Source: Massilia sp. R2A-15
Lineage (GTDB): Bacteria; Pseudomonadota; Gammaproteobacteria; Burkholderiales; Burkholderiaceae_D
Direction: 5' to 3'
Length of the DNA stretch: 64,000 nucleotides
Assembly (NCBI RefSeq): GCF_030704305.1
Contig: NZ_CP131935.1
Location: forward strand, 1,426,001 to 1,490,000
Made by a program: the position numbers and the translations under genes
Part shown: positions 1 to 64,000 of the stretch, piece by piece
Layout of the letters: each line of letters starts with the position of its first letter
Numbering within the stretch: the first letter of the stretch is position 1
Notes under the pieces: generated by a model
What the model saw: the letters and a program-made list of their open reading frames with translations, nothing else
What the model was told of the DNA's origin: nothing
The model's database searches: none

Positions 1-2
1 TC

Positions 3-434
3 GGCTACCTGTACGCCATCAGCATCCATAACGTGCCGCTGGCAATCGTCATGTCGCTGCTGATGTGGGGCGTGGTCTATCAGGGCTACAACGCGGTCTT
101 CCCGAGCTTCTACCCTGAACTGTTCCCGACCCGCACCCGGGTCTCGGCGATGGCCATCTCGCAAAACCTCGGCACCCTGGTGACCGCGATGCTGCCGGCG
201 CTGTTTGCCTGGGTCGCCCCACCGGGTGCGGCCAACATCCCGCTCACCGTCGGCGCCATCGCCTTCGGCGTGACCATCATCGCCGCGCTGGCCGCGCTGA
301 GCGCCCGGGAAACCTCGCGCATCCGCATGACCGACCTGGGAACCGCGAACGCGGTGCCGGTCGAAAAGGCCGAGTACGAACGGCTGCGCCAGCAAAGCGT
401 CGCCAACTCGCGGGAAGCCAGGGTCGCGGCCTGA
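3..434 (+). CDS. MFS transporter, metabolite:H+ symporter type (C-terminal part)
   Basis: The reading frame is open from the left edge of the window, so only the last 143 codons are present. The visible part has two hydrophobic stretches and the conserved block PSFYPELFPTRTRVSAMAIS, which matches the ELFPTRxR region between helices of the metabolite:H+ symporter (ShiA/KgtP-like) branch of the major facilitator superfamily. The tail is hydrophilic. It should be an inner-membrane importer of an organic acid. The next gene encodes a quinate/shikimate dehydrogenase-like enzyme about 90 bp downstream on the same strand, so uptake of shikimate, quinate or a related aromatic precursor is a reasonable inference; the substrate cannot be read from this fragment. 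Confidence 0.8.
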   Translation, partial: GYLYAISIHNVPLAIVMSLLMWGVVYQGYNAVFPSFYPELFPTRTRVSAMAISQNLGTLVTAMLPALFAWVAPPGAANIPLTVGAIAFGVTIIAALAALSARETSRIRMTDLGTANAVPVEKAEYERLRQQSVANSREARVAA

Positions 435-526
435 GCGTCGGCCAGCGCCTGCTGCCGCGGGACGCGCGAGCGTGTCCCGCGGCCCGCGGCTCCCGATCAT
501 CCAATCCATTCAAGGAGTGCCTTCAG

Positions 527-1417
527 ATGAGTACCGTACCTGGCGCGGACGCGCCCCGCAAGCTGCTGCTCGGCCTGATCGGACGCGGCATCCAGAAATC
601 GATGACGCCGGCGATGCAGGAACAGGAGGCGCGCGAGCAGGGCCTGCGCCTGCACTACCAGCTGATCGACCTGGACGCCACCGGCGCCGGCGTCGATGAC
701 TTGCCGGTGCTGCTCAAGGCCATGCGCATCATCGGCTTCGCCGGCTTCAACGTCACCTACCCGTGCAAGCAGGCGATCATCCCGCTGCTCGACGACCTGT
801 CGGTCGAGGCGCGGGCGATGGGGGCGGTGAACACGGTGGTCAACCGCGACGGCAAGCTGGTCGGCCACAACACCGACGGCTCGGGCTGGGCCTGGGGCTT
901 CCAGCGCGCGCTGCCGCAGGCGGACCTGTCGAACGTGGTGCTGCTGGGCGCCGGCGGGGCGGGTTCCGCCATCGCCGACGCCGCCCTGCGCATCGGCGTC
1001 CAGCGCCTGACGCTGGTCGATCTCGACGCCGTGCGCACCCAGGCGCTGGCCGACAAGCTCAACGAACAGCATGGCGACGGGCGCGTATCGGCCAGCACCG
1101 ACATTGCCGCCGCGCTCGATGGCGCGACCGGGCTGATCCACGCGACCCCGACCGGCATGGACAAGTCGCCGGGCCTGCCCTTGCCGGAGGAGCTGCTGCG
1201 CCCCTCGTTCTGGGTGTCGGAGATCGTGTATTTCCCGCTCGAGACGGCGTTGCTGAAGGCGGCGCGCGCACGCGGCTGTCCCACCTCCGACGGCGGCGGC
1301 ATGGCGGTGGGGCAGGCGGTCGGGGCGTTCGAGCTGTTCACCGGACACAAGGCCGATGCGGCGCGCATCGACACCCATTTTCGCAGCATGGTCGCGGCCA
1401 AAGGGGCCACGGCGTGA
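527..1417 (+). CDS. shikimate/quinate dehydrogenase family protein
   Basis: A 296-residue protein of the AroE fold. Seen: a substrate-domain motif NVTYPCK (catalytic Lys), AVNTVV, NTDGSGW (catalytic Asp), and a Rossmann loop GAGGAGSA near residue 143. The residues after the second beta strand read VDLDAVRTQALADKL. An acidic residue here is expected to exclude NADP phosphate and is like NAD-dependent quinate/shikimate dehydrogenases of catabolic type, unlike biosynthetic AroE, which has an NRT-type motif. A ribosome-binding site (AAGGAG) precedes the ATG. Context with an MHS-type importer upstream and a porin downstream supports a role in using shikimate or quinate as carbon source rather than in aromatic amino acid synthesis. 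Cofactor and substrate preference are inferred. Confidence 0.85.
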   Translation: MSTVPGADAPRKLLLGLIGRGIQKSMTPAMQEQEAREQGLRLHYQLIDLDATGAGVDDLPVLLKAMRIIGFAGFNVTYPCKQAIIPLLDDLSVEARAMGAVNTVVNRDGKLVGHNTDGSGWAWGFQRALPQADLSNVVLLGAGGAGSAIADAALRIGVQRLTLVDLDAVRTQALADKLNEQHGDGRVSASTDIAAALDGATGLIHATPTGMDKSPGLPLPEELLRPSFWVSEIVYFPLETALLKAARARGCPTSDGGGMAVGQAVGAFELFTGHKADAARIDTHFRSMVAAKGATA

Positions 1418-1459
1418 TTTGACGCATTCCTCAAACAAAACCCACACCTGGAGATAAGA

Positions 1460-2587
1460 ATGAAGAAGAACATTGCACTCGCGTGCGCCCTGGCGGCGTG
1501 TTCCGCCTCGGCCCTGGCCCAATCGACGGCGCTGACGATTTATGGCGACATCGACGCCTACATCGGCTATATCCGCAGCAGCAGCGGCGCCCATGTCACC
1601 GGTGTGAACGACGGCTCGATCCTGCGCAGCCGGCTCGGCTTTCGCGGCGCCGAAGACCTGGGCTCGGGGTACACGGCCAAGTTCAACCTGGAACTGGGAC
1701 TGAACGAAGACACCGGCACCGCCGCCGACACCAGCCGCATCTTCGACCGCCAGGCCTGGGTGGGCATCAGCGCGCCATACGGCGAGTTTCGCATCGGCCG
1801 CCAGAATACCGAGATCTTCCTGATCGGCGGCGCCATCGACTACACCGAACGCACCACGTTCGGCTCGATCATCAACACCTTCGGCGTGCCGTCGCGCTAC
1901 GACAACGATCTCTCCTACAGGACGCCGCGCAAGGGCGGTGTGCAGGCCGCAGTGCATTACGCGCTGCCTGAAAACGGCGGCGCCACGCGCGGCAACAAGG
2001 CACTCTGGCAGCTGGCGCTCGACTATCAGAACGGCCCGTACCGGGTCGGCTACGCCGGCCTGCAGGCCAGCCCGAACGAGGTGACCGCGACCATCAGCGA
2101 GAAAATCCGCTACCACAACGTCTATGCCGACTACAAGTACGGCAACGGCACGGTGTACGCGGCCTTCGTGCGCAGCAACAACTCGACCGCCAACGCCAAC
2201 GGGCGCAACGCCGCCACCATCCTGTCCAACGTCGGCAATCCGAACAATTTCTTCCCGGGCACCGACCTCAATGCCGGCCGCTACTACAATATCTGGCAGC
2301 TGTCGGCCGACTACAAGATCGCCCCGCAATTGAAGATCGGCGCGCTGTATGGCGTGATGCGCGACACCAGTGGTGGCGACGCGGGCGCGCGTGGCGGCAA
2401 TGTCGGCGCGTTCTACGAAATGTCCAAGCGCACGACCCTGTATGGATTTGCCAGCTACATGAAGAACCAGGCGAACGCCGGCTTCCGCTTCAGCGGCTCG
2501 GCCGCGCCGTCCGCCAACCTGGTGGGCGACGACATCAACGGGCGCGGGCTGACCGGCCTGCAGGCGGGTATCCTGCACCGCTTCTGA
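1460..2587 (+). CDS. Gram-negative porin (OmpC-like, betaproteobacterial)
   Basis: A 375-residue outer-membrane porin. It begins with a signal peptide (KKNIALACALAACSASALAQ) and continues with the typical mature start LTIYGDIDAYIGY, the SRLGFRGAEDLGSG block and the RQAWVG segment of betaproteobacterial 16-stranded porins, and ends in a C-terminal aromatic residue (LHRF), the signal for BAM-dependent assembly. A GGAG-type ribosome-binding site lies upstream and a strong hairpin terminator lies just downstream. It starts 42 bp after the dehydrogenase gene and is probably in the same transcript, giving outer-membrane passage for the substrate of that cluster (inference). Confidence 0.92.
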   Translation: MKKNIALACALAACSASALAQSTALTIYGDIDAYIGYIRSSSGAHVTGVNDGSILRSRLGFRGAEDLGSGYTAKFNLELGLNEDTGTAADTSRIFDRQAWVGISAPYGEFRIGRQNTEIFLIGGAIDYTERTTFGSIINTFGVPSRYDNDLSYRTPRKGGVQAAVHYALPENGGATRGNKALWQLALDYQNGPYRVGYAGLQASPNEVTATISEKIRYHNVYADYKYGNGTVYAAFVRSNNSTANANGRNAATILSNVGNPNNFFPGTDLNAGRYYNIWQLSADYKIAPQLKIGALYGVMRDTSGGDAGARGGNVGAFYEMSKRTTLYGFASYMKNQANAGFRFSGSAAPSANLVGDDINGRGLTGLQAGILHRF

Positions 2588-2610
2588 TTGCCGGCCGAAG
2601 CCTTGCACCG

Positions 2611-2645
2611 AACCCGCGCCTGTGATGCAGGACGCGGGTTTTTTC
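2611..2645 (+). terminator. Rho-independent terminator after the porin
   Basis: Inverted repeat AACCCGCG (2611-2618) and CGCGGGTT (2633-2640) followed by a T run. It sits 23 bp after the porin stop codon and would end the transporter-dehydrogenase-porin transcript. Confidence 0.85.
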
Positions 2646-2835
2646 TTGGGTGTCGAAATGATCGGCGGATTCCGCCTCCTCATCCAGGCCGCCGGCGCTG
2701 CGCGCGCCATCATTTCCTCGCGTTCTGAGAGCGAACTAACAGACGAGTGCGCCAATGGTCTGCACACTGCGATTACACCGTGGAATGTTTCGACGGCTCA
2801 ATCCGACCAATTCAAACCATTGAGGGGCAAAAAAT

Positions 2836-3183
2836 ATGAAAAACCTGATCTCCGCAGCCAGAACCGTCATCGTGCTCGGCGCCATTGCCGCCGCAGCGGC
2901 CGGATGCAAGCAAACCACTGCCACGGCGCCGGTCGACACCGCAGCGACGACGCCGGTAACGACGACGGCGGACACCGCCGCCAAGCCTAAACACAAGGGC
3001 GCAATGAACGGCAACCATTCGACCGCCGGCGACACCGCGATCGGTTCGAGCCACACCGGCATGACCGGCGCCGGCAGTGGCGACGGCGACAAGAACGCCC
3101 GCCCTGCGGTCAGGAACAACACCGGCGAGACCCAGGGCACGACGCCGGGCACGTCGCTGCCGGTATCGGACGGCAGCCGCTAG
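2836..3183 (+). CDS. small putative lipoprotein
   Basis: A 115-residue protein with a lipoprotein-type leader (MKNLISAARTVIVLGAIAA...AAAGC): the lipobox cysteine is near residue 24. The rest is Thr/Ala/Gly-rich, low in hydrophobic residues and probably disordered (repeated TT and DTA segments, then a Gly/Ser/Asp-rich tail). A GAGGGGC-like ribosome-binding site lies 8 bp before the ATG. No enzymatic domain is recognisable and the low complexity makes homology calls unreliable. It stands alone between the porin terminator and the convergent gene pair at 3254-3926. Confidence 0.7.
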   Translation: MKNLISAARTVIVLGAIAAAAAGCKQTTATAPVDTAATTPVTTTADTAAKPKHKGAMNGNHSTAGDTAIGSSHTGMTGAGSGDGDKNARPAVRNNTGETQGTTPGTSLPVSDGSR

Positions 3184-3253
3184 GCAAGCTGACGCGGCGC
3201 AGCGCCGGGGCGTAGATTCGTTACCTGAGAGTACCGTGGCCGGCGCCTGTCCG

Positions 3254-3700
3254 CTAAGGCGGCCCATCCGTGCAAACCGGAACGGGAATCGCGTCATGGC
3301 GTTTCGCTCGCTCGAGGAAGCGCAACTCTGCGCCGCCATCCTGCAGATGCAGTATTTGCCCGGCCATCACGTCGTACATCGGGATGTCGCCGACGGGGCG
3401 GGCGCACAGGCGGTAGCGCACGTTGCCATCCGCGCCGAGCACATCGATATTGACGGTGGAGTCGAACCGGATGCGGTAACGATCGCCGCTGCTGCCGCCG
3501 GTGACGTGAATGTAGCCCTTGGACTGGAAGTCGCCACGCTGCTCCTCGCTCAACAGGGTGAGCAGGAGCGTGCGGGCCCGTTCCGCGGCGCGGACCCGTT
3601 GGATTGCCTCGCGGCTACGATGTGCGCGCGCGTCCTGGACGGCCCGGACCCATCGCCACCAGCGGATCCACAGACCGCGCGCCGCACCTGCGCCGGGCAA
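3254..3700 (-). CDS. conserved hypothetical protein, partner of the GG-terminated protein
   Basis: A 148-residue protein, start taken as TTG at 3700 because a GGAGG ribosome-binding site, which overlaps the end of the upstream gene, lies 5-6 bp before it. Only one base separates the upstream stop codon from this start, so translation is probably coupled. The N-terminal third is Arg/Ala-rich and helical; residues about 50-140 contain LLSEEQRGDFQSKGYIHV, RYRIRFDSTVNIDVL, RYRLCARPVG and DVMAGQILHLQ. This order (RYRI, then LCARP, then a helical tail with DVM.....) resembles, from memory, a widespread small uncharacterised family found beside GG-ending proteins, but I cannot name a function. No signal peptide or membrane segment. 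Confidence 0.65.
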   Translation of the reverse strand: MPGAGAARGLWIRWWRWVRAVQDARAHRSREAIQRVRAAERARTLLLTLLSEEQRGDFQSKGYIHVTGGSSGDRYRIRFDSTVNIDVLGADGNVRYRLCARPVGDIPMYDVMAGQILHLQDGGAELRFLERAKRHDAIPVPVCTDGPP

Positions 3701-3701
3701 G

Positions 3702-3926
3702 TCACCCTCCGACGATGCGCGGAACCAGGACGACGTCGTCCATGGCCGGATCGAACGTCCTCATCAATTGCTTTGGCCCCGCGCCCGCGGCGGCGCCGAA
3801 CGCCGCGTAGCCATGCCTGAGCAACCGGTCAAATGTTTTTTGGGCCGCCGCAATCTCTTTGGCATTGGACGCATTCCATGTCACCTGGCGGTGACCGGAT
3901 TCGTCGAGGATGTTCATTGTGCTCAT
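3702..3926 (-). CDS. small protein ending in Gly-Gly, possibly ubiquitin-like
   Basis: A 74-residue protein; the ATG at 3926 is preceded by an ACAGGAG ribosome-binding site. The last residues are VVLVPRIVGG followed directly by the stop codon. Predicted order from the sequence is two N-terminal strands (MNILDES, HRQVTW), one amphipathic helix (AKEIAAAQKTFDRLLRHG), then strands ending in the diglycine tail. Size, layout and tail resemble ThiS/MoaD/ubiquitin-like beta-grasp proteins, whose tails also have the form (V/I)xPPxxGG. This is a structural guess, not a recognised family match. It is co-translated with the gene at 3254-3700. No E1-like or JAB-protease gene is visible nearby. Confidence 0.65.
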   Translation of the reverse strand: MSTMNILDESGHRQVTWNASNAKEIAAAQKTFDRLLRHGYAAFGAAAGAGPKQLMRTFDPAMDDVVLVPRIVGG

Positions 3927-4120
3927 GATTGCTCCTGTCAGGATAGCCGTCGCTCCGTACGAACGGTTAGACAACAGCGCGCGCCGCAAGATCGCTCAAA
4001 ATTGCAAAAAATTTTACCGCGCGACAGGGTTGCCGCTGCCGTTAACGCTGCATGCCCCGGCGGGGGCCAGGCGGGCGCGATGCAGTTCGGCGAAACCTCG
4101 ATTTCGCTTCGCGCCGGCGC

Positions 4121-5320
4121 TCAACGGGGGCTTGCCACCCGCACGCCGTCGCGCACGCGTTCATCCGGATGCGCTATGACGCGCTCGCCCGCCGCGACGC
4201 CGGACAGCACCTGCGTCTGCAGCCCATTGCTGGCGCCCGTGGCAAGGTGGCGCTTGCGCGCGCGGCCGGACTCGACCACGTAGGCGGCCCACTGCGCGCC
4301 ATCGCGAAACAGGGCGCTGGCCGGCACCTGCAGAATGTCCTGGCCCTCCCACACAACAAAGCTCGCTTGAACCCGGTAGCCGTCGCCGAGCCGCTCCCAC
4401 AGCGGCCGGGGGGACGTGAATGCGACGATGACCCATACCCGCTGCTCCTCGACGCCCAGCGCCGACACCTTGGTGAAGCCGGCCGGCTCGATCCGCTTCA
4501 CTTCGCCGCGCAGCGCCTGGTCGCCGCCCCAGCGCTCGAACATGACGGGCGTTCCCGGATGCACGCGCACCGCGTCGGCCGACAGCAGGTCCACTTCGAC
4601 TTCGAGCGCGCGCGGGTCGCCGATCTCGATCAGGGCTTCTCCGGCGCCCACCGGGCCTTCGCTCTTGTGGGGAATCTTCAGCACCCGTCCCGCCACCGGA
4701 GATCGCAGCGTGACCATGCCGCCGGTGCCCGGCGCCGCGGCATACATCAGGGCCGTGCGCGCCGCCGCCAGTTCGTGCGCGGCGGTGGCGGCGCCGAATT
4801 CCGCGGTCTGCAGCAGGGCGTCGCCGCGCGCCGAGTTGCCGGCCGCGCGGTCGACATCTGCGATGGTGGCGTAGCCGCTGGCGCGCAGCGCCTTCACGCG
4901 CGCCAGCTCCTGCCTGGCCAGCTCCGCGTCGGCGCGCGCGGCCGCCTGGCGCTGGCGCGCCGCGCCGGTGTTGCTGGCCGCGGCCCGCACCCGCGCTTCG
5001 GCTTCGGCGCGGCTGCGCGCGTCCGGCGCCGGCGCGCGCAGCGGTTCGAGTTCGGCCAGCGCTGCGCCGGCCGCGATCGCGCTCCCCACGTCGAACCCGA
5101 TGCGGCGCGCGTAGCCCGCCACCGGCGCCGCCACCACATAGCGGTCCACCACGCGGGTGCGGCCCTCCTGTTCGATCGTCACCCGCAGCGCGCCGCGCGC
5201 CGCCGCCGCCACGTCGAGGTCAAGCGGCGCCGGGTAGAAGCCATACGCGAGGCCCGCCGCCAGCGCGGCCACCACGGCGCCCACCACGATGCGCCTGCGC
5301 CACTGGAATGTCTTTTCCAT
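4121..5320 (-). CDS. HlyD-family periplasmic adaptor subunit
   Basis: A 399-residue membrane-fusion protein: short cytoplasmic N-terminus, one membrane segment (IVVGAVVAALAAGLAYGFY, residues about 11-29), a barrel-sandwich/lipoyl half (residues about 45-85), a long Ala/Arg-rich coiled coil (residues about 90-190), the second lipoyl half with LRSPVAGRVLKI, and a beta-barrel part. It links an inner-membrane transporter to an outer-membrane exit duct or acts as periplasmic extension of the ABC permease. The start at 5320 is chosen because it follows the permease stop codon by two bases; longer in-frame extension into the permease gene has no coding character. Last gene of the ABC export operon. 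Confidence 0.88.
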   Translation of the reverse strand: MEKTFQWRRRIVVGAVVAALAAGLAYGFYPAPLDLDVAAAARGALRVTIEQEGRTRVVDRYVVAAPVAGYARRIGFDVGSAIAAGAALAELEPLRAPAPDARSRAEAEARVRAAASNTGAARQRQAAARADAELARQELARVKALRASGYATIADVDRAAGNSARGDALLQTAEFGAATAAHELAAARTALMYAAAPGTGGMVTLRSPVAGRVLKIPHKSEGPVGAGEALIEIGDPRALEVEVDLLSADAVRVHPGTPVMFERWGGDQALRGEVKRIEPAGFTKVSALGVEEQRVWVIVAFTSPRPLWERLGDGYRVQASFVVWEGQDILQVPASALFRDGAQWAAYVVESGRARKRHLATGASNGLQTQVLSGVAAGERVIAHPDERVRDGVRVASPR

Positions 5321-5322
5321 GC

Positions 5323-7683
5323 TTACTCCGCGGTCTTCAGCACGGCGACCAGGTTTAGCCGGTCGAGCCGGCGCCGCACGGCCAGTCCTGACAGGATCGC
5401 CGAGGCGACTACCACCGTCACGGCGAAGGCGTAAGTGCGCGCCTCGAGCACGACCGGCACGCGGAACAAGTCGGTCTGCAGGGCGTGCGCGATGTAGTGG
5501 CACATGGCGCGGCCGAGCAGCAGCCCGGTTGGCAGCGCCACCAGCGTCAGCAGGCCAAGCTCGCCCAGCAGGATGTAGGCAATTTCGGCGCGCGTGAAGC
5601 CCAGCACGCGCAGGCTCGCCAGCTCGTGGCCACGCTCGGTCAGCGCGATGCGCGCGCTGTTGTAGATGACGCCGAACGCGATGACGATGGCGAATGCGGT
5701 GGCGATCGTACTGAAGAACAGCATGGTCTGCTCCATCATGCGGTTGAAGTTTCGGATCTCCTGCTCGCGCTGGGCCATCCCGGCCACCCGCGGCATGCGC
5801 GCGAGCCGCCGGTACAGCTCGGGCAGGGCGGGGCGGTCCACAGCCAGCCAGGCGCCGGACAGCACCGGGCCTTCGCGCATCAGGGCGTTGAGCGCGTGCA
5901 GTTCCATGTAGGCCGACACGCCGATGTATTCCCTGACCACGCCGGCGACGACCACCTCGCGCAGCGGGCGCCGTCCTTCCAGCACGTCCACCTGCAGGCG
6001 GTCGCCCGCGCGCACGCCGAGCATGTCGGCCAGGAAGTCGGTGAGCATGATGCCGCCCGGCGGCAGCGGCACCGGGCGCAGGCCGGTGTCGAGCAGCCGT
6101 TGCAGGTCGCCGCCGTTTTCCATGCCGCGGATGGCGGTGCGGTAGCTGCGCGCGCCGAAGCGCAGCCGCACCGGCACGCTGCGAAATACCTCCACGTGAC
6201 GCACGCCGGGCAGGGCGGCCAGTTCGGATCGCGCGCGCGCCGCGGCAGGCTCGGTGAACAGGACGGACAGGTCGTCACGCTGGGCGCGCCGGAACTGCAC
6301 GTCGAGCATGTAGGTGACGGTGTCGCGCTGAAACAGGCTGGTGAGGATGATGCCGCCTCCGAGCGAGACGCCGAGCACGGTCAGCAGCGAGCGCCAGCGT
6401 TCGCGCTGGATGTGGCGCACAATCATCCGTGCCGGCTGCGACAGCCAGCGCCCGCCGCCGACTCGCTCGACCCACGAGATGCGGTAGCGCGCCGGCGCGG
6501 GCGGGTGCATCGCTTCGGCCGGCTTGAGCGCGATGGTGCGCCGGATCGCCAGCGCCGTCCCGCCGGCCGCCGCGAGCAGGCTGATGGCGGCTGCTTCGAG
6601 CGCGATCAGCGGCGGCAGCGTGAAATCGAGATAGGGGAAGTGATAGAACTCGCGGTAAACATGGGACAGGCCGGCGCCGAGCCAGGCGCCCAGCGCGGTG
6701 CCGCCGGCGATTCCGAGGGCAGCGATCAACGCCACCAGCTGCAGGTAGTGCCACATCAGCGCACCGTTCGAATAGCCGAACGCCTTGAGCGCGGCGACCT
6801 GTTCGCGCTGCGTGGCGACCAGCCGCCCGATCACCACGTGCAGCAGGAACGCGGCGACGCCGAGGAAAATCACCGGGAACAGGGTTGCCAGCGTGCCGAG
6901 CTGGGAGAGTTCCTGGGTCAGGTAGCGGTGCGAATGCTGATTCTTGCGGGCATAGGCGCCCAGCCCGCCGTACGGCGCCATCAGCTGGTCGATGCGGGCG
7001 ATCGCCGCCGCGCTGTCGGCGTGCGGGGCCAGCGCGATGGCGATGTCGTTGAAGGCGCCGTGCATGTCGTAAGCCTGCCCGAGCGCGCGCCGCGCCATCC
7101 ACAGCACGCCGAAGCGCTTGAAATCGGGCGTTGCGGCGCCGGGGCGCATCTGCTCGATGAATTCCGGCGACAGCGCGGTGCCGACCAGGCGCAGGGCCTG
7201 GCGCCGGCCATTGAGCAGGGCGGTGAATGTGGCGCCCGCGTGCAGGCCGTGCGCCTCGGCGAACGGCTTGCTGGCGACCACTTCGTCGGCGCGCAGCGGA
7301 TCGGGCAGGCGGCCCGACGCCAGGAACAGCGCGTTCAGGCTGGCGCCGGCCTCCGGCGCCGACACCATCAGGCCCGTCACGGGCTCGGAAAACCCCGGCA
7401 TCTCGAGGCGCACCTGGGCCACCACCCGGAAGTCGGCGCGCGCCACGCCCTCGACCATGCGCACCCGCGCCGCCAATGCGTCTGGCGCCCGCTTGAGCGA
7501 GACGAACATGTCGGCGAAGCGATACTTGCGGTAGTAGTCCTGCTGCGTCTCGCGCAGCGCGTGCAGGGTGGCGAGGAACATGACGAAGGTGGCCACGCCG
7601 CACATCAGCACCAGCGCGATGGCGACCGCCTGGGCGCGCATGTGCCACAGGTCGCGCAGCAGTTTGCGGTCGAGCGCCTTCAC
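5323..7683 (-). CDS. ABC transporter permease, FtsX/MacB-like (two FtsX domains)
   Basis: A 786-residue permease. The GTG start at 7683 overlaps the ATPase stop codon by four bases (GTGA). Visible membrane segments: one near residues 17-40, a cluster of three around 255-410 (first FtsX repeat), another near 450, and three in the last 160 residues (second FtsX repeat); between them are two large periplasmic regions. This is the eight-helix DUF214/FtsX duplicated layout seen in LolC/MacB-related exporters that lack their own ATPase domain. With the ATPase and HlyD protein it should form an ATP-driven export or envelope-remodelling complex. The substrate cannot be inferred. Confidence 0.88.
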
Positions 7684-8408
7684 CAGCGCAGCTCGCTCGC
7701 CGGCAGCTTGTGCGGGTTGCGCTCGGTGCGCGCCACCAGGCCGTCGCGAAAATGGATGACGCGATCGGCCAGGCCGGCGATCACGACGTTGTGGGTGATG
7801 ACCACGGTGGTGGTGCGCAGGTCGCGGTTGACCTGTGAGATGACGTCGAGCACCAGCGCGCCGGTCTGCGCATCGAGCGCGCCGGTCGGCTCGTCGCACA
7901 GCAGCACTCGCGGGCGCTTGGCGACGGCGCGCGCGATCGACACGCGCTGCTGCTCGCCGCCCGACAGCTGGGCCGGAAAGTGGTCGACCCGTTCGGCAAG
8001 GCCGACCAGCGCCAGGGCCGCCTCCGGCGTCATCGGATCGGCGGCGATGTCGGTGACCAGCGCGACGTTTTCGCGCGCGGTGAGGCTGGGAATCAGGTTA
8101 TAGAACTGGAACACGAAGCCCACCGTGCGGCGCCGGTACTGGGTCATCGCCGCGTCGTCGTCGAGCTGCATGGCGCTGCCGTCGAATCGCACCGTGCCGG
8201 CCGACGGCGCATCGAGGCCGCCGAGGATGTTCAGCAGCGTGGACTTGCCGCTGCCCGAAGGCCCGAGCAGCACCACGAATTCGCCGTCGTACAGTTCGAG
8301 ATCGACGCCGCGCAGCGCCTGTACCAGCACTTCGCCCATCTGGTAGGTCTTGGTGAGTGCGCGCGCCTCGAACAATATGCGCGCCTGATTGCCGGAAGGG
8401 GAGGGCAT
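7680..8408 (-). CDS. ABC transporter ATP-binding protein (MacB/LolD type)
   Basis: A 242-residue ATPase with Walker [11 protein letters not shown]-loop [10 protein letters not shown], signature [14 protein letters not shown], Walker [13 protein letters not shown] and the H-loop His in VVITHN. This DEPTGALD signature is typical of the MacB/LolD/FtsE subgroup that works with FtsX-type permeases. ATG at 8408 is preferred; upstream in-frame codons run into the FNT gene. It precedes the permease with a four-base overlap, so the stoichiometric partners are clear. Confidence 0.93.
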
Positions 8409-8424
8409 GGCGTCGCGCCGCCGC

Positions 8425-9243
8425 TCAGGTGTGCGCGCCAGGGCGCCGGTAGATGACGTGGAACACCACACCGACGAAGACCGAGCCGCCGACGATGTTC
8501 CCCAATACCACGGGAATCATGTTCGCCGCGAAGCCGCTCCACACGACAGGCGCCGGCGCGCCGGCCTGGCCGGTCCATTGAAGCAGCATCGCCATCGGGA
8601 TCAGGTACATGTTCGCGACGCTGTGCTCGAAGCCGGCGGCGACAAAGGCGGAGATCGGAAACAGGATCGCGACCGCCTTGTCGAGCACGCTACGCCCCGC
8701 GATCGCCATCCAGATCGCCACGCACACCAGCGCATTGCACAGCACCCCGCTGAAGAAGGCGTCGATGAAGGGCAGCGCCGTCTTGGCCGCGGCAATCTGG
8801 CGGTACTGGGCCGCCACGGCGCCCTGGTTCAGCGCGGGATGGTTCGACAGCACCACCAGGCAGGCCAGGCCGACCGCGCCGACAAAATTACCGAGAAACA
8901 CGATCGACCAGTTGCGCAGCAGTTCGCGCGTGCTGATCTTGCCGGCGGCCCAGGCCATCACCAGCAGGTTATTGCCGGTAAAAAGTTCCGCGCCGGCCAC
9001 CACTACCATCAGCAGGCCGAGCGAGAACACGGCGCCGCCAAGCACCTGGCGCGTCGCGAAGCCCAGCGTGGGATCGGAGCGCACCAGCACGTTGTACAGG
9101 GCGCCCATGCCGATGAAGGCGCCCGCGAGGACCGACAGCATCAGCATCGACCGGAAGGGCAGGCGCGCCTTGCTCACCCCCACCGTTTCGACCTTGGCGA
9201 TGATCTCCGCGGGGGAAAATGCGTCGAATCCGTAAATTTCCAT
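8425..9243 (-). CDS. formate/nitrite transporter (FNT) family channel
   Basis: A 272-residue six-helix membrane protein. Motifs typical of the FNT pentameric channels are present: [13 protein letters not shown] (the helix-2 break region), FLGNFVGAV, the N..CNALVC helix-5 region and [13 protein letters not shown] containing the conserved His. It would conduct small monovalent anions such as formate, nitrite or hydrosulfide across the inner membrane; which one cannot be told from sequence alone. It ends 16 bp before the ATPase start, and could be cotranscribed with the ABC genes, although a functional link is not obvious. Confidence 0.9.
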
Positions 9244-9295
9244 GTGCGTCCTTCTGGAAACCAGAACATCATTGCGCCGAAGGCGGGCGCCCGTG

Positions 9296-10069
9296 CTAGG
9301 GCGAACGCCGGCTGTTCTTCCTGGCGCCCGCGAACACTTTCATGTCGTCGAGGATCGGCGCCATGGCCAGGGCGATCAGCGCGATCGCCAGCGGCAGCGT
9401 GGCGATGTAGCCGAAGCGGTGGAAGCTGAAGGCGCCGGTCGCGCCGCCGACGAAAAACGACAGCGCGAGCAGCGACAGCAGTGTCAGGCGTTCGCGGTCG
9501 GCGGCGACCGGCAACTGGCCGGGGCGCTCGGTCCGGTTCCAGTAGAGCAGCCGGCCCAGCTCGATGCCGATGTCGGTCACGATGCCGGTGATGTGGGTGG
9601 TGCGGATTTCGGCATTGGACAGCTTGGTGACGATGGCGTTTTGCAGGCCCATGATGAAACACAGCAGCATGACGGTGATCGGCACGAACACGCCATCCAT
9701 CGCGGCTAGTTGCGAGCCGAGCAGGCCGAATCCCAGTAGCAGCGTCGCCTCCACCAGCAGCGGCAAGGCGTACACGCTGTGCATGCGGCGCCGGCGCGAA
9801 TAGTTGACCATGAGGGCGCAGCTGGCGGCGCCGGCCACGAAGGAAAGCAGCGCGCCGAGCCCGGACGCGATGATGTCGTAACGCCCCACCGCGAGGTGGT
9901 CGGCGATCGCCGAGACGATGCCCGTCATGTGCGAGGTGTACTGATGGACCGCGAGGAAGCCGCCGGCGTTGACGGCGCCGGCGACGAAGGCCAGCACGAT
10001 GCCGAGCTGGCGGTTGGCCGGGGCGGTGCGGTCCCGGCCGATCAGCCTGCGCGCGTAATTGATGGGCAT
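9296..10069 (-). CDS. YoaK family (DUF1275) membrane protein
   Basis: A 257-residue protein with about six hydrophobic segments and the DUF1275 features AGAVNAGGFLAVHQYTSHMTG near the N-terminus and MGLQNAIVTKLSNAEIRTTHITG in the middle, which form an internal repeat typical of the family. Function of DUF1275 proteins is unknown. The stop codon is 52 bp before the FNT gene and the start is 10 bp after the PNPOx-like gene, suggesting one transcription unit. Confidence 0.88.
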   Translation of the reverse strand: MPINYARRLIGRDRTAPANRQLGIVLAFVAGAVNAGGFLAVHQYTSHMTGIVSAIADHLAVGRYDIIASGLGALLSFVAGAASCALMVNYSRRRRMHSVYALPLLVEATLLLGFGLLGSQLAAMDGVFVPITVMLLCFIMGLQNAIVTKLSNAEIRTTHITGIVTDIGIELGRLLYWNRTERPGQLPVAADRERLTLLSLLALSFFVGGATGAFSFHRFGYIATLPLAIALIALAMAPILDDMKVFAGARKNSRRSP

Positions 10070-10079
10070 AGGCGCGCAA

Positions 10080-10550
10080 TCATGTCAGTTCCACCAGCGT
10101 GGTATGCCCGAAGCGCTCGCGGTAGTCGAGGATGGAAATGACCTGCGGCACGATCCTGATGAACAGCATGCCCGACCAGGGAAGCGCGCCGGTGCCCTTG
10201 ATGTATTGGGACAGATGCGGATAGCGGCCCAGCAGGCGGTCCGCCGTGGTGCGCATTTGCGCCGCGTCGGCCAGCACGGTGGCGATCCCGCCGATGGAGA
10301 TGCCCTGCAGGTCGCGCCACTCGCGCCTGGTCCGGTTGATGGTGGCCGACACCTTGCCGTTAGCGCGGATGTTGTGCGCCTTCTGGCTGTCCAGCCCGAC
10401 CGCGCAGTACAGGGTCAGGTCCTCGTGGACGAAGTTCACCGTCGTCGACTGGGGAAAACCATCCGGACGGCAGGTGGCCAGGCTCATCTCGGTCGACTCG
10501 TCGAGCACCTTCAGGATAGCGGTCAGGTCGGCTTGGTTGATCGGCTTCAT
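10080..10550 (-). CDS. pyridoxamine 5'-phosphate oxidase family protein
   Basis: A 156-residue split-barrel flavin-binding family protein. Seen: MSLATCRPDGFPQSTTVNFV (the strand pair that lines the flavin site), LYCAVGLDSQKAHNI and VSATINR. The ATG at 10550 has a GGAGAA ribosome-binding site eight bases upstream; the longer frame has none. Members bind FMN, FAD, F420 or heme and reduce or oxidise small molecules, but the substrate is unknown here. First gene of a probable minus-strand unit with the YoaK gene. Confidence 0.82.
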   Translation of the reverse strand: MKPINQADLTAILKVLDESTEMSLATCRPDGFPQSTTVNFVHEDLTLYCAVGLDSQKAHNIRANGKVSATINRTRREWRDLQGISIGGIATVLADAAQMRTTADRLLGRYPHLSQYIKGTGALPWSGMLFIRIVPQVISILDYRERFGHTTLVELT

Positions 10551-10692
10551 GATTTCTCCGGGCGCGCGGGCATGTGTCAAGCCTATGCTTCAGCAGGCAT
10601 TCCGTCCAGAGAAAAGCGTTTATCTCAAATTGCCATTGGGCCGTATTTGACTTGCATCAAATGCGCGCGCCCGACCTGCCCCCATCCGTGCT

Positions 10693-11607
10693 TTATCGCC
10701 GCAGCAACGGCGCGCCGTTCAGCGCAAACGGCATGGCGCGCGCCCAGCGGTTGGAGGAAAGCGAAAACGTCAGCGCGCGAACGTAGTGGTACCAGCCCGC
10801 CGGCACGTACAGCATGTCGCCGGGATTGACGATGACCTCGATCAGCGAGGCCTGGCGCGCCAGCGGGAATTTGTCGAAATCCGGCGCTTCGGGATTGACC
10901 GGGGATCCGAACAGGATCGCGTTGGCCTCGCTCGGATACAGGAATTGATCGTGGTGCGGCGGCGACAGGAAGATGCGCTTGCTGCCCCAGACCTGCGCGA
11001 AGATATTGTCGTCGTAGTCGCAGTGCAGCGGCGTCACCGTGCCGGCGGGGCCGACCCAGAAGCGCGGCGGGCCCATTTTATCGAAGTAGGTGGGCCAGTG
11101 GCACAGGCGGTTCAATTCGCGCAGTTCCAGGTTGCCCAGGTAGGGCGGCAGATGCTGCGTGCCGGCAGCGACAAGATCGAGATACTCCAGCATCGACATG
11201 TCCTGCATCGCGCGGTCCGGCGCGAACGCGGTATTGATGTAGTCGCCCACCCGCGCGCGCACCGGCAGGTGGCTGAAGCGCTCGCGCAGCGATTCCGGCG
11301 TGAGGGCGGTGAGCGGCCAGCGATCCACCACGCCGGTGATCAGGAAGGGCCGGCCCTCGGCGGCGCGCGCGCGAAACGCCGCGGCATCGAGCTTGCCGAG
11401 GCGCGGCACTTCGGAAATCGACGGCAGGGCGCGCGCGGCATCCTTGATCGCCTCGCGCATCTCGTGGATCGACGTGACGCCGCGCACCAGCGCATCCCTT
11501 TGTTCGCGCGCCTGCTTCTTTGCGGCTGCATCGGCATGCGACGTGGACCGCGATGCCTCCAAAGGCGGCAGCCGCTGCGGGGAGAGCGGTTTTCTTTGTT
11601 CTGACAT
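10693..11607 (-). CDS. cupin-like (JmjC/FIH-type) Fe(II)/2-oxoglutarate dioxygenase
   Basis: A 304-residue protein. A helical, charged N-terminus of about 75 residues leads into the Cupin_8/JmjC-like domain: RPFLITGVVDRWP, FWVGPAGTVTPLHCDYDDNIFAQVWGSKRI with the HxD iron-binding pair, and VNPGDMLYVPAGWYHYV with the distal His. These residues match the 2-His-1-carboxylate centre of FIH/JMJD5-like hydroxylases; an Fe(II)/2-oxoglutarate-dependent hydroxylase of protein or small-molecule substrate is expected. ATG at 11607 is chosen over an upstream in-frame ATG lacking coding character. It appears to be a single-gene unit. Confidence 0.85.
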   Translation of the reverse strand: MSEQRKPLSPQRLPPLEASRSTSHADAAAKKQAREQRDALVRGVTSIHEMREAIKDAARALPSISEVPRLGKLDAAAFRARAAEGRPFLITGVVDRWPLTALTPESLRERFSHLPVRARVGDYINTAFAPDRAMQDMSMLEYLDLVAAGTQHLPPYLGNLELRELNRLCHWPTYFDKMGPPRFWVGPAGTVTPLHCDYDDNIFAQVWGSKRIFLSPPHHDQFLYPSEANAILFGSPVNPEAPDFDKFPLARQASLIEVIVNPGDMLYVPAGWYHYVRALTFSLSSNRWARAMPFALNGAPLLRR

Positions 11608-11729
11608 TAGTCCTTTTATTTCTTGTCTGGTTCGGTTCATCGCGAACCGGCAGGATCTTATCAAATACCGCAACTGGCCACAGGTTCGGCCCTTGAATAT
11701 CGACGGCGTATCACCACTTGTTGCAAATA

Positions 11730-11902
11730 ATGAAACAGAAGCTCAATTGGAAGACGCCGCTGTTTTTTTGCCTCTTGCCGATATTCCTGATCATGATCTT
11801 CCTAGGATTCCCGTTGCCGATGGCGCCGCCGCCGGCGACCAAGCCAAAGCAGGAGGAGTCCGTGACCGTGAAGAAGAAGAAGCGGACCGATCGCATTGTG
11901 TA

Positions 11903-11906
<4 letters not shown>
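11730..11906 (+). CDS. possible small membrane protein
   Basis: A 58-residue reading frame with one strong membrane segment (TPLFFCLLPIFLIMIFLGF, residues about 9-27), a proline-rich linker (PLPMAPPPATKPK) and a lysine/arginine-rich cytoplasmic-type tail. This N-terminal anchor followed by basic tail is non-random. It lies between the divergent cupin gene and the convergent lhr gene, overlapping the last four bases of lhr. No clear ribosome-binding site is seen, so the call is tentative. Confidence 0.4.
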
Positions 11907-16252
<4,346 letters not shown>

Positions 16253-16335
16253 TTGATGCAGATGGGGGCAGCCGAACGGATGGCAAGGCCACCATTATCT
16301 CGCAACTGCGAAGGAGATAGCGCGGCGCGCAAGAC

Positions 16336-16362
16336 GGGGTCAGGTCCGCAGGACCAGACCCC
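16336..16362. repeat. palindromic repeat, family B copy 1
   Basis: Arms GGGGTCAGGTCC and GGACCAGACCCC separated by GCA. One of six or seven near-identical intergenic palindromes in this window. It lies between the start of lhr and the stop of the DUF4232 gene. Confidence 0.85.
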
Positions 16363-16379
16363 GGGTTACCGCGGAGGGG

Positions 16380-17303
16380 TTAGCGCAAGTTGATCATCTT
16401 GCCGGCGCCGGGACCGTCTTCCAGCTTCCAGCTCAGTTTCAAGCTGCCTGGCGCGAAGTCGGCCGGCACCTGCGCCTGCATGGCGAAGCTGACGCTGGAA
16501 TTGGCCGGGATCTGGCCGCCCGCCGCGCCGCAATTGAGGCGCAGCGTGGTGGCCGCCGACTTGCCATCGGCATACAGCGACTGCGTGTAGGCCGGGCAGG
16601 ACGCCAGCGAAATCGGCGCGGCGGTCGGATTCGACAATGTCACCGTGTAGGCCAGCATGGCGCCGCGGCTCGCGTCATCGGCCACGCTCACGCTGCCGGC
16701 GAGCTGCTCGAGCGGCGACACCGCTTTGGCCGCGCCGTCATTTTGCACGCGGTGGAAGCGGATCACCGAGGCGCGGCCGCACAGGGTATCGACGTGCACG
16801 CCGTTCAGCACTTTCACGCCGCCGCCCGGCAGGGCCAGCTGCAGTTGCCGGCTGACCTTGCGCTGCGGCTTGGCCGCCGCGTCGCACGAACCGGGAGTCC
16901 CCATCAGCATCAGCGCCGATTCGCCCGGCGCAAGCTCGATGCGCTCGTTTGCCAGTTGCGGCGCGAGGTCGCTGGCGCCAACCGTCTGCGGCGCTTCGCC
17001 CACCGGCTGCAATTGCGCGCTCGGGAAGCCGGGCAGGTGGCACGTGGCGGCGCCGTTATTGGTGAGGCGGATCTCCTGCGTGGCGTGGCCGCGATAGGCG
17101 CCCGCCGGCCCGGCCGCGACCGCGAGGTCGGCGCCCGAGCAAGGATGGGTGAAGCCGGCGGCGGCCGGCGTCGCCGCGGCCTTTGCCGCCGCGGGCTGGT
17201 TCAGGAAGGGCACCGGCTGGGCGCCGTGCGCCTGGCCAGCCAGCGATAACATGAGGACGGACATGGCGGACAGGCCGCCGGTGAATTTCGAACGAGTTGA
17301 CAT
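16380..17303 (-). CDS. exported DUF4232-domain protein
   Basis: A 307-residue protein with a signal peptide (STRSKFTGGLSAMSVLMLSLAGQAHGAQ). After it, HPCSGADL....AGAYRGHATQEIRLTNNGAATCHLPGFPS is the DUF4232 signature (an Ig-like fold usually found in secreted actinobacterial and some proteobacterial proteins); a second, weaker copy follows around residues 185-300 with TVTLSNPTAAPISLASCPAY and a final KLSWKLEDG strand. Paired cysteines in each part suggest disulfides. It follows the DUF1906 gene by 52 bp on the same strand and is probably cotranscribed; together they look like an exported two-protein set of unknown role. Confidence 0.72.
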   Translation of the reverse strand: MSTRSKFTGGLSAMSVLMLSLAGQAHGAQPVPFLNQPAAAKAAATPAAAGFTHPCSGADLAVAAGPAGAYRGHATQEIRLTNNGAATCHLPGFPSAQLQPVGEAPQTVGASDLAPQLANERIELAPGESALMLMGTPGSCDAAAKPQRKVSRQLQLALPGGGVKVLNGVHVDTLCGRASVIRFHRVQNDGAAKAVSPLEQLAGSVSVADDASRGAMLAYTVTLSNPTAAPISLASCPAYTQSLYADGKSAATTLRLNCGAAGGQIPANSSVSFAMQAQVPADFAPGSLKLSWKLEDGPGAGKMINLR

Positions 17304-17355
17304 TGCTGAAGCTCCGAATAATTGGATCATGACGGGATATCGTGGTTGGACTGGG

Positions 17356-18198
17356 CTAGTTGCACACGCTGGTGCCATTCAGGCCGCCGGTCGGCGCCAT
17401 TGGTCCATTGGCGCAGTTGCTGTCGATATTGAGCGTCACGCCGCCCCAGGTTTCATTATGGTCGCCCTGGTACTGCTTCAGGCGCTGGTGGTTCGCGAAG
17501 TTCGTGGCGCCCACGCAGGACATGGTCGCCGTCGATGGATTGAGGTCCCAGTTGGCCGCCCAGATGTAGGCAGGCGGCCGCGCGATGGTGGCCAGGTCGC
17601 TCAGGTAGGAATTGCACGCCGAGCCATACACGCCCGCCACCTGGGCCGGCGCCACGGCCAGTTCGTCGGTCCAGCCGAGCATGAACGACTTGACGGCCGC
17701 GCGGCAGGCCGCGTCGTTGGTATAGCCTTCCATGTCATAGACGATCGGCGTGCCGGCCGCGCTGTTGGTGATGCCCAGTGCGATCAGGGCGTTGTAGGCG
17801 CTGTCGGCCTCGGTCTTGCCCTGCTGGTAGGCGGTGGCGGGGTCGAGGCTGATGCGGTTGGCGAAGGTCGAGCAGGGAGCCTGCGGGCCGACCCAGATCA
17901 TCTGGTGGCGCCATCCCATGGTGTTCGTGGTGTTCATCCACGCCGCGGTCAGGTTGGGCTGCGAGCAGGCGCGCGTGTTGCCGCCGACGTAGATGCCGAC
18001 GAAGCTCCACGGGGTGCTGGTCCACCATGACTGCATCTGCGAGGTCGAAGGGGCGGCGCAGGTATCGAAGCCCTTGCCGTTGAATGCGGCGCCGCCGCTG
18101 GGGTAGGCGTGGGCCGGCAGGGCGGCGAGCAGGGCGGAGGAAGCGAGTATGACGGACGGTAGCAGGGTCGCTAACGGTGAACGAAACAGGGCTTGCAT
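17356..18198 (-). CDS. exported DUF1906 (glycoside hydrolase-like) protein
   Basis: A 280-residue protein; the ATG at 18198 has a GGAGACG ribosome-binding site. Signal peptide LATLLPSVILASSALLAALPAHA, then GFDTCAAPSTSQMQSWW, FVGIYVGGNTRAC, GTPIVYDMEGY and PPAYIWAANWD, the pattern of the DUF1906/Rv2525c-like TIM-barrel domain related to GH25 lysozyme-type hydrolases. The acidic pair in YDMEGY fits the position of the catalytic acidic residues, but activity of DUF1906 proteins is not established. Many cysteines suggest a disulfide-stabilised secreted protein. Confidence 0.78.
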   Translation of the reverse strand: MQALFRSPLATLLPSVILASSALLAALPAHAYPSGGAAFNGKGFDTCAAPSTSQMQSWWTSTPWSFVGIYVGGNTRACSQPNLTAAWMNTTNTMGWRHQMIWVGPQAPCSTFANRISLDPATAYQQGKTEADSAYNALIALGITNSAAGTPIVYDMEGYTNDAACRAAVKSFMLGWTDELAVAPAQVAGVYGSACNSYLSDLATIARPPAYIWAANWDLNPSTATMSCVGATNFANHQRLKQYQGDHNETWGGVTLNIDSNCANGPMAPTGGLNGTSVCN

Positions 18199-18500
18199 TG
18201 TGAACGTCTCCTTTTGTAGTTTTTTTCGGGAGCCGCACATGCACCATCGAAAATCAACGTCAGACCCGCCTCACGGCCGTCCGTGTGCAAATTCAACTCC
18301 CGCATCTTTTGTGTTGCGGCAACAATTTAACACAGGAAATTTACAAAAGACACACAAAATTCACACAAATTCACACTCGCGGAAGGCGCCTGCGGGACGG
18401 CCGCGGCGTCAGCGATATTTGTCGTAAATCGCGGCCCGCCGGCGCGCAGCGACGGGCGGCTCGGGTCAGCCCAAAGATGCGCGGATTGCAGCGCTGCTTG
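18199..18500. promoter_or_regulatory. intergenic region upstream of the DUF1906 gene
   Basis: About 300 bp without a gene, holding the promoter of the minus-strand DUF1906 gene. Its A/T-rich centre (18320-18380) contrasts with the GC-rich flanks. It contains a perfect tandem direct repeat of AAATTCACAC (18357-18366 and 18367-18376) and a small near-palindrome TGTTGCGGCAACA (about 18312-18324). These may be regulator sites; no regulator is known for them. Confidence 0.4.
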
Positions 18501-20750
18501 TCAATTTTCGTCGACTTCGTAGCGATTGCGCCCACCGCGCTTGGCCCGGTACATCGCTTCGTCGGCGCGGCGTACCAGCGAGCTGACGCTGATGTCCGGT
18601 GACGAAAACGCCACTCCGATGCTGGTCCCGACGCACAGCTCGACGCCGTCCAGCACGAACGGCGCTTGCATCGTCGCCACCAGTTTGGCCGCAACCGCTT
18701 TGGCCGCCTCGCGGTCGGGCAGGTCTTCCAGGGTGAGCGCAAATTCGTCGCCGCCGAGCCGCGCGACGGTGTCTGCTTCGCGCAGGACGCCCTTGACCCG
18801 ATGGGCGAATGCCTTCAGCAACCGGTCGCCGACCTCGTGTCCATACGTGTCGTTGACCGCCTTGAACTTATCGAGGTCCAGATACATGAGAGCGAACGTC
18901 GCGCCGTTGCGCTTCGCCCTCACCCTGGCGTGCTCCAGCTGGTGGTGGAAATACGCACGATTGGCCAGGCCGGTCAGGCTGTCGAAGTGGGCCATTTCCT
19001 CCAGTTGCCGCTCAATGAGCTTGCGATCGGTGATGTCCTCGTACATGCCGAGAACCGCGACGGCGCGTCCGTTGATGTCGGTGAGCGGGATCTTGCTGGT
19101 GCGCAGCCAGGATTCGCTGCCGTCGTCGCGCTGCTGTGGTTCTTCGTAATTGATCTTGGCCTGGCCGCTGGCGAGGGTGGCCCGGTCGTCGCTGCGATAG
19201 GCCTCGGCGTTGGCGCGCCACGCTAGGTCGAAGTCGGTCTTGCCGACGATCTGGTCCGGATGCGTGAGCCCGGCGTCGCGGCAAGCCGCCTCGTTACAGC
19301 CCAGGAATTTCGAGTCGGTGTCCTTCCAGAACACCCGCTGCGGAAGGTGGTCGATGACCAGTTGCAGCATCCGCTTCGATTCGTTCAGGCGCCATTCCGC
19401 GAGCTTCCTTTCGGTGATATTTTCGGCGATGCCCAGCACGCTGACCACGCGTCCCGCCACCTTCACGGGGATCATGATCACGCATACTTCGACACGCACG
19501 CCGTCGCCGCCGATGACCGCGGAATCGTACGAGACCGTGTTGCCCCGGAGGACCTGTTGAAAGTGTTCCCGTGCGCTTTCGGTATTCTCAGGTGCGATCA
19601 GGTTCTCGACGGACTTGTCCATCAGGTCCGCCCTGGAAACCTTGAATTCCTTGAGCGCGTGCGCATTGACGTTGATGAAGCGGCGCTGCAGGTCGAGCGC
19701 GTAGACGGGCGAGGGATGGTTCTGGAACACCTCGTCGAACCGGTGCGCATCGGCGAGCTGCTGGGAACGCGAGCGAAAACGCCGGATCGCCGCGGGGGCG
19801 CCGTAGCCCATCGCGGCCGTGAGGAACAGGCCAAGCAGCACAATCGTCGTACCAAAGCCGTTGCTGTAGCGCAGGGTGTAAAACGGCTTCGGGAAGAAAT
19901 ACATCTGCCAGGTATGCTCGCCGATCTTGAGGTCGGCCCGATGGGCGATCGGAAAGTCCTCATCCTGCATCACCACGTGCGGCCGTTTGTCGCCATCGTA
20001 GAGAACTGTCCGCTGGCGCGCATCGCCGTCGTAGATCTCGAGGTCGAACAGTTCCTCGAACCTCGGGCCCATCACGCGTTCGATCATTTGCTCGATTTCG
20101 TAAATCGAAAACACGTACCCGCGCAATGCCGCGCGGCGCTCGCCAACGGTCGAAGTGGGCATTGCCAGGTCATAGATCGGGGTGAACACGGCGATGATCG
20201 GCACCTGGCCCCGGTCGGACGGCAACGGCCGGTTGTAAAAGTGCATCGACGTGACGGCCGATGTGCCGGAATCGCGCGCCTGTTGCATCGCATTCCAGCG
20301 TGCGGGAATGGCGGAAAAATCCATCCCCTGCGCCGCGACCGTGCGCGCATCGCGCGGATACGCGTACAGGTAAGGATAGGCGTAGTCGGGATCTGCGCTG
20401 CCCGCCTGGGCGGTGCGCCTGATGCGCGGCACGTAGCCAATGTAGTGAAGGCCAGGATGTTCGCGCAGCACGTCGGTGCTGCGCATGTAAGCGTCGAAAT
20501 TGCCGGCCTCGAGGTGCTGCGAGGCGACGATGAATCCCGCCAGGTCGCGGCTCAGCTGCACGTAAGATCGGATGCCCTGGTCAAGCGCCCGCTGGTATTG
20601 GGCCGCGTCGGCGGCGGCATGCAGCGAGACTTTTTCGCGCGTCAGCCGCTGGTGCATGCTGTAGGCGCCCAGCGTCAGCAGCGCGCCAACGAGCACGAGA
20701 AGGATGGAGGGCGCAAATTTACGGATTGAGTGGTTCAACTGGATCGCCAT
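18501..20750 (-). CDS. diguanylate cyclase with CHASE and two PAS domains
   Basis: A 749-residue sensor: membrane segment 1 (residues about 14-32), periplasmic CHASE domain (about 70-290, with [16 protein letters not shown] and the LHYIGYVPRI block), membrane segment 2 (GTTIVLLGLFLTAAMGYGA, about 309), PAS 1 (about 345-460), PAS 2 (about 470-585) and GGDEF (about 590-749). The GGDEF motif is intact and is preceded by the inhibitory-site motif READ at the correct spacing, so it should be an active, product-inhibited c-di-GMP synthase responding to a periplasmic ligand. Start is uncertain: ATG at 20750 begins just before the membrane helix; a longer start at 20801 is possible. Close paralogue of 21785-24085. 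Confidence 0.9.
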   Translation of the reverse strand: MAIQLNHSIRKFAPSILLVLVGALLTLGAYSMHQRLTREKVSLHAAADAAQYQRALDQGIRSYVQLSRDLAGFIVASQHLEAGNFDAYMRSTDVLREHPGLHYIGYVPRIRRTAQAGSADPDYAYPYLYAYPRDARTVAAQGMDFSAIPARWNAMQQARDSGTSAVTSMHFYNRPLPSDRGQVPIIAVFTPIYDLAMPTSTVGERRAALRGYVFSIYEIEQMIERVMGPRFEELFDLEIYDGDARQRTVLYDGDKRPHVVMQDEDFPIAHRADLKIGEHTWQMYFFPKPFYTLRYSNGFGTTIVLLGLFLTAAMGYGAPAAIRRFRSRSQQLADAHRFDEVFQNHPSPVYALDLQRRFINVNAHALKEFKVSRADLMDKSVENLIAPENTESAREHFQQVLRGNTVSYDSAVIGGDGVRVEVCVIMIPVKVAGRVVSVLGIAENITERKLAEWRLNESKRMLQLVIDHLPQRVFWKDTDSKFLGCNEAACRDAGLTHPDQIVGKTDFDLAWRANAEAYRSDDRATLASGQAKINYEEPQQRDDGSESWLRTSKIPLTDINGRAVAVLGMYEDITDRKLIERQLEEMAHFDSLTGLANRAYFHHQLEHARVRAKRNGATFALMYLDLDKFKAVNDTYGHEVGDRLLKAFAHRVKGVLREADTVARLGGDEFALTLEDLPDREAAKAVAAKLVATMQAPFVLDGVELCVGTSIGVAFSSPDISVSSLVRRADEAMYRAKRGGRNRYEVDEN

Positions 20751-21013
20751 TGAGAAAGTGCGCCATTCGTGTGGCGTAATCTGACGTTGGAAAAAGGGCA
20801 TGACGGACGTGCAAGGGCGTTCGGCGGCCATGATTCGGCGGGGAGGGGGCCGAGGGAGGGCGTACGGCGGGGCCGGACGCGGGAGGCGAAGGAACGCGGT
20901 GCGCAAAATTGGGGCGCACCGGTCAGTGTACGCGCTTTATTGCCGTAGCGCAATATAAATTGCAACGGACTCCGTTCCGGGCGCCGGAACGGCCTGGCCC
21001 GGCCTTGCTTCGC

Positions 21014-21769
21014 TTAACGGTATTTATCGTACATCGCGGCCAGCCGGTGGTCTTTCTGGATCTGCCGGATGGCCCGGTTGATCGCCGCGACTTGGAAGCG
21101 GCCCTTGCGCGACACGGCGCAGGCGGCCTTGTAGCGCCGCACCACCAGCGGCTCGTGCGCGCGCAGCGCGATGCCGCCGATGCGCTGCTGGTAGGACCAG
21201 AAGACCTCACCGGTCAGGACGTGGCGCGAACGGCCGACGCCGAACTTCAAGAGGTTCTGCGACGCGTCGCCGGCGTCGTCGCGCACGAAGTCGGCGCCCA
21301 GTTCGCGCTCCACGTCCGGATAGGCGAACCCCAGCACGGTGCCGATCGGCTGGCCGCGCAGGTCTTGCAGCTGTTCGACCGGCGCCGTGCGCGCATCGCT
21401 CAGGAGCACTAGGGCGTTGGGCATGAACGGCTCGGTCCAGCCGAAATCGCCCGGCAGCCACTCCGGCAGGAAATGACAGGCCAGGTCGCCGTCGCCGCGC
21501 TCGAGCGCGACCGGAATGCGCTTTCTTGGCATGACGAGGAACTGCGCCGGTTCGCCTAGTTCGCGCGCCAGTTCGATGCCAAGGTCGCGATGAATCCCGC
21601 CCACCACCTGGGCGTCTTCGATCCTCGCCATCGGCATCGCAGTGCTGCTGTCGACCAGGATCTTCAGGGTCGCGGACGCATTGGCACACGACGCCGCGCA
21701 GGCGGCGAGCAGCAACAGGCGGGTCAGGTCAACAAAGCGCAAAGGCAGTCCTCGTCGTGATATGCGCAC
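21014..21769 (-). CDS. periplasmic solute-binding protein, family 3 (amino-acid type)
   Basis: A 251-residue protein with a signal peptide (LLLLAACAASCANASA) followed by a bilobal family-3 binding fold: LKILVDSSTAMPMA, GIHRDLGIELAREL, ERGDGDLACHFLPEWL, FTEP-like WTEPFM, LRGQPIGTVLGFAYP and the C-terminal FQVAAINRAIRQIQKDHRLAAMYDKYR. No permease or ATPase gene is adjacent. It lies between two paralogous CHASE-GGDEF genes on the same strand, 15 bp after the upstream one's stop codon, so it may act as a ligand-sensing accessory for these receptors (inference) rather than in transport. Confidence 0.85.
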   Translation of the reverse strand: MRISRRGLPLRFVDLTRLLLLAACAASCANASATLKILVDSSTAMPMARIEDAQVVGGIHRDLGIELARELGEPAQFLVMPRKRIPVALERGDGDLACHFLPEWLPGDFGWTEPFMPNALVLLSDARTAPVEQLQDLRGQPIGTVLGFAYPDVERELGADFVRDDAGDASQNLLKFGVGRSRHVLTGEVFWSYQQRIGGIALRAHEPLVVRRYKAACAVSRKGRFQVAAINRAIRQIQKDHRLAAMYDKYR

Positions 21770-21784
21770 ATTCTAACGGCGCTT

Positions 21785-24085
21785 TCAATGTTCGTCGATT
21801 TCGTAGCGATTGCGTCCGCCGTGCTTGGCCCGGTACATGGCCTGGTCGGCGCGCCGCACCAGCTCCTGGGCGCTGAGCTCCGGCGCCGAAAACGCCACGC
21901 CGATGGAGGTGCCGACGGTCAGTTCCACGCCGTCGAACACGAAGGGCTGCTGCATGGCGGCGACCAGCTTGGCGGCCACCGATTCGGCCGCGTGGCGGTC
22001 GTGCAGGTCTTCGAGCGTCAGCGCGAACTCGTCGCCGCCCAGGCGCGCGACCACGTCCATCTCGCGCAGCACGCTCCTGATCCGCTGCGCGAAGGCCTTC
22101 AGCAAGCGGTCTCCCAGTTCATGGCCGTACGAATCGTTGACCGCCTTGAAGCGGTCGAGGTCGAGGTACATCAGCGCAAGCAGCGCCGCGCTGCGCCTGG
22201 CCCTGGCCGTGGCGTGTTCGAGGTGATGGTAGAAGAACGCGCGGTTGGCAAGGCCCGTCAGGCTGTCGAAGTGGGCCATTTCCTTGAGCTGGCGCTCCAT
22301 CAGCTTGCGGTCGGTGATGTCTTCGTACAGGCCCAGCACGGCGACCGTGCGCCCATCGATATCGGTGAGCGGAATCTTGCTGGTGCGGAGCCAGGATTCG
22401 CTGCCGTCGTCGCGCTGCTGCGATTCCTCGTAATTGATCTTCGCCTGGTTGCTGGCGATCGTCGCCTGGTCGTCGCGCCGGTAGGCCTCGGCGCTGTCCT
22501 TCCAGGGCAGGTCGAAATCGGTCTTGCCGACGATTTGGTCCGGGTGCGCCAGCCCGGCGTCGCGGCAGAACGCCTCGTTACAGCCCAGGAATTTCGAGTC
22601 GGTGTCCTTCCAGAACACCCGCTGCGGAATGTGGTCGATCACCAGCTGCAGCATCCGCTTCGACTCGCTCAGGCGCCATTGCGCCTGCTTGCGTTCGGTG
22701 ATGTTCTCGGCGATCCCCAGCACGCTGGCGACGTGGCCGTCCTGCTTCACGGGGATCATGATGACGCACAGGTCCACGCGCCTGCCGTCGCCGTCGACGA
22801 TCGCCGAATCGTAGGAAACCGTGTCGCCCCGCAGCACTTGCTGGAACTGCGCGCGCGCCCGTTCGCGGTTTTCCGGCACGATCAGGTCCTCGACCGATGT
22901 CCCCATCAAATCGGTCTTGGCGAGCTTGAATTCCTTGAGCGCGTGCGCGTTGGCGTTGATGAATCGGCGTTGCAGGTCCAGCGCATACACCGGCGACGGA
23001 TGGTTCTGGAACACCTCGTCGAAGCGGTGGGCGTCGGCGCTCTGGCGGCTGCGTTCGCGCAGGTTGCCGAGCGCCGTGCGGGTGCCGTAGCCCATTGCGC
23101 CCGTGACGAACAGGCCGAGCAAGAGAATCGTCGTTCCCATCCCGGTCTGGTAGCGCACCTCATACGCGGGCGTCGGGAAAAAATACATGGTCCAGTCATG
23201 GTCGCAGACCTGGACGCTTGCGCGGTGGACTCCCGGCTCGTCGCGATCGTGCAGGAGCACGTGCGGACGCTTGTCGCGGTCGTACAGGATATTTTGCGGG
23301 GACGGCTTGCCGTCGTAAATCTCCAGGTCGAACAGTTCTTCGAACTGCGGCCCCATCACGCGTTCGATGATTTCCGCGACTTCGTAAATGGAGAACACGT
23401 AGCCGCGCAGCGCCGCGCGGCGCTCGTCGAGCGTCGCCGCCGGCATCGCCAGGTCGTAGATCGGCGTGAACACGACGATGATCGGCACCGGGGACGCGGC
23501 GCCGGCCAGGGGGGCGACATAGGAATGCTTCGCGGTGACCGCGGAGGCGCCGGTGTCGCGCGCGTGCTGCATCGCCACCCAGCGCTCGGGGATGGCGGAG
23601 AAGTCGAGCCCCTGGGCGGCCAGCGCGCGGGCGTCCTGCGGAAAAGCATACAGATAGGGATACACGTGGCCGGGATCGGCGGCGCCAGGCTGCTGGCCGG
23701 CCACCGCCGGTCCGGCCAGCCGGCCCGCGCCGGCTTCGGGCTGCATCGCGCGCGCGGTGCGCGGCACGTAGCCGATGTAGCGCAGGCCCGGATGCTCGCG
23801 CAGCACGTCGGTGCTGCGCATGTAGGTGTCGAAGGTCTTCGGGGTCAGGTGCTCGGACGCCACGATGAAGCCGGCCAGGTCGCGGCTTAGCTGGACGTAC
23901 GAGCGGATGCCCTGTTCGAGGGTGCGCTGGTATTGCACCGCGTCGGCGGCGGCGTGCAGCGCGACCCTTTCATGCATCAGCCGCTGCTGCAGCCCAAACG
24001 CGGCCAGGGTCAGCAACGCGCAAATGAGCACGACGATGATCGAGGGATTGAGGTGGCGGACCTTCTCGGGTTTTTGCATGTCCAT
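21785..24085 (-). CDS. diguanylate cyclase with CHASE and two PAS domains (paralogue)
   Basis: A 766-residue protein with the same order as the gene at 18501-20750: membrane helix (about 12-30), CHASE (about 65-305), second helix (about 325), PAS, PAS, GGDEF. The GGDEF motif is intact with inhibitory site REMD at the right spacing. The PAS and GGDEF parts are nearly identical to the paralogue, with long stretches of identical DNA, while the CHASE domain has diverged and carries an insertion of about 17 residues rich in Pro, Gly and Ala near residue 135. Start ATG at 24085 or six bases downstream; neither has a strong ribosome-binding site. Confidence 0.9.
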
Positions 24086-24362
24086 CGGTTGATCGTGGTT
24101 CGCCGGGCCGTGGTGGCGAGGCCCGGAACAGCTTATCACCATTGTAATTACCGGCCGGTAAATACCGTTCGTTTGCGTGTATCTCCTGCGCAACTAGCGC
24201 CAAAATCGTTGTAGTGAAATTTACGACAGCAAGGTGCGCGCCGCCGCGGCTTGGCGCCCTGCGGCAGGCCGCTGCGCCGCGCGATCCGGTTGCTATCCAC
24301 GCTGCATGGCGGCGACGCTTCAGATACCATCGGGCAACCAAGAGATGGCGATAAGGAGTGTT

Positions 24363-27296
24363 GTGCGTATTTCAACGAAGCTGACGTCGGTCGTGCTGGC
24401 GGTGTTCCTCCCGCTTGGCGCGGTCGGTGCGCTGTCCCTGAACGGCCTGCGCCAGATCGCCCAGGATGCGGTGGAGAACGAGGCGCGCACCCTGGCCGGG
24501 ACGATGGCGGCGATGGCGTCGCACGAAATCGCCGGCGCCGCCGTTGCCGAACGTCCCGCGCGGTTCCAGGAGTTCGTCACGGCGATGGCCGCGCTCGAGA
24601 AGCGCGACCTCGAAATCGTCGACCGCAGCCTGGTCATCGCCGCCGACGTCGACCATGAAGACATCGGGCGGCTGGTCGATCCGGCGCGGCGCGCGGTGCT
24701 CGCGGACACGCTGCGCGACGGCCGGCCGCGCCTGATGATCGAAATGCCCGCCGGCGCCGGCGCCGGGATCCGCCAGGTGGCCGTGCCGGTCTACGACGAG
24801 CGGCGCGGCATTGCCGGCGCGCTGGTGTACGAATACACGCCCCTGTACACGGAACTGGTCACGCAGGCCGAGCGGTCGCTGATGGCGATGGGTTCGACAG
24901 CGCTGGTGTTGCTGGTGCTGGCGCTGGGTTGCGCGGCCTGGCTGTCGCGCCGCGTGGTCGCGCCGCTGGGGCAGCTGACCGACGCGGCGCTGCAGCTGGC
25001 GCATGGCCGGCGTGATGTGACCGTGGCCGCCAATTCGCGCGACGAGATCGGCGAGCTGGCATCGGTATTCAACACCATGAGCGCCGCGCTGCGCGCCTCC
25101 GAGGCAAACCTTGCGCACCGCGCGGACCAGCTGCAGCTGGCCAACCAGGCCTTGCACCTGCGCGAGCGCGCGATTGAATCGAGCTTCAACGCCATCATCA
25201 TCGCCAGGCTGACGCCGCCCGACCTGGCGGTTGAATACGTCAACCGCGCCTTCGAGCGCATCACCGGCTACAGCGCCGCCGAGGCGATCGGGATGAGCGC
25301 CGACTTCCTGGTCGGCGCCGAGGTCGATCAGCCGGCGCTGCTGCAGCTGCGCGCCGCGCTGCGCGAACGGCGCGAGGCGCGCGCCGTGGTGCGCAGCTAC
25401 CGCAAGGACGGCACGCCCTTCTGGAACGAAGTCTACGTCGCCCCGGTGCGCACCGAACAGGGCGACGCCGAGCACTTCGTCGGCGTCTTCAACGACATCA
25501 CCGATGCGCGCAATGACGCCGAGCAGCTGGCGCACCAGGCCCAGTTCGACGCGCTCACCGGGCTGGCCAACCGCAACGTGCTGACCGACCGCCTGACCCA
25601 GGCCGTCGCGGGCGCCGCGCGCAGCGGCGACACCATCCTGGTCGCCTTCCTCGACCTGGACGGCTTCAAGCTGGTCAACGACAGCCTGGGGCACGAAATC
25701 GGCGATCAATTGCTCAGGGAAGTCGCGCAGCGGCTCAGCGCCGGCGTGCGCGCCAGCGACACCGTGGCGCGCTTCGGCGGCGACGAATTCGTGCTGCTGA
25801 TGAACCAGGGCAATCTGGCCAAGCTGTGCGCCGAATCGCAGGCGGCCGAGCAGATGCGCAAGCTGATCGACCTGATCGCCGCGCCGGTCGAGCTGGGCGG
25901 TCGCAGCATCACCGTCGGCTGCAGCATCGGCATCGCGTTCTACCCACAGGATGGGCACGACGCCGATACGCTGATCAAGCACGCTGACACCGCGATGTAC
26001 CGGGCCAAGGAACTGGGCCGCAACGGCTTCCAGTTTTTCACCGCGGCGCTGCAACAGCGCGCCAGCGAGCAGCTGCAGCTTGGCGCAAGCCTGCGCCAGG
26101 CGCTCGAACGCGATGAATTCGAGCTGCACTACCAGCCGCAGGTGAGCCTTCGCAGCGGCAAGGTGGTCGGCGTCGAAGCCCTGCTGCGCTGGCGCCATCC
26201 GCAGCTTGGCCTGGTCGGGCCGGGACACTTCATCGCCTTCGCCGAGGAGACCGGCCTGATCCTCCCGATCGGCGAATGGGTCCTGAACCGCGCCTGCGCG
26301 CAGAACAAGGCATGGCAGGATGCGGGACTGCCGGAGCTGCCGGTGGCGGTGAACATCTCGGCCAAGCAGTGCGCCCAGTCCGACCTGGCCGAAGTGGTGC
26401 GGCGCGCGCTGGCGCGCAGCGGCCTGGCGCCGCACTGCCTCGAGCTCGAACTGACCGAGAGCATATCGATGGCCGACCCCGAGCAGAGCGTGCCGATGAT
26501 GGAGAACATGAAGCGGATCGGCGTGGAGCTGTCGATCGACGACTTCGGCACCGGCTATTCCAACATGAGCTACCTGCGGCGCTTTCCGATCGACCGGCTC
26601 AAGCTCGACCTGTCGTTCGTGCGCGAGATCACCACCGATGCCGGCAGCCTGGCGATCGCCGACGCCATCATCGCGATGTCGCACAGCCTGCACATGGAAG
26701 TGGTGGCCGAAGGCGTGGAGACCGAGGCCCAGCTGGCACTGCTGGCGAGCCGCCACTGCGACATCGTCCAGGGCTACTACTTCAGCAAGCCGCTGGCGGC
26801 GCCGCAGCTCGAGGCGCTGCTGCGCCAGGACCGGCGCCTGCCCGCCGGGCTGATTGCGCGCGCCCCGCAGTCGCCCGCGGTGCTGGTGCTCGACGACGAC
26901 CCGAACATGGTCGAGTACCTGTCGCTGGTGCTCGGACAGGAAGGCTACGTGGTGCACGGCACGGTCGATCCGGACCAGGCGATGGACCTGCTGGCCAGCC
27001 GGGAGGTGGCGGTGGTCCTGTGCGACCAGCGCATGCCGGCGATGGACGGCATCGAATTCGTCGGGCGCGTGCGCCGCATGTATCCCGACACCATGCGCAT
27101 CATGCTCAGCGCGTACGACGACTCGCGCGTCACGCGCAAGGCGATCAATATCGGCGCGGTCTACAAGTTCATCGAAAAGTCGGACGATCCGTCCGAGTTG
27201 AAGCAGGTAGTCGACGAGGCATTCCGGGCCTACTCGCGCAAGCGCGCCGGCGCGCAGGCTGGCGGCCCGGCGCGCGTGGCCGCTCATTCCCGGTAG
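24363..27296 (+). CDS. GGDEF-EAL protein with HAMP, PAS and C-terminal receiver domain
   Basis: A 977-residue protein. GTG at 24363 is chosen because AAGGAG lies four bases upstream. Order: membrane helix (about 6-26), periplasmic sensor (about 27-155), second helix (about 168-190), HAMP (about 190-245), PAS (about 265-385), GGDEF (about 395-555, motif intact, inhibitory site RASD), EAL (about 570-815; VEALLRW, ELTES, DDFGTGYS, EGVET all present) and a receiver domain (about 835-950; VLVLDDDPN, phospho-acceptor Asp in LCDQRMP, KFIEKSDD). It can potentially make and degrade c-di-GMP. A receiver at the C-terminus after EAL is an uncommon arrangement. Its stop codon overlaps the convergent LysR gene by 13 bp. 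Confidence 0.9.
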   Translation: MRISTKLTSVVLAVFLPLGAVGALSLNGLRQIAQDAVENEARTLAGTMAAMASHEIAGAAVAERPARFQEFVTAMAALEKRDLEIVDRSLVIAADVDHEDIGRLVDPARRAVLADTLRDGRPRLMIEMPAGAGAGIRQVAVPVYDERRGIAGALVYEYTPLYTELVTQAERSLMAMGSTALVLLVLALGCAAWLSRRVVAPLGQLTDAALQLAHGRRDVTVAANSRDEIGELASVFNTMSAALRASEANLAHRADQLQLANQALHLRERAIESSFNAIIIARLTPPDLAVEYVNRAFERITGYSAAEAIGMSADFLVGAEVDQPALLQLRAALRERREARAVVRSYRKDGTPFWNEVYVAPVRTEQGDAEHFVGVFNDITDARNDAEQLAHQAQFDALTGLANRNVLTDRLTQAVAGAARSGDTILVAFLDLDGFKLVNDSLGHEIGDQLLREVAQRLSAGVRASDTVARFGGDEFVLLMNQGNLAKLCAESQAAEQMRKLIDLIAAPVELGGRSITVGCSIGIAFYPQDGHDADTLIKHADTAMYRAKELGRNGFQFFTAALQQRASEQLQLGASLRQALERDEFELHYQPQVSLRSGKVVGVEALLRWRHPQLGLVGPGHFIAFAEETGLILPIGEWVLNRACAQNKAWQDAGLPELPVAVNISAKQCAQSDLAEVVRRALARSGLAPHCLELELTESISMADPEQSVPMMENMKRIGVELSIDDFGTGYSNMSYLRRFPIDRLKLDLSFVREITTDAGSLAIADAIIAMSHSLHMEVVAEGVETEAQLALLASRHCDIVQGYYFSKPLAAPQLEALLRQDRRLPAGLIARAPQSPAVLVLDDDPNMVEYLSLVLGQEGYVVHGTVDPDQAMDLLASREVAVVLCDQRMPAMDGIEFVGRVRRMYPDTMRIMLSAYDDSRVTRKAINIGAVYKFIEKSDDPSELKQVVDEAFRAYSRKRAGAQAGGPARVAAHSR

Positions 27297-28177
27297 CGCA
27301 GCGCGGCAACGAGCAGCGCCAGTGCCGGCGACGATTGCCGCCTGCTGGGAAAATACACGTGATAACCGGGGAAGGCGGGGCACCAGTCCTCGAGCACGCG
27401 CTGCAGGCGGCCGGCGGCGATATGGTCGGTCGCCATATCCTCCGGCACGAACGCCAGGCCGAAGCCGGCCAGCGCCGCGCGCACCCGCGGGGTGCTGCTG
27501 TTGAACACCAGCTGGCCGTCCACGCGCACTTTCAGCGGGTGCCCATCCTTTTCGAATTCCCACGCGTAGATCCCGCCGTAAGTGGGCAGGCGCAGGTTGA
27601 TGCAGTCGTGCTGCGTCAGTTCGTGCGGCGTGGCCGGCGGCGGCTTCCTGGCGAAATACGAGGGCGCGCCGACCACCGCCATGCGCAGCTCCGGGCCGAT
27701 GCGCACGGCGATCATGTCCCTGGCCACCTGGTCGCCCAGGCGCACGCCCAGGTCGTAGCGGTCGGCGACGATGTCGGTCAGGCCGTAATCGACCGTCACT
27801 TCCACCTTGATGTCCGGGTAGTTGGGCAGGAATTGTTCGAGCTTCGGCCAGATCACGCTGACGGCGGCGTGTTCCGCGGTGGTGATGCGGATTGTGCCGG
27901 CGGGCTTGTCGCGCAGGGCGGTCAGCGACGCCATTTCGGTTTCGATCTCGTCGAAGCGCGGCGCGACGGTGAGCATCAGGCGCTCGCCGGCTTCGGTGGG
28001 GGAGACGCTGCGGGTTGTGCGGGTCAGCAGCCGGATGCCGATGCGGGCCTCGAAGTTGCGAATCGTGTGGCTCAGCGCCGACTGCGATATCCCCAGCTGC
28101 GCCGCGGCGCGGGTGAAGCTGCCGGCGCGCGCCACGGCGATGAAAGCGAGCAGGTCGTTAAAGTTTTCGCGCGCCAT
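27284..28177 (-). CDS. LysR family transcriptional regulator
   Basis: A 297-residue regulator: N-terminal winged helix (FNDLLAFIAVARAGSFTRAAAQLGISQSALSHTI, then LLTRTTRSVSPTEAGERL) and a periplasmic-binding-protein-like effector domain. The C-terminal half (DYGLTDIVADRYDLGVRLG, GFGLAFVPEDM) is typical of the large proteobacterial group of LysR proteins that act on adjacent divergent genes. It is divergent from the cupin-MFS pair with a 135-bp intergenic region; half-sites ATAAG and CTTAT about 25 bp apart near 28195-28225 could be part of a LysR box (low confidence). Confidence 0.92.
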   Translation of the reverse strand: MARENFNDLLAFIAVARAGSFTRAAAQLGISQSALSHTIRNFEARIGIRLLTRTTRSVSPTEAGERLMLTVAPRFDEIETEMASLTALRDKPAGTIRITTAEHAAVSVIWPKLEQFLPNYPDIKVEVTVDYGLTDIVADRYDLGVRLGDQVARDMIAVRIGPELRMAVVGAPSYFARKPPPATPHELTQHDCINLRLPTYGGIYAWEFEKDGHPLKVRVDGQLVFNSSTPRVRAALAGFGLAFVPEDMATDHIAAGRLQRVLEDWCPAFPGYHVYFPSRRQSSPALALLVAALRYRE

Positions 28178-28312
28178 TCAAGAGCTGCTTTCATAAGGAC
28201 ATGCCGATTTTAGCGTCTTATCACCGGGTCGCGCTGGACCTACACTGTTTTGGTCGAGCCGCGGACCCCGGGGTTGTCGCCGGCGTATACCCAAACAACG
28301 ATAGGATCATTC

Positions 28313-28789
28313 ATGCAAAATACTCCAGCAGCCGCACTGTTAATGTGCACGCTCGCGTCGGCGGTCGCCGCCGACGAGACGCCGGCAGTCAAGGTCACCC
28401 GCGTCGAGACGCAGGCGTCAGTGGCCGGCCCGGCGGCCAATTTCACCGGGTCGGTGCGTGTCGATGCGCCGTTCCAGGGTTCGGCGCCCGCGCGCGTGGG
28501 CGGCGCCACCGTCACCTTCGAGCCCGGCGCGCGCACCGCATGGCACACCCACCCGCTCGGCCAGACCCTGATCGTCACCTCCGGCGCCGGCCGGGTGCAG
28601 CAATGGAACGGCCCGGTACAGGACATCAGCGCCGGCGACACCGTATGGATTCCGCCGGGCGTCAAGCACTGGCATGGCGCCGCGCCAGCCACCGCGATGG
28701 CGCACATTGCGATTGCCGAGAACCTCGACGGCAAGGTGGTGGAGTGGATGGAAAAGGTCGGCGACGGACAATACGGCAAGCTGCCATGA
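28313..28789 (+). CDS. exported cupin-domain protein
   Basis: A 158-residue single-domain cupin with a short signal-like N-terminus ([16 protein letters not shown]). Metal-binding motif 1 reads [17 protein letters not shown] and motif 2 reads [12 protein letters not shown], with His residues in the expected places for a mononuclear metal site. This type is often found beside MFS exporters and LysR regulators and resembles hydroxynitrile-lyase-like cupins, but the reaction is unknown. The stop codon overlaps the MFS start (ATGA). Divergent from the LysR gene, which probably controls it. Confidence 0.83.
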
Positions 28790-30198
28790 GCGCGACTTCA
28801 GGCACCACGAACAAGGCAGCGATCCTCGCGATCATCCTGGTCAGCTACGTGATGATCGTGCTGGACACGTCGGTGGTGCTCACCGGCCTGCCGAAGATCC
28901 ACCAGCAACTCGGCTTCAGCGACAACGAGCTGGCGTGGGTGCAAAGCGCGTACACGCTGACCTTCGGCGGCTTCCTGCTGCTGGCCGCGCGCGCCGGCGA
29001 CATCCTGGGACGCCGGCGCATGCTGGTCGCCGGCCTGGCGCTGTTTACCGCGGCCTCTATGGCGATCGGCATGGCGCAATCGGCCGGCTGGATGATCGCC
29101 GCGCGGGCAGTGCAGGGCGTCGGCGCCGCGATCCTCGCGCCATCGACGCTGGCGCTGCTGCAGACGACATTCGCGGAAGGCGCCGAGCGCACGCGCGCCG
29201 TGTCCCTGTACAGCGCCGTCGCAGGCATCGCCGCCAGCGTCGGCCTGGTGCTGGGCGGCGTGCTGACCGAATACCTGTCCTGGCGCGCCGGTTTCTTCAT
29301 CAACCTGCCGATCGGCGTGGCGATGATTGTCGGCGCGCGGCGCCACATCGCCGAAAATGCACGCGGCGCGGGCCGCTTCGATGTGAGCGGCGCCGTCGCG
29401 TCCACCATCGGCATGAGCGCGCTGGTGTATGCGTTCATCCGCTCGGCCGGCGCGGGGTGGAGCGATCCCGTCACCGCCGTGGCGCTGGCCGGCGCGCTGG
29501 CCTTGCTGGCCGCGTTCGTCCGCATGGAACGCAAAGCGAAGCAGCCGATCATGCCCTTGCGCCTGTTCGCCAGCCGTGAGCGCTGCGCGGCCTACGCCGC
29601 CCGGGCGCTGTTCCTCGGCGCGATGATCGGATTTTTCTTCTTCACCACGCAGTTCCTGCAGGAGGTGGTCCATTTTCCGCCGGCTACGACCGGCCTGGCG
29701 TTCCTTCCGATGACGCTGGTAAATTTTGCCGTTGCCATGGCGGTGCCGCGGCTCACACGCCGGTTCGGCAACGCGCCTTTGCTGGCGGCAGGACTGGCAA
29801 CCAGCCTCGCCGGTTTCGCCTGGCTGAGCCAGGTGTCGGCCGATACCGCCTACCTCACCGGCATCGCACTGCCGATGGTATTGATCGGCGCCGGCCAGGG
29901 CCTGGCGCTAAGCCCGCTCACCACGGCCGGCATCGCAGGCGTCGCGGCGCACGATGCCGGAGCCGCATCGGGCGTGGTCAACGTCGCCCACCAGCTGGGC
30001 AACTCGCTGGGCCTGGCCGTGCTGGTCGCGCTGGCCGCCTTCGGCACGGGCGGTCTGTCCGGTGCGCCGCTGCTGGCGCATCGGGTGACCGCGGCGCTTA
30101 CGTGCGCGGCCGCCATGCTGGCGCTGGCATTGTTGCTGGTGTTCACTTTCATGCTGCGAAGAAAATCCCAGGCGCTACCTTGTCCTACACGGAGCTAG
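28786..30198 (+). CDS. MFS transporter, DHA2 (14-helix drug exporter) family
   Basis: A 470-residue transporter with about 14 hydrophobic segments. [13 protein letters not shown] in helix 1, [13 protein letters not shown] between helices 2 and 3 and [20 protein letters not shown] in helix 4 with the following segment are the EmrB/QacA-like signatures of proton-dependent drug exporters. ATG overlaps the cupin stop codon by four bases, so it is cotranscribed with it and likely under the divergent LysR regulator. Export of a toxic compound or metabolite is expected; the substrate is unknown. Confidence 0.9.
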
Positions 30199-30305
30199 GA
30201 TAGAGTCCGATTAAACAATGCCTGAGCGCGGCCTACGATGAAGGTCCGGTAGCGAAATGCCAATTCGGTGGCGATACCGATGAAATAATTAACAGGAGAC
30301 ACATC

Positions 30306-30563
30306 ATGGCAAGCCAAGGAAATCAAGGTAATCAAGGCAACAAGGGCGGTACCCAAGGCACCGACCAGTCGCGCCAGTCCGGATCGCAGGGCTCGGGCGG
30401 CATGGGTTCCGGCCAGCAGAGCGGCACCCGCGACCAGGAAACCGAGATCGGCCGCCAGGGCCAGAAGGACGACGCATCGCGCCAGTCGGGAATGCCTGGC
30501 TCGGGCTCCGGCCAGAGCCCTTCGCGGGAGTCTTCGAAAGGGCCTGACGACAAATCGCGCTAA
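30306..30563 (+). CDS. small hydrophilic Gly/Ser/Gln-rich protein
   Basis: An 85-residue protein composed almost only of Gly, Ser, Gln, Asp, Lys and Arg (SQGNQGNQGNKGG repeats, GSGGMGSGQQSG), without aliphatic core or cysteines, thus likely disordered. It has a good ribosome-binding site (CAGGAGAC) and its own terminator, which supports expression. It resembles hydrophilin-type or KGG-type stress proteins in composition only; no conserved domain can be claimed. Confidence 0.7.
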   Translation: MASQGNQGNQGNKGGTQGTDQSRQSGSQGSGGMGSGQQSGTRDQETEIGRQGQKDDASRQSGMPGSGSGQSPSRESSKGPDDKSR

Positions 30564-30597
30564 GTAGTCTTGACCCACCGTTGCAAGCGGTGACATG

Positions 30598-30620
30598 GGG
30601 CGACATTGGTCGCCCTTTTT
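30598..30620 (+). terminator. Rho-independent terminator
   Basis: Perfect stem GGGCGAC (30598-30604) / GTCGCCC (30609-30615) with a four-base loop and TTTTT. It ends transcription of the hydrophilic small protein gene and insulates the following paoABC-like operon. Confidence 0.88.
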
Positions 30621-30768
30621 GTTGCCCTGCAACTCATGCATCGTTTGCACAGGCCCATGCGGCAAACGCCGCGAATCATGCGCCGTCAAGGCCGTTTGTA
30701 TATTAATTTACACAACGCGCCGCCGCCCAGCCGCGCCGTAACTACTCCCGCCAAAAGGATGCAAACAC

Positions 30769-31425
30769 ATGGACGATTTCAGCGACATTAAAATATCCCG
30801 GCGCGACCTGCTGATTGCCGGCGCGATTTCCGCCACGGCGTCGGCGGTGCCGTCGCTGGCGGGCGCGCAGCCCGTGCCGCAGTCCGCATCGCCCGCGCCG
30901 GCCATGGCGCCGGTGATGGCGAAGACATCGCTGCGCGTGAACGGCCAGGTCCGCTCGCTCGAACTCGACACCCGCACCACCTTGCTCGACGCGCTGCGCG
31001 AGCACCTGCAGCTGACCGGCACCAAGAAGGGCTGCGACCACGGCCAGTGCGGCGCCTGCACCGTCATCGTGGATGGTCGCCGCATCAACTCCTGCCTCAC
31101 GCTGGCCGTGATGCACGATGGCGCCAGCGTGACCACCATCGAGGGCCTCGGCAACCCGGGAAAAATGCATCCGATGCAGGCGGCCTTCGTCAAGCATGAC
31201 GGCTACCAGTGCGGCTATTGCACTCCGGGGCAAATCTGTTCGGCTGTCGCCGTGCTCGACGAGATCCGCCAGGGCATACCGAGCCACGTCACGGCCAGCC
31301 TGACCGAGAAACCGCTGCTGTCGGCCGAAGAGATCCGCGAGCGCATGAGCGGCAACATCTGCCGCTGCGGCGCCTACTCGAACATCATCGACGCGATCAC
31401 CGAAGTCGCGGGAGGCAAAGCATGA
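30769..31425 (+). CDS. paoA: aldehyde oxidoreductase, [2Fe-2S] subunit (PaoA-like)
   Basis: A 218-residue iron-sulfur subunit of a xanthine-oxidase-family enzyme. The N-terminus has a twin-arginine signal ([12 protein letters not shown]) for export of the folded complex. Two [2Fe-2S] clusters are marked by [12 protein letters not shown] with a following Cys in NSCLTL, and by CGYCTPGQ with [11 protein letters not shown]. It passes electrons from the molybdenum centre to FAD. First gene of a three-gene operon; the stop codon overlaps the next start (ATGA). The arrangement matches E. coli paoABC (yagTSR), a periplasmic aromatic aldehyde oxidase. Confidence 0.92.
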
Positions 31426-32363
31426 GGGCCTTCACCTATCAGCGCGCCGCCACGCCGGCCGAAGCCGCGGCCGCGGCCATGCGCAATCCGGGCGCCAAAT
31501 TCATCGCCGGCGGCACCAACCTGCTGGACCTGATGAAGCTCGACATCGAGACGCCGTCGCACCTGATCGACGTGAATGGCCTCAAGCTCGACAAGATCGA
31601 GCCGCTGCAGGACGGCGGCCTGCGCATCGGCGCGCTGGTGCGCAACACCGACCTGGCCGCGGACGCGCGCGTGCGCCGCGACTACGGCCTGCTGTCGCGT
31701 GCCCTGCTGGCCGGGGCCTCGGCGCAGCTGCGCAACAAGGCGACGACGTCCGGCAACCTGCTGCAGCGCACCCGCTGCCCGTATTTTTACGACACCAACC
31801 AGCCCTGCAACAAGCGCAGCCCGGGCAGCGGCTGCTCCGCGATCGGCGGCTTCACGCGCCACCACGCCATCCTCGGCGTCAGCGACGCCTGCATCGCGAC
31901 CCACCCGAGCGACATGGCGGTGGCCATGCGCGTGCTCGATGCGAAGGTCGAGACCGTGCGCGCGGACGGCTCGGCGCGGGTGATCCCGATCGCCGATTTC
32001 CACCGGCTTCCCGGCAACACGCCGCACATCGAGCACGCGCTGGCGCCAGGCGAGCTGATAACCGCGGTGACCCTGCCCAAGCCGGTCGGCGGCGTCCACA
32101 TCTACCGCAAGGTGCGCGACCGTTCGTCGTACGCGTTTGCGCTGGTCTCGGTGGCGGCCATCGTCGGACCCGACGGGACGGGACGGGTGGCGCTTGGCGG
32201 CGTCGCGCACAAACCGTGGCGGGTGGAAGCGGGGGAGCGCGACATGAAGTCCATCGCCGACCGGCTGCTGGCCGGCGCCAGAACGACCCCCGACAACGCA
32301 TTCAAGGTAACCCTGGTGAAACGCACGCTTGCCGCGGTGATGGCCGAAGCGAAGAAAGGCTGA
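31422..32363 (+). CDS. paoB: aldehyde oxidoreductase, FAD subunit (PaoB-like)
   Basis: A 313-residue FAD-binding subunit. FAD loop [13 protein letters not shown] near residue 27 and [17 protein letters not shown] near 110 are typical. The Cys cluster [19 protein letters not shown] corresponds to the additional [4Fe-4S] site known in E. coli PaoB and absent from most xanthine dehydrogenases, which supports the PaoABC assignment. No own signal peptide: it should be carried across the membrane with the Tat-bearing PaoA. Starts inside the paoA stop codon. Confidence 0.92.
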
Positions 32364-32367
32364 CCTC

Positions 32368-34557
32368 ATGAAATTCGACACTCCCGCCACCACCAATCCG
32401 ATCGACCAGCTCAAGGTCGTCGGACGCCCGACCGACCGCATCGACGGCCCGCTCAAGACCACCGGCACGGCGCCGTACGCTTACGAGCAGCACCAGGCCG
32501 CGCCAAACGCCGCCTACGGCCACGTGGTCGGCGCCGCGATTGCCAAGGGGCGCATCGCGTCGATCGACCTGGCCGAAGCGAAGCGCGCGCCGGGCGTGAT
32601 CGCGATCGTCACCGCCGACAGCGCGGGCAAGCTGGGCAAGGGCAAGTTCAATACCGCGAAGCTGCTGGGCGGGCCGGAAATCGAACACTATCACCAGGCC
32701 GTGGCGCTGGTGGTGGCCGACACGTTCGAGCAGGCACGCGCGGCGGCGCAACTGGTGCGGGTGAAGTACGCGGCCGAGAAAGGGCGCTACAGCCTGGCCG
32801 CCGCCAAGGCCGGGGCCAAGCCGGCCAAGGACAAGCCGGACCACAAGGTGGGCGACTTCGCCGGCGCTTTCGCGGCCGCGCCGGTCAAGCTGGACGCGAC
32901 CTACACCACGCCGGACCAGTCGCACATGATGATGGAGCCGCACGCCTCGATCGCATCGTGGGAGGGCGACAAGCTGACCTTGTGGACCTCGAACCAGATG
33001 GTGGACTGGAGCCGCGGCGACGTCGCGAAAACGCTCGGCATCCCAAAGGACAATGTGCGGCTGATTTCGCCTTTCATCGGCGGCGGCTTCGGCGGCAAGC
33101 TGTTCGTGCGCGCGGAGGCGATCCTGGCCGCGCTCGGTGCGCGCGCGGCGAAGCGGCCCGTCAAGGTGGCGCTGCACCGGCCGCTCATGGCGAACAACAC
33201 CACGCATCGGCCGGCGACGATCCAGCGCATCCGCATCGGCTGCACGCGCGACTGCCGCATCAGCGCCATCGGCCACGAAAGCTGGTCCGGCGACCTGCCC
33301 GGCGGGAAGCCGGAAACGGCGGTCGAGCAGACCCAGTTGCTGTACGCCGGCGTCAATCGCCTGACCGCGATGCGGCTGGCCGAACTCGATCTCCCCGAAG
33401 GCAACGCGATGCGCGCGCCGGGCGAGGCGCCGGGACTGATGGCGCTGGAAATCGCGATGGACGAAATGGCGGAAAAGCTGAAGATCGACCCGGTCGAATT
33501 CCGCATCATCAACGACATCAAGGTCGATCCGGCCAAGCGCCAGCGCCAGTTCTCGCAGCGCCAGCTGGTCGAGACCCTGAGGCTGGGGGCCGAGCGCTTC
33601 GGCTGGAGCAAGCGCAATGCCACGCCGGGCAAGACGCGCGAGGGCCGCTGGCTGATCGGCATGGGCATGGCTGCGGCCTTCCGCAACAACCTGGTGACCA
33701 AGTCGGCGGCGCGCGTGCGCCTTGACGGCAATGGCCTGGTGACGGTGGAAACCGACATGACCGACATCGGCACCGGCAGCTACACCATCATCGCCCAGAC
33801 CGCGGCGGAGATGATGGGCGTGGGGCTGGACCGGGTGATGGTCAAGCTGGGCGACTCGACTTTTCCGGTGTCGTCGGGCTCGGGCGGCCAGTGGGGAGGC
33901 AACAGTTCGACGGCCGGCGTGTACGCGGCCTGCGTCAAGCTGCGCGAGGCGGTCGGCCAGAAGCTCGGCATGACCGACGCGCAGTTCGCCGACGGCATGG
34001 TGACTGCCGGCGGGCGCTCGGTGCCGCTGAAGCAGGCGGCGGCGAGCGGCGAGATCGTGGCCGAAGACATGATGGAATACGGCGACCTGGATAAGAAGTA
34101 CCAGCAGTCGACCTTCGGTGGTCACTTCGTCGAAGTGGCGGTGGATGCGGCGACCGGAGAAGTGCGCGTGCGGCGCATGCTGGCCGTGTGCGCGGCGGGC
34201 CGCATCCTCAATCCGAAGTCGGCGCGCAGCCAGGTGATCGGCGCCATGACGATGGGCGTGGGCGCAGCGCTGATGGAGGAGCTGGTGGTGGACCATCGCA
34301 CCGGTTACTTCGTCAACCACGACCTGGCGAGCTACGAGGTGCCGGTGCATGCCGACATCGCGCACCAGGAAGTGATTTTCCTCGACGAGACCGATCCGAT
34401 TTCGTCGCCGATGAAGGCCAAGGGCGTGGGCGAGCTAGGGATTTGCGGCGTGGGTGCGGCGGTGGCGAACGCGGTCTACAACGCCACCGGCGTGCGCGTG
34501 CGCGAGTATCCGGTCACGCTCGACAAGCTGCTGGCCAAAATGCCGGCGTATATCTAA
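32368..34557 (+). CDS. paoC: aldehyde oxidoreductase, molybdenum-binding subunit (PaoC-like)
   Basis: A 729-residue large subunit, the usual length for PaoC. Seen: VVGRPTDRIDGPLKTTGTAPYAYE at the N-terminus, the molybdenum-cofactor region SPFIGGGFGGKL, RAPGEAPGLMALE, a GTGSYTIIAQ segment and near the C-terminus KGVGELGICGVGAAVANA with the catalytic Glu. It holds the molybdopterin cytosine dinucleotide cofactor and oxidises aldehydes to carboxylic acids. It follows paoB by four bases. The cofactor-insertion chaperone gene (paoD/xdhC type), which follows in E. coli, is not present here. Confidence 0.92.
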   Translation: MKFDTPATTNPIDQLKVVGRPTDRIDGPLKTTGTAPYAYEQHQAAPNAAYGHVVGAAIAKGRIASIDLAEAKRAPGVIAIVTADSAGKLGKGKFNTAKLLGGPEIEHYHQAVALVVADTFEQARAAAQLVRVKYAAEKGRYSLAAAKAGAKPAKDKPDHKVGDFAGAFAAAPVKLDATYTTPDQSHMMMEPHASIASWEGDKLTLWTSNQMVDWSRGDVAKTLGIPKDNVRLISPFIGGGFGGKLFVRAEAILAALGARAAKRPVKVALHRPLMANNTTHRPATIQRIRIGCTRDCRISAIGHESWSGDLPGGKPETAVEQTQLLYAGVNRLTAMRLAELDLPEGNAMRAPGEAPGLMALEIAMDEMAEKLKIDPVEFRIINDIKVDPAKRQRQFSQRQLVETLRLGAERFGWSKRNATPGKTREGRWLIGMGMAAAFRNNLVTKSAARVRLDGNGLVTVETDMTDIGTGSYTIIAQTAAEMMGVGLDRVMVKLGDSTFPVSSGSGGQWGGNSSTAGVYAACVKLREAVGQKLGMTDAQFADGMVTAGGRSVPLKQAAASGEIVAEDMMEYGDLDKKYQQSTFGGHFVEVAVDAATGEVRVRRMLAVCAAGRILNPKSARSQVIGAMTMGVGAALMEELVVDHRTGYFVNHDLASYEVPVHADIAHQEVIFLDETDPISSPMKAKGVGELGICGVGAAVANAVYNATGVRVREYPVTLDKLLAKMPAYI

Positions 34558-34562
34558 GGGTT

Positions 34563-34650
34563 GTCGTACCTGCGCAGGCAGGTACCCATACTGAGCACGC
34601 TTTACCATAAGTGTTGGTTCAGCATGGGTTCCAGCCTCCGCTGGTACGAC
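34563..34650. repeat. palindromic repeat, family A copy 1
   Basis: Left arm GTCGTACCTGCGCAGGCAGG followed by TACCCATACTGAGCA; right arm ATGGGTTCCAGCC...GCTGGTACGAC. The two outer arms are inverted copies, somewhat degenerate on the right, around a spacer. It lies between the convergent paoC and lrp-type genes. Related copies are at 43383-43452 and 62328-62403. Confidence 0.8.
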
Positions 34651-34651
34651 A

Positions 34652-35119
34652 TCAGAGCGGCAAGGCCGTCTCGTACTTCACCTCGCGCAGCGCCACGCTG
34701 GTGTTCACCTGCGACACGCCCGGCAGCTTGACCATCACGTTATGCAGGAAGTCGTGGTACGCGTCCATGTCCGCCACCAGCAGCTTGACGATGTAGTCGA
34801 ACGCCCCCGTCACCTCGTAGCACTCCATCACTTCCGGCCGCACCAGCATCGCGTTCTCGAACGTCTCGACCGCGCCCTCAGTGTGCCGCGTCAGCGACAC
34901 GTGCAGCATGCAGCACAGCGGCAGGCCGGCCGCGCGCCGGTTCACCATCGCCACATAGCCGTCGATGTAGCCCGAGTCCTCCAACTCCTTGTGGCGCCGC
35001 CAGCACGGCGTGGCCGACATGCCGATCGCCTCGGCCAGTTCCGCGTTCGACATGCGGCTGTTCTCCTGCAGCAGGGAGAGGATCTTGCGGTCCGTCGCGT
35101 CAAGGGTATGTTTTTTCAT
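34652..35119 (-). CDS. Lrp/AsnC family transcriptional regulator
   Basis: A 155-residue feast/famine regulator: N-terminal helix-turn-helix LDATDRKILSLLQENSRMSNAELAEAIGMSATPCWRRHKELEDSGYI and a C-terminal RAM domain (VEVTGAFDYIVKLLVADMDAYHDFL type) that binds amino acids. Divergent from the indolepyruvate ferredoxin oxidoreductase gene, as is common for this gene pair in proteobacteria; it likely activates it in response to amino acids, perhaps aromatic ones (inference). Confidence 0.93.
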   Translation of the reverse strand: MKKHTLDATDRKILSLLQENSRMSNAELAEAIGMSATPCWRRHKELEDSGYIDGYVAMVNRRAAGLPLCCMLHVSLTRHTEGAVETFENAMLVRPEVMECYEVTGAFDYIVKLLVADMDAYHDFLHNVMVKLPGVSQVNTSVALREVKYETALPL

Positions 35120-35128
35120 ATTTTGGCC

Positions 35129-35214
35129 GTTCTAGGGTATTTTCTACCGTAATGGTTTCATTCTAGAACAAAACAAGAATAAATTTCCTCATCCAGCCTA
35201 TAAAATTTCCTCAT
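35129..35214. promoter_or_regulatory. divergent control region with paired repeats
   Basis: Between the Lrp-type gene and the indolepyruvate oxidoreductase gene. Inverted half-sites GTTCTAG (35129-35135) and CTAGAAC (35163-35169) and a perfect direct repeat AAATTTCCTCAT (35181-35192 and 35203-35214), spaced 22 bp or two helical turns. This is the sort of phased array expected for a multimeric Lrp-type protein. Assignment as operator is inference. Confidence 0.5.
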
Positions 35215-35260
35215 TCGGACAACACGCGTTCCCACGCAGGGACGCCCATGAGGAGACACT

Positions 35261-38200
35261 GTGGATCAGGAAGTTCAGCAAGGCGCATTGGTCGATCCCG
35301 ACTACCAGCTGCAGGATAATTTGCAGCGCAAGTCCGGCCGGATTTTCATCACCGGCACCCAGGCGCTGGTGCGCCTGCTGATCGACCAGAAGGACGCCGA
35401 CGCCGCGCGCGGCCTGAACACGGCGGGCTTCATCAGCGGCTACCGCGGCTCGCCGCTGGGCGCCGTGGACCAGGAAGTCTGGCGCGCCACCAAGCTGCTC
35501 GAGGCGAACGGCATCGAGTTCCTCCCCGCGATCAACGAAGACCTGGCCGCCAGCGCGGTGCTGGGTACGCAGCAGGTCGAGAACGACGCCGCCAACCGCA
35601 AGGTCGACGGCGTGTTCGCCATGTGGTACGGGAAGGGCCCGGGCGTGGACCGCTCCGGCGACGCGCTCAAGCACGGCAACGCCTACGGTTCGTCCCCGCA
35701 CGGCGGCGTGCTGGTGGTGCTGGGCGACGACCACGGCTGCGTGTCGTCGTCGATGCCGCACCAGAGCGAGCAGGCGCTGATGGCCTGGAGCATGCCGGTG
35801 GTGAATCCGTCGAACATCCAGGAGTATCTCGAATTTGGTCCTTACGGCTGGGCGCTGTCGCGCTTCTCGGGAACCTGGGTCGGCTTCAAGGCGATCTCGG
35901 AAACCGTCGAAGGCGGCGCCGTCATCGATATCCCCGCGCCGCGCACCTACGAGGCGCCGGCCGATTACGCGGCGCCGGCCGGCGGCCTGCATATCCGCTG
36001 GCCCGATCTGCCTGGCCTTGGCCTCGAAGTGCGCGTGGCCGCCAAGCTCGATGCGGTGCAGGCCTTCGCAAAACATAATTCGATCGACCGCATGGTGGTC
36101 GCCGCGCCTGGCGCGAAGCTGGGCATCATCAGTGCCGGCAAGGCCTACCTCGACCTGCTCGAAGCGCTGGGCCGCATGGGCATCGGCATCGCGCGCCTCG
36201 AAGAACTTGGCGTGCGCCTGTACAAGCCGGGCCTGACTTTCCCGCTCGAGAAAACCCGCATCGCTGAATTCGCATCCGGCTTGCAGGAAGTGCTGGTGGT
36301 CGAAGAAAAAGGCCCGGTCATCGAAGACCAGCTGAAAACGCTGCTCTACAACCAGCCGGAAGGCTCGCGTCCGCGCCTCTTGGGCAAGACCGACGCCGAT
36401 GGCCGCGCCTTGCTGTCGGCGCTGGGCGAGCTGCGCCCGTCGCGCATCGCGCCGTCCGTGATCCGCTGGCTCGCGCCGCACTTTCCGGAGCTGGGGCTGG
36501 AACAGTATCGGCCCGCGTTCTGCGCCGCGGACCTGCTGTCGAACGGCGCCGACGCGGTCAAGCGCACGCCGTACTTCTGCTCCGGCTGCCCGCACAACAC
36601 CTCGACCAAGGTGCCCGAGGGCAGCCGCGCGCTGGCCGGCATCGGCTGCCACTTCATGGCTACCTGGATGGACCGCAGCACGTTCAACCTGACCCAGATG
36701 GGCGGCGAAGGCGTGCCCTGGGTAGGCGCCTCGCGCTTCACCAACGAGAAGCACGTCTTCCAAAACCTGGGTGACGGCACCTACTACCACTCGGGCCTGT
36801 TGGCGATCCGCCAGGCCATCGCCGCGCGCACCAACATCACCTACAAGATCCTGTACAACGACGCGGTCGCGATGACCGGCGGCCAGCCCGTGGACGGCAA
36901 ATTGAGCGTGCCGCAGATCGTGCAGCAGGTGCTGTCCGAAGGCGCCGTCAAGGTGGTCGTCGTGACCGACCAGCCGGAAAACTATGATGGCGTGAAGCTG
37001 GCCGAAGGCGTCACGGTGCACCACCGCCAGGAGCTCGATGTGATCCAGCGCGAACTGCGCGAAATCGCCGGCGTCACGGTGCTGGTGTACGACCAGACCT
37101 GCGCGGCTGAAAAGCGCCGCCGCCGCAAGAAGGGCGCGTTCCCCGATCCGCAGCGCCGCATGGTGATCAACCCGGCGGTCTGCGAAGGCTGCGGCGATTG
37201 CGGCGTCCAGTCGAACTGCCTGTCGATCCTGCCGCTCGAAACGCCATTGGGCCGCAAGCGCCAGATCGAGCAATCGTCCTGCAACAAGGACTACTCCTGC
37301 GTCGAAGGCTTCTGCCCGAGCTTCGTATCGGTGGTGGGCGGCGGCTTGAAGAAGCCCGAAGCCAAGCAGATCGAGCTGGCGCGCCTCGACGCGATGCTCG
37401 CCGCCTTCCCGAAACCGCGCCCCTACCGCTTCGACAAGCCGTTCGAGATGCTGGTGGCCGGCGTGGGCGGCACCGGCGTGGTGACGGTCGGCGCGCTGAT
37501 CACGATGGCGGCGCACCTGGAAGGCAAGGGCGCATCGACGCTCGACTTCATGGGCTTCGCGCAGAAGGGCGGGGCGGTGATGTCGCACGTGCGCATCGGC
37601 GCCTCGCCGGACCAGCTGAACCAGGTGCGCATCGACCTGCAGCAGGCCGACGCCTTGCTGGCCTGCGACATGGTGGTGGCGGCGATGCCGGATGCGCTGG
37701 CGGTGATGCAGCGCGAGCACACCAAGGTCGTCGCCAACGAACAGGAGATCCAGACCGCGGAGTTCACGCGCAATCCGGATGCGTCGATCCGCAAGGACGA
37801 CCTGCTGGCCAAGCTGGCCGCGTCCGCCGGCGCGGACAACGTCGCCACGCTCAACGCCCACCAAGTCGCCGCGCAGCTGCTGGGGGACCCGATCGGCGCG
37901 AACATCCTGCTGATGGGTTTTGCCTGGCAGCGCGGCCTGGTGCCGGTGGGCCTGCCGGCCCTGATGCGTGCGATCGAATTGAACAAGGTGGCCGTGGACA
38001 TGAACAAGCGCGCCTTCAGCCTCGGGCGCCTCGCGGCCGCCGACAAGGGCGCCATTGCGCGCCTGGCCAATCCGCAGGCGCAGGTGATCCAGTTTGCGAT
38101 GCCGGCCTCGCTGGACGAGAGCGTCGCGCTGCGCAGCGGCCTGCTGGTGAAGTACCAGGACGAGGCCTATGCGGCGCGCTACCGCGATGCGGTGGAACAG

Positions 38201-38767
38201 GTGCGCCAGCGCGAGGTGGCGATCGATCCGAAGACGCCGGTGACGAAGGCCGTTGCGCGCAGCCTGTACAAGCTGATGGCGTACAAAGACGAATACGAAG
38301 TGGCGCGGATGCACGCCGATCCGGAGTTCCTGAAGAAGATCGGCGAGCAGTTCGACGGCGACTTCAAGCTGGAATACCACCTTGCGCCGCCGCTGCTGGC
38401 GCGCAAGCGTCCGGGTTCCGATGTGCCGGCCAAGATGCGCTTGGGCAGCTGGATGCAGACTGCGTTCCGCGTGCTGGCGCCGCTCAAGGGCCTGCGCGGC
38501 ACGCCGTTCGACATCTTCGGCTACACCGCCGAACGCCGCGTGGAGCGTAGTCTGCGCGACGAGTATTTCGCACTGGCCGCGCAGATTTCGCGCGAACTCA
38601 CGGCCGAGAACAAGGGCGTGATGCTGAAACTGGCGCAAGTACCGGAGCAGATTCGCGGCTACGGCCACATCAAGCTCGCCAACGTACGCAAGGCGCAGGC
38701 AGAAGCGGAAGGGCTGCGCCGCCAGCTGGATCAGTCGTCGCAGCAGCCGGCGAGCATGCGCGCCTAA
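35261..38767 (+). CDS. indolepyruvate ferredoxin oxidoreductase (fused alpha/gamma subunits)
   Basis: A 1168-residue fused enzyme starting at GTG 35261 behind an AGGAGA ribosome-binding site. The N-terminal region carries the pyrimidine and thiamine-diphosphate parts (GFISGYRGSPLGAVD, GIGCHFM, a GGEGVPW segment), followed by an iron-sulfur segment (CEGCGDCG, SSCNKDYSCVEGFCP), the gamma-subunit-like domain (VAGVGGTGVVTVGALI) near residue 730, and a C-terminal DUF6537-type domain. It oxidatively decarboxylates arylpyruvates from Trp, Phe or Tyr to aryl-acetyl-CoA with ferredoxin as acceptor. Length and fusion match the proteobacterial form. Confidence 0.93.
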   Translation: MDQEVQQGALVDPDYQLQDNLQRKSGRIFITGTQALVRLLIDQKDADAARGLNTAGFISGYRGSPLGAVDQEVWRATKLLEANGIEFLPAINEDLAASAVLGTQQVENDAANRKVDGVFAMWYGKGPGVDRSGDALKHGNAYGSSPHGGVLVVLGDDHGCVSSSMPHQSEQALMAWSMPVVNPSNIQEYLEFGPYGWALSRFSGTWVGFKAISETVEGGAVIDIPAPRTYEAPADYAAPAGGLHIRWPDLPGLGLEVRVAAKLDAVQAFAKHNSIDRMVVAAPGAKLGIISAGKAYLDLLEALGRMGIGIARLEELGVRLYKPGLTFPLEKTRIAEFASGLQEVLVVEEKGPVIEDQLKTLLYNQPEGSRPRLLGKTDADGRALLSALGELRPSRIAPSVIRWLAPHFPELGLEQYRPAFCAADLLSNGADAVKRTPYFCSGCPHNTSTKVPEGSRALAGIGCHFMATWMDRSTFNLTQMGGEGVPWVGASRFTNEKHVFQNLGDGTYYHSGLLAIRQAIAARTNITYKILYNDAVAMTGGQPVDGKLSVPQIVQQVLSEGAVKVVVVTDQPENYDGVKLAEGVTVHHRQELDVIQRELREIAGVTVLVYDQTCAAEKRRRRKKGAFPDPQRRMVINPAVCEGCGDCGVQSNCLSILPLETPLGRKRQIEQSSCNKDYSCVEGFCPSFVSVVGGGLKKPEAKQIELARLDAMLAAFPKPRPYRFDKPFEMLVAGVGGTGVVTVGALITMAAHLEGKGASTLDFMGFAQKGGAVMSHVRIGASPDQLNQVRIDLQQADALLACDMVVAAMPDALAVMQREHTKVVANEQEIQTAEFTRNPDASIRKDDLLAKLAASAGADNVATLNAHQVAAQLLGDPIGANILLMGFAWQRGLVPVGLPALMRAIELNKVAVDMNKRAFSLGRLAAADKGAIARLANPQAQVIQFAMPASLDESVALRSGLLVKYQDEAYAARYRDAVEQVRQREVAIDPKTPVTKAVARSLYKLMAYKDEYEVARMHADPEFLKKIGEQFDGDFKLEYHLAPPLLARKRPGSDVPAKMRLGSWMQTAFRVLAPLKGLRGTPFDIFGYTAERRVERSLRDEYFALAAQISRELTAENKGVMLKLAQVPEQIRGYGHIKLANVRKAQAEAEGLRRQLDQSSQQPASMRA

Positions 38768-38778
38768 TTGGCAAAAAT

Positions 38779-38846
38779 GGGACGGGTCCTCAGGATCCGG
38801 CCCCGATGTCCTCCCCGGTGGGGTCAGGTTCCGCGAACCTGACCCC
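38779..38846. repeat. palindromic repeat, family B copy 2 (double)
   Basis: A degenerate copy (38779-38804: GACGGGTCCT...AGGATCCGGCCCC) followed by a good copy at 38820-38846 with arms GGGGTCAGGTTC and GAACCTGACCCC, then ATTTT. Directly after the indolepyruvate oxidoreductase stop codon, where it could act as a terminator. Confidence 0.82.
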
Positions 38847-38897
38847 ATTTTCATTCCCGCGCCATAATCTCATAAGCATCATTCACCGTCCGTATGG

Positions 38898-38910
38898 GTC
38901 GTCAGACAAC
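38898..38910 (+). promoter_or_regulatory. putative GntR/FCD operator, gudD distal site
   Basis: GTCGTCAGACAAC, a near-palindrome of the GTYGTMNGAYRAC type, 83 bp upstream of the second site in the gudD promoter region. Same core as the sites at 38981, 47139 and 48176. Regulator assignment is inferred from linkage to the GntR gene at 47348-48097. Confidence 0.55.
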
Positions 38911-38980
38911 TATCATTTTTTCGACAGATCTCACCGAAGCGATTGCATTCCCTCCCTCTGCTCTCTATACTTTAGATCAT

Positions 38981-39000
38981 GTTGTATGACGACTGATAAC
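38981..39000 (+). promoter_or_regulatory. putative GntR/FCD operator, gudD proximal site
   Basis: GTTGTATGACGACTGATAAC lies 19 bp before the gudD start codon. It differs from the site upstream of kdgD (47132-47151, minus strand) at only two positions within 20 bases. Binding here would be expected to block transcription of the gudD-garL-garR-kinase operon. Confidence 0.65.
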
Positions 39001-39019
39001 TAACCAAGTGGAGAGACGA

Positions 39020-40354
39020 ATGACCCAATCCAGCGCCCCGACCGTCACCGAGATGCGCGTCGTGCCCGTGGCCGGCCGCGACAGCATGCTGCTGAACCTG
39101 AGCGGCGCCCACGGCCCTTACTTCACCCGCAATATCGTGATCCTGACGGACAGCGCGGGCAATACCGGCGTGGGCGAGGTGCCGGGCGGGGAGCCGATCC
39201 GCAAGACGCTGGAAGACGCGCGCCAGCTGATCGTCGGGCAGTCGATCGGCAATTACCAAGGCCTGCTGAACAAGGTGCGCGAGACCTTCCGCGACCGCGA
39301 CGCGGGCGGGCGCGGCCTGCAGACCTTCGACCTGCGCGTGACCATCCACGCCGTCACCGCGATCGAATCGGCGCTGCTCGACCTGCTCGGCAAATTCCTC
39401 GGCGTGCCGGTATGCGCGCTGCTCGGCGAAGGCCAGCAGCGCGACAAGGTCGAAATGCTCGGCTACCTGTTCTACGTGGGCGACCGCACGGCCACCGACC
39501 TCGAATACGTCACCGACCCGAACGAAGCCGACGACTGGCTGCGCCTGCGCCACGAAAAGGCAATGTCGCCGGAAGCGATCGTGCGGCTGGCCGAAGCGTC
39601 GTACGAGCGCTATGGTTTCAAGGACTTCAAGCTGAAGGGCGGCGTGCTGCGCGGCGACGAAGAAATCGAGGCCGTGACCGCGCTGGCCGAGCGTTTTCCG
39701 GATGCGCGCGTCACGCTTGACCCGAACGGCGCCTGGTCGCTGAAGGAAGCGATCCGCCTGTGCCGCGGCCAGGATCACGTGCTCGCCTACGCCGAAGATC
39801 CGTGCGGCGCCGAGAACGGCTACTCGGGCCGCGAGGTGATGGCGGAATTCCGCCGCGCCACCGGCCTGCCGACCGCCACCAACATGATCGCCACCGACTG
39901 GCGCGAGATGGGCCATGCGATCCAGCTGCAATCGGTCGACATTCCGCTGGCCGACCCGCATTTCTGGACCATGCAGGGTTCGGTGCGGGTGGCGCAGATG
40001 TGCCACGAGTGGGGCCTGACCTGGGGATCGCATTCGAACAACCACTTCGACATTTCGCTGGCGATGTTCACGCAGGTCGGCGCCGCCGCGCCGGGCAAGA
40101 TCACCGCGCTCGACACCCACTGGATCTGGCAGGACGGCCAGCGCCTCACGAAGGAGCCGTTCAGGATCGTCGACGGCATGATCGATGTGCCGGCAAAGCC
40201 TGGCCTGGGCGTCGAGATCGACATGGAAGCAATCGAAAAGGCGCACCAGCTGTACCTGGAAAAGGGCCTGGGCGTGCGCAACGATTCGATCGCGATGCAG
40301 TACTTCTTCCCGGGCTGGAAGTACGATAACAAGCGTCCGAGCTTCGACCGCTGA
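39020..40354 (+). CDS. gudD: glucarate dehydratase
   Basis: A 444-residue enolase-superfamily enzyme, the same length class as E. coli GudD (446). It shows the mandelate-racemase subgroup acid/base motif KLKGG (KxK near residue 203), metal ligands in [14 protein letters not shown] and TNMIATDW, and the catalytic His in [10 protein letters not shown]. It removes water from D-glucarate (or L-idarate) to give 5-keto-4-deoxy-D-glucarate. ATG at 39020 is used, with GGAGAG upstream. First gene of a plus-strand operon with the aldolase, reductase and glycerate kinase genes. Confidence 0.93.
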
Positions 40355-40365
40355 TGCGAAAAAAT

Positions 40366-40392
40366 GGGGTCAGGTCCGCCGGACCTGACCCC
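40366..40392. repeat. palindromic repeat, family B copy 3
   Basis: Arms GGGGTCAGGTCC and GGACCTGACCCC separated by GCC; a perfect copy inside the gudD operon, between gudD and garL. Confidence 0.88.
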
Positions 40393-40425
40393 GGTCTTGA
40401 ACGATCACGATGAAGGATACGCGTC

Positions 40426-41205
40426 ATGGATCTGCCGATTAACCGCTTCAAAGCCGCCATCAGGGACGGCCAGCTGCAACTGGGCCTGTGGTCCGGCCTG
40501 TCGAACAACATCACCGTCGAAGTGCTGGCCAACGCCGGCTTCGACTGGCTGCTGCTCGACACCGAGCATTCGCCCAACGAGCTGCCGATGGTGCACTCGC
40601 AGCTGCAGGCCATCTCGCAGGGCACCGCGCATCCGATCGTGCGCCCGCCCTGGAACGACACCGTCACCATCAAGCGCTACCTCGACGTCGGCGTGCAGAC
40701 CCTCCTGATCCCGTACGTGCAGGACGAGGAGGAAGCGCGCAATGCCGTGGCGGCGACGCGCTATCCGCCGCTGGGCGTGCGCGGCTACTCCGCCGCGGCG
40801 CGGGCGTCGGACTACGGCCGCGTCAAGGATTACGCGCTGCGCTGCGAGGAGCAGTTGTGCGTGCTGCTGCAGGTCGAAACGCCGCACGCGCTGGCCAATA
40901 TCGAGGCGATCGCCGCGGTCGATGGCGTGGACGGCATCTTCATCGGACCGGGCGACCTGTCGGCGTCGATGGGCTACATCGGCCAGCCGATGCATCCCGA
41001 GGTGGTGACAGCGATCGAAGACGCATTGCGCCGCATCCGCGCCTGCGGCAAGGCAGCCGGCATCCTGGTCGGCGACGAGAAGCTGGCGCGCCACTATATA
41101 GAAATCGGTTTCACGTTCGTCGCCGTGGGCAGCGACATCGGCGTGCTGGCGCGCGGCGCGGAAGCGCTGGCCGCCAAATTCAACAAACAGGGAGCAGCGA
41201 CATGA
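40426..41205 (+). CDS. garL: HpcH/HpaI-family aldolase, 5-keto-4-deoxyglucarate aldolase
   Basis: A 259-residue class II, metal-dependent aldolase. Signatures: GLWSGLSN, WLLLDTEHSPNE (catalytic His region), PIVRPPWND, LLIPYVQDEEEA, QVETPHALANIEAI with the metal-binding Glu, and VDGIFIGPGDLSASMG. The family cleaves 2-keto-3-deoxy sugar acids; position in a glucarate operon next to a tartronate semialdehyde reductase makes 5-keto-4-deoxy-D-glucarate cleavage to pyruvate and tartronate semialdehyde the likely reaction. The stop codon overlaps the next start (ATGA). Confidence 0.88.
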   Translation: MDLPINRFKAAIRDGQLQLGLWSGLSNNITVEVLANAGFDWLLLDTEHSPNELPMVHSQLQAISQGTAHPIVRPPWNDTVTIKRYLDVGVQTLLIPYVQDEEEARNAVAATRYPPLGVRGYSAAARASDYGRVKDYALRCEEQLCVLLQVETPHALANIEAIAAVDGVDGIFIGPGDLSASMGYIGQPMHPEVVTAIEDALRRIRACGKAAGILVGDEKLARHYIEIGFTFVAVGSDIGVLARGAEALAAKFNKQGAAT

Positions 41206-42098
41206 GCAAAGTAGGATTTATCGGCCTCGGCATCATGGGCGTGCCGATGGCGGCAAATATTCTAAAGGGCGGCCACCAGCTGTTCGCGCACAGCCACAAG
41301 CCGGTGAGCGCGGAACTGAAGGACCTCGGCGCCATCGAGTGCGCCTCCGGCCGCGAAGTGGCGCAACAGGCCGACATCGTCATCATCATGGTGCCGGATA
41401 CGCCGAACGTGGCGTCGGTACTGTTCGACGAGGGCGGCGTGGCGGAGGGCCTCTCGCCCGGCAAGATCGTGGTGGACATGAGTTCGATCTCGCCGATCGA
41501 GACCAAGCAGTTCGCGCTGCGCATCAACGCGCTCGATTGCGCCTACCTGGACGCGCCGGTGTCAGGCGGTGAAGTCGGCGCGCGCGCCGGCAGCCTGACC
41601 ATCATGGTGGGCGGGCCGCAGGAAGCGTTCGACACCGTCAGGCCGCTGTTCGAGCTGATGGGCAAAAACATCACCCTCGTCGGCGGCAACGGCGACGGAC
41701 AGACCACCAAGGTGGCCAACCAGATCATCGTCGCGCTCAATATCGAGGCGGTCGGCGAGGCGCTGCTGTTCGCCTCGCGCATGGGCGCCGATGCGGCCAA
41801 GGTGCGGCAGGCGCTGATGGGCGGGTTCGCCGCGTCGCGCATCCTGGAGGTGCACGGCGAGCGCATGATCAAGCGGACCTTCGACCCGGGCTTCCGCATC
41901 GAGCTGCACCAGAAGGACCTGAACCTGGCGCTGTCGAGCGCGCGCGCGCTGGGCGTGTCGCTGCCGAATACCGCGACGGCGCAGGAATTGTTCAACAGCT
42001 GCGCTGCGCACGGCGGCAAAGCGTGGGATCATTCAGCATTGGTGCGCGCGCTCGAACTGATGGCCAATTACGAGATCGGCGCGCCTGTCCCTCAATAA
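41202..42098 (+). CDS. garR: 2-hydroxy-3-oxopropionate (tartronate semialdehyde) reductase
   Basis: A 298-residue beta-hydroxyacid dehydrogenase. N-terminal NAD(P) site GFIGLGIMGVPMAANI, substrate motif DAPVSGGEVGA, catalytic Lys in GDGQTTKVANQII and the cofactor-binding HQKDLNLAL. The match to GarR/GlxR is close over its whole length. It reduces tartronate semialdehyde to D-glycerate, the product used by the next gene. Overlaps garL by four bases. Confidence 0.92.
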   Translation: MSKVGFIGLGIMGVPMAANILKGGHQLFAHSHKPVSAELKDLGAIECASGREVAQQADIVIIMVPDTPNVASVLFDEGGVAEGLSPGKIVVDMSSISPIETKQFALRINALDCAYLDAPVSGGEVGARAGSLTIMVGGPQEAFDTVRPLFELMGKNITLVGGNGDGQTTKVANQIIVALNIEAVGEALLFASRMGADAAKVRQALMGGFAASRILEVHGERMIKRTFDPGFRIELHQKDLNLALSSARALGVSLPNTATAQELFNSCAAHGGKAWDHSALVRALELMANYEIGAPVPQ

Positions 42099-42114
42099 CG
42101 CACGGGAGTTGCGC

Positions 42115-43374
42115 ATGACCGAACCACGTAAGCTGTTGCGGCAGATGTTCGACGCCGCTGTCGAAGCGGCGCAATCGTCGCACTGCCTGCCGCCGCACCT
42201 GCCGGCGCCGCCGCGCGGACGCACCCTGGTGATCGGCGCCGGCAAGGCGTCCGCCGAGATGGCCCGCGTGGTGGAGCAGCACTGGCCCGGTGAACTGACT
42301 GGCCTGGTGGTCACGCGCTATGGCTACTCGGTGCCGTGCGAGCGCATCGAGATCGTCGAGGCCGCGCATCCGGTGCCCGACCAGGCGGGCATGGACGCGG
42401 CGCGCCGCATCCTCGGCTTAGTTCAAGGCCTGACCGCGGACGATCTGGTGATCTGCCTGATCTCGGGCGGCGGCTCGTCGCTGCTGGTGCTGCCGGGCGA
42501 CGACCTTGAGCTGGCCGACAAGCAGGAGATCAACAAGGCGCTGCTCAGGAGCGGCGCCACCATCGGCGAAATGAACTGCGTGCGGCGCCACCTGTCGGCC
42601 ATCAAGGGCGGACGGCTGGCGGCGGCCTGCCATCCGGCGAAAGTGGTGACGTTGCTGATTTCCGACGTGCCTGGCGACGACCCGGCCGATATCGCCAGCG
42701 GCCCGACCACGGCCGACCGCACCACCTGCGCGGACGCGCTGGCGATCCTGCGCCGCTACGGCATTTCGATGCCGGACAAGGTGAGAACGCTGCTGGAGGG
42801 CGGGGCCGGCGAATCGGTCAAGCCGGGCGATCCGCGCCTGGCCAACAGTGAAACGCGCATGATCACCACGCCGCAGATGGCGCTGGAGGCGGCCGCCGAA
42901 GTGGCGCGCTGCGCCGGCGTGCCGGTGCACATCCTGGGCGACAGCATCGAGGGGGAAGCGCGCGATGTGGGCATCGTCATGGCGGGCATTGCGCGCCAGG
43001 TGGTGACGCATGGGCAGCCGTTTGCGCGGCCGTGCATCCTTCTGTCGGGTGGCGAGACCACTGTCACGGTACGCGGCAATGGACGTGGCGGGCGCAATGT
43101 CGAGTTTTTGCTGTCGCTGGGGGTTACCCTGAATGGTCTGGCTGGCGTGCACGCGATTGCTTGCGATACCGATGGCGTGGATGGGCAAGAAGAGATTGCG
43201 GGCGCCTTGCTGGGGCCGGACACGCTGGCGCGCGCGTGGGAGCGGGGCATCAAGCCGCGCGACAGCCTGGCCAACAATGACGGGCATGGCTTCTTTCAGG
43301 CGCTGGGGGATTCGGTGATTTGCGGGCCGACGCTCACCAACGTCAACGACTTCCGGGCGATCTACATCGAGTGA
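42115..43374 (+). CDS. glycerate 2-kinase, class II (MOFRL/TtuD type)
   Basis: A 419-residue kinase with GAGKASAEMA near the N-terminus, LISGGGSSLLVLP, INCVRRHLSAIKGGRLA-like NCVRRHLSAIKGG, and the C-terminal MOFRL domain with LSGGETTVTVRGNGRGGRNVEF and DTDGVDG. This class makes 2-phosphoglycerate from D-glycerate and is unrelated in sequence to E. coli GarK, so a non-homologous replacement completes the pathway here. ATG at 42115 is preferred, with an ACGGGAG ribosome-binding site. Confidence 0.9.
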   Translation: MTEPRKLLRQMFDAAVEAAQSSHCLPPHLPAPPRGRTLVIGAGKASAEMARVVEQHWPGELTGLVVTRYGYSVPCERIEIVEAAHPVPDQAGMDAARRILGLVQGLTADDLVICLISGGGSSLLVLPGDDLELADKQEINKALLRSGATIGEMNCVRRHLSAIKGGRLAAACHPAKVVTLLISDVPGDDPADIASGPTTADRTTCADALAILRRYGISMPDKVRTLLEGGAGESVKPGDPRLANSETRMITTPQMALEAAAEVARCAGVPVHILGDSIEGEARDVGIVMAGIARQVVTHGQPFARPCILLSGGETTVTVRGNGRGGRNVEFLLSLGVTLNGLAGVHAIACDTDGVDGQEEIAGALLGPDTLARAWERGIKPRDSLANNDGHGFFQALGDSVICGPTLTNVNDFRAIYIE

Positions 43375-43382
43375 AACAGAGT

Positions 43383-43452
43383 GTCGTACCTGCGAAGGCA
43401 GGTACCCATACACAGCATATTCAGCATGGGTACCTGCCTGCGCAGGTACGAC
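43383..43452. repeat. palindromic repeat, family A copy 2
   Basis: Near-perfect inverted repeat: GTCGTACCTGCGAAGGCAGG then TACCCAT, spacer with CAGCATATTCAGC, then ATGGGTACCTGCCTGC and GCAGGTACGAC. It separates the convergent glycerate kinase and porin genes and could form a long hairpin that terminates both. Confidence 0.88.
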
Positions 43453-43460
43453 AATCAAAA

Positions 43461-44537
43461 TCAGAACGTGTGACGCACGCCCAGGTTGAAGGCCTTGTCG
43501 CCCGTACCGGCTTCGGTGTTGTTCGCCACCGTATAGCCCGCACCGTTCTTGTTGTGGATCCGGCCGTACGCCGTATACAGATTGGTGCGCTTCGACAGCG
43601 GATACAAATAACCCACGCCCCACGCGCGCGAGTCCTGGTTGAAGCTGGTCTTGTCGTCCTTGCGCATCACCGACGCCAGCAGGGTGCCGGTTCCGACCGG
43701 CGCGGACAATCCCAGCAGGATCTCGTTGCCGTCGGTCGACGGCGTTGGCTTGACGCCGCCGAACGGGTTGTTGGCATTGCCCAGCGGCGCGCTGTTGAAG
43801 CCCTTGTCGACGCCATACGCGATGTAGGCCTTGACCACCTTGAAGTCGTAGTTCGCCGCCAGCAGCGTGTTGGTGCCGATGTCGCGGTTGACCGCCGTGA
43901 CGCCAGGCGCCGCGGCCACATCGGAATTTTTGTTGTTGTAGGCCAGCCGCACGTTCAGCGGACCATTCGAGTAGCCGATCGATCCGCCGAACTGGCGGCC
44001 GGCCGAACTGCTGCCCGCCTGCTCGCCGACGCTGTACGCCACGTCGGCGCTGACGCCCATGGTCACCGGCGCGGAATAGATGATGGTATTGCTGGTGCGG
44101 ACGTTGGTGCCGGAATCGGGAAACTGGTTCTTCGACGTGCCCGCATAGCCGGTGCCGAAGGGATCTGCCACCTGCGCCAGCGCCTGGTGCCACGGCGTGT
44201 ATTGGCGGCCCAGCGTAACGGTGCCGACATTGGTCTTCAGTCCGACGAAGGCCTGGCGATTGAAGATGGTGCCTGCCGTGTCCACTTCGCCGGTGTCGAT
44301 CTTGACGCCGGTTTCAAGCGTGAACAGGGCCGACATGCCACCGCCCAGGTCCTCGGTGCCGCGAAAGCCGATGCGCGACGCCGATCCCACACCGCTGGTG
44401 ATCTTGGTGTAGTTGGCGACGCCGCCGCTTTCGCGCACCAGGCCAGCATCGACGATGCCGTAGATGGTGACGTTGGTCTGTGCCGATGCGGCTCCCGCGC
44501 CGGCGGCGAGGAGGGCGGCGATGATGGTTTTGTTCAT
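43461..44537 (-). CDS. Gram-negative porin of the glucarate cluster
   Basis: A 358-residue porin with signal peptide (NKTIIAALLAAGAGAASA), mature start QTNVTIYGIVDAGL, SRIGFRGTEDLGGG, FNRQAFVGL and VTLGRQYTP blocks, an anionic/cationic loop L3 region and C-terminal LGVRHTF with terminal Phe. It is the third gene after kdgD and the semialdehyde dehydrogenase on the minus strand (32 bp gap), so it probably serves for passage of aldarates through the outer membrane. Confidence 0.92.
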   Translation of the reverse strand: MNKTIIAALLAAGAGAASAQTNVTIYGIVDAGLVRESGGVANYTKITSGVGSASRIGFRGTEDLGGGMSALFTLETGVKIDTGEVDTAGTIFNRQAFVGLKTNVGTVTLGRQYTPWHQALAQVADPFGTGYAGTSKNQFPDSGTNVRTSNTIIYSAPVTMGVSADVAYSVGEQAGSSSAGRQFGGSIGYSNGPLNVRLAYNNKNSDVAAAPGVTAVNRDIGTNTLLAANYDFKVVKAYIAYGVDKGFNSAPLGNANNPFGGVKPTPSTDGNEILLGLSAPVGTGTLLASVMRKDDKTSFNQDSRAWGVGYLYPLSKRTNLYTAYGRIHNKNGAGYTVANNTEAGTGDKAFNLGVRHTF

Positions 44538-44569
44538 TGTGTCTCCAGTCGTTGTAGTAGTAAGAGTGT

Positions 44570-46153
44570 TCAGGCTTGCGAAAGTTCGCCGTCGCGCACC
44601 CGCCACAAGTTGAGCGGGTTGTCGTCCTGCAGCGCCTGCGGCAGAAGCCACGCGGGCATGTCCTGGTAGCTGACCGGACGCAGGAAGCGGTCGATCGCCG
44701 AGGCGCCGACGGACGTGCCGCGGCTGTCGGAGGTAGCGGGGAACGGGCCGCCGTGCACCATCGCATGCGACACTTCGACGCCGGTCGGGAAACCGTTCAC
44801 CAGCACGCGGCCGGCCTTGCGCTCGAGCGCCGGCAGCAGCGAGCGCGCCAGGTCACGGTCGCCTTCGGACACGAACATCGTCGCGGTCAGCTGGCCGTCG
44901 AGGTGCTCGGCGATTTCGCGAAACTGCGCGACATCGGCGCAACGAACCACCAGCGAAGCGGCGCCGAAGATTTCGTCCTCCAGCGCAGGGTTGGCGAGGA
45001 AGGTGGCGGCGTCGGTAACGAACAGCGCCGGCTGGCCGGCGCAGACGGTGGCGCCGTACTGGCCGCGCGCGACCAGCTTCACGCCGGCTTCTTTCGACAG
45101 CTTGTCCACGCCGCCGTTGAACGCAGCATGGATGCCTGGCGTGAGCATCGTCGCGCCGGTCTTTCCCTGCAGGGCGGTAGCGGCGGCGTCGATGAAGGTT
45201 TCGAGCGCGGGGCCTTCCAATGCGATGACCAGGCCGGGATTGGTGCAGAACTGGCCCGAGCCGAGCGTCAGCGAATCGACGAAGTCGGCGCCGATCTTGG
45301 CGGCGCCTTGCGACAGCGCTTCCGGCAGCATGAACATCGGATTGATGCTGCTCATTTCCGCGTACACGGGAATCGGCTCCGGGCGCTGGGCCGCGGCGCG
45401 CACCAGCGCCATGCCGCCCGCGCGCGAGCCGGTGAAGCCGACCGCCTTGACAGCCGGATGCGCCGCCAGCGCCTGGCCGATGGTGCGGCCGTCGCCATGC
45501 AGCATCGAGAACACGCCCTCGTGCATGCCGCAACTCGCGACCGCCGCCTGCAGGGCCTTGCCGACCAGCTCCGAGGTGCCAGGATGGGCGCCGTGCGCCT
45601 TCACGATCACCGGGCAGCCGGCGGCCAGCGCCGATGCGGTGTCGCCGCCGGCGACGGAAAACGCCAGCGGAAAGTTGGATGCGCCGAAGACGACGACCGG
45701 GCCGAGGCCGATTTTGCGCAGGCGCAGGTCGGGGCGCGGCGGCGTGCGCTGGGGCAGGGCCGAATCGAGCGCTGCGCCCAGCCAGCGGCCGTCGCGCACT
45801 ACCTTGGCGAACAGGCGCAGCTGGCCGACGGTGCGTCCGCGCTCGCCCTCGAGGCGCGCTTGCGGCAAGCCGGATTCCTGCATCGCGCGCTCGATCAGCG
45901 CCGGGCCCAGGTCCAGAATGTTCTGCGCGACCTGTTCCAGGAAAGCGGCGCGCTGTTCAGGCGTGGTGTCGCGATAGCTGTCGAACGCCTGTTCGGCCAA
46001 TACGCACGCGCGCTCGGCGTCCGTTAGCGTGGCGGCGCCGAAGGCCGGCTCGATTTCGCGGCCGGTGGACGGATCGATGGCACGGAACAAAGCCGCGCCG
46101 CCTTTGAATGCGGAGGCGCCGACCAGCGATTCGCCGTTGAGGGTGATGGACAT
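44570..46153 (-). CDS. aldehyde dehydrogenase, 2,5-dioxopentanoate (2-oxoglutarate semialdehyde) type
   Basis: A 527-residue NADP-type aldehyde dehydrogenase. Key motifs: [33 protein letters not shown] (cofactor-binding), [21 protein letters not shown] (general-base Glu) and [13 protein letters not shown] with the catalytic Cys. FGASNFP and GQFCTNPG are typical of the 2-oxoglutarate-semialdehyde dehydrogenase subgroup. With KdgD it converts 5-keto-4-deoxyglucarate to 2-oxoglutarate. Starts 11 bp after kdgD with an AAAGGA ribosome-binding site. Confidence 0.9.
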
Positions 46154-46164
46154 GAAGTTTCCTT

Positions 46165-47127
46165 TTATTGGGGGCCGAGCGTCGCGATCAGCGCGCCGAG
46201 CTGTTCGCATTCCTGCGGATTGAGGTCGATCAGCGGCGTGCGCACCGGGCCTGCGGTATGGCCGACCAGCGTGGCGCCGGCCTTGACGATGCTTACTGCA
46301 TAGCCGGCCTTCTTGTTGCGGATCGCCAGATACGGCAGGAAGAAGTCGTCGATCAGGCGCGAGGTGGTGTCGCTGTCGCCGGTGCGCACGGCTTCGTAGA
46401 ATTCGATCGCGGTCTTTGGGATGAAATTGAAGACGGCCGACGAATACACCGGCACGCCCAGCGCCTTGTAGGCTTCCGCATACACTTCGGCGGTCGGCAG
46501 GCCGCCCAGGTAGGTGAAGCGGTTGCCGAGCTTGCGGCGGATGCTGACCATGGTTTCGATTTCTCCGACGCCGTCCTTGAAGCCGATCAGGTTGGGGCAG
46601 CGGTCGGCCAGTTGCAGCAGCGAGTCGGCATTGAGCTTGCAGACGTTGCGGTTGTAGATCACCACGCCGAACTTGACCGAGGCGCAGACGGCGGCGACGT
46701 GTTCGACCAGGCCGTCCTGGCTCGCTTCGGTCAGGTAGTGCGGCATCAGCAGGATGCCGTGGGCGCCGAGGCGCTCGGCTTCCTGCGCGTAGGCGATCGC
46801 GGTGCGGGTGGGGCCGCCGGCGCCGGCCAGGATCGGCACCTTGCCGCGGCAGGTTTCGACGGCGACCTTGACCACCTGGGTGTAGTCCTCGGGCGTGAGC
46901 GAGAAGAACTCGCCGGTGCCGCCGGCGACGAAGAGGGCGGTCGCGCCGTACGGGGCCAGCCACTCGAGGCGGTCGGCATAGGTCGAAGGAACGAAGTCGC
47001 CCTGCGCGTTGAAGTCGGTGATCGGGAACGACAGCAGGCCGGAGGAGAGGATCTGTTTCAGGTCTTGTGGAGTAAACATGTCGGGTGCGCCATTGAGTGA
47101 TGTGGAAGGAAGCGACTGGATGTCCAT
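46165..47127 (-). CDS. kdgD: 5-dehydro-4-deoxyglucarate dehydratase
   Basis: A 320-residue member of the dihydrodipicolinate synthase family (class I, Schiff base). [52 protein letters not shown] (Tyr general acid) and [12 protein letters not shown] (catalytic Lys) match KdgD along its length. It dehydrates and decarboxylates 5-keto-4-deoxy-D-glucarate to 2,5-dioxopentanoate. The start is uncertain: ATG 47127 lies only five bases from a predicted operator, and KdgD homologues usually begin near the internal ATG at 47079; neither has a good ribosome-binding site. Confidence 0.92.
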
Positions 47128-47131
47128 CGCT

Positions 47132-47151
47132 GTTATCAGTCATCGTACAAC
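47132..47151 (-). promoter_or_regulatory. putative GntR/FCD operator upstream of kdgD
   Basis: Minus strand reads GTTGTACGATGACTGATAAC, 18 of 20 identical with the gudD site at 38981-39000. It lies directly upstream of kdgD, so the kdgD-aldehyde dehydrogenase-porin unit is probably in the same regulon. Confidence 0.65.
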
Positions 47152-47208
47152 ATAAAAAATCGGATCGCAAGCCGGGATGTCGATTATTTGTTGGAGTTTG
47201 AGGAGGGA

Positions 47209-47235
47209 GGGGTCTGGTCCTGCGGACCTGACCCC
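47209..47235. repeat. palindromic repeat, family B copy 4
   Basis: Arms GGGGTCTGGTCC and GGACCTGACCCC with TGC between. In the intergenic region between kdgD and the GntR gene, 59 bp from another copy. Confidence 0.86.
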
Positions 47236-47293
47236 ATTTGTTGGTCCGCGGTGAAAACGCAGCGCGGTTACTCTGATCGCTGCGAATAAAAAT

Positions 47294-47321
47294 GGGGTCA
47301 GGTCGCGCAGGACCTGACCCC
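47294..47321. repeat. palindromic repeat, family B copy 5
   Basis: Arms GGGGTCAGGTC and GACCTGACCCC around GCGCAG, 27 bp before the GntR stop codon position. Both copies (4 and 5) carry AAAATGGGGTCAGG or GACCCCATTT flanks like the other members. Confidence 0.86.
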
Positions 47322-47347
47322 TCCCTTCGATTGGCGCGGACTCGATA

Positions 47348-48097
47348 TTACTGGCTGGCGCCTTCGATCATTTCCTGCGCGCGGCGCAGCCGTTCGCGGC
47401 TGTTCGACAGGTGGATGCGCATCGCGGCGCGCGCGGACTCGGGGTCCTGGCGCTTGATCGCATTGAAGATGTCTTCGTGCTCGTGGATCACGCGCTCCAT
47501 ATAGACAGCCGGATCGTCCTGCGCCAGCTTGGCCGAATTCAGGCGCGAGCGCGGAATGATATTGGTGCCAAGGTGGCTGAGGATATCGTGGAAGTAGCGG
47601 TTGCCCGACGACTGCGCGATCAGCAGGTGGAACTGCACATCGGACGGCACGGTGTCCGCGCCGGCGCGCACGCTTTCATGGAAGGTGTCGAGGGCAGTGC
47701 GCAGCTGCTGCAGCTGGGCGTCGCTGCGCCGGCTGGCGGCCAGGCCCGCCGCTTCCACTTCGAGACTGATGCGCAGCTCGAGGATCGCCAGCACGTCGCG
47801 CATGGTGATGACGGTGTTCGGGTCGATGCCCAGCGTGTGGGCGGGCGGTGGCTCCAGCACGAAGGTGCCGATGCCGTGGCGCGTCTCGACCAGGCCGGCC
47901 GCCTGCATGTGCGAGATCGCCTCGCGCACGACGGTGCGGCTCACGCCCAGCAGGCGCATGATTTCCGATTCGGTGGGCAGCTTGTCGCCCGGATCGAGCG
48001 AGCCGTCGCGGATGCTCTCGGTGATGTGCGCGACGACGCCCTGGGCCAGGTTGCGGTGCTTCTTGGGTGGCGCCGAAGGCAGCGAGGATGTATTCAT
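47348..48097 (-). CDS. GntR family regulator, FadR/FCD subgroup
   Basis: A 249-residue regulator. N-terminal winged helix: LAQGVVAHITESIRDGSLDPGDKLPTESEIMRLLGVSRTVVREAISHMQAAGLVETRHGIGTFV. The C-terminal FCD domain is helical, with the metal/ligand residues expected in DVQFHLLIAQSSGNRY and VIHEHEDIFNAIKRQD. ATG 48097 is preferred over the slightly longer frame. Divergent from gudP-garD; almost certainly the local regulator for aldarate use, with sites of the form GTYGTMNGAYRAC at three promoters. Effector is probably an aldarate or 5-keto-4-deoxyglucarate (inference). Confidence 0.92.
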   Translation of the reverse strand: MNTSSLPSAPPKKHRNLAQGVVAHITESIRDGSLDPGDKLPTESEIMRLLGVSRTVVREAISHMQAAGLVETRHGIGTFVLEPPPAHTLGIDPNTVITMRDVLAILELRISLEVEAAGLAASRRSDAQLQQLRTALDTFHESVRAGADTVPSDVQFHLLIAQSSGNRYFHDILSHLGTNIIPRSRLNSAKLAQDDPAVYMERVIHEHEDIFNAIKRQDPESARAAMRIHLSNSRERLRRAQEMIEGASQ

Positions 48098-48175
48098 TGA
48101 CGGTGGCCAGGACAAAAAAATAGTGGAAAAAAGCTGATTGCGTTTTCGATTTTTGCTGATTATACTACGACATCG

Positions 48176-48195
48176 GTTGTCAGACGACTGATGAC
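48176..48195 (+). promoter_or_regulatory. putative GntR/FCD operator in the gntR-gudP divergent region
   Basis: GTTGTCAGACGACTGATGAC, third copy of the extended motif, placed between the regulator gene (start 48097) and gudP (start 48285). The site could serve autoregulation and control of gudP-garD. Confidence 0.65.
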
Positions 48196-48284
48196 ACCCA
48201 CCTCAAGCCGCTGCAACAAAAGCAACGACGCCGACAAGGCGCCCAAGTGCACGCAGAGCCGAAAGCAGTATATTAGGAGACACA

Positions 48285-49688
48285 ATGAAGACCCTGCATA
48301 CCAACACGGCCGGACCGAACTCCGCCAAGGCATCCCGCGTTCGCTGGGGCATCCTGGCGATGCTGTTCCTCATCACCACGATCAACTACGCCGACCGCGC
48401 GACCATTTCCATCGCCGGCCCGGAAATCAAGAAGCTGCTTGGCCTCTCGCCGGTGCAGATGGGCTTTGTCTTTTCCGCCTTCGCCTGGTCGTACGTGCTG
48501 GCCCAGCTGCCAGGCGGCTGGCTGCTCGACAAGTTCGGCTCGAAAATCACCTACTTCTTCAGCATCTTCCTGTGGTCGGTGTTCACCATGTTGATGGGCA
48601 CCGTGGGCTTCTTCACCGGAGCCGCCGCCGTCGCGCTGCTGTTCACGCTGCGATTGCTGGTGGGCGCGGCCGAGGCGCCTTCGTTCCCCGGCAACAGCCG
48701 CATCACGTCGGCCTGGTTCCCCACGCAGGAGCGGGGCACCGCCGCGGCGATCTTCAACTCGGCGCAGTACTTCGCCACCGTGCTGTTTGCGCCGCTGATG
48801 GGATGGCTGGTGCACACCTACGGCTGGCAGAGCGTTTTCTACGTGATGGGCGGCCTGGGCATCGTCATGGCGTTCGTGTGGCAGAAGACCATCTACGGCC
48901 CGAAAGACCACCCGCGCATCAACGCCGCCGAGATGGACTACATCGAAAAGGGCGGCGCGCTGGTCGACCTCGAAAGCCGCCAGCCGGTCGCCGCGGCGCC
49001 GAAGCTGGACACCTGGCCGATCATCAAGCAGTTGCTGGGCAACCGCATGCTGCTGGGCGTGTACATCGGCCAGTACTGCATCACCACGCTGACCTACTTC
49101 TTCCTGACCTGGTTCCCGGTGTACCTGGTCACCGAGCGTCACATGACGATTCTGAAGGCCGGCTTCATCGCCGCGCTGCCGGCGGTGGCCGGCTTCCTGG
49201 GCGGGATCCTGGGCGGGTTCGTCTCCGACCGCATGCTCAAGGCCGGCTACTCGCTGTCGGCGGCGCGCAAGACCCCGATCGTCTGCGGCATGCTGCTGGC
49301 GATGACCATGATCGTCTGTAACTACGTGACCGCCGACTGGCTGGTCGTGGCGATGATGTCGCTGGCGTTCTTCGGCAAGGGCATTGGCGCTTTGGGCTGG
49401 GCGGTGGTGTCGGACACCTCGCCGAAAGAGGCGGGCGGCTTGAGCGGCGGCTTGTTCAACACCTTCGGCAACACCGCCGGCATCACGACCCCGATCGCCA
49501 TCGGCTACATCCTGCAGGCCACTGGTTCGTTTGCCGGCGCCCTGGTATTCGTCGGCGCCAACGCCGCGGTGGCGATCTTCTGCTACCTGGTTATCGTCGG
49601 CGAGATCAAGCGCGTCGAATTCAAACATGGCCCCGCAGCGCGCAAGGCCGATGCGCCGGTTGCGTTCAACACCGCAGCCAGCAAGTAA
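48285..49688 (+). CDS. gudP: glucarate/galactarate MFS transporter
   Basis: A 467-residue transporter of the anion:cation symporter group of the MFS, about 12 helices. N-terminal RWGILAMLFLITTINYADRATISIAGP, the SYVLAQLPGGWLLDKFGSK loop and AEAPSFPGNSRITSAWFPTQERGTA are diagnostic of the GudP/GarP/hexuronate group. An AGGAGAC ribosome-binding site precedes the ATG. It imports glucarate and galactarate with protons. Cotranscribed with garD 12 bp downstream. Confidence 0.93.
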   Translation: MKTLHTNTAGPNSAKASRVRWGILAMLFLITTINYADRATISIAGPEIKKLLGLSPVQMGFVFSAFAWSYVLAQLPGGWLLDKFGSKITYFFSIFLWSVFTMLMGTVGFFTGAAAVALLFTLRLLVGAAEAPSFPGNSRITSAWFPTQERGTAAAIFNSAQYFATVLFAPLMGWLVHTYGWQSVFYVMGGLGIVMAFVWQKTIYGPKDHPRINAAEMDYIEKGGALVDLESRQPVAAAPKLDTWPIIKQLLGNRMLLGVYIGQYCITTLTYFFLTWFPVYLVTERHMTILKAGFIAALPAVAGFLGGILGGFVSDRMLKAGYSLSAARKTPIVCGMLLAMTMIVCNYVTADWLVVAMMSLAFFGKGIGALGWAVVSDTSPKEAGGLSGGLFNTFGNTAGITTPIAIGYILQATGSFAGALVFVGANAAVAIFCYLVIVGEIKRVEFKHGPAARKADAPVAFNTAASK

Positions 49689-49700
49689 GGAAATCACATC

Positions 49701-51263
49701 ATGGGTAACGCACCTGTCTTCATGCCGGCGGCCAGCAAGCCGCTCTACATCCGCATGCACGCCAACGACAATGTGGCGATCGTGGTCAACGACGGTGGCC
49801 TGCCCGCCGGAGCCGAGTTCCCTGGCGAATTCGTGTTGAAGACGCGGGTGCCGCAGGGGCACAAGGTGGCGCTGGTGGACATCGCCGAAGGCGCCGCCAT
49901 CCTGCGCTACAACGTCGTCATCGGCTACGCGGTGCGTGACATCGAACAGGGCAGCTGGATCGAAGAGTCCGTGGTGCGCATGGCGCCGCCGCGCGAGCTG
50001 CACGGCCTGCCGGTATCGACCCGCCTGCCGGCGCCGGCCGAGCCGCTCGAAGGCTTCACGTTCGAGGGCTACCGCAATGCCGACGGCAGCGTCGCCACCC
50101 GCAATATCCTGGCGATCACCACCACCGTGCAGTGCGTGGCCGGCGTGGTCGAACATGCGGTCAAACGCATCAAGGACGCACTGCTGCCGGATTATCCGAA
50201 CGTGGACGACGTGGTGGGGCTCGAGCATACCTACGGCTGCGGCGTCGCCATCGATGCGCCCGACGCGATCATCCCGATCCGCACGCTGCGCAACATCAGC
50301 CTGAACCCGAACTTCGGCGGGCAGGCGATGGTGGTCAGCCTCGGTTGCGAGAAGCTGCAGCCTTCGCGGCTGCTGCCGGAGGGAGCGATCCCCATCCAGA
50401 ACGGGCCGTACATCGTCACGCTGCAGGACGAGGCGCACGTGGGATTCGAGTCGATGATCCAGTCGATCATGGCGATGGCGCGGCTGCGGCTTGCGGCGCT
50501 GAACCAGCGCAGGCGCGAGACCTGCAGCGCGGCCGACCTGGTGGTGGGCGTTCAGTGCGGCGGCAGCGATGCGTTTTCGGGCGTGACGGCCAATCCGGCG
50601 GTGGGTTTCGCGACCGACCTGCTGGTGCGCGCCGGCGCCACCGTGATGTTCTCCGAGACGACCGAAGTCCGCGACGGCATCGACCAGCTGACGTCGCGCG
50701 CGGTCAGCCAGGAAGTGGCCGATGCGATGATCCGCGAAATGGCCTGGTACGACGAGTATCTGCAAAAGGGCGGCGTCGACCGCAGCGCCAATACCACGCC
50801 CGGCAACAAGAAGGGCGGGCTGGCGAACATCACCGAAAAGGCCATGGGCTCGATCGTCAAGTCGGGCAGCAGCCCGATCTCCGGCGTGCTGTCGCCGGGC
50901 GAAAAGGTGAAGCAGAAGGGGCTGATCTACGCGGCCACGCCGGCCAGCGACTTCGTCTGCGGCACCTTGCAGCTGGCCGCGGGCATGAACCTGCACATCT
51001 TCACCACCGGGCGCGGCACGCCGTACGGCCTGGCGGCGGTCCCCGTGATCAAGGTGGCCACGCGCGACGACCTGGCGCGGCGCTGGCACGACTTGATGGA
51101 TGTGAATGCCGGCCGCATCGCCACCGGCGAGGCGACCATCGAGCAGGTGGGATGGGAGCTGTTCCGGCTGATGCTCGATGTCGCCAGCGGCAAGAAGACC
51201 TGGGCCGAGCACTGGAAGCTGCACAATGCGCTCACGCTGTTCAACCCGGCGCCGATCACCTGA
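49701..51263 (+). CDS. garD: galactarate dehydratase
   Basis: A 520-residue enzyme of the UxaA/GarD family, near the length of E. coli GarD (523). N-terminal SAF domain (residues about 10-100) is followed by the catalytic iron-binding domain with [70 protein letters not shown] and [19 protein letters not shown]. It dehydrates meso-galactarate to 5-keto-4-deoxy-D-glucarate, merging with the GudD branch. Last gene of the gudP unit; a terminator follows. Confidence 0.94.
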
Positions 51264-51306
51264 CGCACACTATTTCTCCCTGCTATTTTTGCTCGTAAAA
51301 TAGTTC

Positions 51307-51334
51307 AACCCGCTTGGTTCAAGCGGGTTTTTTT
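51307..51334 (+). terminator. Rho-independent terminator after garD
   Basis: Perfect 10-bp stem AACCCGCTTG / CAAGCGGGTT with a three-base loop and a run of T. Ends the gudP-garD transcript. Confidence 0.92.
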
Positions 51335-51400
51335 ATGCTCACACCGCGAGAAACCGGCCCATCGCTCCATTGTATATTTCCATTTGGTACGCAAAGTTGA

Positions 51401-51574
51401 GTAGTATTCGAATGCGGGACGAAAATCGTGGTGCATGCCGGAGTGGGAGATGGCCCAATCCAAATTGGGCAGTTCGCTTGGCACACGGCTCGTTTATGGG
51501 ATTACGGTAGCGGCTTTGTCGTCCGGTTAACACGATTTGGACCACCTGGTCGACTGGACAAAGGCAAAATTTAA
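51401..51574 (+). pseudogene. possible gene remnant upstream of the immunity-like gene
   Basis: An open stretch between a TGA at 51398 and a TAA at 51572 without a proper start; it would read ...VVHAGVGDGPIQIGQFAWHT and end in FGPPGRLDKGKI. The composition looks coding and it stops 37 bp before a small gene with an immunity-like look, so it may be the C-terminal tip of a lost toxin-like gene. No family is recognised and the call is speculative. The rest of 51335-51611 shows nothing else. Confidence 0.25.
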
Positions 51575-51611
51575 ACAAGATGCACGAAGCTGCGGGAGAG
51601 GAAGTGTCCAC

Positions 51612-52103
51612 ATGGTTGAAGTAAACGCCGGCGATTTTGTGGAATTCATCAAACCCATAATTGAACGTCTTAGTAGAGAGCCCTGTCGCCGCAAGGCGGT
51701 CGGTCGGATGCGGAGTTTAGCACTCGAATTTGGAAATAATGCTTTGCAGATAGGTTCTGACCTGTCAATTCCTATTCCGGGAGAATGGAGACTCGGTTCA
51801 TACCGGGGCGCCTGGCGAATTGTTCAAAAGGGCAGGGTCGTCTGTGGAAGTCATGACTTAGTGGACAATCTGCAGGAGCTTAACGACAAAGTGGCGGCTC
51901 TGCAAATTGGTAGCGTGTCGGGTATTGAACTAAACTCCCCGCACGACGTTTGCGTGAGACTATCCGACGACACACATATAGATTTTCTTGGAATCTTTTC
52001 AGATGATGACGAGTTGTTCCATCTGTTCGGACCGGAGAATCTGTTCGTAAGTTACTCTTTGGAGCGTGGGTGGGAAGTCGGGAGGGCCGACGCGCCCACT
52101 TAA
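51612..52103 (+). CDS. hypothetical protein, possible immunity protein
   Basis: A 163-residue acidic soluble protein; ATG 51612 has a GGGAGAGG ribosome-binding site and is preferred to an upstream start. Visible: a helical N-terminus (VEFIKPIIERLSREP), then a beta-rich body with IPIPGEWRLGSYRGAWRIV, ELNDKVAALQIGSVSGIEL, VCVRLSDDTHIDFLGIFSDDDELFHLF and FVSYSLERGWEV. Alternating strands with an Asp/Glu-rich patch and small size recall immunity proteins of polymorphic toxins, but I recognise no named family. Its codon and base use is lower in GC than its neighbours, suggesting recent acquisition. Confidence 0.6.
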   Translation: MVEVNAGDFVEFIKPIIERLSREPCRRKAVGRMRSLALEFGNNALQIGSDLSIPIPGEWRLGSYRGAWRIVQKGRVVCGSHDLVDNLQELNDKVAALQIGSVSGIELNSPHDVCVRLSDDTHIDFLGIFSDDDELFHLFGPENLFVSYSLERGWEVGRADAPT

Positions 52104-52815
52104 GGGCCTGAGCAGCTAGGGAAGCGGCTGACAAAATGATCGTAGGCATAACTCCGGCGCCGTGGCCAGCGGAGGCGCATCGGATTCTTCGTGCGGCGCG
52201 ACGTGCACTCATTGTTCATGTAACGCTCAAATCGAAAAACGCAACCGATACGTTCGACATTGGCGGACCCACCAAGTGGGCTACCTGTTCCTTCTAATAG
52301 GGACTATTTACAGCGGCGATATCGTGAGTTTATGTTAACGTTGACGTATTCCCACGGCGACGGGGGAGGTGTGCTGGCACATGGAATCGCCCGAGAATCA
52401 GCCCGGGTTCGCGCGACGGAAGGATGGGGCTGACCCGTTCTCCGGCGCTCTCGTTGGTTCGCCAGACCGGCATAAAGTGTTTGGTCGAAAGACGTTGCGC
52501 TTGCCCCAGGGCGAAGAACATGTTGTTCGCTGGAATTGGTGAAGGTGATCGCTCTCCTGTTGCGATTGCACGAATCCGCTCTCAGTTTGACCTACCTCTG
52601 CACGCACTGATTTTGCAGGGGATTACGACGTGGACTTCATAGGCGCGACCTTCATGATTCCAGCTGCGAAGATTTCCTCAGGCTTTGACATTTTACTCAT
52701 GAGCTTGTGCCAATATGTTCGTTTGAAACCGGCGGTGTTCTCCGTACAGTTGAGGCATTATCGCGCCAACTTTGGGCGCGTCCTGTCTGCAACCTTGTAC
52801 CGGAAGGGAACCGCC
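52104..52815. other. gene-poor, lower-GC intergenic stretch
   Basis: About 710 bp in which I find no convincing gene. It has mixed base composition unlike the GC-rich flanks. The only short frame worth noting is 52136-52297 (53 codons, plus strand), without a clear ribosome-binding site and not resembling a known protein. It probably consists of degraded accessory DNA, with the last 100 bp serving as promoter region of the rhodanese gene. Confidence 0.5.
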
Positions 52816-53286
52816 ATGCCGTTCGAATTACCGGAAATTAATTTGCCTGCAGCGTTGGCCGACGCCCGCGTCGATGCCATCAGCCACGGCTTGCCCTATG
52901 CGGGCCGCATCAGCCCTCCGGCGGCCTGGGAGCTCGCGTCCCGCGGCCAGGCCTTGCTGGTCGATGTCCGCAGCAACGAGGAGCGCGTCTTCGTCGGGTA
53001 TGTCCCCGGCAGCGTGCATGTGCCCTGGGCCACCGGCACGGCCTTGATTCGGAACCCGCGGTTTGTCCGCGAGCTGCTGGCCAGGCTCGGCAGCAAGGAC
53101 AAGATCGCGCTGCTGTTGTGCCGCAGCGGCAAACGCTCGGCGCTCGCGGCGGAGGCGGCGGCCAAGGCCGGCGCGGCGCTGGTGTACAGCGTGCTGGAAG
53201 GCTTCGAGGGCGACCTCGACGCCAGTGAGCAGCGCGGACACCGCAACGGCTGGCGCGCGCATGGCCTTCCCTGGGTGCAAAGCTGA
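52816..53286 (+). CDS. rhodanese-like sulfurtransferase (encapsulin operon)
   Basis: A 156-residue single-domain rhodanese with AWELASRGQALLVDVRSNEERVFVGYVPGSVHVPW and the active-site loop LLCRSGKRSALAAEA; the catalytic Cys is near residue 102. ATG 52816 follows GGAAGGGA and leaves out an upstream low-GC extension. It would carry persulfide sulfur, for example to or from the desulfurase in this operon. The stop codon overlaps the next start (TGATG). Rhodaneses are among the known partners of family 2A encapsulin operons. Confidence 0.9.
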   Translation: MPFELPEINLPAALADARVDAISHGLPYAGRISPPAAWELASRGQALLVDVRSNEERVFVGYVPGSVHVPWATGTALIRNPRFVRELLARLGSKDKIALLLCRSGKRSALAAEAAAKAGAALVYSVLEGFEGDLDASEQRGHRNGWRAHGLPWVQS

Positions 53287-54209
53287 TGGCGCTCTTCGAC
53301 ATCGACTCCATCGTGCACGAGCTGCACGACGCGCGCCGTCACTGGCGCCAGGCCCACCGTCGCGAAGGCGAAATGCGTGGCATCGAGTTTCCCTCGCGCG
53401 ACGCGATGGCGGCGCTCATCGGCCAGCTCAAGGGCGTGCTGTTTCCGATGCGGCTGGGGCCGCCCGACCTGCGCCAGGAAAGCGAGGACTATCACGTTGC
53501 CCATGCGCTCGACTCGGCCCTGCACTCGCTGCTGCGCCAGGCTTGCCTTGAGCTGACCTACAACGCGGCGCTGCACCGGCTGACCGGCGTGGACGCCGCC
53601 GCCGAAGCGCTGGAGGCCACGCGCACTTTCGGCGCCGCCCTGCCAGGCATTCGCTCCTTGCTCGACAGCGACGTGCTCGCCTCCTACCAGGGCGACCCGG
53701 CCGCGCGCAGCGTGGACGAAGTGCTGCTGTGCTACCCGGGCGTGCTGGCGATGATCCACTACCGCCTGGCGCACTGTCTGTACCAGCTCAAGCTGCCCAT
53801 GCTGGCGCGCATCGTCGGCGAACTGGCGCATGCGGCCACCGGCATCGACATCCATCCGGGCGCGCAGATCGGCGCCGGCTTCTTCATCGACCACGGCACC
53901 GGGGTCGTGATCGGCGAAACGGCTGTCATCGGCCAGCGCGTGCGCCTGTACCAGGCCGTCACGCTGGGCGCCAAGCGCTTTCCCACCGACGCCGACGGCA
54001 ACCCGCAAAAAGGCTTGCCGCGCCACCCGGTGCTGGAAGACGAGGTGGTCATCTACGCCGGCGCCACGCTGCTGGGACGTATCACGGTGGGCAAGGGTGC
54101 GGTCATCGGCGGCAACGTCTGGCTGACCCACGACGTGGCGCCGGGCGCGCGGATTTCCCAGGCCGCCTCGCGCGAGGAAGTGGTCAGCGCCCAGGGCCGC
54201 GCGGCATGA
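53286..54209 (+). CDS. epsC: serine O-acetyltransferase (EpsC/SrpH type)
   Basis: A 307-residue enzyme: helical N-terminal part (residues about 1-175) and a left-handed beta-helix of hexapeptide repeats (IDIHPGAQIGAGFFIDHGTGVVIGETAVIG, VLEDEVVIYAGATLLGRITVGKGAVIGGNVWLT). The His in FIDHGTG is the catalytic base. It makes O-acetylserine from serine and acetyl-CoA, the acceptor for sulfide in cysteine synthesis. Longer at the N-terminus than CysE, as in the SrpH/EpsC branch found beside family 2A encapsulins. Overlaps the XRE gene by four bases. Confidence 0.92.
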   Translation: MALFDIDSIVHELHDARRHWRQAHRREGEMRGIEFPSRDAMAALIGQLKGVLFPMRLGPPDLRQESEDYHVAHALDSALHSLLRQACLELTYNAALHRLTGVDAAAEALEATRTFGAALPGIRSLLDSDVLASYQGDPAARSVDEVLLCYPGVLAMIHYRLAHCLYQLKLPMLARIVGELAHAATGIDIHPGAQIGAGFFIDHGTGVVIGETAVIGQRVRLYQAVTLGAKRFPTDADGNPQKGLPRHPVLEDEVVIYAGATLLGRITVGKGAVIGGNVWLTHDVAPGARISQAASREEVVSAQGRAA

Positions 54210-54448
54210 GCGCGTCCGCCGCGACGCTGGGCCGCAGCTTCGGCATCGGGGTGCGCCGCCTGCGCGAGGAGCGCTGCTGGTCGCAGGAGCAACTGGCCGA
54301 GCAGGCCGGCCTGAACCGCTCCTATGTCGGCGAAATCGAACGCGGCGACGTCTCCGTGTCGCTATGCACCGTGGCCAAGCTGGCCGACGCCTTCGGACTG
54401 GCGCCGTCGGCGCTGGTGGGCCGCGGTGAAAGCATCGCTGTCGCTTAA
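54206..54448 (+). CDS. XRE family transcriptional regulator
   Basis: An 80-residue protein consisting of one Cro/cI-type helix-turn-helix: GIGVRRLREERCWSQEQLAEQAGLNRSYVGEIERGDVSVSLCTVAKLADAFGL. ATG lies inside the acetyltransferase stop codon. No effector domain. Between it and the encapsulin gene is a near-palindrome (54505-54523) that could be its operator. It may control the shell and cargo genes separately from the upstream rhodanese-acetyltransferase pair. Confidence 0.9.
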   Translation: MSASAATLGRSFGIGVRRLREERCWSQEQLAEQAGLNRSYVGEIERGDVSVSLCTVAKLADAFGLAPSALVGRGESIAVA

Positions 54449-54504
54449 TTTACACACACACTGCTTGGTGGCGATAGACGGTTGAAGAGGAAAGTGCATT
54501 CCGA

Positions 54505-54523
54505 GAAACTAAGTCTGAGTTTC
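54505..54523. promoter_or_regulatory. palindromic site upstream of the encapsulin gene
   Basis: The 19-bp element has arms GAAACT and AGTTTC around AAGTCTG; 16 of 19 positions are symmetric (GAAACT.AG.CT.AGTTTC). It lies 56 bp before the shell-protein ATG and 56 bp after the XRE stop codon. Candidate operator for that regulator or for a cysteine/sulfur regulator; not matched to a known consensus. Confidence 0.55.
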
Positions 54524-54579
54524 CTGATCAGAATTCTTTCTCGCGCTTCTTTTCTTTCCTTTTTTACCGGGGGTATCAC

Positions 54580-55533
54580 ATGGCAGAGGGTGAAGTTACA
54601 GGCACAATCGACGGCACGGCCGTTCTTGGCGATTTCGCGGCGCGGCAACTTGCCAACGCCACCAAAAGCGTTCCCCAGCTCGAGACCATCAGCCCGCGCT
54701 GGCTGACCCACCTGCTGCAGTGGGCGCCGGTGGAGGCGGGCGTGTATCGCCTCAACAAGGTGCGCAACCCGGAGGCGATCAAGGTCCGCTGCACCGCGCG
54801 CGAGCACGAAAATCAGTTGCCGCGCACCTATGTGGACTACGAGGAGCGGCCGCGCGAGTATGTGCTCAACGCGGTGTCGACGATCCTCGACGTGCATACC
54901 CGCGTGTCCGACCTGTACAGCAGCCCGCACGACCAGATCAAGGAACAGCTGCGCCTGACGATCGAGACGATCAAGGAGAACCAGGAAAGCGAGCTGATCA
55001 ATAATCCGGACTACGGCCTGCTGGCCCAGGTGACCGATTCGCAGCGCATCTTTCCGCTGACCGCGGGCGGCGCGCCGACACCGGACGACATGGATGAGCT
55101 GCTCACCAAGGTGTGGAAGGAGCCGGCATTTTTCCTGACCCATCCGCTGGCCATTGCCGCGTTTGGCCGCGAGGCCACCCGGCGCGGCACGCCTCCGCCC
55201 ACCGTCAGCCTGTTCGGTTCGCAATTCGTCACCTGGCGCGGGATTCCCCTGATTCCATCGAACAAGGTGCCTGTGGCCGATGGCAAGAGCAAGATCCTGC
55301 TGCTGCGCGTCGGTGAAAAGCGCCAGGGGGTGTTGGGCCTGTTCCAGCCGGGCTTGGCGGGCGAGCAGGGGCCGGGGCTGTCGGTGCGCTTCATGGGCAT
55401 CAACCATCACGCGATCTCGTCCTATCTGATCTCGCTGTACTGCTCGCTTGCCGTGCTCGCCAGCGACGCCCTGGCGGTGCTTGACGATGTGGAGATCGGC
55501 AAGTATCACGACTATCCCGATACTTACAAGTAA
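54580..55533 (+). CDS. srpI: family 2A encapsulin nanocompartment shell protein
   Basis: A 317-residue protein with an HK97-type capsid fold by family match: LGDFAARQLANATKSVPQLETISPRWLTHLLQWAPVEAGVYRLNKV, PRTYVDYEERPREYVLNAVSTILDVHTRVSDLYSSPHDQIKEQLRLTIETIKENQESELINNPDYGLLAQV, and later FFLTHPLAIAAFGREATRRGTPPPTV and ISSYLISLYCSLAVLASDALAVLDDVEIG. These are hallmarks of SrpI-type shell proteins, which assemble into about 24-25 nm T=1 compartments around cysteine desulfurase. Length matches known SrpI. Eight bases separate it from the cargo gene. Location in an operon with acetyltransferase and rhodanese strengthens the assignment. Confidence 0.95.
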   Translation: MAEGEVTGTIDGTAVLGDFAARQLANATKSVPQLETISPRWLTHLLQWAPVEAGVYRLNKVRNPEAIKVRCTAREHENQLPRTYVDYEERPREYVLNAVSTILDVHTRVSDLYSSPHDQIKEQLRLTIETIKENQESELINNPDYGLLAQVTDSQRIFPLTAGGAPTPDDMDELLTKVWKEPAFFLTHPLAIAAFGREATRRGTPPPTVSLFGSQFVTWRGIPLIPSNKVPVADGKSKILLLRVGEKRQGVLGLFQPGLAGEQGPGLSVRFMGINHHAISSYLISLYCSLAVLASDALAVLDDVEIGKYHDYPDTYK

Positions 55534-55541
55534 GGCGCGCC

Positions 55542-57443
55542 ATGAGCCTTCCTAGTCCCTCGCGCGCGTCGGCGCCGGATCTGGTGGCGCCCGTGGCGCC
55601 GTTCGACCCGGCATTGCTGGCGCAGATGGCCAGCGCCCTGTACGGCGCCTTGCCCTCGGGTCCGCCCGGGGTGCAGGCGCCGGCCAATATTGCCCCGCCG
55701 GGCTCGCCCCTCGCCAGTCCGGCAGGCTTCGGCCCCGGCGTGCCGGGAACGCCGATGCCGCAGGGTCAGGTGCCGGGCGCCAATTTGCTGCCGGCTTCGC
55801 CGACACCGGTTCTGTCCATGGGCAACCGGGCGCCGTCGCTGTTGCCGGATGCGGTCGCCGGCAATGGCGTGCCCGACAAGGTGCACAGCGCCGTGCCGGG
55901 CTACGAGCCGCGCCTCGGCGGGGCATTGCTCGGTGTGGCGCCGCCGTCGTCACCGGCGCTGTCGGCGGACCCGATTGCGAGCTACTACTTCCTCGAGCAC
56001 GGCAATGGCCATCCCGCTTCGGCGACGCCAGACCCGCTCGACGCGCTGGTCGCGCCGGCCGTGCCGCAGGCGCCGGTTATGTCGCCCGCGCCGGCCCCGG
56101 CACTGCCGGCGACTGGCGCGCCCGAGTACTACTTCGTCGATGCGGTGGTGCTGCCCAACGATTACGTCACCCCGGCCCCGCACGCCGGCGCGCCGCTGGC
56201 AGGCGGCGGGCGTCATGCGGGCTTCGATGTCCACGCCGTGCGGCGCGATTTCCCGACCCTGCAGGAGCGCATCAACGGCCACCAGCTGGTATGGTTCGAC
56301 AACGCCGCCACTACCCACAAGCCGCAAGCGGTGATCGACCGGCTCGCGCAGTATTACGCGCATGAGAACTCGAACATCCACCGCGCCGCCCATACGATGG
56401 CCGCGCGCGCCACCGACGCCTACGAGAACGCGCGCGAAACTGTGCGCCGCTTCATCAATGCGCCCGAGGTCAGCGAAGTCATCTTCGTGCGCGGCGCCAC
56501 CGAGGCGATCAACCTGGTCGCCAAGACCTGGGGGGCGCAGCACATCGGGGAGGGCGACGAGATTATCGTTTCGCACCTGGAGCACCACGCGAACATCGTG
56601 CCGTGGCAGCAACTGGCCAGGTCCAAGGGGGCGCGCCTGCGCGTGATTCCGGTGGACGACAGCGGCCAGGTGCTGCTCGACGAATACCAGAAGCTGCTGA
56701 ACGATCGCACCAAACTGGTCGCCATCACGCAGGTGTCGAACGCGCTGGGAACGGTCACGCCGGTGAAGGAAATCGCCGCGATGGCGCGGCGCGCCGGCGC
56801 CCGCGTGCTGGTCGATGGCGCCCAGTCGGTCTCGCACATGCGCACCGACGTGCAGGACCTCGGCGCCGACTTCTTCGTCTTCTCTGGCCACAAGGTGTTC
56901 GGCCCGACCGGGATCGGCGCGTTGTGGGGCAAGCGCGAAGTGCTCGAGGACATGCCGCCGTGGCAGGGCGGCGGCAACATGATCGCCGACGTCACCTTCG
57001 AGAAGACCGTGTTCCAGCCGATTCCCAACAAGTTCGAAGCGGGCACCGGCAACATCGCCGATGCGGCCGGTCTGGCCGCGGCGCTCGATTACGTGAGCCG
57101 GGTGGGCATCGAAAACATCGCCCGCCACGAGCACGAGCTGCTGGAGTACGGCATGCGCGAGCTGGGCGCGATCAGGGGCGTGCGCCTGATCGGCACTGCC
57201 GCCGGCAAGGCCAGCGTGATGTCGTTCCTGCTGGCCGGGTACAGCACCGCCGAGGTCGGGGACGCGCTCAACGAGCAGGGCATCGCGGTGCGCACCGGGC
57301 ACCATTGCGCCCAGCCTATCCTGCGCCGTTTCGGGACGGAGACCACGGTGCGGCCATCGCTGGCGTTCTACAACACCTTCGATGAGATCGACCTGCTGGT
57401 GAAGGTGGTGCGCGGCTTGGCCGGACGCGGGCGATCGCTGTAG
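55542..57443 (+). CDS. family 2A encapsulin cargo protein: cysteine desulfurase
   Basis: A 633-residue protein. Residues about 230-633 are a SufS-type cysteine desulfurase: WFDNAATTHKPQAVI, VRGATEAINLVA, SHLEHHANIVPW, VDGAQSVSHM, FSGHKVFGPTGIG with the PLP Lys (451) and TGHHCAQP with the catalytic Cys (589). Residues about 1-225 are Pro/Ala/Gly-rich and predicted disordered, the encapsulation region of family 2A cargo. Within it are an amphipathic helix (FDPALLAQMASALYGALP, 21-38) and two aromatic motifs (SYYFLE near 147, EYYFVD near 195). It takes sulfur from L-cysteine, leaving alanine, inside the shell. Confidence 0.95.
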   Translation: MSLPSPSRASAPDLVAPVAPFDPALLAQMASALYGALPSGPPGVQAPANIAPPGSPLASPAGFGPGVPGTPMPQGQVPGANLLPASPTPVLSMGNRAPSLLPDAVAGNGVPDKVHSAVPGYEPRLGGALLGVAPPSSPALSADPIASYYFLEHGNGHPASATPDPLDALVAPAVPQAPVMSPAPAPALPATGAPEYYFVDAVVLPNDYVTPAPHAGAPLAGGGRHAGFDVHAVRRDFPTLQERINGHQLVWFDNAATTHKPQAVIDRLAQYYAHENSNIHRAAHTMAARATDAYENARETVRRFINAPEVSEVIFVRGATEAINLVAKTWGAQHIGEGDEIIVSHLEHHANIVPWQQLARSKGARLRVIPVDDSGQVLLDEYQKLLNDRTKLVAITQVSNALGTVTPVKEIAAMARRAGARVLVDGAQSVSHMRTDVQDLGADFFVFSGHKVFGPTGIGALWGKREVLEDMPPWQGGGNMIADVTFEKTVFQPIPNKFEAGTGNIADAAGLAAALDYVSRVGIENIARHEHELLEYGMRELGAIRGVRLIGTAAGKASVMSFLLAGYSTAEVGDALNEQGIAVRTGHHCAQPILRRFGTETTVRPSLAFYNTFDEIDLLVKVVRGLAGRGRSL

Positions 57444-57789
57444 ACAAAGGGGATGTTCGCAGCATCGGGGTCAGGTCCGGCGGACCTGGCCCCATTTTCA
57501 TTTTTACGGGCACGGCCACCAATGGCGCCAACCCTGATAAGCTAGCTCCCGGACGGTAGCCGAGGCTTGCGTTGTCCCCATCCCACGCACCCGAAAAGCG
57601 TGGAAATTACGCCTCACCGCGATGTTTTCCTAAATGCAATTTCGACCCGCATCGTTTATTATCTGGCGGGCGCGCTTGCATGAATCCTCCCCAATGATGA
57701 AACTGACCACCTCACCGGCCCTGCTTGGCATTTTGCCAACGAACCTCTGCAGGGCGATCCGCAGATTGTGCCGGCAGGAGCAGCGCGCA
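57444..57789. other. intergenic region with family B repeat copy and promoter
   Basis: About 350 bp between the desulfurase stop and the GGDEF-EAL start. It contains the repeat at 57467-57493 followed by ATTTTCATTTTT, which may end the encapsulin transcript, then about 290 bp with no recognisable gene. In-frame alternative starts for the next gene exist at 57634 and 57694. Confidence 0.5.
57467..57493. repeat. palindromic repeat, family B copy 6
   Basis: Arms GGGGTCAGGTCC and GGACCTGGCCCC around GGC, then ATTTTCATTTTT. Placed 23 bp after the encapsulin cargo gene, likely to fold as a transcript end. Confidence 0.87.
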
Positions 57790-59808
57790 ATGGCGCTGAT
57801 CCGGCGCCGCGCCGGCCAGGTCGTGGTCTGGCCGCTGGGCGGCTGCGTGCTCGCCGTGGTCCTGTGGGCCGGCGTGCTGGGCATGATGCGCAACGAGCAG
57901 CGCTCGGCGCACAACGAACTGGTGCAGGCGTCGCAAGGGCTGGCCGGCGCCGGCCAGCGCCAGATGGCCGAATTCGCCGCGCTCGAATCGATCCGCGTGG
58001 TCGCGAAGATCGAGGACGCCTACACCCAGCTGGCGTGGGGCGGCACCTTCATCCTGGTGCTGCTGACGCTCACCGCCACCGGCCTTGCCGCGCGCCTGGC
58101 CGTGCGCGAAGGCGAGGAAGACGAGCTGCGCCAGGCCTACCGCGTGGCCACGGAAGGCGGCCGCGAAGGCTTCTACCTGTGGAAGAGCGTGTGGGACGCC
58201 AACGGCGAGATCGCCGACTTCGAACTGGTCGACTGCAACCTGCGCGGCGCCGCCTTTTGCGGCATGACGAAAGACGAATTGGTCGGGCGCCGCTACACCG
58301 ACCTGTATCCCGGCGCTTACGGCGACAAGATGATCAGCATGCAGCGCCAGGCTTTCGACGAAAACCTGTACGAGGACGACTTCGAGCCGCCGTCGAACAG
58401 TGTCCTCAAGGGCAGCTGGTTCCACCGCAAGATGGTGCGCACGCGCGACTGCGTCGCCGTCACGCTGCGCGACATGAGCGAGCTGCGCGAACACGCGCTG
58501 GCGATGGCGCGCATGGCCAACCAGGACATGCTGACCGGGCTCCTGAACCGCCACTGGCTCACCGTCAACCTGCCGGCGATCCTCGCCAGGTCGGCCGCCG
58601 AAGGCCGGCGCGTGGGGCTGCTGTTCATCGACCTGGACGACTTCAAGAAGGTCAACGACACTCACGGCCACGCCACCGGCGACGATCTGCTGCGCGGCGC
58701 CGCCGAGCGCCTGATGGCGCTGGTGCGCCCGTGCGACTCGGTGGTGCGCCTGGGCGGCGACGAGTTCACCGTGCTGGTCAACCCGATCGTCGACGCGGCC
58801 CACGTCGACGAACTGGCGCAGCGGATTGTGGACGCATTCAAGGCGCCATTCTGCCTCAGGACCCACAACAACTACGTCGGCACCTCGATCGGCGTGGCGC
58901 TGTTTCCCGACGACGCGGACAGCGGCGAGACGCTGCTGCTCAACGCCGACCTGGCGATGTATTCCGCCAAGGTGGAAAAGAGCCGCTACTGCTTCTACAA
59001 CAAGGTGCTGCACGAGTCGCGCCAGAACCGGCTCGAGACCGAACGCGAACTGCGCCGGGCGATCGAGCACGACGAGCTGCTGATGCATTTTCAGCCGCGC
59101 GTTGACGCGCGCAGCGGCCGGCTGGCCGGCCTTGAAGCGCTGGTGCGCTGGCAGCATCCGCAGCGCGGACTGGTGCAGCCGTGCGAATTCATCGCGGTGG
59201 CCGAATCGTCCGACCTGATTTCGAAACTGGGACTGCTGGTGATCCAGAAGGTGTGCGCGCAGCTGCACGCGTGGCAGCAGGAGGGCCTGGACCTGGTCCC
59301 GGTTGCGATCAACGTCTCGGCGCGCCAGATCAACCATAGCGAAGTGCACGCGGCGCTGTCGAGATGCCTCGCGCGGTGGAACCTGTCTCCCGGCCTGGTC
59401 GAGGTGGAGCTGACCGAGTCGGCGATGATGGACGAGAGCGAGGAAATCCTGGGCGAACTGGAACGGATCGGCGCGATGGGTGTGAAGCTGCACGTGGACG
59501 ATTTCGGCACCGGCTATTCCTCGCTGGCGCTGCTGCAGCGGCTTCGCCTCGATGTGCTGAAGGTGGACCGCGCGTTCACCAGCAAGCTGGGAATCACTCC
59601 GGAAAGCGCGGTGCTGTTCGGCGCGATCGTCTCGATGGCGCACGGCCTGTCGATGCGCGTGATCGCCGAGGGCGTCGAGACGCGCGAGCAGCTGGAGATC
59701 CTGCAGTCGCTCAATTGCGACGAGCTGCAGGGATTCTATATTTCGCGGCCTGTGCCTGCGGACGCGGTGCCGGCGCTGCTGGCCGACCAGCCGCTGTTCA
59801 CGATGTAG
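57790..59808 (+). CDS. bifunctional GGDEF-EAL protein
   Basis: A 672-residue protein from ATG 57790 (AGGAG nine bases upstream); in-frame starts at 57634 and 57694 lack ribosome-binding sites. Order: membrane helix (about 12-32), short periplasmic part, second helix (about 80-105), PAS-like region (about 115-235, GGREGFYLWKSVWDANGEI), GGDEF (about 245-400, motif intact with inhibitory site RPCD) and EAL (about 420-665; GLEALVRW, ELTES, HVDDFGTGYSS, AEGVET all present). Both domains look competent for c-di-GMP synthesis and degradation. Convergent with the hybrid kinase gene, whose stop codon lies next to this one. Confidence 0.9.
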   Translation: MALIRRRAGQVVVWPLGGCVLAVVLWAGVLGMMRNEQRSAHNELVQASQGLAGAGQRQMAEFAALESIRVVAKIEDAYTQLAWGGTFILVLLTLTATGLAARLAVREGEEDELRQAYRVATEGGREGFYLWKSVWDANGEIADFELVDCNLRGAAFCGMTKDELVGRRYTDLYPGAYGDKMISMQRQAFDENLYEDDFEPPSNSVLKGSWFHRKMVRTRDCVAVTLRDMSELREHALAMARMANQDMLTGLLNRHWLTVNLPAILARSAAEGRRVGLLFIDLDDFKKVNDTHGHATGDDLLRGAAERLMALVRPCDSVVRLGGDEFTVLVNPIVDAAHVDELAQRIVDAFKAPFCLRTHNNYVGTSIGVALFPDDADSGETLLLNADLAMYSAKVEKSRYCFYNKVLHESRQNRLETERELRRAIEHDELLMHFQPRVDARSGRLAGLEALVRWQHPQRGLVQPCEFIAVAESSDLISKLGLLVIQKVCAQLHAWQQEGLDLVPVAINVSARQINHSEVHAALSRCLARWNLSPGLVEVELTESAMMDESEEILGELERIGAMGVKLHVDDFGTGYSSLALLQRLRLDVLKVDRAFTSKLGITPESAVLFGAIVSMAHGLSMRVIAEGVETREQLEILQSLNCDELQGFYISRPVPADAVPALLADQPLFTM

Positions 59809-59809
59809 T

Positions 59810-62275
59810 TCAAGCGCGCGCGGCCCGGCTGCGCCCGATGGCGTCGAGCAGCGGCGCAAGCCTGGCCGAATCGACCGGCTTGACAAAGTAATGGTCGAAG
59901 CCGGCCCTTGCGGCTTCATCGCGGTCCTGCTCGTGGCTGTAGCCTGTGACCGCGACCAGCACGGCGCCGGCGGTGGCCGGGTCGGCGCGCAGCCTGCGCG
60001 CCAGTTCATTGCCGTCGATGACGGGCAAGCCGATATCGAGCAGGCAAACCTGCGGGGCGATTTCGCGGGCGGTCGCCAGCGCGCGCAGCGGGTCGTTTTC
60101 GACGATCGCCTCGTGGCCATCGGCGCGCAGGGTAAAGGCCAGCATTTCAGCCGCGTCCTGATTGTCGTCGACCACCAGGATTTTCAAGGGCGAGGCGCCG
60201 GTGCGCGCGCCGGCGGCGCCCGCGGCCGCCGCCGCCGGGACGTCGGGCTCGGCCACCGGAAGGGTGATGGTAAATGTACTGCCGCGGCCTAAGCCGTCGC
60301 TGCGGGCGCCGGCCTCGCCGCCGTGCAGCGCGACCAGGCTGCGCACCAGCGCCAGTCCGATTCCCAGGCCGCCTTGCGAGCGGTCCGAGGTGCGCTCGGC
60401 CTGGACGAACGGCTCGAACGCGCGCTCCGTGAGCTGCGCATCCATGCCGATGCCGTCGTCGGCCACGGCGATGCGCAGCGCATCCTGGCCGACCTCCAGC
60501 GTCAGGGCGATATTGCCGCCGTCCGGCGTGTATTTGGCCGCGTTGTTGAGCAGGTTCGACAGCACCTGCACCAGGCGCTTGCGGTCGCCCATCACGCGGG
60601 CCGGCGTGTCGTGGATCGTCAAGGTCAGGCGGTGGCCGCGCGCGTCGATCAGGGGGCGCACCTGTTCCACCGCGTCGAGCATCACCTGCTTCGGGTCGAG
60701 CGGGCGCTTGTCCAGCGACGCCAGCCCGCGCGTGACGCGCGAGACGTCCATCAGGTCGTCGACAAGGCCGGTCATGTGCCGCACTTGGCGCGAGATGATC
60801 GCGCTGGTGCGCTCGATGCCGGCGCCGTCGAGCCGCCCAAGCGCGAGCAGTTCGGCGGCGGAGCTGATCGGCGCCAGCGGGTTGCGCAGTTCGTGCGCCA
60901 GCATGGCCAGGAATTCGTCCTTGCGGCGCGCCGCGTCGAGCAGCGCTTCCTCGGCCTTCTTGCGCTCCGAGATGTCGAGCACCACCGCCAGCACCGTCGG
61001 CGCCGATTGCCCTGTCTCATCGCGAATCAGGCTGACCGCGGTATTGGCCCAGATGGCCGAGCCGTCCGGGCGCACGTAGCGCTTTTCGATTTCGAACGGC
61101 GCGCCGGTGGCGACCAGCCGTTCGAACAGCGCCACGCTGGCGGCCAGGTCGTCGGGGTGGGTCAGTGCGCGCATCGACTTGCCCATCACGAAGGACGGCT
61201 CGCACGCCATCATTTCGCAAAAGCGCTGGTTGACGTTGCGGATCACGCCATCGACGCCGCCCTCGGTGATGCCGGCTGCACTTTGCGCGAACAGAGATGT
61301 CAGGTGCGCCTGGTTGCGTTTGAGTTCGTTCTCGATCTGCTTGTATTCGGTGACGTCGCGCGTGCTGCCGGCGACCGCTTCGACTTCGCCATCTGGCCCC
61401 AGCACGGGGACGAAAATGTAGTCGTAGATGCGCCGGCCGAATGCCCCGTCGAACGGCACCTCGCCGCGGATTGACTGCCTGGTGCGCTTCACATGCTCGA
61501 TCTCGCGGTCATGCATTTCGGCGTGCCACGGTTCGTAGCCCAGTTCGAGGCAGGTCTTGCCGATCGCGTTGTCCCAGTCCTGGCCCCACATCTGGAGCAG
61601 CATGGCGTTGGCGTACGAGAAGCGGTGCTCGAGGTCGAACACGTAGACCAGGTCGGGGGTGGTCGACAGGATGGTCTCGTACAGGCGGCGCCGCTTCTCG
61701 TGTTCGCGGCTGGCTTCTTCCAGTTCGGCCGTGCGCGCGCGCACGCGCTCCTCGAGAGTGCGGTTCAGCTCATTCAGGGCGGCGGTGTGGTGGTGCTGCG
61801 CGGTGACGTCGTTGCAGATCACCAGCGCGCCTTGCACGCCCTCCGCGTCCTCGATCGGGCTGTAACCGTAGTTCCACCAGACGTCCTGCTTCCTGCCATG
61901 CCGGGTCAGAGGCACCAGCTTGTCCTCGTGCCAGGTCGACTCGCCGCCGGACATCACCTGTTCGACGTCGGGGCCGATGATGTGCCAGACCTCTTGCCAG
62001 CTCTCCTTGCCGGGACGACCCAGGATGGCGGGATGGCGTTCGGGACCCAGCGTGGCGCTGTAGGCGTCGTTGTAGAACTGGATCAGCTGCGGACCCCAGA
62101 ACACGATGATCGGGTGGTTAGTGGTCAACAGGAGGCGCAGCACCGTCTTGAGGGTGGGAGACCAGCCGTCGCACGGCCCCAGCGGCGAGGCGGCCCAGTC
62201 GTAGGCCCGCATCAGCGCGCCCATCTGGCCGCCGCCTTTGAGGAAATTGTCGGAACTGGTGTGCGCTTGGGTCAT
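59810..62275 (-). CDS. hybrid sensor histidine kinase/response regulator (three PAS, soluble)
   Basis: An 821-residue protein with no membrane segment: N-terminal GAF/PAS-like region (about 20-165, PLGPCDGWSPTLKTVLRLLL, typical of cytosolic PAS kinases), a short coiled coil (about 165-200), PAS 2 (about 200-320), PAS 3 (about 325-450), then HisKA (MLAHELRNPLAPISSA, phospho-His), HATPase (NLLNNAAKYT, DDGIGM, GLGIGLALV) and a C-terminal receiver (ILVVDDNQDAAEM, phospho-acceptor Asp in LLDIGLPVIDG, Lys in YFVKPVD). A DNA-binding output partner is not adjacent. Stops one base away from the convergent GGDEF-EAL gene. Confidence 0.92.
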   Translation of the reverse strand: MTQAHTSSDNFLKGGGQMGALMRAYDWAASPLGPCDGWSPTLKTVLRLLLTTNHPIIVFWGPQLIQFYNDAYSATLGPERHPAILGRPGKESWQEVWHIIGPDVEQVMSGGESTWHEDKLVPLTRHGRKQDVWWNYGYSPIEDAEGVQGALVICNDVTAQHHHTAALNELNRTLEERVRARTAELEEASREHEKRRRLYETILSTTPDLVYVFDLEHRFSYANAMLLQMWGQDWDNAIGKTCLELGYEPWHAEMHDREIEHVKRTRQSIRGEVPFDGAFGRRIYDYIFVPVLGPDGEVEAVAGSTRDVTEYKQIENELKRNQAHLTSLFAQSAAGITEGGVDGVIRNVNQRFCEMMACEPSFVMGKSMRALTHPDDLAASVALFERLVATGAPFEIEKRYVRPDGSAIWANTAVSLIRDETGQSAPTVLAVVLDISERKKAEEALLDAARRKDEFLAMLAHELRNPLAPISSAAELLALGRLDGAGIERTSAIISRQVRHMTGLVDDLMDVSRVTRGLASLDKRPLDPKQVMLDAVEQVRPLIDARGHRLTLTIHDTPARVMGDRKRLVQVLSNLLNNAAKYTPDGGNIALTLEVGQDALRIAVADDGIGMDAQLTERAFEPFVQAERTSDRSQGGLGIGLALVRSLVALHGGEAGARSDGLGRGSTFTITLPVAEPDVPAAAAAGAAGARTGASPLKILVVDDNQDAAEMLAFTLRADGHEAIVENDPLRALATAREIAPQVCLLDIGLPVIDGNELARRLRADPATAGAVLVAVTGYSHEQDRDEAARAGFDHYFVKPVDSARLAPLLDAIGRSRAARA

Positions 62276-62327
62276 GGTCGGCTGGCGGTTGGTGCGAGTC
62301 GCTAGCTTACTATGATTTCCTCGCAGA

Positions 62328-62403
62328 CATACTGAGCATGCAGCCGTGCGCGGCGCGATCGTGACGCGTGCTCAGTATGGGTACCTGCCTCCGCAGGTAC
62401 GAC
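62328..62403. repeat. palindromic repeat, family A copy 3
   Basis: Inverted arms CATACTGAGCA (62328-62338) and TGCTCAGTATG (62369-62379), followed by the family core GGGTACCTGCC and GCAGGTACGAC ending at 62403. The left outer arm seen in the other copies is missing. Lies between the hybrid kinase start and the dsbC stop. Confidence 0.8.
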
Positions 62404-62414
62404 ATTCCTGATGA

Positions 62415-63131
62415 TCACCGGACTGCGTTCAGTTTGGCGTCCAGCGACGCAGCGGTGAAGGCGGCGCCGCTGCGCGATCCGTCGGCAAAATAGATCGTCG
62501 GCGTGCCGATCACGTGCAGCTGCTTGCCCAGCGCGAGTACCTTGTCGTTCGGTGTCGGACACGCGGCCGGCGCGGCCGGCGCCGGCTTGCCATCGACGAT
62601 CCAGCGGTGCCAGGCCGCCGAGCGGTCGCTGGCGCACCAGATGTTCTTCGACTTCTCGGCCGATTCGGGGGACAGGATGTTGAGCAGGAAGGTATAGATC
62701 GTCACGTTGTCGACCTGCTGCAGCGTCTCGTGCAGCTTCTTGCAGTACGGGCAGTTGGGATCCTCGAACACCGCCATCACGCGCTTGCCGTTGCCTTTGA
62801 CCGTCTTGATCGCCGCGTCCAGCGGCAGGTCGGAAAAGCGGATCGCCGCCAGTTCGTCCTGGCGCTCGCGCGTCAGGTCTTTCAGCGTGGTCAGGTCCAC
62901 CACTTTGCCGACGAACATATAGCGTGCAGTTTCGTCGGTGTAGAAAATGTCGCCGTTCACGCGCACCTCATACAGCTCGCCATACGGTGTCTTGGTCACC
63001 GAATCGACCTTGACGCCGACGCCCATGCGCGGCGCCACCATTGCCTTCACTTGCGCTTCCTTGGGCGTTTCCGCCTGCGCGGCGGACATGGCCGCGAGGC
63101 CGGCCGCTACCACTATCGCTGCAATCTTCAT
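62415..63131 (-). CDS. dsbC: thiol:disulfide interchange protein DsbC
   Basis: A 238-residue periplasmic protein with signal peptide (MKIAAIVVAAGLAAMSAAQAE), an N-terminal cystatin-like dimerisation domain (about 22-85, YEVRVNGDIFYTDETARYMFVG) and a thioredoxin domain with the CPYC active site in FEDPNCPYCKKLHE and cis-Pro in VIGTPTIYFADG. Two additional cysteines (WCASD, ACPTP) match the structural disulfide of DsbC. It isomerises wrong disulfides in the periplasm. ATG overlaps the preceding stop by four bases. Confidence 0.93.
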   Translation of the reverse strand: MKIAAIVVAAGLAAMSAAQAETPKEAQVKAMVAPRMGVGVKVDSVTKTPYGELYEVRVNGDIFYTDETARYMFVGKVVDLTTLKDLTRERQDELAAIRFSDLPLDAAIKTVKGNGKRVMAVFEDPNCPYCKKLHETLQQVDNVTIYTFLLNILSPESAEKSKNIWCASDRSAAWHRWIVDGKPAPAAPAACPTPNDKVLALGKQLHVIGTPTIYFADGSRSGAAFTAASLDAKLNAVR

Positions 63132-63877
63132 TGACCACCTTGTGAGAAATTCGCCATCAATTGATCCGCGCAGGACTGCGCGTCGGCGCCGCGGATCGCC
63201 TCCTGGGCCGCGCCATGCAGGCGCCGTTCGCGGATCGCCATCGGGTCGGACTGGTCGCCGGAACGCTGCGCGCTCAGGTCGCGCAGCACGGCGTCGCAGC
63301 GGCTGTCGGACTGCGCGAACCAGGCCTTGGCCAGCGTCGCGCCGAGCATGCGCTCGCGCAGCTGCGCCTGCTGCGCCTGCCAGGCGAGCAGGAAGGCGAT
63401 ATCGGTATCGGTGAGGCCCGGGCCTTCGAGCGGCGTCAGGCGCGAACGGGCGGCCTGGCGCACCCGCAGGTACTGCAGGTAGTCGTTGAGGATGCGCTGG
63501 CCGTCCTGCGCCGCCGTCGCCGGCAGGCGCGTCTGGAAGTAGCCGCGCAATTCCTCGACGCGCGCGGCGACGCTGGCCGCGTCGGCATGCGCCAGCGCGT
63601 TGTCGATCAGCGCGTGCAGCGCCTGGTCGGGCACCAGGTGGCCGCTGGCGTCCACCGTCAGGCCGGAGCCGTTGTCGGCGGCTACCGTGGCCGCCGGCGC
63701 CTCGGCGCGCACCTGGCCGGGGCCGATCGGGCCGTCCCAGCCTGCCGCGCGCGGCGCCGGCGTTTCGGTGGGGGCGGCCGTGTGGGCGCCCTGCCAGTAC
63801 CAGGTGGCCGCCATCGTCGCGGCGCTGATGCACAGGCCTGCGGCCATCAGAAGCTTGTTTTGCGAGTTCGATTGCAT
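63128..63877 (-). CDS. lipase chaperone (foldase) like protein
   Basis: A 249-residue protein with an N-terminal membrane anchor (LLMAAGLCISAATMAATWYW, about 9-28), a Pro/Ala-rich linker (about 29-75) and a helical body: LTVDASGHLVPDQALHALIDNALAHADA, VEELRGYFQTRLPATAAQDGQRILNDYLQYL and many charged helices. This order resembles the steric lipase chaperones (LifO/Lif), which are inner-membrane anchored and fold secreted lipases, though it is shorter than usual (about 340) and matches only loosely. The pairing with dsbC fits secreted, disulfide-containing enzyme folding. A cognate lipase would be expected upstream, where the window ends. Confidence 0.6.
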   Translation of the reverse strand: MQSNSQNKLLMAAGLCISAATMAATWYWQGAHTAAPTETPAPRAAGWDGPIGPGQVRAEAPAATVAADNGSGLTVDASGHLVPDQALHALIDNALAHADAASVAARVEELRGYFQTRLPATAAQDGQRILNDYLQYLRVRQAARSRLTPLEGPGLTDTDIAFLLAWQAQQAQLRERMLGATLAKAWFAQSDSRCDAVLRDLSAQRSGDQSDPMAIRERRLHGAAQEAIRGADAQSCADQLMANFSQGGQ

Positions 63878-63885
63878 GGCGTGCC

Positions 63886-64000
63886 CTACATTTTTTTCTG
63901 GCTCGGGTTCGGTTCCATCACGGAGCCGGGCGGGCTTTTCGCGTTGTCGCCGATCGGCGCAATGTAGCGCGTGACGACCTGCCAGCCGGCTTCGGCCTGG
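63886..64000 (-). CDS. 3' end of a protein-coding gene cut by the window edge
   Basis: Reading from the right edge on the minus strand, 37 codons are open and end in TAG at 63886. The peptide ends GSVMEPNPSQKKM and contains GWQVVTRYIAPIGDNA. The stop is eight bases before the lipase-chaperone-like start, so it belongs to the same operon. The fragment is too short to recognise. Confidence 0.6.
   Translation of the reverse strand, partial: QAEAGWQVVTRYIAPIGDNAKSPPGSVMEPNPSQKKM

What the first reader, a model, noticed from the sequence alone, without database searches (positions are those of the whole stretch)
52816..57443. Family 2A encapsulin nanocompartment operon for sulfur metabolism
Five genes on one strand with overlaps of 1 to 4 bp between the first three: rhodanese, serine O-acetyltransferase, XRE regulator, SrpI-type HK97-fold shell, and cysteine desulfurase with a 225-residue disordered N-terminal extension. 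Such a set is the known family 2A encapsulin system (described from Synechococcus SrpI and related operons). What is unusual here is the tight coupling of the acetyltransferase to an XRE regulator and the rhodanese leading the operon in a betaproteobacterium beside accessory-looking DNA. It may concentrate sulfane or elemental sulfur in the compartment.
Basis: partly seen in the sequence, partly recalled or inferred. Interest (0 to 1): 0.85.

Follow-up and report, generated by a model that had tools for sequence, protein, structure and literature searches.

The report
Sulfur-compartment operon with dedicated switch
This is a genuine, already described kind of bacterial protein-shell operon for handling sulfur, and comparing it with its relatives suggests that the small regulator inside it controls the shell genes through its own conserved DNA site, a site that in many relatives is written into the regulator gene's last codons.

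Summary
The five genes are there and form a Family 2A encapsulin operon: shell and cargo pass the curated NCBIfam profiles. The kind is known; serine acetyltransferase and rhodanese are its commonest accessory genes (PMC8346489, passages).

What looks new is the XRE gene's role. It resembles the C (controller) proteins of restriction-modification systems. An element, TTGRYGGCTATAGCMTGTTGA, precedes the shell gene in 97 of 99 discovery loci with the XRE and 1 of 12 without, and in 7 of 7 (one weakly) against 0 of 22 loci not used for the model. Its dyad also lies upstream of rhodanese in 58 of 70 XRE loci and 0 of 7 without. In 53 of 105 sites it is exactly the last seven XRE codons, stop included, with rare codons.

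In the window the shell site is present (54465-54485) but diverged, and no rhodanese-side site is recognisable. DNA binding and the sign of regulation are inferred. My literature searches found no description of this switch.

The parts
52816..53286 (+). rhodanese-like sulfurtransferase, single domain, loop CRSGKR
   Evidence: PF00581 1.8e-11; loop
53286..54209 (+). serine O-acetyltransferase, EpsC type
   Evidence: NF041874 162.4 bits over cut-off 150; TIGR01172 cysE 171.6 bits, under its cut-off 210.65
54206..54448 (+). 80-aa XRE regulator, HTH domain only; SQE at residues 26-28, recognition helix LNRSYVGEIERG at 36-47
54465..54485 (+). predicted XRE operator upstream of the shell gene, TTGGTGGCGATAGACGGTTGA (right half diverged from the family consensus)
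   Evidence: PWM 27.1 bits, the only hit of 8 bits or more in the 64-kb window; dyad 12.1, above the maximum (11.9) of 1719 background windows. The window's own site is one of the 93 used to build both models. Only exact match in the genome to a pattern widened to fit it
54482..54487 (+). predicted -35 (TTGAAG), overlapping the right edge of the operator
   Evidence: same position in relatives
54505..54510 (+). predicted weak -10 (GAAACT, 3 of 6 matches to TATAAT), 17-bp spacer; inferred transcription start near 54517
54580..55533 (+). Family 2A encapsulin shell protein (SrpI-like)
   Evidence: NF041162 513 bits over cut-off 380; 8t6r E 3.8e-162
55542..57443 (+). cargo cysteine desulfurase (SufS type)
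   Evidence: NF041166 898 bits over cut-off 800; 8kg1 1.4e-187
55542..56207 (+). about 222-residue Pro/Ala-rich N-terminal extension of the desulfurase (presumed shell-targeting), with two YYF[LV] motifs
   Evidence: comparison with the motifs reported in PMC8049743

Best explanation
The locus is a Family 2A encapsulin operon. SAT feeds cysteine synthesis (inferred), the shell-enclosed desulfurase takes sulfur from cysteine, and the rhodanese is the likely outside sulfur acceptor (as proposed in PMC8346489). The operon is run by its own 80-aa XRE protein, which works like a C (controller) protein of restriction-modification systems. As a dimer it binds a dyad, roughly TGRYGGCTA-TMGCCRYCA. In relatives one copy lies just upstream of the rhodanese-SAT-XRE genes, at or just past a -10-like box, where it would repress and keep the regulator low. 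A second copy lies upstream of shell-desulfurase, centred about 42.5 bp before the inferred start and fused at its right edge to the -35. There the XRE would contact sigma-70 through its SQE triad and activate a weak promoter. So accessory enzymes and regulator come first, shell and cargo later. Shown: gene identities, the element, its co-occurrence with the XRE, and the second site in relatives. Inferred: DNA binding, dimer, signs of regulation, timing. In the window itself only the shell site is recognisable.
For: Profiles. Element in 97 of 99 XRE+ and 1 of 12 XRE- discovery loci (the window among them), Fisher 1.9e-12. In 29 loci not used for the model (best DNA matches of 400 nt or more to discovery loci at most 88% identical): 7 of 7 XRE+ score 1.0 or more, 22 of 22 XRE- score -6.7 or less; six of the seven score 20.5 or more, and the 1-bit cut was set after seeing L144 at 1.0. 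Of ten further loci one new XRE+ (L156) scores 39.5 and 7 XRE- score -2.0 or less; two more XRE+ (L157, L158) are duplicates of discovery loci. Genus g32, 8 of its 10 shell genomes fetched: 2 XRE with site, 2 XRE without site, 4 with neither. The two XRE+ loci without site, L009 and L011, share G42S and R46C, seen in no other of 101 aligned XREs. A dyad model from the left half of shell sites finds a site upstream of rhodanese in 58 of 70 XRE+ and 0 of 7 XRE- loci (99th percentile of 1719 background windows). Codons: Ile is ATA in 53 of 53 where the element ends the XRE gene, against 194 of 6647 in the matched parts of shell, CD and SAT. C-protein kinship: C.AhdI 4.2e-18, C.BclI 2.9e-17, top Foldseek hits, PADLOC control protein 1e-15; SQE in 96 of 101, the sigma-70 contact of C proteins (PMC4824078, passages).
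Against: No binding or expression data. The window has no rhodanese-side operator (best dyad -7.2) and a diverged shell site. 12 of 70 XRE+ relatives have no rhodanese dyad over threshold. L107 has the element without a detected XRE. The helix argument is weak: L009 and L011 are one genus, and L137, whose helix is altered elsewhere (LNRSCPGGIERG), keeps a partial site (20.5). In C-protein systems the site overlapping -35 is the repressing one (PMC3695507, PMC4824078, passages). GTTGA, the -10 letters and the spacing range were in the search pattern, so their invariance in the 93 sites is partly by construction. In 349 genomes the exact core has 7 hits and the reversed control 11, so only the placement of 6 hits before shell genes is informative. 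Loci are related: the 99 XRE+ shells form 30 clusters at 90% DNA identity. NCBIfam's best XRE hit is a HipB-like antitoxin model under its cut-off.
Confidence: 0.66

Rival explanations
1. The XRE is a plain repressor at both promoters: it blocks -35 at the shell gene and the -10 region at rhodanese, and an unknown sulfur signal releases it.
For: In PvuII and Csp231I the C-protein site overlapping -35 is the repressing one (PMC3695507, PMC4824078, passages). The site touches -35. Small XRE proteins often repress (recalled).
Against: Shell -10 boxes are poor: 54 of 93 match TATAAT at only 3 of 6. The dyad meets only the first bases of -35, in one register (partly by construction), whereas the register at rhodanese varies. 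SQE in 96 of 101. The XRE has no sensor domain.
Confidence: 0.27
2. The element is not an XRE site but the binding site of another regulator, or merely the conserved end of the XRE protein; its link with the XRE is hitch-hiking.
For: In 53 of 105 sites the element is the end of the XRE coding sequence. L107 has the element without a detected XRE. L137 keeps a partial site with an altered helix.
Against: 43 of 105 sites are intergenic and 9 overlap the gene by only 4 bases, yet the element is kept; in the coding cases the codons are rare ones. The same dyad passes the threshold upstream of rhodanese in 58 of 70 loci with the XRE and 0 of 7 without.
Confidence: 0.11
3. Ordinary Family 2A encapsulin operon driven by the global sulfur response only; the XRE is a minor passenger.
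For: The shell is induced by sulfur starvation in Synechococcus (PMC8049743, passages); shell, SufS2, SAT-2 and rhodanese transcripts are about 1000- to 1400-fold higher on isethionate than on sulfate in Rhodobacter capsulatus (PMC11423573, passages). Many loci elsewhere lack the XRE. A second inverted repeat lies upstream of rhodanese, also in the XRE- locus L096.
Against: XRE and element go together across the Burkholderiales sampled.
Confidence: 0.15

Closest known systems
Family 2A encapsulin / SrpI-CyD system of Synechococcus elongatus (cysK-epsC-srpI-cyd-rhodanese)
   Same: Shell and cargo families, SAT and rhodanese partners, N-terminal cargo extension (PMC8049743, passages)
   Different: Different gene order, cysK present, no XRE annotated beside it and no element found there
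Burkholderiales Family 2A operons (Variovorax, Rugamonas, Herbaspirillum, Paraburkholderia and others)
   Same: Same five genes in the same order in 65 of 80; same XRE, same element
   Different: In 53 of 105 sites the element is the end of the XRE gene, and 58 of 70 XRE+ loci have a rhodanese-side dyad; the window has an intergenic, diverged shell site and no recognisable rhodanese-side site
C (controller) proteins of type II restriction-modification systems (C.AhdI, C.BclI)
   Same: Size, XRE fold, SQE triad, palindromic boxes in promoters (PMC4824078, passages)
   Different: No restriction or methylation gene among the proteins scanned beside it; core GGCTATAGCC rather than GACT-tat-AGTC; one box rather than OL+OR recognised at the shell promoter

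Membership tests
Family 2A encapsulin | Shell matches the 2A profile above the curated cut-off | tested here: met
   NF041162 513.1 against 380; 2B profile 399.8 against 400, just below
Family 2A encapsulin | No cNMP-binding domain (which marks 2B) | tested here: met
   Pfam finds only PF19307 in the 317-aa shell
Family 2A encapsulin | Cognate SufS-type desulfurase cargo with an N-terminal extension | tested here: met
   NF041166 898 against 800; extension of about 222 residues. Disorder itself was not computed
Family 2A encapsulin | N-terminal cargo motifs LARLANEFFS and AASPYYFLDG (PMC8049743) | tested here: inconclusive
   Window has PALLAQMASALY and ASYYFLEHG/EYYFVDA. By crude patterns 46 and 39 of 71 relatives match; start codons were guessed
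Family 2A encapsulin | Assembles particles that load the cargo | not testable with these tools
   needs expression and electron microscopy
C (controller) protein | Small HTH-only XRE protein closest to C proteins | tested here: met
   C.AhdI 4.2e-18, C.BclI 2.9e-17 lead the solved chains; PADLOC control protein 1e-15
C (controller) protein | SQE sigma-70 contact triad | tested here: met
   S26-Q27-E28 in the window; 96 of 101 aligned XREs; role from PMC4824078
C (controller) protein | Palindromic box in its own promoter | tested here: inconclusive
   over threshold in 58 of 70 XRE+ loci; not met in the window
C (controller) protein | Encoded in a restriction-modification system | tested here: not met
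   no such gene in the operon or among the three flanking proteins scanned; wider flanks not scanned. It works like, but is not filed as, a C protein

The most novel reading that the evidence does not exclude
A restriction-modification-type controller was captured to run an encapsulin: it holds down its own rhodanese-SAT-XRE unit and switches on shell plus cargo after a delay and sharply, so that cells make the sulfur compartment in an all-or-none manner. In many lineages the switch's operator, -35 box and the regulator's stop codon are the same DNA.
Probability: 0.3. Interest if true: 0.68.

Novelty: new variant of a known kind. Interest (0 to 1): 0.5.

Why it matters
Which dedicated regulator turns Family 2A encapsulins on is not described in what I could read. 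A named regulator with a precise operator makes it directly testable when, and in which cells, the sulfur compartment is built, and gives a compact switch for expressing it. An operator written into the last codons of its own regulator gene, sharing the stop codon with the -35, is also an instructive case of overprinted control DNA.

Tried and rejected
1) First operator guess (GAAACT-N7-AGTTTC, 54505-54523) failed: not found in the relatives' XRE-shell gaps; its first half is the predicted -10. 2) That the five-gene order is special to this strain: rejected. 3) That conservation reflects only the XRE C-terminal peptide: rejected by the intergenic sites and rare codons. 4) Empty site in the genus: galactarate dehydratase (to 51263) is kept at 77-78% in two of four congeners, but DNA similarity stops there, so no clean empty site. 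The downstream GGDEF-EAL gene was useless for synteny, with dozens of paralogues. 5) A second inverted repeat before rhodanese was sought in four relatives' genomes: counts near the reversed control; left unexplained. 6) Other operators in the window's genome: 12 hits at up to 3 mismatches against 14 for the reversed control, one of them exact. 7) Shell tree: no supported donor. 8) Literature: searches of the open library (listings seen, of at most 20 papers each; one search listed 20 of 846) showed no XRE or operator described for Family 2A; most subscription papers and all supplements were out of reach.
Full report
Observation. The five genes exist at the stated places and strand, with the stated 1- and 4-bp overlaps. 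The shell passes the curated Family 2A profile (513 bits, cut-off 380) and the desulfurase the curated Family 2A cargo profile (898, cut-off 800). The closest solved shell by sequence is 8t6r. The desulfurase's best matches to solved SufS-type enzymes start at residues 223-228, so its N-terminal extension is real. Expected catalytic motifs of rhodanese and desulfurase are intact. The genome holds one copy.

Known kind. PMC8346489 (passages read) counts 1281 Family 2A operons with desulfurase cargo and names SAT and rhodanese as the most enriched accessory genes of the desulfurase systems. PMC8049743 (passages) shows loading through the N-terminal extension, faster desulfurase activity inside the shell and induction by sulfur starvation, and proposes sulfur storage. 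PMC11423573 (passages) tabulates a 'major membrane protein I', SufS2, SAT-2 and rhodanese set whose transcripts are about 1000- to 1400-fold higher on isethionate than on sulfate in Rhodobacter capsulatus. So the operon as such is not new.

Is the layout unusual? No. Among the 80 closest loci (the best of at least 595), 65 have the order rhodanese-SAT-XRE-shell-desulfurase; the rest are 6 without XRE, 3 without a desulfurase in the piece held, 2 without SAT, and 4 shorter ones. With the XRE start nearest the SAT stop, the 4-bp overlap occurs in 46 of 63. Further afield this XRE was not found: none in the Synechococcus, Methylosinus, Aliarcobacter and Acinetobacter loci, and only a different, divergently transcribed XRE gene in Azospirillum. 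Shells occur in 87 of 294 genomes of the family sample, 34 of 349 of the order and 17 of 398 of the phylum; none of the four other genomes of the genus has one.

The element. Aligning the DNA before the shell gene showed a fixed element. I searched 111 discovery loci (window, 30 of the family, 80) with GTTGA-N18-20-[GCT]ANA[CA]T and found it in 93. Letters outside that pattern proved equally fixed: ATAG 93 of 93, and two to four bases before it G 93, G 73, C 92; the flanks are weakly conserved. The consensus is TTGRYGGCTATAGCMTGTTGA. Its last bases are a -35 (TTGANN), followed after 17 (78 of 93) or 18 bp (15 of 93) by a weak -10, GACACT in 40 and GATACT in 21; 54 of 93 match TATAAT in only 3 positions. 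GTTGA, the -10 letters and the spacing range were in the search pattern, so their constancy is partly by construction. The dyad axis falls about 42.5 bp before the inferred start, the place from which lambda CI activates PRM (recalled).

Link to the XRE. By weight matrix (1 bit or more within 400 bp), 97 of 99 discovery loci with the XRE have the element and 1 of 12 without. The XRE+ shells form 94 clusters at 97% and 30 at 90% DNA identity, so counts are not independent events. The model was then applied to 29 loci of the order survey not used to build it; their best DNA matches (400 nt or more) to discovery loci are at most 88% identical. 7 of 7 with XRE score 1.0 to 41.4, 22 of 22 without score -6.7 or less. 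The 1-bit cut was set after seeing the weakest, L144; at 20 bits it is 6 of 7 against 0 of 22. Some of these loci are cut short by contig ends. Of ten more loci, L156 (XRE+, 39.5) and seven XRE- (-2.0 or less) agree; L157 and L158 duplicate discovery loci. In 26 of 28 XRE-negative loci with a SAT, less than 240 nt lie between SAT stop and the shell match, little room for the gene. In genus g32 (8 of 10 shell genomes fetched) the states alternate: two with XRE and site, four with neither, and two, L009 and L011, with an XRE but no site. These two share a recognition helix, LNRSYISEIECG, seen in no other of 101 aligned XREs, but they are one genus, and L137 has another altered helix (LNRSCPGGIERG) and keeps a partial site. 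L107 has a site but no XRE found; it may be a remnant.

Second site. A dyad model made only from the left half of the shell sites was scanned over 210 nt upstream of the rhodanese match. In 58 of 70 XRE-positive loci the best site exceeds the 99th percentile of 1719 background windows; in 0 of 7 XRE-negative loci it does. Some are near-perfect palindromes, such as TGATGGCTATCGCCACCA in L059. They lie at or just past a -10-like box in a variable register, a repressor-like place. Over 1.2 Mb of loci, weight-matrix hits of 10 bits or more lie only before shell or 43-164 bp before the rhodanese match, and none appears in one shuffle of each locus. In 349 genomes of the order the exact 16-bp core occurs seven times, six of them 96-131 bp before a shell match; the reversed control occurs 11 times, so the total is at chance level and the placement is the evidence.

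Overprinting. In 53 of 105 sites (97 discovery, L117, seven test loci) the element coincides, in frame, with the last seven codons of the XRE gene, mostly Leu-Ala/Met/Thr-Ala-Ile-Ala-Cys/Gly-stop. Isoleucine is ATA in 53 of 53, against 194 of 6647 in the matched parts of shell, desulfurase and SAT; cysteine, where used, is TGT in 41 of 41 against 45 of 531. Nine sites overlap the gene by 4 bases only and 43 are intergenic, the window's among them, 16 nt past the XRE stop. The constraint is therefore on DNA.

The regulator. The 80-aa XRE is HTH only and is modelled with mean pLDDT 94. Its nearest solved relatives by sequence are C.AhdI and C.BclI, also the top Foldseek matches, and PADLOC's best model is a control protein; NCBIfam's best is a HipB-like antitoxin model, under its cut-off. 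S26-Q27-E28, the triad by which C proteins touch sigma-70 region 4 (PMC4824078, passages), is SQE in 96 of 101. C proteins both activate and repress; in PvuII and Csp231I the -35-overlapping site represses and the upstream site activates (PMC3695507, PMC4824078, passages). Here I recognise one site, whose edge merely meets -35. I therefore favour activation at the shell promoter, at about 0.6 against repression; this is an inference.

The window itself. The shell site is TTGGTGGCGATAGACGGTTGA at 54465-54485, the only match of 8 bits or more in 64 kb (it is one of the 93 training sites) and the only exact match in the 5.03-Mb genome to a pattern widened to include it. Its right half is diverged, as is the shell protein (long branch). 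Upstream of rhodanese no dyad is found (best -7.2), although parts of the promoter align with relatives such as L059 and L100. The window may have lost, or changed, autoregulation; the two-site model rests on relatives.

Verdict. Identity as a Family 2A operon is practically certain and not new. The XRE-operator pair is well supported by comparison, untested at the bench, and not found in the literature I could search (listings, plus passages of the papers named).

Noticed in passing
upstream of rhodanese in relatives, e.g. L033, L036, L048, L059 (about 25-55 bp before the dyad): A second conserved inverted repeat, roughly AAnCGACT-TTTn-AGTCGTTTG, also visible in the XRE-less L096; possibly the site of another (sulfur?) regulator. 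Counts elsewhere in four genomes were near the reversed control.
   Followed up: partly
window:52749-52770: The rhodanese promoter of the window lacks the dyad found in most relatives; GTTGAGGCATTATCGCGCCAAC here may be a changed version.
   Followed up: partly
window:51263: DNA similarity to two congeners stops right after the galactarate dehydratase gene. The 188-aa ORF 51537-52103 matches no Pfam, NCBIfam, PADLOC or PHROGs family.
   Followed up: partly
L107:6895-6915: An operator-like element (23.9 bits) before a shell gene with no XRE, SAT or rhodanese detected; possible remnant.
   Followed up: partly
L086 and L103: Paraburkholderia xenovorans LB400 carries two operons of this kind, on chromosomes 3 and 2.
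   Followed up: no
phage records CAKLQH020000001.1 and CAKLQF020000001.1: Two 'Acinetobacter phage MD-2021a' records of 329-379 kb hold a Family 2A shell and SufS gene; more likely bacterial DNA filed as phage than a phage-borne encapsulin (inference).
   Followed up: no
H6-H8 (plasmid collection): Acinetobacter baumannii 'plasmid' records of 3.7-4.1 Mb holding the shell gene look like misfiled chromosomes (inference).
   Followed up: no
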